32,012 bases of DNA, from the IMG/VR virus record IMGVR_UViG_3300046011_000987, positions 1 through 32,012 of that record. One strand, given 5' to 3'. Shown here piece by piece: positions 1-32,012 of this stretch; the first letter of the stretch is position 1, and each line of letters begins with the position of its first letter. The notes below the pieces were generated by a model. It saw only the letters and a program-made list of their open reading frames with translations, made no database searches and had not been told where the DNA came from. Made by a program: the position numbers and the translations under genes. Source of the DNA: a virus.

Positions 1-726
1 GGAACGATTGAAGCCGTTTTGACAACATGGGGCGCACGCGAGGGCGCAGACGGTAGGCGTTTTAACTATCAACCTGAAGCATTTAAAGAATGGGCGGCAA
101 GTTACGCTGAAATGGGCAAACCGTTGCCAATGTATTTTCAGCACAACGATGAATCCTTGCCTGTTGGTGAATGGACTATGTTTGAATTTGATGATGTAGG
201 CATGACCGGTAAAGGTCGTTTGTTTACTAACACAAGCGTTGGCCGCGATCTATATACCATTATGAAAGAATCGCCAAACATGGTTGGTGGTGTTTCAGTT
301 GGCGCATACGCCGATGAATATCAAATGGTAAACGCTAATAACGAAGTTATTAACCCACAAGATCCTGCTTATGATGAGGGTTACTTTCAAATCACTAAAG
401 GTGGTTTACGCGAAGTGTCAATTGTTATGCACCCAAACAATCCTGAAGCAAATATAAACAAACTTGAAAATGTTTATCGCGCTGACGGCACAATTAACCT
501 TAAGGAAATAGAATCTGTTCTGCGTGATGCAGGATTGACAAAGATGCACGCAACCGCCGCATCTAGCATATTCAACAAAGTAATTAAACTGCGTGATGCA
601 GTTGATGAAACTGTTGAAACGCCACCAAGTTTGAGTGAATCAGACGCGGCGGTTAATGAAACGATTCTAGCCGAATTAAATAAGCGTGAATTGTTAAAAC
701 AACTTAATAAACGAATTAAAGGATAA
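1..726 (+). CDS. HK97-type prohead protease (5' end cut by window)
   Basis: This is the serine protease that matures the procapsid by removing the N-terminal scaffold domain of the capsid protein. The reading frame is open from base 1, so the true start lies upstream; the TTG at 19 is only the first in-window start-like codon. Visible family features are the histidine segment (YFQHNDESLPVGEW), the serine segment GGVSVGAYA, and the closing LREVSIVMHPNNPEA, which match the HK97 protease (S78) fold. The C-terminal ~80 residues are charged and probably a scaffold-like tail. The capsid gene follows after 5 nt, the usual order. The family call is strong; only the N-terminus is missing. Confidence 0.9.
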   Translation, partial: GTIEAVLTTWGAREGADGRRFNYQPEAFKEWAASYAEMGKPLPMYFQHNDESLPVGEWTMFEFDDVGMTGKGRLFTNTSVGRDLYTIMKESPNMVGGVSVGAYADEYQMVNANNEVINPQDPAYDEGYFQITKGGLREVSIVMHPNNPEANINKLENVYRADGTINLKEIESVLRDAGLTKMHATAASSIFNKVIKLRDAVDETVETPPSLSESDAAVNETILAELNKRELLKQLNKRIKG

Positions 727-731
727 ATATC

Positions 732-2081
732 ATGTCAGTTGAAATTATTGAAAAGTTAGATGCTATTGAAGCCAACAATGTGGCTGAAATTGCAAAAGTT
801 ACTGAAGCCGTAACTGCAAAAGTTGATGCAGTTGAAGCATCATTTTCTGAAAAAGTTGCCGCTTTGGAAGCCAAAGTTGCATCTATCAATCCAGCACCAT
901 CAATCTTAAAAATTGAAAAAACAGTTCGTGGCGATGTGAACAAAATGGTTAAAGAACAATTAGCCAAATTCCACAAAGAAAATGGTCGCACCGAAAAAGA
1001 ATTAAAAATGTTTGAAGATGACAGTCAATATGCGGCTTACATGAAAGAAGCATCTGCATTGACCGGTGGCGGTAACAACCAAGGTGGTCGCACAGCCTAT
1101 GATCCAGTATTTGTTGCATTGCGTTTGGCTAACCCGTTGCGTGGCATTTGCCGCACAGTAGCAACTGACGGTTCTTCATACCAATTCCGCGTTAAAACAG
1201 GTAATGCTGGCGCACAATGGGGTTATGCAATCCAAAACAACGGCGCGGCAACAACTGAAGATACAAGCATTTGGCAAATCGTTTTAAAAGATTTGAATGT
1301 TCAATTCCCAATCAGAACAGCCGCTTTGGATGACATTGATGGTTTAGAAGCCAATGTTGTTGATGATATGCTTGCCGAGTTTGCACAAACTGAAGCGCAA
1401 TCAATGGTTTCAAACAATGACCAATCAGGTTCAGGCACTAGCGTTGCAACTGGTGGTGCTGACGGCTTGCGCGGTTTAGATCAATACGCTGGCGCAAATG
1501 CAACATACGCAGGCGGCACTTGTTCAACTGCGGCATTTGGTTCAAGCGGCACAGGTTCAGCAACAGGTTTACACTCACTTGCTACCTATGACCAATTAAC
1601 AACCAATGCAAACACAGTTGGCGCAAACAATATCACTTATAAAGATGTGATTAACTTTGTTTATTCATTGCCACAACAATACTGGACTGAATCAGCCAAA
1701 TTTGTTATTAACCCAATTTTGCTACAAGCAATTCGCGGTTTGACAGATTTACAAGGTCGCCCAATTTATGTTGATGGTTTATCACGCAACGATGGCATTG
1801 TTGGTTCATTGTTAGGTTTTGATGTTGTTGTTAATAAATACTTAGACACACCATCACAAACTGCAACAGGCGCGGCAGGCACAGTTAGCAAATATCCAAT
1901 GTTCTTTGGTGATTGGGATAAGTTCTACACAATCATTGACCGTTTGAACATGGTATTACGCCGTTACGACCAAACATTGCCCGGCTTTATCACTTTCTTT
2001 GGTGAAAAACGCTTGGCAACATCTGTTCGCGACCCATTTGCAGGTGTGCGTTACCGTTCTACTGGCACAGCAAACGCTTAA
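732..2081 (+). CDS. Major capsid protein 1, HK97 fold, with N-terminal scaffold domain
   Basis: This is the main shell protein, 449 aa. Residues 1 to about 105 are Ala/Glu/Lys-rich and look helical or coiled-coil. This is the delta-domain type scaffold expected to be cut off by the protease encoded just upstream. From about residue 108 the HK97-fold shell domain begins (SALTGGGNN, GGRTAYDP), ending near RDPFAGVRYR. The ATG at 732 has an AAAGGA ribosome site at normal spacing. The next gene is a clear paralog without the scaffold domain, and a strong terminator follows this gene. The call rests on order (protease, capsid, connector), size and sequence character. Confidence 0.9.
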   Translation: MSVEIIEKLDAIEANNVAEIAKVTEAVTAKVDAVEASFSEKVAALEAKVASINPAPSILKIEKTVRGDVNKMVKEQLAKFHKENGRTEKELKMFEDDSQYAAYMKEASALTGGGNNQGGRTAYDPVFVALRLANPLRGICRTVATDGSSYQFRVKTGNAGAQWGYAIQNNGAATTEDTSIWQIVLKDLNVQFPIRTAALDDIDGLEANVVDDMLAEFAQTEAQSMVSNNDQSGSGTSVATGGADGLRGLDQYAGANATYAGGTCSTAAFGSSGTGSATGLHSLATYDQLTTNANTVGANNITYKDVINFVYSLPQQYWTESAKFVINPILLQAIRGLTDLQGRPIYVDGLSRNDGIVGSLLGFDVVVNKYLDTPSQTATGAAGTVSKYPMFFGDWDKFYTIIDRLNMVLRRYDQTLPGFITFFGEKRLATSVRDPFAGVRYRSTGTANA

Positions 2082-2090
2082 TACGGGTTA

Positions 2091-2124
2091 GGGATGGTGG
2101 CAAAAGTTGCCATCCCTTTTTTTT
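2091..2124 (+). terminator. Intrinsic terminator between the two capsid genes
   Basis: GGGATGGTGGC pairs with GTTGCCATCCC (11 pairs including three G-U) around an AAAA loop and is followed by eight T. It starts 10 nt after the stop of capsid gene 1 and ends 19 nt before the start of capsid gene 2. It should reduce transcription of the downstream paralog and morphogenesis genes relative to the main capsid protein. Confidence 0.85.
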
Positions 2125-2143
2125 ACCTAAAGGACATACCAAA

Positions 2144-3181
2144 ATGAAAATCGCTGAAAGAGTTTTAGACGGCATTAAAACCGCCTTAATTGATGGTGAA
2201 GCCACCGTTAATTTAAAAGTAGATGAAGCAAGCGCGATTACTGGAAGCGGTTCAAATGTTGGTGGTCGCACCTATTTTGACGATGCTTTTGCCGCCGCGC
2301 GTTATGCCAACCCATTTCGTATGGGCGCACGACAAATAACAGCAATGGAATCAGATATTCAATTTGTTGCCAAAACGGGTAATGCCGCAGATGCAACAGA
2401 TCCTTGGGGTTATGCAGTAAACCCAAATAGCGGTTCACCTAATATAAACACAAGCATTTGGCAGTTGCCAATTCGCGTTATTTCAGCACAGTTGCCAATC
2501 CGTAGCGCAGTTTTAAGCGATGTAAACGGTTTGGAAGCCGAAATTGTTGAAGATCTTGCCTTTGAATTTAGTCAAATTGAAGCCGCATCAATGGCGGTCA
2601 ATGATGATCAATCAGGTTCAACAACCACCGTAACAGGCGCAGAAAATGGCTTGCGTGGTTTAACATCTTATACAACTAGCACATCCGCCGCCGCATTTGG
2701 CACTAGCGGAACGGCTATAACTAACGGCATACACACAGTTTTGACCGTTGAAGCAAGCGTTACAACACCAACTTATGACAGCATTGCTAATGTTGCAAGC
2801 GCGTTGCCTGCACAGTATTGGACAATGCCAACAACAGCATGGCACATTCACCCAACTTTGATTGCATCCTTACGCAAATTAAAAAGTTCAACAGGTGGTT
2901 CACCAATGTTCATTGAAGCAGGTAATGAAGATGGTGCGGCTGTTGGTTATATGTTTGGTTTCCCTGTTATCCCTAATCCTTATTTGGATGCACCTGCGGT
3001 TGGCGCAATCCCATTAGTATTAGCAAATTGGGATAGATTCTTAACTATTGCCGATGCTGAAACAATGAACATCAAACGCTTTGATCAAACACAAGCAGGT
3101 TTTGTTACCATTTATGCTGAAATGCGTATGGCATCATCAATCCGCGATGTATTTGCAGGCGTTTACTTGAAAGGCGTTTAA
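2144..3181 (+). CDS. Second HK97-fold capsid protein (paralog, no scaffold domain)
   Basis: This 345-aa protein aligns by eye along its whole length with the shell domain of the preceding capsid protein. Shared blocks include SALTG/SAITG with GGRT, KTGNA with WGYA, TSIWQ, NDDQSGS with GLRGL, QYWT, the RYDQT/RFDQT segment, and SVRDPFAGV/SIRDVFAGV. It has only about 30 residues before the shared part, so it lacks the ~105-residue scaffold domain. The ATG at 2144 has AAAGGA upstream. Its role is not known. It could be a minor capsid protein, for example at vertices as T4 gp24 is to gp23, or a duplicated capsid copy. Capsid fold: confident; function: inference. Confidence 0.85.
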   Translation: MKIAERVLDGIKTALIDGEATVNLKVDEASAITGSGSNVGGRTYFDDAFAAARYANPFRMGARQITAMESDIQFVAKTGNAADATDPWGYAVNPNSGSPNINTSIWQLPIRVISAQLPIRSAVLSDVNGLEAEIVEDLAFEFSQIEAASMAVNDDQSGSTTTVTGAENGLRGLTSYTTSTSAAAFGTSGTAITNGIHTVLTVEASVTTPTYDSIANVASALPAQYWTMPTTAWHIHPTLIASLRKLKSSTGGSPMFIEAGNEDGAAVGYMFGFPVIPNPYLDAPAVGAIPLVLANWDRFLTIADAETMNIKRFDQTQAGFVTIYAEMRMASSIRDVFAGVYLKGV

Positions 3182-3183
3182 TT

Positions 3184-3834
3184 ATGGCGGCGAACAACAT
3201 TAGCGGTGTAGTAAATCTTGCGCCAACGCGCAATCCATTTAACTATGATAAGGTTGTTCAAACAAGCCGCGATTTACAAACACAATGGCTAACTCTTGAT
3301 GAAATTACCCAACAATTAAACTTGTTTGGCGATGAATCACAAGATACCTATTTAAGTGATTTGGAAGTTGCGGTTCGGATGCACATTGAAGATTATTTGG
3401 GCTTACCAATTTTTAATCAGTCTTATACTGTTTATTATGGCGCATCGGCTTTATATGGCACGCCATTAACATTGGATTTGCCTGAAGTTTCACAAAATGG
3501 CGTTACCATAAACAGCGTTAAATATTACAGCGATGCAAGTCCGCCAGTTTTAACAACTGTTGCGGCCAATACATATTTTTATGATGTTACAGGTAACAAG
3601 GTAATTCTTAATGATTTGCCGACTGACCTTAATACATATATGACATCGCCTGTTGTTTGCAATTACACGATCAATTCCAGCATTTTGGCGCAATACCCTG
3701 TTATTAAACAGGCTGGGTTATTATTACTAACCCACCTTTATAACAACAGAAGCGAAACAACGGCTGGGGCTTTACAAAAAATACCTTTTGGGGTGGATGT
3801 ATTGCTTAGACAATATAAACCTTTGGTGATGTAG
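3184..3834 (+). CDS. Head-tail connector (gp6/phiE125 gp8-like)
   Basis: 216 aa. The helical N-terminal half (LTLDEITQQLNLF, then DTYLSDLEVAVRMHIEDYLGLP) and later KQAGLLLLTHLYNNRSET match the pattern of phage connector proteins of the HK97 gp6 / phiE125 gp8 type, which form the adaptor ring below the portal. A beta-rich insert lies between residues ~80 and 165. The gene starts 2 nt after the second capsid gene and precedes the closure protein gene, the expected place. The family call is from pattern and order. Confidence 0.75.
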   Translation: MAANNISGVVNLAPTRNPFNYDKVVQTSRDLQTQWLTLDEITQQLNLFGDESQDTYLSDLEVAVRMHIEDYLGLPIFNQSYTVYYGASALYGTPLTLDLPEVSQNGVTINSVKYYSDASPPVLTTVAANTYFYDVTGNKVILNDLPTDLNTYMTSPVVCNYTINSSILAQYPVIKQAGLLLLTHLYNNRSETTAGALQKIPFGVDVLLRQYKPLVM

Positions 3835-3837
3835 CAA

Positions 3838-4182
3838 ATGGCTATTGCGCGGTTTGAAAATGTAAACATTAACACGCTTAGTTTTGGTGTTGATAGTTTT
3901 GGCGAATATACAACAACCACAACACTTTGGTTTGTTGGTCGCCCTTTGGTTTCCGAGGTTAAAAACTCGGTGGCCATAACAGAACGCTATCGTGTTTATT
4001 CAGATTTGATTACATTCAAATTTAATTACACACCTAACATGAAAACTATTACTGACGGGCAAAATAATTACAGCGTAACTTGGCGCGGTAATGAATGGCG
4101 AATAACCGATGTTATTGAAAGCAATGATAGAATGAGTGTAACTTTAATGTGCTATCGTTCTGATCCTGCAACAAAGGCTTAA
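3838..4182 (+). CDS. Head closure / head-tail adaptor protein
   Basis: 114 aa, beta-rich, with the sequence pattern RYRVYSDLITFKFNYTP … TITDGQNNYSVTWRGNEWRITDVIESNDR typical of small phage head-tail joining proteins of the SPP1 gp16 / HK97 gp7 group. It would seal the connector and dock the tail. It starts 3 nt after the connector stop and ends 1 nt before the next start, within one tight operon. The family call relies on size, the WRI motif and position. Confidence 0.65.
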   Translation: MAIARFENVNINTLSFGVDSFGEYTTTTTLWFVGRPLVSEVKNSVAITERYRVYSDLITFKFNYTPNMKTITDGQNNYSVTWRGNEWRITDVIESNDRMSVTLMCYRSDPATKA

Positions 4183-4183
4183 C

Positions 4184-4600
4184 ATGACAACGCAAAACAA
4201 TGTTAGTAATTACGCAAGGGCAATACAGGCACAACTAACAACTATTGCAACGCCTGTTCCTGTTTACGCAAACTTTAACCGTAACTGGGCAACTGAACCA
4301 AAGTTTATAACATGGCAGTTAAGGGATGTTCATCAACCTGTTTATACTGGTATTTATCAGAATAATAAAGGTGCTGATTCACCAACATTCCAAATAAGTG
4401 TTTTTACAGCAAACATGGCGGATGGTTTTAATCTGTCAAACACAATAATACAAGCATTGCATGGTTATGCTGGGCAATTTGGTGGCGTTACAGGTTTCCA
4501 AATTTCCAAAGCCGATGTGAATTGGTTATATAATAGTTATGACAACGATATTGGGTTGCATAGCATATTCATGGATTGCACAATTTACATTCCATCATAA
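4184..4600 (+). CDS. Tail terminator / tail completion protein (DUF3168-like)
   Basis: 138 aa. The features YARAIQAQLTTIATPVPVYANF, a central QPVYTG strand and a C-terminal LHSIFMDCTIYIPS resemble the alpha/beta tail-terminator family that caps the tail tube (lambda gpU / DUF3168 type). It lies between the head closure gene and the tail tube gene, which is the usual slot for either the gp10-like protein or the terminator. The gp10-like protein is found further down, after the tube gene, so terminator is the better reading. No catalytic residues are expected. Confidence 0.55.
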   Translation: MTTQNNVSNYARAIQAQLTTIATPVPVYANFNRNWATEPKFITWQLRDVHQPVYTGIYQNNKGADSPTFQISVFTANMADGFNLSNTIIQALHGYAGQFGGVTGFQISKADVNWLYNSYDNDIGLHSIFMDCTIYIPS

Positions 4601-4637
4601 GATACGATTTTTTTAATTTTAATGAGGATTTTCAATC

Positions 4638-5132
4638 ATGGCATTACCAAATAAAGTATTACCCGGCTTTTCCGCAACCCTATATTGCCAGCCAACATCA
4701 ACACCAACACCATTAACAACAGCAAACTTATCAACTTTCGCAACTGTTTCAGCACTTGCTATTCCTGCTAATGTTATTCCTGTTGAAAACATTCCTGCGT
4801 TTGGTATGGATGATGCTGTTGCTTCATTCGGTGTTGCTGGTTCACGCCAAGGCGACAAAATACCGGTGCAAAATGCGCCAACATCAATGTCAATTACTGC
4901 GGCATGGAATCCTGCCGACACGCAATTGTTGTTAATTCGCGGCGATGCTTATTCAGGCGTAGTTGATCGCACATTTATCATTTCAGCAACCGATGGCACA
5001 GGAATTGTTTATTATGCTTTCAACGGTCGCGTTGGTAATTTCCAAATTGATTCTGCCGTTGGTGCTGAAGCAAAATGTATGTTCACCATTCATCCGCGTG
5101 GCAACCAATTTGGTTGGTCAAATAACACTTAA
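4638..5132 (+). CDS. Major tail (tube) protein
   Basis: 164 aa, beta-rich and low in charge, as tail tube subunits are. The N-terminal MALPNKVLPGFSATLYCQP and the central ITAAWNPADTQLLLIRGDA are followed by RTFIISATDGTGIVYYAFNGRVGNFQIDS, a pattern common to phage tube proteins. It has a good ribosome site (GAGGA, about 9 nt before ATG), fitting high expression, and is followed at once by a strong terminator. Order (before chaperones and tape measure) supports the call. Confidence 0.75.
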   Translation: MALPNKVLPGFSATLYCQPTSTPTPLTTANLSTFATVSALAIPANVIPVENIPAFGMDDAVASFGVAGSRQGDKIPVQNAPTSMSITAAWNPADTQLLLIRGDAYSGVVDRTFIISATDGTGIVYYAFNGRVGNFQIDSAVGAEAKCMFTIHPRGNQFGWSNNT

Positions 5133-5135
5133 TAC

Positions 5136-5163
5136 AACAGCCCCGAAAGGGGTTGTTCTTTTA
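5136..5163 (+). terminator. Intrinsic terminator after the tail tube gene
   Basis: AACAGCCCC pairs with GGGGTTGTT (nine pairs, one G-U) across a GAAA tetraloop and is followed by CTTTT. It begins 3 nt after the stop codon of the tail tube gene. Like the terminator after capsid gene 1, it would let an abundant structural protein be made in excess over the genes downstream. Confidence 0.8.
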
Positions 5164-5174
5164 TAGGATAAGAT

Positions 5175-5396
5175 ATGGAAATTAAATCGCAGAATGACCT
5201 GCTTGGGTTTTTAGTTACTCAAGCAGGAAGTGGGCAAAAAAACTGGTTTGGCTTTGCACAGCAACGCCTAACTGGTATTAACTTGGCACATGAAATAGCC
5301 GCTAACCACGCTGATAAAATGTCGCCCGATGAAGTGGTGGATTATGTTGTTGCGTTAAACAACAACATTTATCAAAAGTTAATTAAGGCTGACTAA
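5175..5396 (+). CDS. Small protein of unknown function in tail operon
   Basis: 73 aa, soluble, mostly helical by composition (LTGINLAHEIAANHADKMSPDEVVDYVVALNNNIYQKL). I do not recognise a family. It has its own ribosome site (ATAGGATAAGAT before ATG) just after the terminator, and its TAA overlaps the ATG of the gp10-like gene by one base. Context between tube protein and gp10-like protein suggests a tail or neck assembly role, but nothing in the sequence proves it. Confidence 0.6.
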   Translation: MEIKSQNDLLGFLVTQAGSGQKNWFGFAQQRLTGINLAHEIAANHADKMSPDEVVDYVVALNNNIYQKLIKAD

Positions 5397-5956
5397 TGGA
5401 AGAACAATTTCGCATAACTGGATTAAAGGAAACTTTGCAATTATTCCAAGATCTAGCGCGTGATATTGGCGATAGGGAAGCGCGGTCAAAAGTTTTAATT
5501 CCTGCGGTTAAGGATGCCATGAAGCCTGTTTTATATACAGCGCAGGCTTACGCATCATCCGATGAAACAAATATGTTGCGCGATTCATTACATATAACTG
5601 GCAAGCGTGCTACTAATAAAGACAGAAAATCAAGATATGTAACAACAACTGATTCTGTTTTAGCCTTTGTTACAACTAAACCGATTCCTAAAAAATTAAG
5701 AAAAAGATTTAACAAGGAAATGTTTAAAAAAGGCATAAGGCATAAAGATGAAATTAGAAGTGAAGCCAAAAAGTTTTATGGCGCACATAATATCTTTTAT
5801 GATGCAAGGGCAGTTGTTAATGAATTTGGAACAGCAAACAGACCTGCTAAACCATATTTGCGGCCAGCATTAGAGGGGCAAGCGGAATTTGTTGCCGAGT
5901 TATTGGGGCAAATTTTAAGTCAAAAAATAAAACAATATAGGAGTAAATCATTGTGA
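5396..5956 (+). CDS. HK97 gp10-like neck/tail protein
   Basis: 186 aa. The start has the pattern FRITGLKETLQLFQDLA, and the end has VNEFGTANRPAKPYLRPALE. The latter is the hallmark of the HK97 gp10-like family (F/YGT…PAKPFLRPA), which acts at the head-tail junction or in tail completion. The middle is strongly basic (KPIPKKLRKRFNKEMFKKG). The gene normally sits before the tail tube gene; here it lies after it, so the order is rearranged. Its TGA overlaps the GTG start of the next gene. Confidence 0.8.
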   Translation: MEEQFRITGLKETLQLFQDLARDIGDREARSKVLIPAVKDAMKPVLYTAQAYASSDETNMLRDSLHITGKRATNKDRKSRYVTTTDSVLAFVTTKPIPKKLRKRFNKEMFKKGIRHKDEIRSEAKKFYGAHNIFYDARAVVNEFGTANRPAKPYLRPALEGQAEFVAELLGQILSQKIKQYRSKSL

Positions 5957-6432
5957 GTAAAATAGCATCGGCATTGGGTAATAAGTATCAGGAAAATCGT
6001 TTGTCAGTAATGACACGCACATTTGTTTTGGGCGATCACACATTTCGCGTTCGCGTTCCTGCGGTGCATGAAATTGAAGCAATATATAATTATTACAAAT
6101 CACCAAACCAAGATTTGGTTGATCAAGCATTTAAAAGCATGACCTATGATTTGGTCAGCATTAAAGACACAAATCCCGATGGCGTTGTTTACAGCGATAA
6201 GGATGTGGTTGTTGATGGTCGGTCAATGATGGAAGCCGCCCGTAATAAAGTAATTTTGCAACATAGAATTGTTGAGTATTTTAAATTTTTAATACCTGAA
6301 GATGGCCAATCATTAGCCGATTTAGAATATGCCGACATTGAAGAAGAATTTCCTTTGTCTATACAAATACAAATGATTGATAAAATAGGCGAAGTTATAT
6401 CGCCGGATTACAAGGCCATTAAGGAAAAGTAA
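5953..6432 (+). CDS. Tail assembly chaperone, short form (gpG-like)
   Basis: 159 aa, GTG start at 5953 overlapping the previous stop by 4 nt. Position between the gp10-like gene and the tape measure gene, with a second small ORF in the -1 frame at its end, is the signature of the lambda gpG/gpGT chaperone pair that coats the tape measure before tube assembly. The sequence (TFVLGDHTFRVRVPAVHEIEAIYNYYKS, ending in SIQIQMIDKIGEVISPDYKAIKEK) is consistent but the family is fast evolving, so order is the main evidence. The 0-frame ends GAA AAG TAA at the likely frameshift point. Confidence 0.75.
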   Translation: MSKIASALGNKYQENRLSVMTRTFVLGDHTFRVRVPAVHEIEAIYNYYKSPNQDLVDQAFKSMTYDLVSIKDTNPDGVVYSDKDVVVDGRSMMEAARNKVILQHRIVEYFKFLIPEDGQSLADLEYADIEEEFPLSIQIQMIDKIGEVISPDYKAIKEK

Positions 6433-6448
6433 CAAGTTCGTTGCGAAC
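6423..6448 (+). promoter_or_regulatory. Likely -1 programmed frameshift site of the tail chaperone
   Basis: The 0-frame reads GAA AAG TAA at 6424-6432. Slipping one base back on AAG (to AAA) continues as GTA ACA AGT into the next ORF, which is open in that frame from 6423. Six nt after the slip codon a hairpin GTTCG-TTG-CGAAC (6436-6448) lies at stimulator distance. The downstream ORF has no ATG with a good ribosome site nearby. A shifted product would be 273 aa. The AAAG slip plus hairpin geometry is visible; actual shifting is inferred. Confidence 0.6.
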
Positions 6449-6773
6449 GCAAGTGAAAGCGGCAATGATTTTCAACGGACATACGCAAGACAGCATTGCC
6501 GAATTAGATGAATCAACATTAAATGAAATAACCGTTATGTTTGCTGACGGTGCAATAGGCAATTATGGTTTATTGCAAACAATGGGCAATTTAACAGCAG
6601 GTGTTTTTAATTATATGCGTGCGCCTAATAGCCAGCCTTATGAATTAAAAAATGTTTTGAATAGTGTTTATGGTTATATGTTTCCAGCACAGCCACCAAA
6701 TGCTAGTCAGGCTTTATTAACATTTATGACACAAGCGCAGGGCTTTAGTATGGATAAGTTTAAAAGGAAATAA
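6429..6773 (+). CDS. Tail assembly chaperone extension (gpT-like part)
   Basis: The reading frame is open from 6423 to the stop at 6773. The first start-like codons are TTG 6441, GTG 6453 and ATG 6465, all without a clear Shine-Dalgarno sequence, so this is best read as the 3' part of a frameshift fusion with the preceding chaperone gene. About 114 residues would be added after the slip. The sequence contains MIFNGHTQDSIAELDE and a C-terminal LLTFMTQAQGFSMDKFKRK. By analogy with lambda gpT, this part would bind tube subunits while the gpG part binds the tape measure. The tape measure ATG follows after 2 nt. Confidence 0.7.
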   Translation, partial: VTSSLRTQVKAAMIFNGHTQDSIAELDESTLNEITVMFADGAIGNYGLLQTMGNLTAGVFNYMRAPNSQPYELKNVLNSVYGYMFPAQPPNASQALLTFMTQAQGFSMDKFKRK

Positions 6774-6775
6774 TC

Positions 6776-8764
6776 ATGGCAATCGTATCAAGATTAGGTG
6801 TTGTATTAGGATTAGATTCAGCCCAATTTAATCAGGGCTTGGGGCTTGCCGAATCTAAACTTAGTGGCTTTGCCAAATCAACGATTGGTTCAAAAATAGG
6901 CGTAACAGCATTGGGCGCGGCATTAGTTGGCGCGGCTGTTAATGCTATTCAATATGCTGACAGCATCAATGACACAGCAAAAGCAAACGATGTTGCTGTT
7001 GGCACAGTTCTTAAATTATCTGAAGCCTTATCTGTAAGCGGTGGCAATAGCGAAAACACAGGCAAATTATTTTCATCATTAACTGCAAAAATTGATGATG
7101 CGGCTAATGGTAGCGATAAAGGGCGCGAATCATTTGACAAACTTGGCGTTTCGGTTGCCGATTTACGCCGCCTTGATGAAACAGCCTTATTTGAAAAAAC
7201 ATTAAAAGGCTTGGCTAATGTAAGTGATCCAATTACGCGCAATGCCCTTGCAATGGAATTGTTTGGTAAAGCCGCAAAGAATGTTGATATTAAAGGCGTT
7301 GCAGACAGTTACTTTAATAACGCTGGAAAATTTGATGATGCTGAACAGGCATTTAAAGATATAGGCGAAGCTATTGATAAGATGGATGTGTTTACAAAGC
7401 GTTTAAGCACATCATTAGCCACCGATCTAGCCCCTGCATTATCTGATTCAGTTTCGTTTTTAAATAAAGCCATTTTTGGTTGGGATAATTTAACTAAAGC
7501 AATTGATAAAGCAAATCGCGCAAAAAGCGGTGGCAACTGGTCGCCAATACCAAAAATTGGTGATACGGCAAACAACTTTGGTGCATTTAATTTGCCATCC
7601 GAATATCAAGCAGGCGGTGTTCGCGGTCAAGATTTAAGCGATAAAGAAAAAGCCAAAAAAGATAAAGCCGCAGAAAAAGCAAAGTCAGATGCGGAAAAAT
7701 TAGCCGATGAAATGAAAAAACAAAAAGAATCATTGGCAGATCAAGTTATTGCTTATGATGCACAAAGATATGCGGCAGGCAGAGTATTGACCGAAGTTGA
7801 AAAAATCAACATTGAATTAGAACAAGGCAAAAAATATCAATACACAAGCGCGGAAGAACAGCAAAGATTATTAAATGCGGCGCGATTAGTTGATGCCGCA
7901 AAGTATTCGGCCGAATTTGAAGCCAAACGCTTGGAAATGGCAAAGCAAGCCAATGATCTAATTTATAACAGCCAAGTTGCAACTGAACGCCTTGATGTTG
8001 AACGCCAAATGGTTGGCTTAAGCGATACGCAAGTTCAGTTGGCATTGGAATACTTTGATTTGCAGAAAAAGATTTTAGATATGCAAAAGCAAGGTTTTGA
8101 TGAAAGATACATTTCCAATTTTGCCAATGCTGAAATGAACCGCATTAAAGCCCAAGAATTAAATGAACGGGCGCAAAATACATTTCAAGCAGGTTGGGAT
8201 AAGGCATACAACAACTTTATTGAAAGGTCGCAAGATAGCGCGGCCATTGGTGCTGAATTGTTTAACAATATGACAAACAGCATGACATCGGCTTTAGATA
8301 GATTTGTTGAAACTGGCAAACTTTCATTTGGCAATTTGATCGGCAGTATGATTAAAGACCTATTGCGCTTTTCAATGCAATCGCAAATGAGTGGATTATT
8401 TGGCGCATTAGGCGGCGGCGGTGGCATTGGTGGATTGTTTAGTAGTTCAACTAACTTTAATAATGGCGCAGGTTTGCTTGGTGGATTTTTTGCCGATGGT
8501 GGCGAACCGCCAGTTGGCGTTCCAAGTTTAGTTGGTGAACGCGGCGCAGAATTATTTGTTCCACGCACAGCCGGCACAATCATTCCAAACAATCAATTAT
8601 CATCAATGATGGGCGGTCAGCCACAAACAGTTTATAATGGAACGGTAATACAAAACATGAACGCAATTGACACGCAAAGCGGCGTTCAATTTATTGCTAA
8701 AAACAAAAACGCTATATTTGCCGCCAATCAATCAGCACAACGCGGCTTGCCACAATCAAGGTAA
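6776..8764 (+). CDS. Tail tape measure protein (lambda family)
   Basis: 662 aa. It sets tail length and is packed in the tail lumen. It has a hydrophobic stretch near residues 40-60, long helical charged segments with strong coiled-coil character around 280-350 and 400-460, and a Gly-rich stretch near 545-560. The C-terminal block FADGGEPPVGVPSLVGERGAELFVPRTAGTIIPN is split here as ADGG, LVGERGAELFVP and GTIIPN; these are diagnostic for the lambda-family tape measure C-terminus. At the rule-of-thumb 1.5 angstrom per residue the tail would be near 100 nm, which is only an estimate. Confidence 0.93.
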   Translation: MAIVSRLGVVLGLDSAQFNQGLGLAESKLSGFAKSTIGSKIGVTALGAALVGAAVNAIQYADSINDTAKANDVAVGTVLKLSEALSVSGGNSENTGKLFSSLTAKIDDAANGSDKGRESFDKLGVSVADLRRLDETALFEKTLKGLANVSDPITRNALAMELFGKAAKNVDIKGVADSYFNNAGKFDDAEQAFKDIGEAIDKMDVFTKRLSTSLATDLAPALSDSVSFLNKAIFGWDNLTKAIDKANRAKSGGNWSPIPKIGDTANNFGAFNLPSEYQAGGVRGQDLSDKEKAKKDKAAEKAKSDAEKLADEMKKQKESLADQVIAYDAQRYAAGRVLTEVEKINIELEQGKKYQYTSAEEQQRLLNAARLVDAAKYSAEFEAKRLEMAKQANDLIYNSQVATERLDVERQMVGLSDTQVQLALEYFDLQKKILDMQKQGFDERYISNFANAEMNRIKAQELNERAQNTFQAGWDKAYNNFIERSQDSAAIGAELFNNMTNSMTSALDRFVETGKLSFGNLIGSMIKDLLRFSMQSQMSGLFGALGGGGGIGGLFSSSTNFNNGAGLLGGFFADGGEPPVGVPSLVGERGAELFVPRTAGTIIPNNQLSSMMGGQPQTVYNGTVIQNMNAIDTQSGVQFIAKNKNAIFAANQSAQRGLPQSR

Positions 8765-8769
8765 ATAAA

Positions 8770-9453
8770 ATGGCTACATTAAACACAATTTTATCGGTTG
8801 CAGAAAGTGTTGGGATTAACGATCAGCGTTTTATTGGGCAAGTAGTATCGCGCAACCAACGCATAAGCACATCTGAAATTCTTACTGTTCAGCCTTTTGG
8901 CTTTGATATTAAGCCAATGGCATATTTACTTTATAGTCAAAATCGCCCATTGTTAAGCGCATTGCGCGAAGCCGACAAAGCAACGGAACAATACTTAAAC
9001 TTTGGTTCAACTGGATGGGTTAATTATATTGCCTATCAAGGCGGCCTATCTGAAGCGCAAATAGGTGCGTGCCAATGGCAGGCATCCAGCGCAAATAAAA
9101 CATTGGTTCTAGGGGCATTGCCGTCAGTTTCAAGCGGCACATACATAGTTCGCACCGGTGATTTTTGCCAAGTTGGTCGTTATGCTTACATTGCAACCGC
9201 CGATGTGTTACGCGGTAGCGGATCAACTGTAAACATTCCCGTTCACCGTAATTTAATTGCAACGCTAACAAGTCCTGTTAATGCGGTAATTGGTCAATAT
9301 GGAACGACCATTGCATTAGGTGGCGGCACATTTACAGGAACAACCTTTTGCGTTATCTTGCGCGAATACCCAACTTACACATTAGTTCCAATGACAAATG
9401 ACAGTTTTATTTCATGGACAGGCAATTTTAAAGCGTTTGAGGCGGTTTTATAA
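8770..9453 (+). CDS. Distal tail / minor tail protein (Dit-like slot)
   Basis: 227 aa, first gene after the tape measure, where distal tail proteins (Dit, lambda gpM) are encoded. The sequence is beta-rich after residue 100 and contains FGFDIKPMAYLLYSQNRPLLSALREADKATEQYLNFGS, a helical N-terminal half. I do not recognise a specific named family, so the call is positional. Its TAA shares one base with the next ATG, so translation is probably coupled through the whole tip operon. Confidence 0.55.
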   Translation: MATLNTILSVAESVGINDQRFIGQVVSRNQRISTSEILTVQPFGFDIKPMAYLLYSQNRPLLSALREADKATEQYLNFGSTGWVNYIAYQGGLSEAQIGACQWQASSANKTLVLGALPSVSSGTYIVRTGDFCQVGRYAYIATADVLRGSGSTVNIPVHRNLIATLTSPVNAVIGQYGTTIALGGGTFTGTTFCVILREYPTYTLVPMTNDSFISWTGNFKAFEAVL

Positions 9454-10082
9454 TGCAAGACATAGTTCCATTACAAAACACAAATAACATTCGTCTAGCG
9501 GACTTTGTGCGCGTTACAACCGTTGTTTTAGGTGTTGAAACCGTATCATTATTTTCAACCGCGCCTTATGACATAACTGTAACGCTTGGCGGCACACCGC
9601 AAACATTTAACGGTTTATCAGCCTTGGTGCAAATTGGCGATGTTCAGCGTGATATTAAATCAACTGCTAACGAAACATCGGTTACGCTTGTTGGCATTGA
9701 TACCGCATTGCTTGGTTGGGTGTTAGGGCAAAACATTAAAGGTTCAAAGATTGAAATGTGGCATGGGTTTTTTGACACAAACAATGCTTTGATTACAACT
9801 GGCGGCGATAACGGGCTTTATAAGTTTTTTACAGGTTACATCAATGCGTTCACTATTAGCGAACAATGGATGGAAGAATTGCGTTTGTTTGTTGGCACAA
9901 TTAATGTAAGCGCATCCAGCATACAAATTATTTTGCAAAACAGAACGGCAGGGCGTTACACCAATAACAATGCTTGGCAGTTTTTTAATGCAGGCGATAC
10001 ATCAATGAATCGCGTAAATTTTATACAAAACATCAATTACTTTTTTGGTAAAGATAAAGACCCTAAAGCATATAAAACATGA
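9453..10082 (+). CDS. Tail tip hub-like protein (DUF2163-like)
   Basis: 209 aa, beta-rich. The pattern LVQIGDVQRDIKSTANETSVTLVGID followed by GQNIKGSKIEMWHGFFD resembles the DUF2163/BR0599-type N-terminal domain of tail tip proteins related to lambda gpL. The last part, NRTAGRYTNN then NAGDTSMNRVNF, is a hydrophilic tail. Lambda gpL carries an Fe-S cluster; no matching cysteines are present here (the protein has no Cys). It joins the next gene by an ATGA overlap. Tail tip membership is well supported by position; the family is moderately sure. Confidence 0.6.
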   Translation: MQDIVPLQNTNNIRLADFVRVTTVVLGVETVSLFSTAPYDITVTLGGTPQTFNGLSALVQIGDVQRDIKSTANETSVTLVGIDTALLGWVLGQNIKGSKIEMWHGFFDTNNALITTGGDNGLYKFFTGYINAFTISEQWMEELRLFVGTINVSASSIQIILQNRTAGRYTNNNAWQFFNAGDTSMNRVNFIQNINYFFGKDKDPKAYKT

Positions 10083-10513
10083 TAAGGCTTGCCAACAAGT
10101 TTGATAAAGATGGCATCATGGATTTGATGCGATTGTTTAGGGATGAAAGCCCTATTCAGCAATATAAAGATTTAAACAATGTTGAATATATAAGCCGTCT
10201 GTTAGACAGTTTAATTGCAGGTCAAGGCGTAATATATATTGAAGAAAATGTTGGCATGATTATTGGCGTTATTCAGCCAACAATATGGTGCGACAAAACC
10301 TTTGCTTTATATGAATTGGCTTGGTATGTTAAGCCTGAAAATAGAAACACAAGCGTTGGTTATAGGCTTTTAAGCGCGTATGTTTTGCACGCTAACAAAT
10401 TAAAAGACGCAGGCAGAATTAAATTGTTTACCATGAACAAGATGATTACTAGCCCTGATATTAAATATGAAAAATTTGGGTTTACTAAAATAGAAGAAGG
10501 CTGGTTGCAATGA
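10079..10513 (+). CDS. GNAT-family N-acetyltransferase inside the tail tip operon
   Basis: 144 aa. Acetyl-CoA dependent transfer is expected. The fold markers are an N-terminal beta-alpha start (IRLANKFDKDGIMDLMRLF), strand and turn ELAWYVKPENR (79-89), the CoA pyrophosphate loop RNTSVGYRLL (89-98, an R-x-x-x-V-G variant of Q/RxxGxG/A), and the C-terminal YEKFGFTKIEEGW (130-142). ATGA overlaps join it to both neighbours, so it is translated as part of the tip module. In lambda the matching slot holds gpK (peptidase). The substrate is unknown; it could be a virion protein or a host target delivered or made late. Confidence 0.85.
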   Translation: MIRLANKFDKDGIMDLMRLFRDESPIQQYKDLNNVEYISRLLDSLIAGQGVIYIEENVGMIIGVIQPTIWCDKTFALYELAWYVKPENRNTSVGYRLLSAYVLHANKLKDAGRIKLFTMNKMITSPDIKYEKFGFTKIEEGWLQ

Positions 10514-13500
10514 TTAAATTTTTACTGCTTTTTATAGTTTGGTTTACCTATTCAATACCTGCCCTTGCGGTGGGGTCAATTATTGCTGGCGCATTATTAC
10601 TTACAGGCATGCAGGCGGCAATAGTAGCATTTGCAATCAATATGGTTGCATCAATGATTATTTCAAAAATATTTGCACCAAACGCGCCTAATCAACAAGA
10701 ACAACCAAACCCTGGCAATCGCCAACAATTACCGCCAGCAGGCGACAATAAATTGCCTGTTGTTTATGGTTCAGCATGGGTTGGTGGAATAATTGTTGAT
10801 ATGTCCATTTCACAAGACAATCAAGATATTTATTGGGTTATGGCATTAAGCGAAGTTACCAATAGCGAAAATGGAAACACGCCCGATGTGTTTACTTTTG
10901 GCGATGTATATTGGGGTGGTAAAAAATGTGTGTTTAGCACAACGGCTGGTCAAACTTATAAGGTCGTTAGTTTATTAGATGACAGCACAGGCTTAACACA
11001 AAAAGTGTCAGGATATCTTGATATTTATTTATATAGAAATGGTTCTAATACGCCAACCAATAGTAATTTGACTGCAATTCAAGTAATGCAAACAAGTGGG
11101 CTTGTTTATACTTGGGATAATTCAAAGTTAATGTCAAATTGTGCGTTTGCTATTGTTCATTTGAAATATAGTCAATCACGCAATCTTGTTTCATTAAATC
11201 AAACACGATTTCAAGTTATAAATCCACGCAATTCAGCAGGTGATTGCATAACTGATTATTTAACCAGCACCCGTTATGGCGCGGCAATATCTATTGATAA
11301 CATAGATACAACAAGCATGACGGCATTAAATACTTATTCAAACGCATCATTTACTTACACAAATTATAGCGGCGGTTCATCAACGCAATCACGCTTTAAA
11401 TTTAATGGAACGCTTGATACTAATTCCAAGATAATGAACAACATACAGGCAATGGCTGATTGTTGCGATTGTTTAATTCGTTATTCTGAAATTACATCGC
11501 TATGGGGCGTTATTGTTCAAACGCCAATCAACACCATTGCTATGAATATAAACGACAGCAATATGGTGTCTGCAATATCAATTAGCCCTATTGATTTGTC
11601 AAATTCATTTAACATTATTGAAGTTAAATTCCCTGACAATTCCGCGCAAGACAGTTTTAATAGTGCATCATTTGATTTAGCTGTTATTAATCCTGCATTA
11701 TTATTTCCAAATGAACCTGTAAACAAACAGTCTGTAAGTTTACTTTTATGCAACAATAATGTGCAAGCGCAATATCTAGCCAATCGCTTTTTAGAAGCGG
11801 CGCGTGAAGATTTGCAAGTTCAAGTAGATATTGATTACACAGGTTTGCAACTTGATGCTGGCGATATTGTTACTGTTACTAATTCAAATTATGGCTGGGT
11901 TGCAAAACAATTCCGAATTGGCAAAGTAACGCAAAAATTTAATGATAGCGGTCAAGTTACGGCTAGTTTAAATTTAATGGAATTTAATGGGGCAGTTTAT
12001 GATGATAGAAACATTACGCAGTTTCAACCATTGCCTAATACTGGTATTGGTTCACCTATTACTTTTGGAATTGTTCCTGCGCCAACTATTGACAGCTTTT
12101 ATCCGTCAGCCGCAAATCCATCATTTAATGTTAATGTAACAAGTTCAACCGCAGGAATTACGCAATATGCTGAAGTTTGGTATTCAGCATATCAATTTCC
12201 AACAACAGCGCAAATGATATTAATTGGCATAACTGAAGTTAATGCTAATGGCGACCCTTATGGGCAAAGTGTTTTAATGCCGCCTGTTACATTATTTAAT
12301 ATTCCTGCTGGCAATTGGTATTTTTTTAGTCGCATGGTTAATCAAATTGCTACAAGCGATTATTCATTAGCTTCATCTGTTGTAAATTGGCGACCAACTA
12401 TTTTTCAATATTTAGAACAATATTTAAGTGTTGCTTATGCAGATAGCATAACTGGAACAGGATTTAGTTTAACGCCAACAAATAAATCTTATTTTGGTTT
12501 ATTTAATCAAAATTCTTCTTCTGTATCAACAATTCCATCTGATTATAAATGGTATTTAGCTGAACCATTATTTGGCACTAATAAATATCTTGTTTATACT
12601 AATTATGGAAATAGGCGATTTGCTTTTGATACAGATTTTGCTGTTTATGCCGCAGGAACAGCCGCATTTGTTCCAAGCACAACAGCGTCTTTTGACCAAA
12701 GGGCTTGGTCAGCATTGCCTAATGGCACAAATATAATTGACCTTGACCATTCAACTGGACAAGTTACCCAAACAGGCACATCATCTACATTTATATCAAA
12801 CGGTTTAATTCAAACAACCAACACGCCTGACGGGCAATTAATTGCACAGTTATATCCAATGCTTAATTTTGGTGGCGCACAAACATTTACTGGTTCTGCA
12901 TCAACGGTAACAATTGATGTTTATGGGCGCGTTATTGGATTTACTGCACCTGATAATTTTTATTATACTTCTGACCAATTTACTGCAACAAGCGGTCAAA
13001 CAGTATTTACGCCAACCGCTAGGGTGTCGGGGTATATAACTGGTCAAGATTTAATCTTTAGAAATGGCATATTACTTACAACTTCAGATTATAGCGAAAC
13101 TTCATCAACCTTTACTTTAAGCGTAGGTGCGGTTGCTGGCGATGTAATTTCATGTTTATCAATGAGGGCGTTAGTTAATTCAACTTCTTATGTTTTATTG
13201 TCTTTAATTGTTACATCAACTTCAACTAATACTGCAATATGGAACGCATCACAAATGCCATATCAATTAATAATGGTTGGGGATGTATTAACATTTAGTA
13301 ATGTTGGAACACCAACAACCTATACGGTAACAGGGGTAAATTACACAACACGCACAATTACATTTTCTACAACAATAACAGGTGTAAGTGCAGGGGCATC
13401 AATTTATCAATATCGCGCATCGGGAACATCTTATCCTGCATTTAGTCGGTGGGAATTTGATTTAGTTTCTATTGGAACATACACCCCAACAACATGGGCG

Positions 13501-13875
13501 GTTAATAGTGGCTATGAATTATTATTTTTAAATGGAACGCAAGTAAATGAACAAGATTATGATATTGTTGGCGGCGCAATTACAAACTTCCCTGCCGTAG
13601 CCACAGGAAAAATGGTAATGATTCAATTTAATCAAAGTAATTTGGGAACGCCTATTGGAAACCCATCAAATGTGATAGCATTTACAGTAAATGGACAAGC
13701 AAGTTATTCGTTTACTTATGACCCATTATCATTTGATTTGTATGCAAACGGATGTATATTAGAACAAAGCGTGGATTATACAACCGCAGTCGGGAGTTAT
13801 GTTTTAACATCAATTCCAACAAATAACGCAACAGTTATGGTTCAACAAACATTTACGCGCGTTGGTGCGGCATAA
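10510..13875 (+). CDS. Tail tip / central fibre protein, J-like with fused gpI-like N-terminus
   Basis: 1121 aa. Residues 1-52 are very hydrophobic (signal-like start, then AGALLLTGMQAAIVAFAIN), followed by a Pro/Gln linker and the motif LPVVYGSAWVGG near 82-93. This hydrophobic segment plus VVYG block resembles the end of lambda gpI and the start of gpJ fused together. Residues ~300-500 form the hub domain (MADCCDCLIRY, NSFNIIEVKFPDNS, YLANRFLEAAREDLQVQVDIDYTGLQLDAGDIVTV). The remaining ~600 residues are beta-rich repeats typical of receptor-facing fibre parts. The last gene in the hub set is followed by fibre genes. Confidence 0.88.
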   Translation: MIKFLLLFIVWFTYSIPALAVGSIIAGALLLTGMQAAIVAFAINMVASMIISKIFAPNAPNQQEQPNPGNRQQLPPAGDNKLPVVYGSAWVGGIIVDMSISQDNQDIYWVMALSEVTNSENGNTPDVFTFGDVYWGGKKCVFSTTAGQTYKVVSLLDDSTGLTQKVSGYLDIYLYRNGSNTPTNSNLTAIQVMQTSGLVYTWDNSKLMSNCAFAIVHLKYSQSRNLVSLNQTRFQVINPRNSAGDCITDYLTSTRYGAAISIDNIDTTSMTALNTYSNASFTYTNYSGGSSTQSRFKFNGTLDTNSKIMNNIQAMADCCDCLIRYSEITSLWGVIVQTPINTIAMNINDSNMVSAISISPIDLSNSFNIIEVKFPDNSAQDSFNSASFDLAVINPALLFPNEPVNKQSVSLLLCNNNVQAQYLANRFLEAAREDLQVQVDIDYTGLQLDAGDIVTVTNSNYGWVAKQFRIGKVTQKFNDSGQVTASLNLMEFNGAVYDDRNITQFQPLPNTGIGSPITFGIVPAPTIDSFYPSAANPSFNVNVTSSTAGITQYAEVWYSAYQFPTTAQMILIGITEVNANGDPYGQSVLMPPVTLFNIPAGNWYFFSRMVNQIATSDYSLASSVVNWRPTIFQYLEQYLSVAYADSITGTGFSLTPTNKSYFGLFNQNSSSVSTIPSDYKWYLAEPLFGTNKYLVYTNYGNRRFAFDTDFAVYAAGTAAFVPSTTASFDQRAWSALPNGTNIIDLDHSTGQVTQTGTSSTFISNGLIQTTNTPDGQLIAQLYPMLNFGGAQTFTGSASTVTIDVYGRVIGFTAPDNFYYTSDQFTATSGQTVFTPTARVSGYITGQDLIFRNGILLTTSDYSETSSTFTLSVGAVAGDVISCLSMRALVNSTSYVLLSLIVTSTSTNTAIWNASQMPYQLIMVGDVLTFSNVGTPTTYTVTGVNYTTRTITFSTTITGVSAGASIYQYRASGTSYPAFSRWEFDLVSIGTYTPTTWAVNSGYELLFLNGTQVNEQDYDIVGGAITNFPAVATGKMVMIQFNQSNLGTPIGNPSNVIAFTVNGQASYSFTYDPLSFDLYANGCILEQSVDYTTAVGSYVLTSIPTNNATVMVQQTFTRVGAA

Positions 13876-13884
13876 GGAATATAA

Positions 13885-14127
13885 ATGACACAAGCATATA
13901 ATTTAAGTCAATTAGCAAATCGTGTAAATAGTTCAGGGCAAATTGATGCTTCTACTGGATTGTATAATGGCGTTCCAAGTGCGGCTTCATTATTAACAAC
14001 AAATTTTACCGTTTTGCAAGTAGGCGCAGTTTTAATGTTTAAATATGGCACAACTAATATTGCATCGCTTGATGCAAGTGGAAACCTTACTGTTATTGGC
14101 AATGTAATAGCTTATGGGAGTGTTTAA
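13885..14127 (+). CDS. Short fibre-like protein (stub)
   Basis: 80 aa. It begins with MTQAYNLSQLANRVNSSGQ, a common opening of tail fibre proteins, and ends with LDASGNLTVIGNVIAYGSV. The ending closely matches the stretch just before the S74 chaperone of the large fibre encoded at 17898 (DMSGNLTMAGNVTAY). It therefore looks like a fibre remnant or adaptor whose receptor and chaperone parts are gone, or a small trimeric cap. ATG at 13885 has AAGGAATATAA upstream. The next gene starts 2 nt after its stop. Confidence 0.7.
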   Translation: MTQAYNLSQLANRVNSSGQIDASTGLYNGVPSAASLLTTNFTVLQVGAVLMFKYGTTNIASLDASGNLTVIGNVIAYGSV

Positions 14128-14129
14128 TA

Positions 14130-15323
14130 ATGGCACTTAACACATCGGGTGCAATTAGTTTAGCAGGGGCAACCGCAGGGCAATCCATTGCTTTGGAATT
14201 AAGTCTAGGCACAACAACGCAAATTAGCCTTAACGATGCCGCAGTAAGAACGCTTGCTGGCGTTGCTAGTGGTGCTATTACAATGCCTACAAATTTTTGG
14301 GGCAAAAGTTCTGCATCACCAGTTTTTGCTATATCTTATCAAACAACTTCACCATATCTTTCAGCCTACACTTGGTCATCATCAAGTGGGTTTGGCACAC
14401 AATTTGCCGCCCCGTCAGGAACAATAAATGCAACTAATGGAATGGTGTTTAATAAACAAAATTCAGCATTAGTTAGGGCGTGCATTGGCACACCAGGGTT
14501 GCAGGCTTACCCTTGGTCAAATGGTTTTGGCACTAAATATGCAACCCAACCATCCGCACCAACTTCATCTTCAACTGACCCAGTTTTTAATCCCAACACA
14601 GGAAATTCCGTTCTTGCTTCTGTTTCAACAACTAATGGACAACTTGCGGCTTGGAATTTTACTGCCGCAAGCGGTTTTGGCAGTAAATATGCCGCCCCAT
14701 CAACATTGCCGCCAGGAACAACTAATTCAACTGCGTTTAATCTACAAGGCACAGTTAATGGTGTTGTAACATCAACAACACCATTCCAAGCAATGTATAA
14801 TTGGTCGGATGCAACTGGTTTTGGTAGTAAATTTGCTAACCCATCAACAGTTCTTCCCGGTGCGGCGTCAGCGTGTGCATTTAACCCTGCTGGTAATGTC
14901 ATTTTAATTGGTCATGCTGTAACGCCATTTGTTACAGCTTATGCGTGGTCGGGCGGATTTGGAACAAAATATGCTAATCCGTCAGTTTTACCAGCAGGAA
15001 CAGGTAGGGCATTTGCTTGGAATGGTTTAACGGCAGGAACGGCTTTTGCAATGATACATTCTAATTCCCCATTTTCTGCCGCTTATGCGTGGTCGGGCGG
15101 ATTTGGAACAAAATATGCCGCCGCTTCACCGGGAATCGTAACAGTTGGTATTGATTGCGCGTTTAATGCTAATGGTTCATCTGTTGCACTCACAGGAAAC
15201 GCATCGCCATATTTATTTGTATTTCCTTTCACAACTGGAAGTGGTTTTGGAACACGATATACGAATCCAACATTAGGAATTGCTGGCGGTGTTTATGGCG
15301 TGGCTTTTAATGGTGTTGCTTAA
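14130..15323 (+). CDS. Seven-repeat propeller-like tail adhesin
   Basis: 397 aa. Residues 1-60 form a module ending in ISLNDAAVRTLAGVASGAITMPTNFWGKS (split: ISLNDAAVRTLAG, MPTNFWGK) that recurs at the N-terminus of phage tail proteins and probably anchors it. The rest holds seven repeats of about 45-50 residues, each with an aromatic strand (AYAWS, AYTWS, AWNFT, MYNWS) followed by GFGTKYANPS-type motif. Seven such units suggest a closed beta-propeller, a common sugar-binding or receptor-binding shape. A 38-bp exact repeat in the DNA links units 5 and 6. No enzyme motif is visible. Confidence 0.75.
   Translation: MALNTSGAISLAGATAGQSIALELSLGTTTQISLNDAAVRTLAGVASGAITMPTNFWGKSSASPVFAISYQTTSPYLSAYTWSSSSGFGTQFAAPSGTINATNGMVFNKQNSALVRACIGTPGLQAYPWSNGFGTKYATQPSAPTSSSTDPVFNPNTGNSVLASVSTTNGQLAAWNFTAASGFGSKYAAPSTLPPGTTNSTAFNLQGTVNGVVTSTTPFQAMYNWSDATGFGSKFANPSTVLPGAASACAFNPAGNVILIGHAVTPFVTAYAWSGGFGTKYANPSVLPAGTGRAFAWNGLTAGTAFAMIHSNSPFSAAYAWSGGFGTKYAAASPGIVTVGIDCAFNANGSSVALTGNASPYLFVFPFTTGSGFGTRYTNPTLGIAGGVYGVAFNGVA
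14937..14974 (+). repeat. Exact 38-bp direct repeat, copy 1 (propeller unit 5)
   Basis: The segment starting GCTTATGCGTGGTCGG and ending AAATATGC is repeated without change at 15081-15118, 144 bp away (48 codons, in frame). It encodes the AYAWSGGFGTKYA motif. Identity at DNA level suggests a recent duplication or gene conversion between adhesin repeats. Confidence 0.9.
15081..15118 (+). repeat. Exact 38-bp direct repeat, copy 2 (propeller unit 6)
   Basis: Second copy of the repeat at 14937-14974, in the same reading frame. Recombination between the copies would remove or add exactly one 48-codon unit. Confidence 0.9.
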
Positions 15324-15353
15324 TAAGTAGTTTTTTTTAATTAGGGGAATAAA

Positions 15354-15749
15354 ATGGTTATAACTCAAAATGAACATTTAGATATGCTTTTATTAAATGC
15401 TTATCACAGGGAAAAAGAAGTTTATCAATATCAAGTTAATGTGGACAATTATACTGTTATGCTTACAGGATTGCCGCAAGATGCTATTCCATCAAATTTA
15501 ACTCAATATAGTAATGTTGAAACACAAAATTTACCTTGGGATATGTCAGATAATGATGTTCAAACTGTTACACAATATCAATATCGTGATAGATTACGCA
15601 CTTTATTAAGAACAGAAAAAACTGAACAAAATAAAGCAAAATTAATTTTGGAAGCATTAAAAGCACAAATTATTGCTGGGGGTTTGGATTACACAACTGC
15701 AATTGCTGAAAAGAAAATTGTGGAAGATGCTAAACAATTAGCTGTATAA
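15354..15749 (+). CDS. Small helical protein in fibre region, unknown
   Basis: 131 aa, ATG preceded by TTAGGGGAATAAA. The N-terminal two thirds are polar with many Gln/Asn/Tyr; the C-terminal third (YRDRLRTLLRTEKTEQNKAKLILEALKAQII) is a charged amphipathic helix. I do not recognise the family. Its place directly after an adhesin gene suits a fibre assembly helper, but that is inference from position only. Confidence 0.6.
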   Translation: MVITQNEHLDMLLLNAYHREKEVYQYQVNVDNYTVMLTGLPQDAIPSNLTQYSNVETQNLPWDMSDNDVQTVTQYQYRDRLRTLLRTEKTEQNKAKLILEALKAQIIAGGLDYTTAIAEKKIVEDAKQLAV

Positions 15750-15778
15750 TTTTGCAATTAGTTATACAATTGTTTTAA

Positions 15779-15840
15779 CCTACAAGATAAAATAAGACCG
15801 CATTCGGTGAGGGCATCGGTGCGTCATTACCTTGTAGGGG
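15779..15840 (+). promoter_or_regulatory. Structured RNA leader overlapping a ribosome site
   Basis: CCTACAAG (15779-15786) pairs with CTTGTAGG (15831-15838), closing a 44-nt interior. Inside, ACCG-CATT-CGGT (15797-15808) and GCA-TCGG-TGC (15813-15822) form two small hairpins; alternatively GACCGCA pairs with TGCGTC and GGTG with CATC to make one long arm. The outer stem includes part of the AGGGG ribosome site (15836-15840) of the gene starting at 15847, so folding could limit its translation. This is the longest gap (97 nt) in the late region. No named family recognised. Confidence 0.55.
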
Positions 15841-15846
15841 AAAAAC

Positions 15847-16341
15847 ATGGCAGTATTTAACAAAAACAGCATTACCCAAGTTAGTGGGTTTGACAACCCA
15901 TGTATCACAGGCGAATTAGTCTATCAGCAAAAAACATTTTGGAATTTAACGCTAACAGCCGAAGATGGTGTTTCCCCTGTTAGTTTAACTGGCGCAACCA
16001 TAGACGCGCAAATTATCCGCAGAACATTAACCAATGTGCAAGATTCCCGTTATGGGCTTTCATTTGACATTGGCGATTACACACCCACACCCACAGCCAT
16101 ACCATTGACCATAGCCAACCGTAATGACACAACGGGTTCGTTTACTTTAATCATTGATGATACATCATGGCTTGCCGTTGCAAGCGACCCAAGCCTTGCC
16201 ATTGATAGCGTAAACGGGGCAGGCTTTTCAGGGCGCATTAAAATCAGTTTCCCATCAAGCGGCGGCGGTTCAATCCCTGCCGAAGATAACATTATCTTTT
16301 TACTATTCATCGTGCGTTCAGACGCAATCGTTAAAGTGTAG
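15847..16341 (+). CDS. Virion-associated beta-rich protein of the fibre cluster
   Basis: 164 aa. The pattern ITGELVYQQKTFWNLTLTAEDG followed by SLTGATIDAQIIRRTL resembles the N-terminal domain of baseplate upper proteins and other tail attachment modules (an Ig-like polar sandwich), with a later segment NDTTGSFTLIIDDTSWLAV. It would attach fibres to the tip. Ribosome site AGGGG lies 7 nt upstream and partly inside a folded leader, so expression may be limited. Family recognition is moderate, function inferred from context. Confidence 0.6.
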   Translation: MAVFNKNSITQVSGFDNPCITGELVYQQKTFWNLTLTAEDGVSPVSLTGATIDAQIIRRTLTNVQDSRYGLSFDIGDYTPTPTAIPLTIANRNDTTGSFTLIIDDTSWLAVASDPSLAIDSVNGAGFSGRIKISFPSSGGGSIPAEDNIIFLLFIVRSDAIVKV

Positions 16342-16350
16342 GGGGGGCTT

Positions 16351-16644
16351 ATGGCAACATTAAATGTTCAGACCGTTCCTAGTAACACTAATGTAACGGT
16401 TGAAAACGCAAACAACCTATCCGTCAATGTATCAGGTGGCAATAACATCAATCTTGAAGTTATACCCACACCAAATCAGATTGTTCAAATCAATCGTGGG
16501 GTTGCAGGGCGTGATGGTGGTGATTTTATAGGCGGTTATCCCGTTGTTATGTCAAGCATACAGCCACGCGATGTGGTTATGTTTGGCACTAACCAATGGA
16601 ATAATGTAAATCAAACTGAAATAAGCGATGGCGGCAATTTTTAA
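16351..16644 (+). CDS. Small fibre-cluster protein, unknown
   Basis: 97 aa, beta-rich and Asn/Val-rich (VENANNLSVNVSGGNNINLEV), with one collagen-like GVAGRDGG motif at about residue 71 and a C-terminal GYPVVMSSIQPRDVVMFG segment that resembles repeats near the ends of phage fibre proteins. It sits 9 nt after the previous gene, with an AGGGGGGG stretch as ribosome site. It is probably an accessory part of the tail fibre; no clear family. Confidence 0.6.
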   Translation: MATLNVQTVPSNTNVTVENANNLSVNVSGGNNINLEVIPTPNQIVQINRGVAGRDGGDFIGGYPVVMSSIQPRDVVMFGTNQWNNVNQTEISDGGNF

Positions 16645-16657
16645 TTAAGGAATTATC

Positions 16658-17857
16658 ATGGCAAATACAATACGAATTAAACGCAGGGCAAGTAGTGGTG
16701 GCGCAGGCGCACCAACAACATTGGAAAATGCGGAATTAGCATTTAACGAAGCAAGTAATATACTTTATTACGGAACAGGCACAGGTGGTTCAGGCGGTTC
16801 AGCAACTAGCATTATTGCCATTGCAGGTAACGGCGCATTTGTTGATACATCAACGACACAAACCGTTGGCGGCACTAAAACATTTAGCAATACCATTACA
16901 GGTTCAGTTAGTGGTAATGCAGGCACAGCAACAGCCTTGCAAACAGCACGCACAATCGCTTTAACAGGCGATGCAACTGCTTCAGGAACATTTGACGGCA
17001 CAGCCAATTACAGCCAAGCCTTAACGCTTGCAACGGTTAATAGCAATGTTGGCACATTCTTAAAAACAACTGTTAATGCTAAAGGTCTTGTTACTGCGGC
17101 AACTTCAGCAAACATTAACGATTTGACTGCACCAACGGCTGATTATGGTTTTGGCGGCTTTAAAATTACAGGTCTTGCCGATCCCGTATCAGCACAAGAC
17201 GCGGCTACTAAACAATATGTTGATAGCGTGGCACAAGGTTTAGACCCTAAAGCATCATGCGTTGCGGCTACAACTGCAAACATTACTTTGTCAGGCACAC
17301 AAACTATTGATGGCGTGGCTGTTATTGTAGGCGACAGGGTGTTGGTTAAAAACCAAACATTGCCACAAAACAACGGTATTTATATAGTTGCGGCAAGCAC
17401 ATGGTCGCGTTCATTAGATATGGATGCTTGGGCTGAAGTGCCAAATGCGTTTACATTTATTGAAGATGGCACAACGCAAGCGGACACAGGTTGGGTAACA
17501 ACTGCAAGCGCAGGCGGCACGCTAGGCACAACACCAATCCCATTTGTTCAGTTTAGTGGTGCAGGAACATACACCGCAGGCACAGGTTTAACGCTAACAG
17601 GTGGTGAATTTAGCATTACCAATACATCCGTTACCGCAGGCGCATTTGGTTCTGCAAGCAACACATTATCTGCAACTGTAAATGCCCAAGGTCAATTAAC
17701 TGCTTTATCAGCACAAGCAATTGCTATTGCTAACACGCAAGTTAGTGGTCTTGGCACTATGTCCACTCAAGATGCAAGCAATGTTGCAATTACAGGCGGT
17801 TCAATTATTAACCTAACCACCTTTGATGGCATTACTATTGACGGTGGCACATTCTAA
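16658..17857 (+). CDS. Tail fibre protein 1
   Basis: 399 aa. The N-terminus, MANTIRIKRRASSGGAG then LENAELAFNEASNILYYGTG, fits the small attachment domain seen at the start of Bordetella phage Mtd and many other fibres. The middle is Gly/Thr/Ala-rich repeat sequence (TATALQTARTIALTGDATAS; GDRVLVKNQT; AATKQYVDS). It ends in AITGGSIINLTTFDGITIDGGTF-type beta repeats without a chaperone domain. The start motif is shared with the next gene, so both fibres may use the same docking site. The fibre call is strong from composition. Confidence 0.85.
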   Translation: MANTIRIKRRASSGGAGAPTTLENAELAFNEASNILYYGTGTGGSGGSATSIIAIAGNGAFVDTSTTQTVGGTKTFSNTITGSVSGNAGTATALQTARTIALTGDATASGTFDGTANYSQALTLATVNSNVGTFLKTTVNAKGLVTAATSANINDLTAPTADYGFGGFKITGLADPVSAQDAATKQYVDSVAQGLDPKASCVAATTANITLSGTQTIDGVAVIVGDRVLVKNQTLPQNNGIYIVAASTWSRSLDMDAWAEVPNAFTFIEDGTTQADTGWVTTASAGGTLGTTPIPFVQFSGAGTYTAGTGLTLTGGEFSITNTSVTAGAFGSASNTLSATVNAQGQLTALSAQAIAIANTQVSGLGTMSTQDASNVAITGGSIINLTTFDGITIDGGTF

Positions 17858-17897
17858 TTTAATTAACCCTGCTATATAGCAAATAAAGGGATGCCAA

Positions 17898-20363
17898 ATG
17901 GCTAATACGATAAAACCAAAACGCAGTAATACCGCAAGCAAAGTGCCTAACACATCCGAATTAGTTTCGGGTGAATTAGGTGTAAACATGGCAGACCGAA
18001 AGGTTTACATCAATAACGGCACATCCGTTGTTCAAGTCGGGGCTGGCTTATTGTCAGCCCTTGGCGATGTAACTATAACTTCACCAACAAACGGTCAAAG
18101 CCTGTCTTATAACGGCACGGCTTGGGTAAACGCAACAGGTAGCGGTTCGGGCGATGTTGTTGGGGGCGCAAGTTCTACCGACAATGCTATTGCACGATAT
18201 GATGGAACAACAGGCAAAATAATTCAAAATTCTGTTGTTGTTATTGATGATAGCGGTAATGTTTCAGGGGTTAATTCAATAACCGACCCTGACACTATTG
18301 GTTTTAATACTGCCTATGCAACGCCTTTAACGGCAGGACAATTAGGTTGGGATAACACCTTTAATTCGCTTGCCTATGGTATGTCGGGCGGTAATATCAT
18401 TCAGCATATTGGTGAAGATACTTACATATACATTAAAGCCACAGCCGCAATCACTAAAGGGCAAGTGATTATGTTTACGGGTTCTGTTGGTGCTAGTGGC
18501 GTTTTAACAGGCGCACCTGCAACAGGCGTAACAAACGCGCAATACATTGTTGGCGTAGCGGCTGAATCTATTGCAAACAATGGCTTTGGTTATGTTCAAA
18601 CATTTGGTGAATTGCGAAATGTAAACACATCGGCTTTTGCAGATGGCGATATTCTTTATTACAATTCAGCCGTAACGGGTGGCTTTACAACAACTTTTCC
18701 AACAAGCGGTTTAATCGTTACCGTTGCCGCCGTTGTTAATGGTGGAAGCGTTGGCGGTGGTGTTATTCAAATTCGCGTAACTGTAACACAACGCATTACA
18801 GCATCAACAGGCATTACCGTAACACAAACAAACGCTGGTTCAAGCATTACCAATAGCGGCGTGTTAGGCGTTACAGCCACAAGCCCTGTTGCATCAAGCG
18901 GTGGAACAGCACCCGTTATTAGTTTATCAGCAGGTTATGGCGACACCTTAAACCCTTATGCAAGCAAGACCGCAAACTTTGTTTTAGCCGCACCAAATGG
19001 CACAACAGGCGTTCCAACATTTCGCGCGGTTGTAGCGGCAGACATTCCAACGCTTAATCAAAACACCACAGGCACAGCCGACAATGTAACAGGAACGGTT
19101 GCTATTGCTAACGGCGGAACAGGCGCAACATCGGCGGCGGCGGCTTTAACTGCTTTAGGTGCATATCCATTATCAAACCCAAGTGGTTACACTAGCAATA
19201 CAGGAACGGTTACATCTGTTGCGGCTTTAACACTTGGCACAACAGGAACGGATTTATCATCAACCGTTGCAACAGGAACGACAACGCCTGTTATTACATT
19301 GCAAGTGCCGACAGCATCGGCAACAAATCGTGGGGCATTAAGCGCGGCTGATTGGACAACCTTTAACAATAAAACAAGCAACACAGGCACAGTTACATCG
19401 GTTGCCACAGGAACAGGCTTATCAGGTGGCACAATAACCACAACAGGCACAATATCGCTTGCCAACACAGCAGTTACCGCAGGTTCATACACTAATACAA
19501 ACATTACGGTTGATGCACAAGGGCGCATTACGGCGGCGGCAAGTGGTTCAGGTGGTGGGGTTACATCGGTTACAGGCACAGCACCCGTTGTTTCAAGTGG
19601 TGGCGCGACACCTGCAATTAGCATGGCGGCGGCAACTGCATCGGTCAATGGTTATATGACTAGCACTTATGCAAGCAAACTTGATGGCATAGCGGCTGGA
19701 GCAACCAATGTAACTAATACAAACCAACTAACTAATGGCGCAGGTTTTATTACAAGTTCAGGCACTTCAGGCAATACATCATCTATTTCAAGTGCAGTTG
19801 GTAGTTCATATACTTGGACAGGTGTTCAATTATTTCAAGCAAATCAAAATACAGGAACAGGTTCAAACCCACCATTACAAGCATATTCATCAAGCGGTGG
19901 TGCAATGATGTCATTTCATCGTAGTGGTGTTTACGCCATCAATATGGGGCTTGATTCAGATAATGTGTTTCGTATAGGTGGATGGTCTGCTGGTGCAAAT
20001 CGTTTACAAATGGATATGTCAGGCAACTTGACTATGGCTGGAAATGTTACGGCATATTCTGATGAAAGAAAAAAGAAAAATTGGCGACCAGTTACAAATA
20101 ATTTTGTTGAAAAATTAGCGCAAATTAAATCAGGCATTTATGAAAGAACGGATGAAAAATTAACGCAGGCTGGTGTATCAGCGCAATCATTCAAAACTTT
20201 ATTACCTGAAACTGTAATTGAAGATAATGATGGATTTTTAGCAGTTTCATACGGAAATGCGGCTTTAGTTTCGGCGGTTGAATTAGCCAAGGAAGTTATG
20301 GCTTTAAAAAACATGATAAAAGAATTAAAAACTGAAATTGATAATCTTAAAAACAAGGCATAA
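17898..20363 (+). CDS. Tail fibre protein 2 with S74 self-cleaving chaperone
   Basis: 821 aa. It opens with MANTIKPKRSNTASKVPNTS and GELGVNMADRKVYINNGT, paralogous to fibre 1. The long middle is Thr/Gly/Ser-rich repeats (TGTVTSVA, AAATASVNGYM). A globular receptor-side domain follows (SFHRSGVYAINMGLDSDN, FRIGGWSAGANRLQMD). At Ser721 the motif AYSDERKKKNW begins the intramolecular chaperone (peptidase S74): Ser721 and Lys726 match the expected Ser/Lys pair, and the last 101 residues end in a coiled coil (MIKELKTEIDNLKNK). The chaperone drives trimer folding, then is cut off. Very likely the main receptor-binding fibre. Confidence 0.92.
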   Translation: MANTIKPKRSNTASKVPNTSELVSGELGVNMADRKVYINNGTSVVQVGAGLLSALGDVTITSPTNGQSLSYNGTAWVNATGSGSGDVVGGASSTDNAIARYDGTTGKIIQNSVVVIDDSGNVSGVNSITDPDTIGFNTAYATPLTAGQLGWDNTFNSLAYGMSGGNIIQHIGEDTYIYIKATAAITKGQVIMFTGSVGASGVLTGAPATGVTNAQYIVGVAAESIANNGFGYVQTFGELRNVNTSAFADGDILYYNSAVTGGFTTTFPTSGLIVTVAAVVNGGSVGGGVIQIRVTVTQRITASTGITVTQTNAGSSITNSGVLGVTATSPVASSGGTAPVISLSAGYGDTLNPYASKTANFVLAAPNGTTGVPTFRAVVAADIPTLNQNTTGTADNVTGTVAIANGGTGATSAAAALTALGAYPLSNPSGYTSNTGTVTSVAALTLGTTGTDLSSTVATGTTTPVITLQVPTASATNRGALSAADWTTFNNKTSNTGTVTSVATGTGLSGGTITTTGTISLANTAVTAGSYTNTNITVDAQGRITAAASGSGGGVTSVTGTAPVVSSGGATPAISMAAATASVNGYMTSTYASKLDGIAAGATNVTNTNQLTNGAGFITSSGTSGNTSSISSAVGSSYTWTGVQLFQANQNTGTGSNPPLQAYSSSGGAMMSFHRSGVYAINMGLDSDNVFRIGGWSAGANRLQMDMSGNLTMAGNVTAYSDERKKKNWRPVTNNFVEKLAQIKSGIYERTDEKLTQAGVSAQSFKTLLPETVIEDNDGFLAVSYGNAALVSAVELAKEVMALKNMIKELKTEIDNLKNKA

Positions 20364-20365
20364 TT

Positions 20366-20605
20366 ATGGACACCCAATCATTACTTAACCTTTTATTTTC
20401 ATCCGCAGGGTTAATCCTTGGTTGGTTTTTGCGTGAATTATGGGCGGCAGTTAAAGAATTAAAAAGCGATCTTGCAAAATTGCGTGAAGAATTGCCAAAA
20501 GAATATGTAACTAAAAATGATTATCGTGAAGATGTAAAAGAATTAAAAGATATGATTTCAAAGTTGTTTGACATATTAGAAAACCGCAGGGGAATTTTAA
20601 AATGA
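20366..20605 (+). CDS. Small membrane protein with coiled coil (lysis-region)
   Basis: 79 aa. One membrane segment near residues 7-28 (LLFSSAGLILGWFLRELW), then a charged coiled coil (AVKELKSDLAKLREELPKEYVTKNDY … VKELKDMISKLFDILE). Proteins of this build are often encoded before phage holin and lysin genes and resemble XhlA-type membrane partners. It starts 2 nt after the fibre stop and its TGA overlaps the next ATG, linking fibres to the lysis cassette. The role in lysis is inferred from context. Confidence 0.7.
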   Translation: MDTQSLLNLLFSSAGLILGWFLRELWAAVKELKSDLAKLREELPKEYVTKNDYREDVKELKDMISKLFDILENRRGILK

Positions 20606-21081
20606 AGCAATTTTTATATTTAACTTTAGGTTTAATTATTGGCGGTTTGTTGGCATATAGTTCTGCTTATGCCGATGAAACAACAATAAATTATAGAGGG
20701 CAACCAGTATCAAGCGCAATTGCACCATCCATGTCAGCCTTTAGCCAAGATGTTTGCGGCATTGGCGTTAGTGGCGCGGTCAATGGCGGTGTTTTTTCTG
20801 TTGCAGGCGGCACAATGATTACGGATAATAATTGCGTAAGATTGCGATGGGCAAAATTTTTAAGCGATAGTGGTTTAAAAGTTGCGGCCGTATCATTGGC
20901 TTGTGCGGCAACCCATGAAAATTGGGTGGCTATGGAAATGTCCGGATCGCCATGCCCGATTGGTGGTGCTATTGGCGATGCGGCTAGAAAGGCTTGGTAT
21001 GATTTACACCCCGAATGGTTTGCTGAAATTTATGGTAAGGATTTTGTCCTTATTACCCCTTTGCCTAATTCTAGGGAGTAA
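20602..21081 (+). CDS. Secreted protein with signal peptide, unknown
   Basis: 159 aa. The N-terminus MKQFLYLTLGLIIGGLLAYSSAYA is a clear signal peptide, with likely cleavage after AYA (about residue 24). The mature part has several cysteines (VCGIGVSG, NNCVRL, LACAATHE, SPCPIGG), suited to disulfides in the periplasm. I do not recognise the family. ATGA overlap with the upstream gene. The 3' end overlaps the next gene by 50 nt in another frame. Export to the periplasm or outer membrane is well supported; the function is open. Confidence 0.75.
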   Translation: MKQFLYLTLGLIIGGLLAYSSAYADETTINYRGQPVSSAIAPSMSAFSQDVCGIGVSGAVNGGVFSVAGGTMITDNNCVRLRWAKFLSDSGLKVAAVSLACAATHENWVAMEMSGSPCPIGGAIGDAARKAWYDLHPEWFAEIYGKDFVLITPLPNSRE

Positions 21082-22183
21082 TTATGCTCAAGCGTATTGT
21101 TATGCAACTGCGTGGGAAAATAATCGCCCCGTTTATTCAAGCCTTGGTGTTGCACAAGGAACAACTATTGAAGCGTGTCAGCAATTGGCGTGTCAGTATT
21201 ACCCAAGCATCCCTGAATGTGGGCAACCTGTTCAGCCGGCTTGTTCAGATCGCGTTGAATTTCAAAGTTTGGCTTGCCAACCTAACCATAGTGGCGCAAT
21301 CAATCAAAGCCGCACTTATCAATGCCAAAGTCAAACTTATACGGATTGGGCAACAACTTCTAATAATTGCACGCCGAATCCGCCAACTTGTAATTACAGC
21401 GCGATCACCGAAGAAAGGCAAAGTTGTGGGGATAACCAAATCGGCTCGGTTACATTTAAAAGGGAACAAAACTGTTCAGATCCATACGGCGAACCAGTTG
21501 ATTCAGGATGGTTTGAAATATCAAGATCATGCCAAGCCGCCCCTGCAACCTGCCAAGCCAAAATTGAAGAAAGGTCGTTAGCGTGTCAGGATGGCTATGT
21601 TGGTTCAATATCGCAACAGCAAATAACAACTTGCGCGACACCATACAGCCAACCAACAGTAAATCCTTGGGTGGAAACGGCAAACACTTGCACAAAGAGT
21701 GCAACGAATCCAACCAACATGGCAAGCCCTGTAAATCCTGTCAGCCCAATAAGTGCGCCGCCTGCACCACCGCCGCCACCGCCACAGGAAGAACCGCCGC
21801 CACCGGCAGAAGCACAGCCACAGGAAGCCGCACCGCAGGCATCAACGCCAAGTGCGCCTGTTGCAACAACAACACAAGACACAACCACGCAAACAACAGC
21901 ACCATCAACCCAAGTTCCGGCAGGCAAAACATTAGTTCCGGGCTTTGGGATCGTGTTAAGTTTGGAAATTTTAAACAAGCCAATGCAAGTTCAGCAAATT
22001 CAATTGAACGATGCACTAGCCTATCAACAGGAATTGCCTTATGACATCAAACAAAGCCAAGGAATCTTACTTGAATTACTCACCGAAAACACTATTGTTA
22101 GTGATTTTTGGGGTATTAGCACCGATAAGTGGAACGATCTATATCGGTATAACAACTTACAACCGAGTTATAGCGGCGACTGA
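21032..22183 (+). CDS. Secreted Cys-repeat protein with proline-rich linker
   Basis: 383 aa from ATG 21032, chosen because it gives a proper signal peptide (MVRILSLLPLCLILGSNYAQA); the frame is open further upstream but only inside the previous gene. After a small Cys domain, three repeats of about 40-44 residues follow (74-113, 125-167, 177-220) with a fixed C-x15-C spacing (82/98, 132/148, 185/201) and a last Cys at 113, 167 and 220. Then comes a Pro/Glu/Ala linker (243-276) able to span a long distance, and a C-terminal domain (297-383). The last 143 nt also encode the start of the next gene in another frame. Function unknown; surface, periplasm-spanning or lysis roles are possible. Confidence 0.8.
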   Translation: MVRILSLLPLCLILGSNYAQAYCYATAWENNRPVYSSLGVAQGTTIEACQQLACQYYPSIPECGQPVQPACSDRVEFQSLACQPNHSGAINQSRTYQCQSQTYTDWATTSNNCTPNPPTCNYSAITEERQSCGDNQIGSVTFKREQNCSDPYGEPVDSGWFEISRSCQAAPATCQAKIEERSLACQDGYVGSISQQQITTCATPYSQPTVNPWVETANTCTKSATNPTNMASPVNPVSPISAPPAPPPPPPQEEPPPPAEAQPQEAAPQASTPSAPVATTTQDTTTQTTAPSTQVPAGKTLVPGFGIVLSLEILNKPMQVQQIQLNDALAYQQELPYDIKQSQGILLELLTENTIVSDFWGISTDKWNDLYRYNNLQPSYSGD

Positions 22184-22511
22184 AGCCATTGAATCATCCA
22201 AGCCTTATGATGATGCTGAATTAAAGGCTGAAGTTAATGCTTTAAAAGTGCAATTATCAGCACAACAATCATCGGTAAATACCGTTAAGGACAGCATGGT
22301 TACAACATCTAATCAACTTGTTTCCATGCAAGAAAAAGTGTCAAACGCTATTGGAACGGCCAATGAAGCCAAGGCTATTACTAACGGCAATGTGCGTGAA
22401 ACAGCCGCATCCTTGCTTGGCGTGCGTGAGGAAATGAAAGCCACACGCGATAGCATAGAAGCGCAACTTAAAGCCCTTAAACGGGCAACATCAAATCCAT
22501 TGGGGAATTAA
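22041..22511 (+). CDS. Membrane-anchored coiled-coil protein (spanin-like topology)
   Basis: 156 aa. A short cytoplasmic start, one membrane segment (about residues 16-38, LLLVIFGVLAPISGTIYIG), then a long heptad-rich domain (VNALKVQLSAQQSSVNTVKDSM, VREEMKATRDSIEAQLKAL). This N-in, single-pass, coiled-coil build is like an inner-membrane spanin, and the gene precedes the holin and lysozyme genes. No partner lipoprotein with a lipobox is visible, so the spanin role is only a hypothesis. Its first 143 nt overlap the Cys-repeat gene in a different frame; the start could be internal, but the membrane segment argues for 22041. Confidence 0.7.
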   Translation: MTSNKAKESYLNYSPKTLLLVIFGVLAPISGTIYIGITTYNRVIAATEAIESSKPYDDAELKAEVNALKVQLSAQQSSVNTVKDSMVTTSNQLVSMQEKVSNAIGTANEAKAITNGNVRETAASLLGVREEMKATRDSIEAQLKALKRATSNPLGN

Positions 22512-22512
22512 A

Positions 22513-23010
22513 ATGCTTTCAATTATTTCAGGTTTATTAGGAATTGGTTCATCGGCATTGCCTAGCCTATTAGGGTTTTTTCAGCAAAAGGGCGATCAAA
22601 AGCATGAAATGGCTATGGCTAGATTGCAGGCAGAACGCGAAACCGCAATGGCGGCCGCCGGTTTTGCATCGCAGGAAAAGATTGAAGCAATCAAGTTAGA
22701 TGAAATTGAAATGCAAACTTATGCACAGGAACGCGAAGCCCTGTATGCCCATGACATGAAAATTATGGATAAAGCATCGCAATCCGTTGTTGATCTTAAC
22801 GGCAAGGTGCGCCCTTATATTGCATTTACTTTTGTTGGCTTGCTAGTGTTTGTTGATTTAGCAGGCTTGGCTTGGGCAATCTATACAGGCGTTGAATTTA
22901 CAACAGCAATGGGCTTAGTATTTTCTGACGATGAAATGGCTATTGTTTCAAGCATAATTGGTTTTTACTTTGGTTCACGCCAATGGGAAAAGCATCGTGA
23001 AAGTAAGTAA
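22513..23010 (+). CDS. Holin, GTA three-TM type
   Basis: 165 aa. Membrane segments lie near residues 4-22, 98-120 and 138-156, with a charged helical middle (ARLQAERETAMAAAGFASQEKIEAIKLDEIEMQ). The C-terminal SSIIGFYFGSRQWEK is typical of the holin family with three membrane segments first described for gene transfer agent release. It would make lesions in the inner membrane to free the lysozyme encoded next. The gene starts 1 nt after the previous stop and overlaps the lysozyme start by 14 nt. Confidence 0.8.
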   Translation: MLSIISGLLGIGSSALPSLLGFFQQKGDQKHEMAMARLQAERETAMAAAGFASQEKIEAIKLDEIEMQTYAQEREALYAHDMKIMDKASQSVVDLNGKVRPYIAFTFVGLLVFVDLAGLAWAIYTGVEFTTAMGLVFSDDEMAIVSSIIGFYFGSRQWEKHRESK

Positions 23011-23488
23011 AGAATTGATTAAAATGTTAAAGCACCATGAGGGCGTTAGATATAAACCATATCAATGCCCTGCAAGGCTTTGGACAATAGGGGTTGGCCA
23101 TGTTATGTATGTTGAACAGGCAAAGATCCCATCAAGCATAGATGGTATGGCACAGCGTAAAGCGTGGCCATTAAGATTACAAGACAATCGCAAATGGAGT
23201 GAACAGGAAATTGACGAATTATTGGCTAAGGATGTCGCCCGATTTGAACGAGGGGTTGCCCGTTATTTACCTATACACCTTTCACAGAATGAATTTGATG
23301 CTATGGTTAGTTTTAGTTTTAACCTTGGTCTTGGGGTATTACAGCGTTCAACCATCCGTCAGGCGTTGTTGCGCGGCGATAAAGTTACGGCTATACAAAG
23401 CCTGCTTAAATATAATAAAGCAGGTGGTAAGGTCTTAAAAGGCTTGGATAATAGGCGTAAGGATGAAGCGGCGTTATTTAACCGATAA
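22997..23488 (+). CDS. Endolysin, GH24 lysozyme with Glu-Cys-Thr site
   Basis: 163 aa from GTG 22997, preferred over ATG 22958 because GGGAAAAG lies just upstream and the family N-terminus begins here. It hydrolyses peptidoglycan glycan strands. Residues Glu15 (KHHEG), Cys24 and Thr30 (LWTIGVGH) stand at the spacings of T4 lysozyme E11-D20-T26, so Cys replaces the usual Asp, as in P1 Lyz. Later family blocks are NEFDAMVSFSFNLGLGVLQ and NRRKDEAALF. No signal peptide or anchor is visible, so release should depend on the holin. Its last 11 nt overlap a gene on the other strand. Confidence 0.93.
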   Translation: MKVSKELIKMLKHHEGVRYKPYQCPARLWTIGVGHVMYVEQAKIPSSIDGMAQRKAWPLRLQDNRKWSEQEIDELLAKDVARFERGVARYLPIHLSQNEFDAMVSFSFNLGLGVLQRSTIRQALLRGDKVTAIQSLLKYNKAGGKVLKGLDNRRKDEAALFNR

Positions 23489-23726
23489 CAATGTAATTGG
23501 GGCAATTATCGCCACCGCGCCAAAATTCAGACCATGCTTGATGGTTGCTTGCTGGCATTACATAGCGTTTGCATTGTTCCCTGTAAGCGCACACCATTGA
23601 TCCATCGGGGGCTTGGCCAGCACATTTGGCTAAATCCTTGTTGCGAAATATAGCATCGTATTTATCGGCATAAGTGTTGCTAAACTTGCTAACAATAGCG
23701 TCGCCAGTTATATCGTTTTTACTCAT
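23478..23726 (-). CDS. Small Cys-containing protein, unknown
   Basis: 82 aa starting at MSKNDITGD; this start is set by the ATGA overlap with the preceding gene and the AGGA upstream. The C-terminal half holds four Cys (CAGQAPDGSMVCAYREQCKR … GDNCPNYI), resembling small phage proteins with CAxRxxC motifs that may bind zinc or an Fe-S cluster. It is the last gene of the leftward operon and converges with lysozyme, overlapping it by 11 nt. Function not known. Confidence 0.75.
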   Translation of the reverse strand: MSKNDITGDAIVSKFSNTYADKYDAIFRNKDLAKCAGQAPDGSMVCAYREQCKRYVMPASNHQAWSEFWRGGDNCPNYIVIG

Positions 23727-23896
23727 AAAATCCTGCAATTTAATTTTCTTAAAATAGCGTTGATTAAAGCCATTGGGATAATCAATAAAAACCACCACAG
23801 ACTGCCGTTATAAACAAGCGCACCAATTATTGAATTACCCAATACATCAATAAAAGTATAATCTTTGGCGGTTAAATAGTTAAGTAGTTTTTTCAT
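23723..23896 (-). CDS. Small membrane protein, 57 aa
   Basis: MKKLLNYLTAKDYTFIDVLG is followed by a membrane segment around residues 29-48 (YNGSLWWFLLIIPMALINA). The ATG has a canonical AAAGGAAAC ribosome site and overlaps the previous stop as ATGA; its own stop overlaps the next start the same way. This makes it a real gene despite its size. Function unknown. Confidence 0.75.
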   Translation of the reverse strand: MKKLLNYLTAKDYTFIDVLGNSIIGALVYNGSLWWFLLIIPMALINAILRKLNCRIL

Positions 23897-24069
23897 TTTG
23901 TTTCCTTTGCATTATTTTTACAGCCAAAACACCCATCATCAATAATTGGTTGTTTTGAGTATTGGCAATCGCGCGTAAAAATATAATCCCATGATGTTTT
24001 GCCATCGCTATGAAACACCTTTTCATGCTGACAACGATTAGGCACTAAATTGCCATGACATCCATTCAT
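23893..24069 (-). CDS. Small Cys-rich protein, 58 aa
   Basis: The protein starts MNGCHGNLVPNRCQHEKVF and ends DDGCFGCKNNAKETK. Cys at 4, 13, 35, 47 and 50, with a terminal CxxC, suggest metal binding. Both ends are tied to neighbours: its start overlaps the previous TGA and its TGA overlaps the next ATG. Ribosome site AAAGG lies about 11 nt upstream. No family recognised. Confidence 0.7.
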   Translation of the reverse strand: MNGCHGNLVPNRCQHEKVFHSDGKTSWDYIFTRDCQYSKQPIIDDGCFGCKNNAKETK

Positions 24070-24188
24070 AATTTTTTTGCCTTTATGATTGCTTTGTTCC
24101 TAGCATCAACACAGTTTTTGCATAAAATCCGATTACCAACTTTTTTAATTGCCGGCATTTTTTGGCATGACATACAAAGTTTGGTCAT
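24066..24188 (-). CDS. Tiny zinc-ribbon-like protein, 40 aa
   Basis: MTKLCMSCQKMPAIKKVGNR then ILCKNCVDARNKA. Two CxxC pairs (5/8 and 23/26) with a 14-residue loop give a classic zinc-ribbon pattern; the rest is basic. ATGA overlaps at both ends place it firmly in the operon. It may be a DNA-, RNA- or protein-binding factor; the target cannot be read from sequence. Confidence 0.7.
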   Translation of the reverse strand: MTKLCMSCQKMPAIKKVGNRILCKNCVDARNKAIIKAKKL

Positions 24189-24469
24189 AATGTTGATGCT
24201 TTTTTAACAATTGTCCAGCCATCATAATCATAAGAACGAAAGTATTTACCCGACCATAATACATGAATTGCTAACGAATCGTTTGTCCAGCAACCCATTG
24301 TTGTTTCCGATGTATTGCTTAGAACATAGGCAATCATTGATTTTTTGTTAGCGCATAATTCATCGGTCAAAACAATTTTATTACCATCTTGGTTTAAACA
24401 CCACATGATTGCTTCAGAGTGCGCCGTTATTGAAAACAAAGCCAATAATAATGCCGATAATTTAATCAT
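24185..24469 (-). CDS. Small exported protein, unknown
   Basis: 94 aa. The start MIKLSALLLALFSITAHSEA is a signal peptide with likely cleavage at AHS or SEA. The mature part has three Cys (MWCLNQ, ELCANK, GCWTND) and a C-terminal aromatic stretch (GKYFRSYDYDGWTIVK). An exported early-operon protein would act in the host periplasm or envelope, for example in superinfection exclusion, but that is speculation. ATGA overlaps on both sides. Confidence 0.7.
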   Translation of the reverse strand: MIKLSALLLALFSITAHSEAIMWCLNQDGNKIVLTDELCANKKSMIAYVLSNTSETTMGCWTNDSLAIHVLWSGKYFRSYDYDGWTIVKKASTL

Positions 24470-24684
24470 AAACTTGCCCCAATATAAGTTGCTTTGCTGT
24501 CTTTAAATTGAAGCGTTACCGCACATGGCGAATCTTTTCCAAGGTTAAACAGTTTCCACATACCAAAAGACATTGAAAGAATTAACACGATAAATAAAAC
24601 AGCAACCACAACTTGTTTGTCGCTACTTTTGGAACAATCGCAGTTGCGCCCTTGGTTACAATCAATCTTGTTGCATGGCATCAT
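24466..24684 (-). CDS. Small membrane protein with N-terminal Cys cluster
   Basis: 72 aa from the ATG at 24684 (a second ATG follows directly at 24681). AAGGGG lies just upstream, better than for the ATG at 24708. The first 18 residues hold four Cys (MPCNKIDCNQGRNCDCSK), probably a metal site on the cytoplasmic side, then one membrane segment (VVVAVLFIVLILSMSFGMW). The short outer part has one Cys. It overlaps the upstream gene by 23 nt and the downstream one by ATGA. Function unknown. Confidence 0.7.
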   Translation of the reverse strand: MMPCNKIDCNQGRNCDCSKSSDKQVVVAVLFIVLILSMSFGMWKLFNLGKDSPCAVTLQFKDSKATYIGASL

Positions 24685-24841
24685 ATTCCCCTTGATTAAG
24701 TCTAGCAATTTTTATCCCGGCATTATAGCCAATGTCAAACCAAGCATTTTCAAGGTCGCGCTGGTTTGCTTTTTGAAATTCCATGCCGCGTGTAAATGCG
24801 CGTTCAATCGTTTCATCAAACTGTTCGTCAGTTATATACAT
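24662..24841 (-). CDS. Small acidic soluble protein, 59 aa
   Basis: It starts MYITDEQFDETIERAFTRG and continues as a mostly helical protein (NQRDLENAWFDIGYNAGIKIARL). Ribosome site AAGGAAAC stands 4 nt before the ATG, directly after a GCAA-loop hairpin. The 3' end overlaps the next gene by 23 nt in another frame. No family recognised. Confidence 0.7.
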   Translation of the reverse strand: MYITDEQFDETIERAFTRGMEFQKANQRDLENAWFDIGYNAGIKIARLNQGEYDAMQQD

Positions 24842-24853
24842 ATAGTTTCCTTA

Positions 24854-24869
24854 AAGGGCTTGCGCCCTT
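24854..24869 (-). promoter_or_regulatory. GCAA-tetraloop hairpin in leftward mRNA
   Basis: On the minus strand AAGGGC-GCAA-GCCCTT forms a 6-bp stem with a GNRA loop, between the SSB-like gene and the next ribosome site. No T-run follows, so it is not a normal terminator. A very similar hairpin lies at 27407-27420. It may protect mRNA ends or guide processing. Confidence 0.5.
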
Positions 24870-24874
24870 GTTGA

Positions 24875-25141
24875 TTAAAACGGAATATCCGATTCAATAT
24901 CTTCAATAGGTTTTTCAGATACCGAACCCGATTTGCTATAAGGCTTTTGATTTTCCTTTGGCATAGGTTCTTTCATCATTAGCCAGCCATCAAAATTGAT
25001 CGGCAGGCTTTCAAGATGGATTGCTTGGCCACCGGATTTAGTGTCCATTACAACGCCACAGCGAATCCAGCGTGTTTTATCATCGCCGTTTTTATCTTTG
25101 TAAGTTTCGCCGCGTGCAATTAGTTCGTGAGTTATAGCCAT
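24875..25141 (-). CDS. Single-stranded DNA-binding-like protein
   Basis: 88 aa. The core KTRWIRCGVVMDTKSGGQAIHLESLPINFDGWLMMKEP (split: RWIRCGVVMD, IHLESLP, DGWLMM) has the small OB-like strand pattern seen in short phage SSB proteins. The protein ends in ESDIPF, matching the acidic DIPF tip by which bacterial SSB recruits partner proteins. It overlaps the end of the exonuclease gene by 10 nt and shares the operon with the annealing protein. Together they form a recombination set. The fold is inferred; the tip is visible. Confidence 0.65.
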   Translation of the reverse strand: MAITHELIARGETYKDKNGDDKTRWIRCGVVMDTKSGGQAIHLESLPINFDGWLMMKEPMPKENQKPYSKSGSVSEKPIEDIESDIPF

Positions 25142-25755
25142 TTTAATTCCTTTAGTTGATTAAATGTTTCCGACACTTCATTTAGAAAAGCAATCACATC
25201 CTTTTCCGCTTGTTGCAACCATTCATCATCGCGTGGCACGCGAACAATAAACAATTCCAAATCTTCACCCACATCGGGGCAGTAGGACACAAAGTCCACA
25301 AATTTATAAGAATCGCCTAGACAAGCCATTTGCCATTGCATTTGTGCAAAGTATTGGCTTGGGGCTGTTCCGCGCAATACGGTTTCAATGTGATTAGCAG
25401 GCGTTGGGCATTTGATTTCAATACTGCCGCCATCAACTAACCCATCGGGGCTTGCACCTGTCATTTCAATGGTTGGATGCTGAACAAAACCAACTTCATC
25501 AACCATGACACCTTTTTTTAGTTCATACAAAGCCCTTGCAAGCGGTTCTAACGCATTTCCGCGTTCCATGTGGGCGTTGGTATAGGTTTCGGCTTTGCGC
25601 CCCGTTAAGCGTTCGCAAACCAGTTGCATACGGTAGTTGCGGCGCGTTACTGCTTCACCTGTTTTAACGGTGGCTAATACATCGGCTAATCGGCTTGCGC
25701 TAACCTTGCCCAATCGGGCGGCAAACCATTCATCCGATCCTTGGATTTCGTTCAT
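25132..25755 (-). CDS. YqaJ/lambda-exonuclease family recombination nuclease
   Basis: 207 aa. It would resect double-stranded DNA ends to give the 3' single strands used by the annealing protein. Visible motifs are GSDEWFAARLGKVSASRLADV at the N-terminus, ERGNALEPLARALYE, the metal site GASPDGL with IEIKCP (PD-(D/E)xK type), and the family glutamine motif QYFAQMQWQMA. Ribosome site AAAGGAAAC; ATGA overlap with the upstream gene. The SSB-like gene follows and the Sak3 gene is two genes upstream. Confidence 0.92.
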   Translation of the reverse strand: MNEIQGSDEWFAARLGKVSASRLADVLATVKTGEAVTRRNYRMQLVCERLTGRKAETYTNAHMERGNALEPLARALYELKKGVMVDEVGFVQHPTIEMTGASPDGLVDGGSIEIKCPTPANHIETVLRGTAPSQYFAQMQWQMACLGDSYKFVDFVSYCPDVGEDLELFIVRVPRDDEWLQQAEKDVIAFLNEVSETFNQLKELKWL

Positions 25756-26033
25756 TCTGTTTCCTTTATTTTTTCTGCAATTTCACGATCAACTAATAAG
25801 CCAAGTTCAGCATCAATAGCATCATCTAAATCTTGCCCATCAATTTGTTCAACTGTTCCATCGCCTTGTGAATAATAGATATTTTCAAAGCCAACAAAAT
25901 GTTCCCAATCATAATTTTCATCGTTTTTATATATTTCATTGATAATTGCAGGCACGACATCGCGCAGGAAGCGGTAGCGCACAGCATCGGCGACCAAGAG
26001 TTGCATTTGATCATCGGGTAATTGTTCGGTCAT
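25752..26033 (-). CDS. Small acidic protein with ADAVRYRFLRD motif
   Basis: 93 aa. The segment LVADAVRYRFLRDVVPAII is a motif often seen in small phage proteins of unknown role; the rest is acidic (DGQDLDDAIDAELGLLVDREI). It lies between the annealing protein and exonuclease genes, coupled by ATGA at both ends, which suggests a helper in recombination. That role is inferred from context only. Confidence 0.75.
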   Translation of the reverse strand: MTEQLPDDQMQLLVADAVRYRFLRDVVPAIINEIYKNDENYDWEHFVGFENIYYSQGDGTVEQIDGQDLDDAIDAELGLLVDREIAEKIKETE

Positions 26034-26173
26034 TTTGCATCCTTTCGTTCAATTTGTTTGGCAAATAGCCATTTTTCGCCCATCATTTGTTTGCAAGCGG
26101 CAACTTTCTTTTCACGCAATTCAACAAGGCGTGGGCTTGGTGGTGCTAATTTGTAAAGGCTAGTAATGATCAT
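26030..26173 (-). CDS. Small basic protein, 47 aa
   Basis: MIITSLYKLAPPSPRLVELR followed by EKKVAACKQMMGEKWLFAKQ. It is helical and basic after the Pro-rich start. The start overlaps the TGA of the annealing protein gene and its stop overlaps the next ATG, so it belongs to the coupled recombination operon. No family name known to me. Confidence 0.75.
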   Translation of the reverse strand: MIITSLYKLAPPSPRLVELREKKVAACKQMMGEKWLFAKQIERKDAK

Positions 26174-26694
26174 TTGGCATCCTTTGTAAGTTTGGCTTTC
26201 ATTAAGTCTTTGGTTTTGGTAATAGTAGCAAGCAACTGGGGTTCTGCTTTAAACATTGGCACAATGGCTAAATACGCATTTTGCAATTCAGCCAAGGTAG
26301 TGCAGGCAGTTAATTCTGCAACATATTCATTAACATCCAGTTGCGGCAGATCAGATCCGGCATAGATGTATAAACCAATGCCAAAACAAGCAATACATTT
26401 GGCAAGGCAACGCATAGTGGCATCGCTAATTTTACGGGCATCGGGGTTGGCAATAGCGTTGTTGCGGTTATCCATGACAGGCAGTTGCATTTTCATGGTC
26501 TTGCCAAAGGCGGTAACATTGCAAAACACCATCATGGTTTCGCCGTAATACTTTGGTTCGGGAAAATCCCAAGTGGCTGTTTCATCGGCTTGCAATAATT
26601 CATCAACAGCCCAAGTCCATGACAAATAGGTTAGGTTGCCTTTCTTTTCAGTTTGGGCATTTACATTGATTGCCCTTAATTTTGCATAGGTCAT
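26170..26694 (-). CDS. Single-strand annealing protein, Sak3/DUF1071 family
   Basis: 174 aa. The N-terminal motif LRAINVNAQTEKKGNLTYLSWTWAVDELL (short forms INVNAQTEKKG and LTYLSWTWA) is the DUF1071 hallmark. The central MQLPVMDNRNNAIANPDARKI and DATMRCLAKCIACFGIGLYIYAGSDLP complete the family pattern. It would anneal complementary strands during phage recombination, working with the YqaJ exonuclease and SSB-like protein downstream. The start is supported by AAAGGATAAG upstream. The length is close to the minimal core, with a short C-terminal helical tail. Confidence 0.9.
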   Translation of the reverse strand: MTYAKLRAINVNAQTEKKGNLTYLSWTWAVDELLQADETATWDFPEPKYYGETMMVFCNVTAFGKTMKMQLPVMDNRNNAIANPDARKISDATMRCLAKCIACFGIGLYIYAGSDLPQLDVNEYVAELTACTTLAELQNAYLAIVPMFKAEPQLLATITKTKDLMKAKLTKDAK

Positions 26695-26710
26695 ATCTTA
26701 TCCTTTAGTA

Positions 26711-26836
26711 TTAAGCAGACAGCAAGCAAAGCAAAAAGCCTATTGATGCCATACTGCCGACAAAGCAAGCGGTTTCAAAAGCAATGTGCAACCAGTTTGT
26801 TTCAGATTTTACAACTAGGTTTTTGTAGTCTTTCAT
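26711..26836 (-). CDS. Tiny membrane protein, 41 aa
   Basis: MKDYKNLVVKSETNWLHIAF then one membrane segment rich in Cys, Leu and Phe (TACFVGSMASIGFLLCLLSA), reaching the C-terminus. It lies 2 nt after the upstream stop with AAGGA about 10 nt before ATG. The reading is supported by fit between two genes; function unknown. Confidence 0.6.
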   Translation of the reverse strand: MKDYKNLVVKSETNWLHIAFETACFVGSMASIGFLLCLLSA

Positions 26837-26838
26837 TT

Positions 26839-27135
26839 TTACCAATCCTTTACTTGATCAACGATAAATTTTGCATAGCCATCAACATCGTAATTTTCAT
26901 CAACGAAATAGGCAACTTCACTAATGCGTTTATTGTAAATGTCGCGGATGCGGCCTAACTTATCATCGTTAGCATCATAAAGAATGACAAGCACTTGATC
27001 GGCAATCAAATCTGTTTCATCAACATAATCTGATAAATTGTGGCTGTTGATTAAAAATTGTTCAACAAGATCTTTTAGATTGACGGGGGTATTTTCTGAA
27101 TAATCATCATCAAATACAGGGCGGACATATTTCAT
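26839..27135 (-). CDS. Acidic protein of unknown function
   Basis: 98 aa, strongly acidic with many Asp (YDANDDKLGRIRDIYNKR, VDENYDVDGYAKFIVDQV). Ribosome site: two GGAAAC blocks, GGAAACTAAAGGAAAC, ending 5 nt before the ATG. Acidic small early proteins of phages often mimic DNA or bind host enzymes, but there is no specific match to say so here. I do not recognise the family. Confidence 0.7.
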   Translation of the reverse strand: MKYVRPVFDDDYSENTPVNLKDLVEQFLINSHNLSDYVDETDLIADQVLVILYDANDDKLGRIRDIYNKRISEVAYFVDENYDVDGYAKFIVDQVKDW

Positions 27136-27158
27136 TTTAGTTTCCTTTAGTTTCCAAG

Positions 27159-27380
27159 TTAATACAAATCGGCTGTATCGTTATCAAAACGATCTTGCCA
27201 TTCTTGTTCATGTAAACTTCTAGCGTTTGGTTCTACCCATCCGCCATGAAATTCAGATGGATTTTCAAAAATTTCATTTAATGCTTTTATTGCATCTATT
27301 TCAGTAGGGTAATTAGAACCATAAATTTGTTCATCACCACATTCATCAATAACAACAACATCATATCTAATTTTAGCCAT
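27159..27380 (-). CDS. Acidic small protein of unknown function
   Basis: 73 aa from the ATG at 27380 (MAKIRYDVVVIDECGDEQIY), chosen because GGAAACTAAA lies directly upstream; the ATG at 27422 would run through that ribosome site and a hairpin. The protein is acidic, with EIDAIKALNEIF and a C-terminal WQDRFDNDTADLY. Function unknown. Confidence 0.7.
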   Translation of the reverse strand: MAKIRYDVVVIDECGDEQIYGSNYPTEIDAIKALNEIFENPSEFHGGWVEPNARSLHEQEWQDRFDNDTADLY

Positions 27381-27406
27381 TTTAGTTTCCTTTAAGTTTC
27401 CAAATA

Positions 27407-27420
27407 GGGGCTTGCGCCCC
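27407..27420 (-). promoter_or_regulatory. Second GCAA-tetraloop hairpin in leftward mRNA
   Basis: GGGGC-GCAA-GCCCC on the minus strand, between the first two genes of the leftward operon and just before the GGAAAC ribosome site of the second gene. Same loop and same placement as the hairpin at 24854-24869. Confidence 0.5.
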
Positions 27421-27424
27421 ATTT

Positions 27425-27544
27425 TTATTTGTTTAAATTATTGCAAAACATTTTTGCGTGGGGTAACGATGAAACTGCCGTAATAAATTCATCATTTTTG
27501 TAAATTAAATATAAATTTTTAACAATTTTTATATATGTAAACAT
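27425..27544 (-). CDS. First gene of leftward operon, 39 aa, unknown
   Basis: MFTYIKIVKNLYLIYKNDEF then ITAVSSLPHAKMFCNNLNK. The ATG is preceded by GGAAACTTAAAGGAAATTAAA, the same leader form used by the next two genes, which is the main reason to accept it. It is basic and aromatic-rich. It lies about 40 nt after the probable leftward start site. Confidence 0.6.
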   Translation of the reverse strand: MFTYIKIVKNLYLIYKNDEFITAVSSLPHAKMFCNNLNK

Positions 27545-27591
27545 TTTAATTTCCTTTAAGTTTCCGTTAGTGCGTAATTAGCACAGTTCCT

Positions 27592-27611
27592 ATCTTAATG
27601 ATATTTAAGAT
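27592..27611. promoter_or_regulatory. Operator-like palindrome
   Basis: ATCTTAA and TTAAGAT form a perfect 7-bp inverted repeat with a 6-bp spacer, about two DNA turns long in total, covering the -10 of the leftward promoter. A dimeric HTH protein such as the 59-aa one encoded at 27698 is the natural candidate to bind it. Confidence 0.6.
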
Positions 27612-27619
27612 CATTGCAA
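27592..27619 (-). promoter_or_regulatory. Probable leftward early promoter
   Basis: On the minus strand TTGCAA (27619-27614), 16 nt, TAAGAT (27597-27592). The same pair TTGCAA and TAAGAT with a 17-nt spacer is found before the structured RNA at 28207-28235, which supports both. Confidence 0.55.
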
Positions 27620-27647
27620 TCATTATTAGCATTTATTTTCAATTATT

Positions 27648-27676
27648 TTAAAAAATAGTTTAAATATGGGTATAAT
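27648..27676 (+). promoter_or_regulatory. Probable rightward early promoter
   Basis: TTAAAA (27648-27653), 17-nt spacer, perfect TATAAT (27671-27676). Transcription would start near 27683, just before the ribosome site of the HTH gene. The surrounding DNA is AT-rich, as around strong early phage promoters. Confidence 0.65.
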
Positions 27677-27697
27677 GCAACTTTTATGGGAGTAGTT

Positions 27698-27877
27698 ATG
27701 GAATCAGATTTTGATTATGTTAGGCGCAAATTGCAAAATCCAATATATAACATTGGTGCAATTGCTAATCAATTGGGAATCCAGCGTTACCGGCTGGACA
27801 AGATCATTAAAGGTGGCGATGCCAAATTTAGTTTGATTGAAACATTACGCATTTATTTTAAAGATAGTGCCGCATGA
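27698..27877 (+). CDS. Small HTH protein, Cro-like
   Basis: 59 aa from ATG 27698, which has GGGAG five nt upstream. The ATG at 27686 would lie only a few nt from the predicted transcript start. The segment YNIGAIANQLGIQRYRLDKIIKGG (short form IGAIANQLGIQRYRLDKI) has a helix-turn-helix pattern, followed by SLIETLRIYFK. It is the first gene of the rightward operon, next to operator-like palindromes, like lambda Cro. It probably represses the divergent promoters. ATGA overlap with the nuclease gene. Confidence 0.7.
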   Translation: MESDFDYVRRKLQNPIYNIGAIANQLGIQRYRLDKIIKGGDAKFSLIETLRIYFKDSAA

Positions 27878-28218
27878 CAGAGCATCAAGAGCAGGTAGCC
27901 GTAATAACTTGGTTTCGGCTTCAGCATCGCCAGTATGCAAATTATTTGTTTGCTATACCTAATGGCGGCGTTCGGAACATAGGAACAGCAGTTAAATTAA
28001 AAAAAGAGGGCGTATTGGCCGGCGTTCCCGATCTGTTCTTAATGATACCTAAAAACGGCTATCATGGATTATGGATTGAAATGAAAGTTAAAGGCGGTCG
28101 GGTATCAGATAGTCAAAAAGAATTTATTGGATCGGCAACATTGATGGGTTATCCGGCCGTTGTTTGCTATGGATTTGATGAAGCAAAAAACGAAATAAAT
28201 AATTACTTGCAAAGTTAA
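27874..28218 (+). CDS. VRR-NUC domain nuclease
   Basis: 114 aa, a single VRR-NUC domain of the PD-(D/E)xK superfamily. Motifs in order: EHQEQVAVITWFR, FAIPNGGVRN, GVLAGVPDLFL (metal-binding Asp), LWIEMKVKGGRVSDSQ (ExK plus Gln) and YPAVVCYGFDEA. Phage members are thought to cut branched or flapped DNA in replication or recombination. It follows the Cro-like gene by an ATGA overlap and is the last gene before the structured RNA. Confidence 0.92.
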   Translation: MTEHQEQVAVITWFRLQHRQYANYLFAIPNGGVRNIGTAVKLKKEGVLAGVPDLFLMIPKNGYHGLWIEMKVKGGRVSDSQKEFIGSATLMGYPAVVCYGFDEAKNEINNYLQS

Positions 28219-28235
28219 TTTAGATAAATTAAGAT
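28207..28235 (+). promoter_or_regulatory. Promoter of the structured RNA
   Basis: TTGCAA (28207-28212), 17-nt spacer, TAAGAT (28230-28235). The predicted start is near 28242. The -35 box lies in the last codons of the VRR-NUC gene. Same hexamers as the leftward early promoter. Confidence 0.6.
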
Positions 28236-28240
28236 TACTT

Positions 28241-28256
28241 ATCACTTGGAAGTGAT
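28241..28256. promoter_or_regulatory. Palindrome at the transcript start
   Basis: ATCACTT-GG-AAGTGAT, a 7-bp inverted repeat with a 2-nt centre, lying at the predicted +1. With a one-base bulge the stem extends to TTATCACTT/AAGTGATTAA. It could be an operator, or a 5' hairpin in the RNA that displays the TTGGAAG target box. Confidence 0.6.
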
Positions 28257-28265
28257 TAACTTAGT
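28246..28265 (+). promoter_or_regulatory. Two target boxes (a, b) complementary to the RNA downstream
   Basis: TTGGAAG (28246-28252) is the exact complement of CTTCCAA (28304-28310), and CTTAGT (28260-28265) is the exact complement of ACTAAG (28292-28297). The boxes are in antiparallel order with spacers of 7 and 6 nt, so both can pair at once. This is the layout of a and b boxes with antisense a' and b' in the P1/P7 C4 system. Confidence 0.65.
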
Positions 28266-28351
28266 GGGGCTTCACATACTGACTGGCGGTTACTAAGACC
28301 GTTCTTCCAACCACCCTAAAAAGGTGGAGTCAGTAGTTGAAGCCCTTTTTT
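28266..28351 (+). ncRNA. C4-like antisense RNA candidate with intrinsic terminator
   Basis: GGGCTTCA (28267-28274) pairs with TGAAGCCC (28338-28345). After a 2x2 internal loop, TACTGACT (28277-28284) pairs with AGTCAGTA (28328-28335). This opens into a junction with two hairpins: CGGT/ACCG (28287-28301, loop TACTAAG, two extra G-U pairs possible) and CCACC/GGTGG (28311-28327, loop CTAAAAA). TTTTTT follows, so the 3' end is a terminator. The exposed ACTAAG loop and CTTCCAA linker match two boxes upstream. Fold and complementarity are seen; relation to C4/P4 CI RNA is inferred. It likely controls the replication gene starting at 28365. Confidence 0.75.
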
Positions 28352-28364
28352 ATGGGGTAAACAA

Positions 28365-29087
28365 ATGCACTATTATAAATTTAATATCGCAGACTATCGG
28401 AAAGACACAACACATCTAACCCCGATTGAACATTATATATATCGCAGTTTAATTGATTGGTATTACCTTGATGAACATCCAATACCAAAGGAAACCCAAT
28501 CGGTTATTAGACGGTTATCATTGGGTTATGACATGGTTAATTTGGTTAATAATGTATTGGCTGATTTTTTTGATTTAACTGAAAAAGGTTATGTTCATAA
28601 CCGGATTGAAGTTGATATTTTAGAATTTCATGCTAAAGCAGGAAAAAATAAAGAAAATGGCAAACTAGGCGGCAGACCTGCAAAGCCAATCATAACAAAG
28701 AACAAAACCCAATCGGTTAATTCTGATAACCCAAATCAAAGCGAACCTAACCTTAACCATAAACCATTAACCAATAACCATAAACCAATTAAATACATTC
28801 CACCAATTCCTGCGGAATTATTGTCTGAATGGTTAGCCATTAGAAAAAGAAAACCGGTAACAGAAAGGGTTTTTAACGCATTGGTTAAGGAAGCAAATAA
28901 ACTAGGATGGACTGCTGAACAAGCCGTTATCAAATGTTGCGAAAAGACATGGACAGGATTTGAAGCCGCATGGGTTACTAAAGACAATAAACCATCATAT
29001 CAAGATGCAAGGGAAGCGGCGGCTAGAACAGCCTTTGGTTCATTGCTAACTAATCAAAATAATTTAAAGGTGATCAATAATGAATAA
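28365..29087 (+). CDS. Replication protein with DUF1376 domain
   Basis: 240 aa. The N-terminal part MHYYKFNIADYRKDTTHLTP with EHYIYRSLIDWYYLDEHPIP and LSLGYD is the DUF1376 (YdaU-type) domain found in phage replication initiators. The linker is Asn/Lys-rich (KTQSVNSDNPNQSEPNLNHK). The C-terminal part (LLSEWLAIRKRKPVTERVFN, ending GFEAAWV) looks like a helical loader-binding region. GGGG lies 7-8 nt before ATG, 14 nt after the RNA terminator, so its expression probably needs read-through. It precedes the P-like gene with an 8-nt overlap. Confidence 0.85.
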   Translation: MHYYKFNIADYRKDTTHLTPIEHYIYRSLIDWYYLDEHPIPKETQSVIRRLSLGYDMVNLVNNVLADFFDLTEKGYVHNRIEVDILEFHAKAGKNKENGKLGGRPAKPIITKNKTQSVNSDNPNQSEPNLNHKPLTNNHKPIKYIPPIPAELLSEWLAIRKRKPVTERVFNALVKEANKLGWTAEQAVIKCCEKTWTGFEAAWVTKDNKPSYQDAREAAARTAFGSLLTNQNNLKVINNE

Positions 29088-29547
29088 TCAACCGCTACCA
29101 ATGGAATGGATTGAAAGATTGTTTCAAAGATTACATGGCAGGTTTGGAAATACTTTTATTGATAAATTTAAACTTGGCCAACTAGATGCAAGCGGACAAG
29201 ACATTGGAATTTTAAACGCTAAAGCAACATGGGCATTGGAATTATCGGGAATAAGCGTTGAAAGATTAAAGGCAGGCTTGGATGCAAAATACACATACGC
29301 ACCATCATGCGATGAATTTTTAAAGCATTGCGTAACAAACAACATACAAGATTTTGTTGCATTGCCAGCACCAGCATACGAAGTTAATAAGGCGCAGGCT
29401 GATAAATTATCAAAATACATAAGCGATCAGTTAAAACCTAAAACAGATTACAAGGCATGGGCAAAGCGGATCATTGCTAATCCACAAAATTTTCCGGAAA
29501 TTAGTTTGAAATATGCACAGGAAGCCATGCAACATGAAGTGGCTTAA
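29080..29547 (+). CDS. Replication protein P-like helicase loader
   Basis: 155 aa. The segment IERLFQRLHGRFGNTFIDKF and ATWALELSGISVERLKAGLD follows the pattern of lambda P-type proteins and related phage replication factors, which bring the host DnaB helicase to the initiator. The C-terminus (YKAWAKRIIANPQNFPEISL) is helical. It sits just after a DUF1376 initiator-like gene, the same order as lambda O and P. Family assignment is by pattern and context, so moderate confidence. Confidence 0.7.
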   Translation: MNNQPLPMEWIERLFQRLHGRFGNTFIDKFKLGQLDASGQDIGILNAKATWALELSGISVERLKAGLDAKYTYAPSCDEFLKHCVTNNIQDFVALPAPAYEVNKAQADKLSKYISDQLKPKTDYKAWAKRIIANPQNFPEISLKYAQEAMQHEVA

Positions 29548-29710
29548 ATTAGACAACTATTGCATCAAATCGGGCGAATGGTTTATTGCTAAGTATTACA
29601 AAGCAGATGGATCAGTTAAATACGGGCTTTCACAACGCAATAATAATCACGGGTATTTTGACAGCGCAAAGGAAGCCAAGGAATTGGCTGAAAGGTTAAA
29701 TAATGACTAA
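29534..29710 (+). CDS. Small protein of unknown function
   Basis: 58 aa from ATG 29534 (MKWLKLDNYCIKSGEWFIAK). An earlier ATG at 29513 lies inside the previous gene and gives a poor N-terminus. The segment FIAKYYKADGSVKYGLSQ and GYFDSAKEAKELAERL suggest a small beta-beta-alpha domain as in many phage ninR-region proteins. It overlaps the P-like gene by 14 nt and the next gene by 8 nt. Confidence 0.7.
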   Translation: MKWLKLDNYCIKSGEWFIAKYYKADGSVKYGLSQRNNNHGYFDSAKEAKELAERLNND

Positions 29711-29972
29711 AGACGAAGCATTAAAGATGGCAATAAATGCAATGATAAAACCTGATAATTTATCATTTTTAATGGCAATTACTGCTTGCCAAGATGCACT
29801 AGAACAACCAGCATGGCAAGGATTAATGGATGATGAGATAAAACAATGTGCGACAAAACTTGGTTACCTATGGACAGAGGATTCAAGCATATCTTTTGCT
29901 ATGGATACAATTTTAATGAAATTTGCCCGTGCTATTGAACAAGCATTAAAGGATAAAAATGGCAAAGTGTAA
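29703..29972 (+). CDS. Small helical protein of unknown function
   Basis: 89 aa. The pattern DEALKMAINAMIK, ITACQDALEQPAWQGLMDDEI and FARAIEQALKDKN is common in small proteins from phages of beta- and gammaproteobacteria, of no known function. It overlaps its neighbours by 8 and 14 nt. Its place before ninB suggests the phage ninR-type block. Confidence 0.75.
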   Translation: MTKDEALKMAINAMIKPDNLSFLMAITACQDALEQPAWQGLMDDEIKQCATKLGYLWTEDSSISFAMDTILMKFARAIEQALKDKNGKV

Positions 29973-30264
29973 AGAATGTGGGCAAGAACCTAAACGGTCA
30001 TTGCCGCAGAACAACCGATTGCATTTATTGTTTACTGAAATTGCCGCTAATGTGCCTGCCGCCGATGGGCTTTATCATAACCATCATTGGTGGAAAATAA
30101 TGTTTAAAGATAGATGGCTTGGCTATAATGAATATAAAACATCAAGCGGCAAAGTTATTACAGAATTAAAATCAACTGCTGATTGCAATGTGGCTGAATT
30201 AAACGATTTTATGGCGCGTGTTGAACGATGGGCGGCTGAACACAATATATGGTTACAAGATTAA
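29959..30264 (+). CDS. NinB recombination protein with added CxxC start
   Basis: 101 aa. The core RSLPQNNRLHLLFTEIAANV, then WWKIMFKDRWLG, ELKSTADCNVAELNDFMARV and AAEHNIWL fit NinB (lambda Orf), which binds SSB and single-stranded DNA and helps RecF-pathway type exchange. The N-terminus KCKECGQEPKRSL adds one CxxC, half a zinc site, which classic NinB lacks as far as I recall. The following gene encodes a Ref-like nuclease, so both act in recombination. It ends exactly at the next ATG. Confidence 0.85.
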   Translation: MAKCKECGQEPKRSLPQNNRLHLLFTEIAANVPAADGLYHNHHWWKIMFKDRWLGYNEYKTSSGKVITELKSTADCNVAELNDFMARVERWAAEHNIWLQD

Positions 30265-30555
30265 ATGACAAAAGCAGAACGGCAACACTTTGATAAATTA
30301 AGCCAAATCGGATGTATTGTTTGCCACCGTGAGGGGTTAGGTTATACAATGCCACACATACATCACATTAGGCATGGGGTTGGGTTATCCCAACGCAGTC
30401 ATTTTCTATTATGCATACCCTTATGCCCCTTGCATCATACTAACGGCGGACACGGCGTTGCATTGCACGCAGGACAAAAGACATTTGAGGCCAAATACGG
30501 CACAGAATCAGAATTGCTTGAACACACCACAAAGATTTTAAGGGGCGAAATATGA
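30265..30555 (+). CDS. Ref-like HNH recombination nuclease
   Basis: 96 aa. The motif order IGCIVCHRE, PHIHHIRHGVGLSQRSHF, CIPLCPLHHTNGGHGVALHA and FEAKYGTESELL matches the C-terminal catalytic part of the P1 Ref family, RecA-dependent DNases with an HNH-like metal site (His-His pair and two Cys). It is short, without the disordered N-terminal part of P1 Ref. It follows NinB without a gap and overlaps the next gene by ATGA. Confidence 0.85.
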   Translation: MTKAERQHFDKLSQIGCIVCHREGLGYTMPHIHHIRHGVGLSQRSHFLLCIPLCPLHHTNGGHGVALHAGQKTFEAKYGTESELLEHTTKILRGEI

Positions 30556-30938
30556 AACAAACATTTAGCATTAACGAAGCGCAGGTAACAGTTGGTTCGT
30601 TCTTTTTAACGCTATTGCACGCGGCAACCAACACACACATATTGCATTTGCAATCACGCAGTTACAGCGAACACCAAGCATTAGGTTCATTCTATGATGA
30701 AATTGTGGATTTAACGGATGGCGTTATAGAATCTTATCAAGGCAAGCATGGCATTGTGCAATACCCTGTTGAATATACAAAACCTGCCGACACAGGCTTA
30801 TTGGAATTAACCAACCTATCAGCCTACATTACGGTCAATCGTTTGGTTATTGGCAATGACAGCGAATTGCAAAACGAAGTTGATACCATTATGAATCTGA
30901 TCAACAGCACCATTTATAAATTAACATTTTTAAAGTAA
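30552..30938 (+). CDS. DUF5856 Dps/ferritin-like phage protein
   Basis: 128 aa. The segment LHAATNTHILHLQSRSYSEH with ALGSFYDEIVDLTDGVIESYQGK fits a ferritin-like four-helix family annotated in phages as DUF5856, related to starvation-induced Dps proteins. His and Glu/Asp residues (H23, H29, H32, H41, D49, E50) could form a metal site. Its role in phages is not known; DNA protection or metal storage are guesses from the fold. ATGA overlap with the Ref-like gene. Confidence 0.75.
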   Translation: MKQTFSINEAQVTVGSFFLTLLHAATNTHILHLQSRSYSEHQALGSFYDEIVDLTDGVIESYQGKHGIVQYPVEYTKPADTGLLELTNLSAYITVNRLVIGNDSELQNEVDTIMNLINSTIYKLTFLK

Positions 30939-30948
30939 GGGGAACACC

Positions 30949-31143
30949 ATGAAAGCAGTTGAAGCCGCAGTTAAACAACTTGTTAGCACAAACCGTAGCA
31001 TTGTTGAAGATGCACAGCGTTACACACTTGATCCTGCCGATGTAGCAAAAGCATTAGCCGATGCTAAAGATGGATCAGTTGAACAAACTGTTTTGTTAGT
31101 ATTAGCCAAACTTAATCCAGTTGCCAACAGTTCCAAAAAATAA
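30949..31143 (+). CDS. Small protein of unknown function
   Basis: 64 aa, helical (VEAAVKQLVSTNRSIVEDAQ, DPADVAKALADAKDGSVEQT). ATG has AAGGGGAACACC upstream. It ends AAA AAA TAA TAA; the HNH frame starts 22 nt before this stop in the +1 frame. No family recognised. Confidence 0.7.
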   Translation: MKAVEAAVKQLVSTNRSIVEDAQRYTLDPADVAKALADAKDGSVEQTVLLVLAKLNPVANSSKK

Positions 31144-31534
31144 TAAGTGCCGTGAGTTAGGGTGTAACAATCCCAAAACAACACGGTCTTGTTTTTGTGT
31201 TGATCATGGTGGTGGCATAACCGATAAGGGTAAGGCTAACAGCAAACTATATTCTAGTGCCGCGTGGAAAAAGCAACGCACAATACAGTTAAGCGAACAG
31301 CCTTTATGCGCTGGTTGCTTATGTGCAGGTAAGGTGGTGCAGGCAGAACACATTGATCATGTGTTTCCGCATAGGCAAAGCAATGATAAGTTTAAGCGCA
31401 ACCTATTCCAATCATTGTGCCAATCGTGCCACACACTAAAGACACAAATGGAATCGCATGGGCAATACCTGTATTACACAGCAGACGGGGTGCATACATA
31501 CACCGATGCTGATTACAATAAGACAATAGGATAA
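31121..31534 (+). CDS. HNH endonuclease near terminase genes
   Basis: 137 aa if begun at TTG 31121, the only start-like codon upstream in frame; no ribosome site is visible. The first Cys pairs (KCRELGCNNPK, SCFCVDHGGG) resemble a small zinc domain. The HNH core follows: SSAAWKKQRTIQLSEQPLCAGC, VVQAEHIDHVFPHRQS, SLCQSCHTLKTQ. HNH proteins of this type are often encoded beside the terminase genes and assist DNA cutting in packaging. How translation starts is unclear: TTG coupled to the upstream stop, or a +1 shift from the upstream gene. Confidence 0.85.
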   Translation: MPTVPKNNKCRELGCNNPKTTRSCFCVDHGGGITDKGKANSKLYSSAAWKKQRTIQLSEQPLCAGCLCAGKVVQAEHIDHVFPHRQSNDKFKRNLFQSLCQSCHTLKTQMESHGQYLYYTADGVHTYTDADYNKTIG

Positions 31535-31537
31535 GAC

Positions 31538-31969
31538 ATGAAGCCACGCAGTAAGTTAAGGATTGAACGATCAACACGCACGCGCCAAGCAATCATTGAT
31601 GCCTGCCATTACGATATATTAACTATTAGACAAATAGCAGAAAAATTAAACATACCATGCCAAGGCATTAACATTCACCTGCTTAACTTGGTTGAAGATG
31701 GTTATGTGTCAAAACATGAAAGGGTTGCAAAGGTTAATGGGCAATGGTCATGTGGCTACACAACGATAACCGACCAGCCTTATGTGTGGAAATACCGCGA
31801 CCCAAGTAAGAACATAGAAGAACCTATTGAAGAACCAGTTGCGTTGCCTGTTCACATGGACATAGGCTTGATGATTAAATTAGGTTACACCAACATCATT
31901 CCACGCGCAGGCAAGGTTCACCAAGGGTTTATGACCAATAACGGTAAAAAACACGCTATAAACGAATAA
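31538..31969 (+). CDS. Winged-helix DNA-binding protein
   Basis: 143 aa. Residues 14-60 (RTRQAIIDACHYDILTIRQI, AEKLNIPCQGINIHLLNLVE, DGYVSKHE) form a winged HTH of the ArsR/MarR-like type, with CQGINIHL as recognition helix. The basic start MKPRSKLRIERSTRTRQ suits DNA binding. The rest is Pro/Glu-rich and unclear. It lies between the HNH gene and the expected terminase genes, so a late-gene regulator or packaging factor is possible. No named family. Confidence 0.7.
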   Translation: MKPRSKLRIERSTRTRQAIIDACHYDILTIRQIAEKLNIPCQGINIHLLNLVEDGYVSKHERVAKVNGQWSCGYTTITDQPYVWKYRDPSKNIEEPIEEPVALPVHMDIGLMIKLGYTNIIPRAGKVHQGFMTNNGKKHAINE

Positions 31970-31985
31970 CTTAAACTTTAGGGGT

Positions 31986-32012
31986 ATGCCTAACAAGCAA
32001 ACGGGAATCTCC
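31986..32012 (+). CDS. Start of next gene (cut by window edge)
   Basis: ATG at 31986 followed by nine open codons (MPNKQTGIS) and preceded by TTTAGGGGT. By phage gene order this may be the small terminase subunit, but too little is present to judge. Confidence 0.4.

Follow-up and report, generated by a model that had tools for sequence, protein, structure and literature searches.

Can a phage control its replication genes through an RNA that is both their prematurely ended leader and an antisense repressor? This question is raised by a locus in a stretch of viral DNA of 32,012 nucleotides (IMG/VR record IMGVR_UViG_3300046011_000987), which is referred to here as the window. RNA-based phage immunity is known from few systems, namely P1/P7, P4 and N15. 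From the letters of the window alone, it had been proposed that a C4-type antisense RNA stands before a replication gene and might act as an immunity switch. The element is read here as a divergent C4-type antisense RNA that is probably a self-terminating attenuator of the replication operon, made from the same strand and the same promoter as the operon itself.

Anatomy of the locus in the window

The sequence-only reading had placed a promoter-like pair, two boxes and a three-way-junction RNA with a closing T6 at 28207-28351, and every one of these features was located as given (Table 1). It had also claimed that the linker and the hairpin loop of the RNA complement the two boxes in the right order. 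This complementarity is seen in the sequence, and both boxes came up in the right order in 2 of 300,000 mononucleotide shuffles of the 25-nt leader. When the region 28207-28360 was folded, the three-way junction was obtained as proposed, at -48.0 kcal/mol (z = -3.9), and none of 200 shuffles was equally stable. The -35 hexamer of the promoter overlaps the 3' end of the VRR-NUC gene. At the other end, the RNA does stand directly before a DUF1376 replication gene, as had been said; the start codon of this gene is the ATG at 28365.

Table 1. Features of the antisense RNA locus, in positions of the window
Feature	Position	Strand	Basis and remarks
Sigma-70-type promoter	28207..28235	+	TTGCAA 28207-28212, 17-nt spacer, TAAGAT 28230-28235; read from the sequence
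H0, 5' hairpin AUCACUUGGAAGUGAU	28241..28256	+	Fold; predicted transcript start; presents box 1
Box 1, TTGGAAG	28246..28252	+	Complement of linker 28304-28310; predicted target of the linker; covaries in at least 93 loci
Box 2, CTTAGT	28260..28265	+	Complement of P2 loop 28292-28297; predicted target of the loop; covaries
Antisense RNA body, permuted three-way junction	28266..28346	+	MFE and centroid fold
P1, outer stem	28266-28284 with 28328-28346 (28266-28274/28338-28346 and 28277-28284/28328-28335)	+	Fold
P2 hairpin	28285..28303 (28285-28291/28297-28303)	+	Loop ACUAA(G) is anti-box 2, 28292-28297
Linker CUUCCAA (anti-box 1), 7 nt, single-stranded	28304..28310	+	Unpaired probability 0.92-1.0 in the window
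P3, accessory hairpin CCACC-loop-GGUGG	28311..28327 (28311-28315/28323-28327)	+	Covaries
T6	28346..28351	+	With P1 forms an intrinsic terminator
GGGG, Shine-Dalgarno-like, of the DUF1376 gene	28354..28357	+	Sequence; directly behind the terminator
DUF1376 gene, primosomal / replication-initiation-like, first behind the RNA	28365..29087	+	PF07120 E=3e-22; PHROG primosomal protein E=4e-35

A few further observations were made in the window. Across the T-run (28343-28357), pairing is also conceivable between the GGGG that precedes the start codon and GCCC, the terminator's 3' arm; this is possibly a mere consequence of both complementing C-rich sequence. The rightward operon is headed by a gene for a 63-aa protein (27686-27877), HTH-like by eye and without Pfam support. 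In loci L035 and L058, a similar small gene, weakly HTH-like in Pfam, lies directly before DUF1376 at the place of the RNA. The small HTH-like protein could be a Cro-like partner of the RNA or its replacement. Far upstream, two adjacent genes (732-2081 and 2144-3181) both match the major head protein family phrog_10 and are thus tandem capsid-protein relatives.

Relatives, covariation and box codes

Viral contigs were gathered via the DUF1376 protein and DNA patterns. Thirty-nine distinct copies of the element make up alignment A1, from which the covariance model R1 was built and then searched against the fetched loci; at least 93 loci align full length to R1 and form alignment A2. The linkers and boxes of the loci were assigned through alignment to R1. 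The model treats the boxes as unpaired sequence, and their pairing lies outside it. No search pattern included the box side, and one scan used the 3' arm and the T-run alone.

The same element is present in at least 93 loci, almost all of them from uncultured phages. The sole BLAST match of the window region in phage records was a short stretch within the DUF1376 gene, and two other variants gave no match, while the variant L311 led to two complete Manatee Spring records. When 84,980 genomes of bacteria and archaea were scanned with the exact pattern, six chance matches came up, none of which was accepted by R1. Among 300 genomes of the order to which genome G046 belongs, the model search found one match, on a circular phage contig, although this search scored few candidates per genome and undercounts. 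The contig (C30 of the assembly G103, from the same order; loci L381-L384) measures about 36.95 kb with a 149-bp end overlap, carries the element before a DUF1376-like gene and has no integrase; it is a free phage or an extrachromosomal element. By the tape-measure protein, the nearest named relative is Methylophilaceae phage P19250A, in which the element is absent. The named relatives (the Manatee Spring records and the Methylophilaceae phage) suggest that the carrier phages are mostly freshwater ones. No account of this RNA family was found in a literature search that covered few subscription journals.

Both the stems and the box/anti-box pairs show strong covariation in the relatives. The RNA stems and H0 are paired in 99.1% of the cells of A2, with double-sided changes at 29 of 32 pairs; slid registers gave 37-49%. 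H0 by itself has double-sided changes in all five stem pairs counted (97.2% of cells paired), and P1 at 15 of its 17 pairs. The boxes and their anti-boxes are paired in 97.4% of 1096 cells, as compared with 29-45% in slid registers, and double-sided changes occur at 10 of the 12 pairs; the pairs of box 2 with the loop alone reach 99.3%. The numbers of double-sided cells, which kinship inflates, are 589 against 166 in shuffles for the stems and H0, and 201 compensated cells against 51.1±7.6 for the boxes. Pairs of nearly identical loci carry more weight. Between L327 and L329, 1 of 92 other positions differs, yet box 2 has undergone a compensated change; similarly, L309 and L302 differ at 2 of 99 other positions, yet have two compensated changes in box 1. 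The match between boxes and anti-boxes is not due to chance, because it was so rare in shuffles of the leader and because it covaries so extensively.

Pairs 5 and 6 of box 1 change between C-G, U-A and A-U, and between G-C, A-U and C-G, respectively. Box 1 has a constant UUGG, which lies in the loop of H0, and the linker a constant CCAA; this suggests a constant nucleation contact beside variable discriminator bases. At least 54 box combinations, or codes, were counted across the 93 or more loci. A viral contig of 7.6 kb (L161) holds two copies of the element (1771-1888 and 3276-3390), which have unlike box codes and different genes behind them. A degenerate member was also seen (L215, 4832-4950), in which the complementarity of box 1 to the linker is lost and the T-run far exceeds those of the other loci. 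Box 1 of this member looks truly broken, whereas the other low-scoring box/anti-box rows look like G-U pairs or alignment shifts.

As for the genes that follow, BLAST links the first of them into a single cluster in 59 of 90 loci. This cluster includes DUF1376, Lin1244/DnaT-like and other, mostly replication-initiation-like, proteins. In others, the first place is taken by an HNH or GIY-YIG endonuclease, a methyltransferase, a helicase or a small unknown gene. In about one third of the loci, the first gene is not obviously one of replication. In L056, another gene lies between the RNA and DUF1376. Since near-identical RNAs precede unrelated genes, the RNA behaves as a portable module. In L096, an Rfam int-alpA RNA (RF02996, 40 bits) was noticed directly upstream of the element, at 6066-6147 on the minus strand.

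Comparison with C4 and other antisense RNAs

The identification as a C4 RNA stood in part. The P1 boxes were taken from the annotated record, and the layout of P1 C4 from the Rfam alignment and its structure line. Like the C4 locus of P1/P7, the present one opens with a promoter; boxes a and b come next, ahead of the RNA, and box a lies in a hairpin. The RNA is likewise a three-way junction, in which the loop of a hairpin contains b' and is succeeded by the a' linker, 7 nt long and single-stranded. The two-box plan, its order, the box 1 hairpin and a likeness of the core to P1 therefore argue for the name; membership of the Rfam family, the junction order and the icd/ant context do not go with it.

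A scan with the Rfam C4 model, which the earlier reading had suggested, gave no match to RF01695 at E<=10 in the window or in the P1-like variant L293, and none at the gathering score in seven further members. Neither C4 nor any other credible Rfam family was reported on the element with gathering or permissive settings. In the P1 control, the same tools found C4 at 68.8 bits and the a1/b1 motif (RF03163) at 51 bits. RF01695 fails to match because the order of the junction differs: the accessory hairpin, the b' hairpin and the a' linker follow one another in P1 C4, whereas here the b' hairpin comes first, then the a' linker and then the accessory hairpin, an order that is backed by covariation.

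The likeness of the core was measured by local alignment to P1 C4. The best variants, such as L293, scored 34 over 31 columns (CTGCTGGTT--ACT-ACGCCAGTCCGCCAAC against CTGCTGGTTTCACTAACGCCAGTCTGTCAAC), and the best of 93 shuffled RNAs scored at most 29 in 100 replicates. The 99% point of this null is exceeded by 30% of the loci; the median locus, the type found in the window included, does not exceed it. There are other differences as well. The P1 C4 sequence has no intrinsic terminator at its 3' end, but here the outer stem and the U-run form one; the a2/b2 site at the ribosome-binding site of P1/P7 is absent; and replication genes follow instead of icd/ant. In our reading, the element is a branch of the C4-type RNAs that has diverged and whose scaffold is rearranged; it would work like C4/CI and lies outside RF01695 as it is defined.

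P4 is the closest parallel with regard to the gene that is controlled. It has been reported that P4 CI RNA shuts off the replication genes through premature termination (PMC4825925). As in P4, the antisense RNA comes from the untranslated leader of a replication operon and would pair upstream of itself (PMC4825925), and premature termination is also what is proposed here, to which the position and the terminator fit. In contrast to CI, which targets seqA upstream and seqC downstream, the present RNA has two short upstream boxes as its candidate targets, and its own stem serves as the terminator.

Plasmid attenuators offer another comparison. The antisense RNAs of pT181 and pIP501 are transcribed from the opposite strand, whereas the present RNA arises when transcription of the same strand terminates. 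The proposed switch is otherwise like that of the pT181 and pIP501 rep attenuators, in that an RNA in trans would decide whether the leader of a replication gene folds as antiterminator or as terminator, and code differences would act like the incompatibility groups of such plasmids.

C4-like sRNAs have also been described in Acinetobacter baumannii (Group 1; PMC5320573) and as IsrK of Gifsy-1 (PMC4825925). They share with the present family a constant C4-type scaffold with variable specificity bases, and a box element is common to them and the C4/P4 systems. Those RNAs reside in bacterial chromosomes or prophages and match the Rfam C4 or isrK models, while the present family matches neither.

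Folding, mode of action and biological role

Where the transcript starts and ends was examined across the loci. Over at least 93 loci, the mean promoter score ahead of H0 is 8.5 of 12, as compared with 6.8 at randomly chosen positions. In 62 of 93 loci, 6-8 nt separate the end of the -10 hexamer with the best score from H0. The transcript should therefore start with H0, the hairpin that presents box 1. The 3' end of the RNA had been taken for an intrinsic terminator upstream of the replication gene, and the family agrees: a T-run of at least five, mostly of seven or eight, lies behind the RNA in 92 of 93 loci. As the terminator lies before the next gene, any transcript that reaches this gene has read through it.

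The anatomy of the element, its conservation and covariation, the accessibility of its anti-boxes and its competing folds were all established computationally. In a stepwise fold of the nascent RNA of the window, the boxes pair in cis with the linker and the loop once these are made (28310-28334), and the three-way junction replaces this pairing when the 3' arm of the terminator is made. In 91 of 93 loci, box 1 pairs with its own anti-box in the nascent RNA; exchanging the anti-box for that of another code lowers this to 13 of 93. Once the RNA is complete, the mean unpaired probability is 0.91 for the linker and 0.93 for the P2 loop (93 loci). When the 5' leader was cofolded with the finished RNA, trans pairing brought no gain in the MFE model, whose scope does not extend to pseudoknot-like contacts such as those that loop and linker would make. 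No second in-order copy of a locus's own boxes was found near the downstream start in the loci searched, no conserved ORF with a ribosome-binding site was seen at the boxes, and, as regards a 5' end cut by RNase P as in C4 RNA, no RCCA-like 3' sequence was seen beside the RNA stem.

The mechanism that we propose is as follows. Transcription would start at H0 and run through box 1 and box 2 into the RNA, where the outer stem and the U-run would act as an intrinsic terminator. In a cell without the RNA, the nascent boxes would pair in cis with the fresh linker and P2 loop. The long cis hairpin would hold the 5' arm of the terminator in its loop, the terminator would be delayed and the polymerase would enter the replication gene. 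Some transcripts would nevertheless terminate and leave an RNA with an exposed loop and linker. As this RNA accumulates, it would bind the boxes of new transcripts in trans; the cis hairpin would then fail, the terminator would fold and more RNA alone would be made. The replication operon would thus be switched off on every genome of the same code in the cell, other codes being unaffected, and phages that share the code would face immunity or copy-number control. We infer the action in trans, along with the efficiency of termination, the processing of the 5' end and the biological role; trans action is suggested by the design of the element and by its changes of specificity.

The wider form of this proposal is held more tentatively. 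It states that freshwater phages without an integrase or a protein repressor may use an RNA-only, self-terminating switch whose terminated leader is the trans repressor, and that the more than 50 codes may be superinfection-immunity or copy-compatibility groups of non-integrating life styles. Some points go against the proposed mechanism. The cis pairing would follow from complementarity alone, even if solely the trans pairing mattered; the cofold in trans showed no gain; about one third of the loci do not have an obvious replication gene in first place; and, as neither an integrase (47 records) nor an S24 repressor (45 records) was found, no lysogen is evident that needs immunity.

The absence of a classical repressor, which had been noted for the window, extends to 45 records of the family in so far as S24 is concerned. 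The satellite phage P4 has an integrase; among the carriers, which are in many cases records of 30-40 kb and, apart from two circular genomes (MW202544 and the phage contig in G103), may be fragments, a tyrosine integrase (PF00589) was found in 0 of 47 records, a serine recombinase (PF00239) in 0 of 22, ParA (PF13614) in 0 of 22 and S24 in 0 of 45. The complete circular GenBank record MW202544, which carries the element, lists no integrase, recombinase, ParA or repressor. Lysogenic or prophage immunity is therefore without genetic support. Since none of the 47 records yielded an integrase, control of superinfection or of copy number is more probable than prophage immunity; candidate roles are a carrier state, superinfection exclusion during infection, and the control of copy number or timing.

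It is possible, though on the unlikely side, that the same device is a timer or copy-number control of the lytic cycle, as plasmid antisense RNAs are, and provides no immunity between phages. This explanation differs from the preferred one in biological role alone, and the confidences in the two overlap. The lack of integrase, recombinase, ParA and S24 genes agrees with it, as does the target, a replication gene. The codes, on the other hand, diversify amid near-constant flanks, which immunity groups explain directly, although drift or avoidance of cross-talk could also diversify them.

A further alternative is that the element acts in cis alone, as an intra-transcript antiterminator switched by a protein, a ligand or the speed of transcription, and that the terminated RNA is idle in trans. 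The box/anti-box hairpin of the nascent folds and the terminator of the full RNA suit such an attenuator, and covariation of the boxes would be expected of it too. We consider it unlikely nonetheless. In the terminator form, the loop and linker that make up the anti-boxes are unpaired and are not shared stem strands; that they stay unpaired in the finished RNA, as they do in most of the 93 loci, is needed by a trans-acting RNA and not by a cis-only switch. Moreover, box 1 sits exposed in the loop of a hairpin, as it does in P1; the flanks of compensated switches are nearly constant, and the two copies on L161 carry different codes. The core also resembles P1 C4, and P1 C4 acts in trans.

That the RNA works purely as in P1, by blocking translation at a ribosome-binding site with polar termination as the consequence, is improbable in spite of the same box plan and the similar core. 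Attenuation is preferred over this mode because, in the loci checked, the boxes do not recur near the downstream start; besides, no conserved ORF with a ribosome-binding site was seen at the boxes, and an intrinsic terminator closes the RNA, a feature that the P1 C4 sequence does not show at its 3' end. Finally, although the RNA does end in a good intrinsic terminator, the idea of an ordinary terminator between two transcription units with complementarity by chance has already been refuted by the covariation, in addition to the 2 of 300,000 shuffles.

On the preferred reading of a self-terminating, trans-acting leader, RNA-based control would be a common early-operon module of uncultured freshwater phages, detectable from sequence alone. 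Its scaffold is rearranged with respect to known C4, and its two-part specificity code is readable. If the action in trans is true, the compatibility group of a phage could be predicted from a dozen bases, and seemingly strictly lytic phages would possess immunity or copy control. For the evolution of C4 RNAs, a constant core of b' hairpin and a' linker with changeable surroundings is suggested.

Other structured leaders were also noticed before DUF1376. In L047, L050, L053, L012 and L030, another C4-like leader with a different scaffold lies about 180 nt before the gene. The loop of an upstream hairpin (e.g. TTAGTAAC) complements a loop of the structured RNA (GTTACTA; TTGC), and the Shine-Dalgarno-like box of a leader ORF (AGAGAGGG; CAACGGAG; AAGAGG) complements the linker of the RNA (CCCCTTTCT; CTCCGTTG; CCTCTT). 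The structured RNA overlaps the leader ORF, and the pairs change together between loci. A third structured leader lies directly before DUF1376 in L013, L014, L020, L026, L031 and 14 more loci. Its transcript seems to begin at GAAACACGGC..., and it has a GAAAC/GTTTC stem with an inner hairpin. Close to the DUF1376 start, a site that immediately follows the RNA (GGAGGG, AAGGGGT) is complementary to the linker of this leader (e.g. ACCTCC, ACCCTT), and the variants appear to covary.
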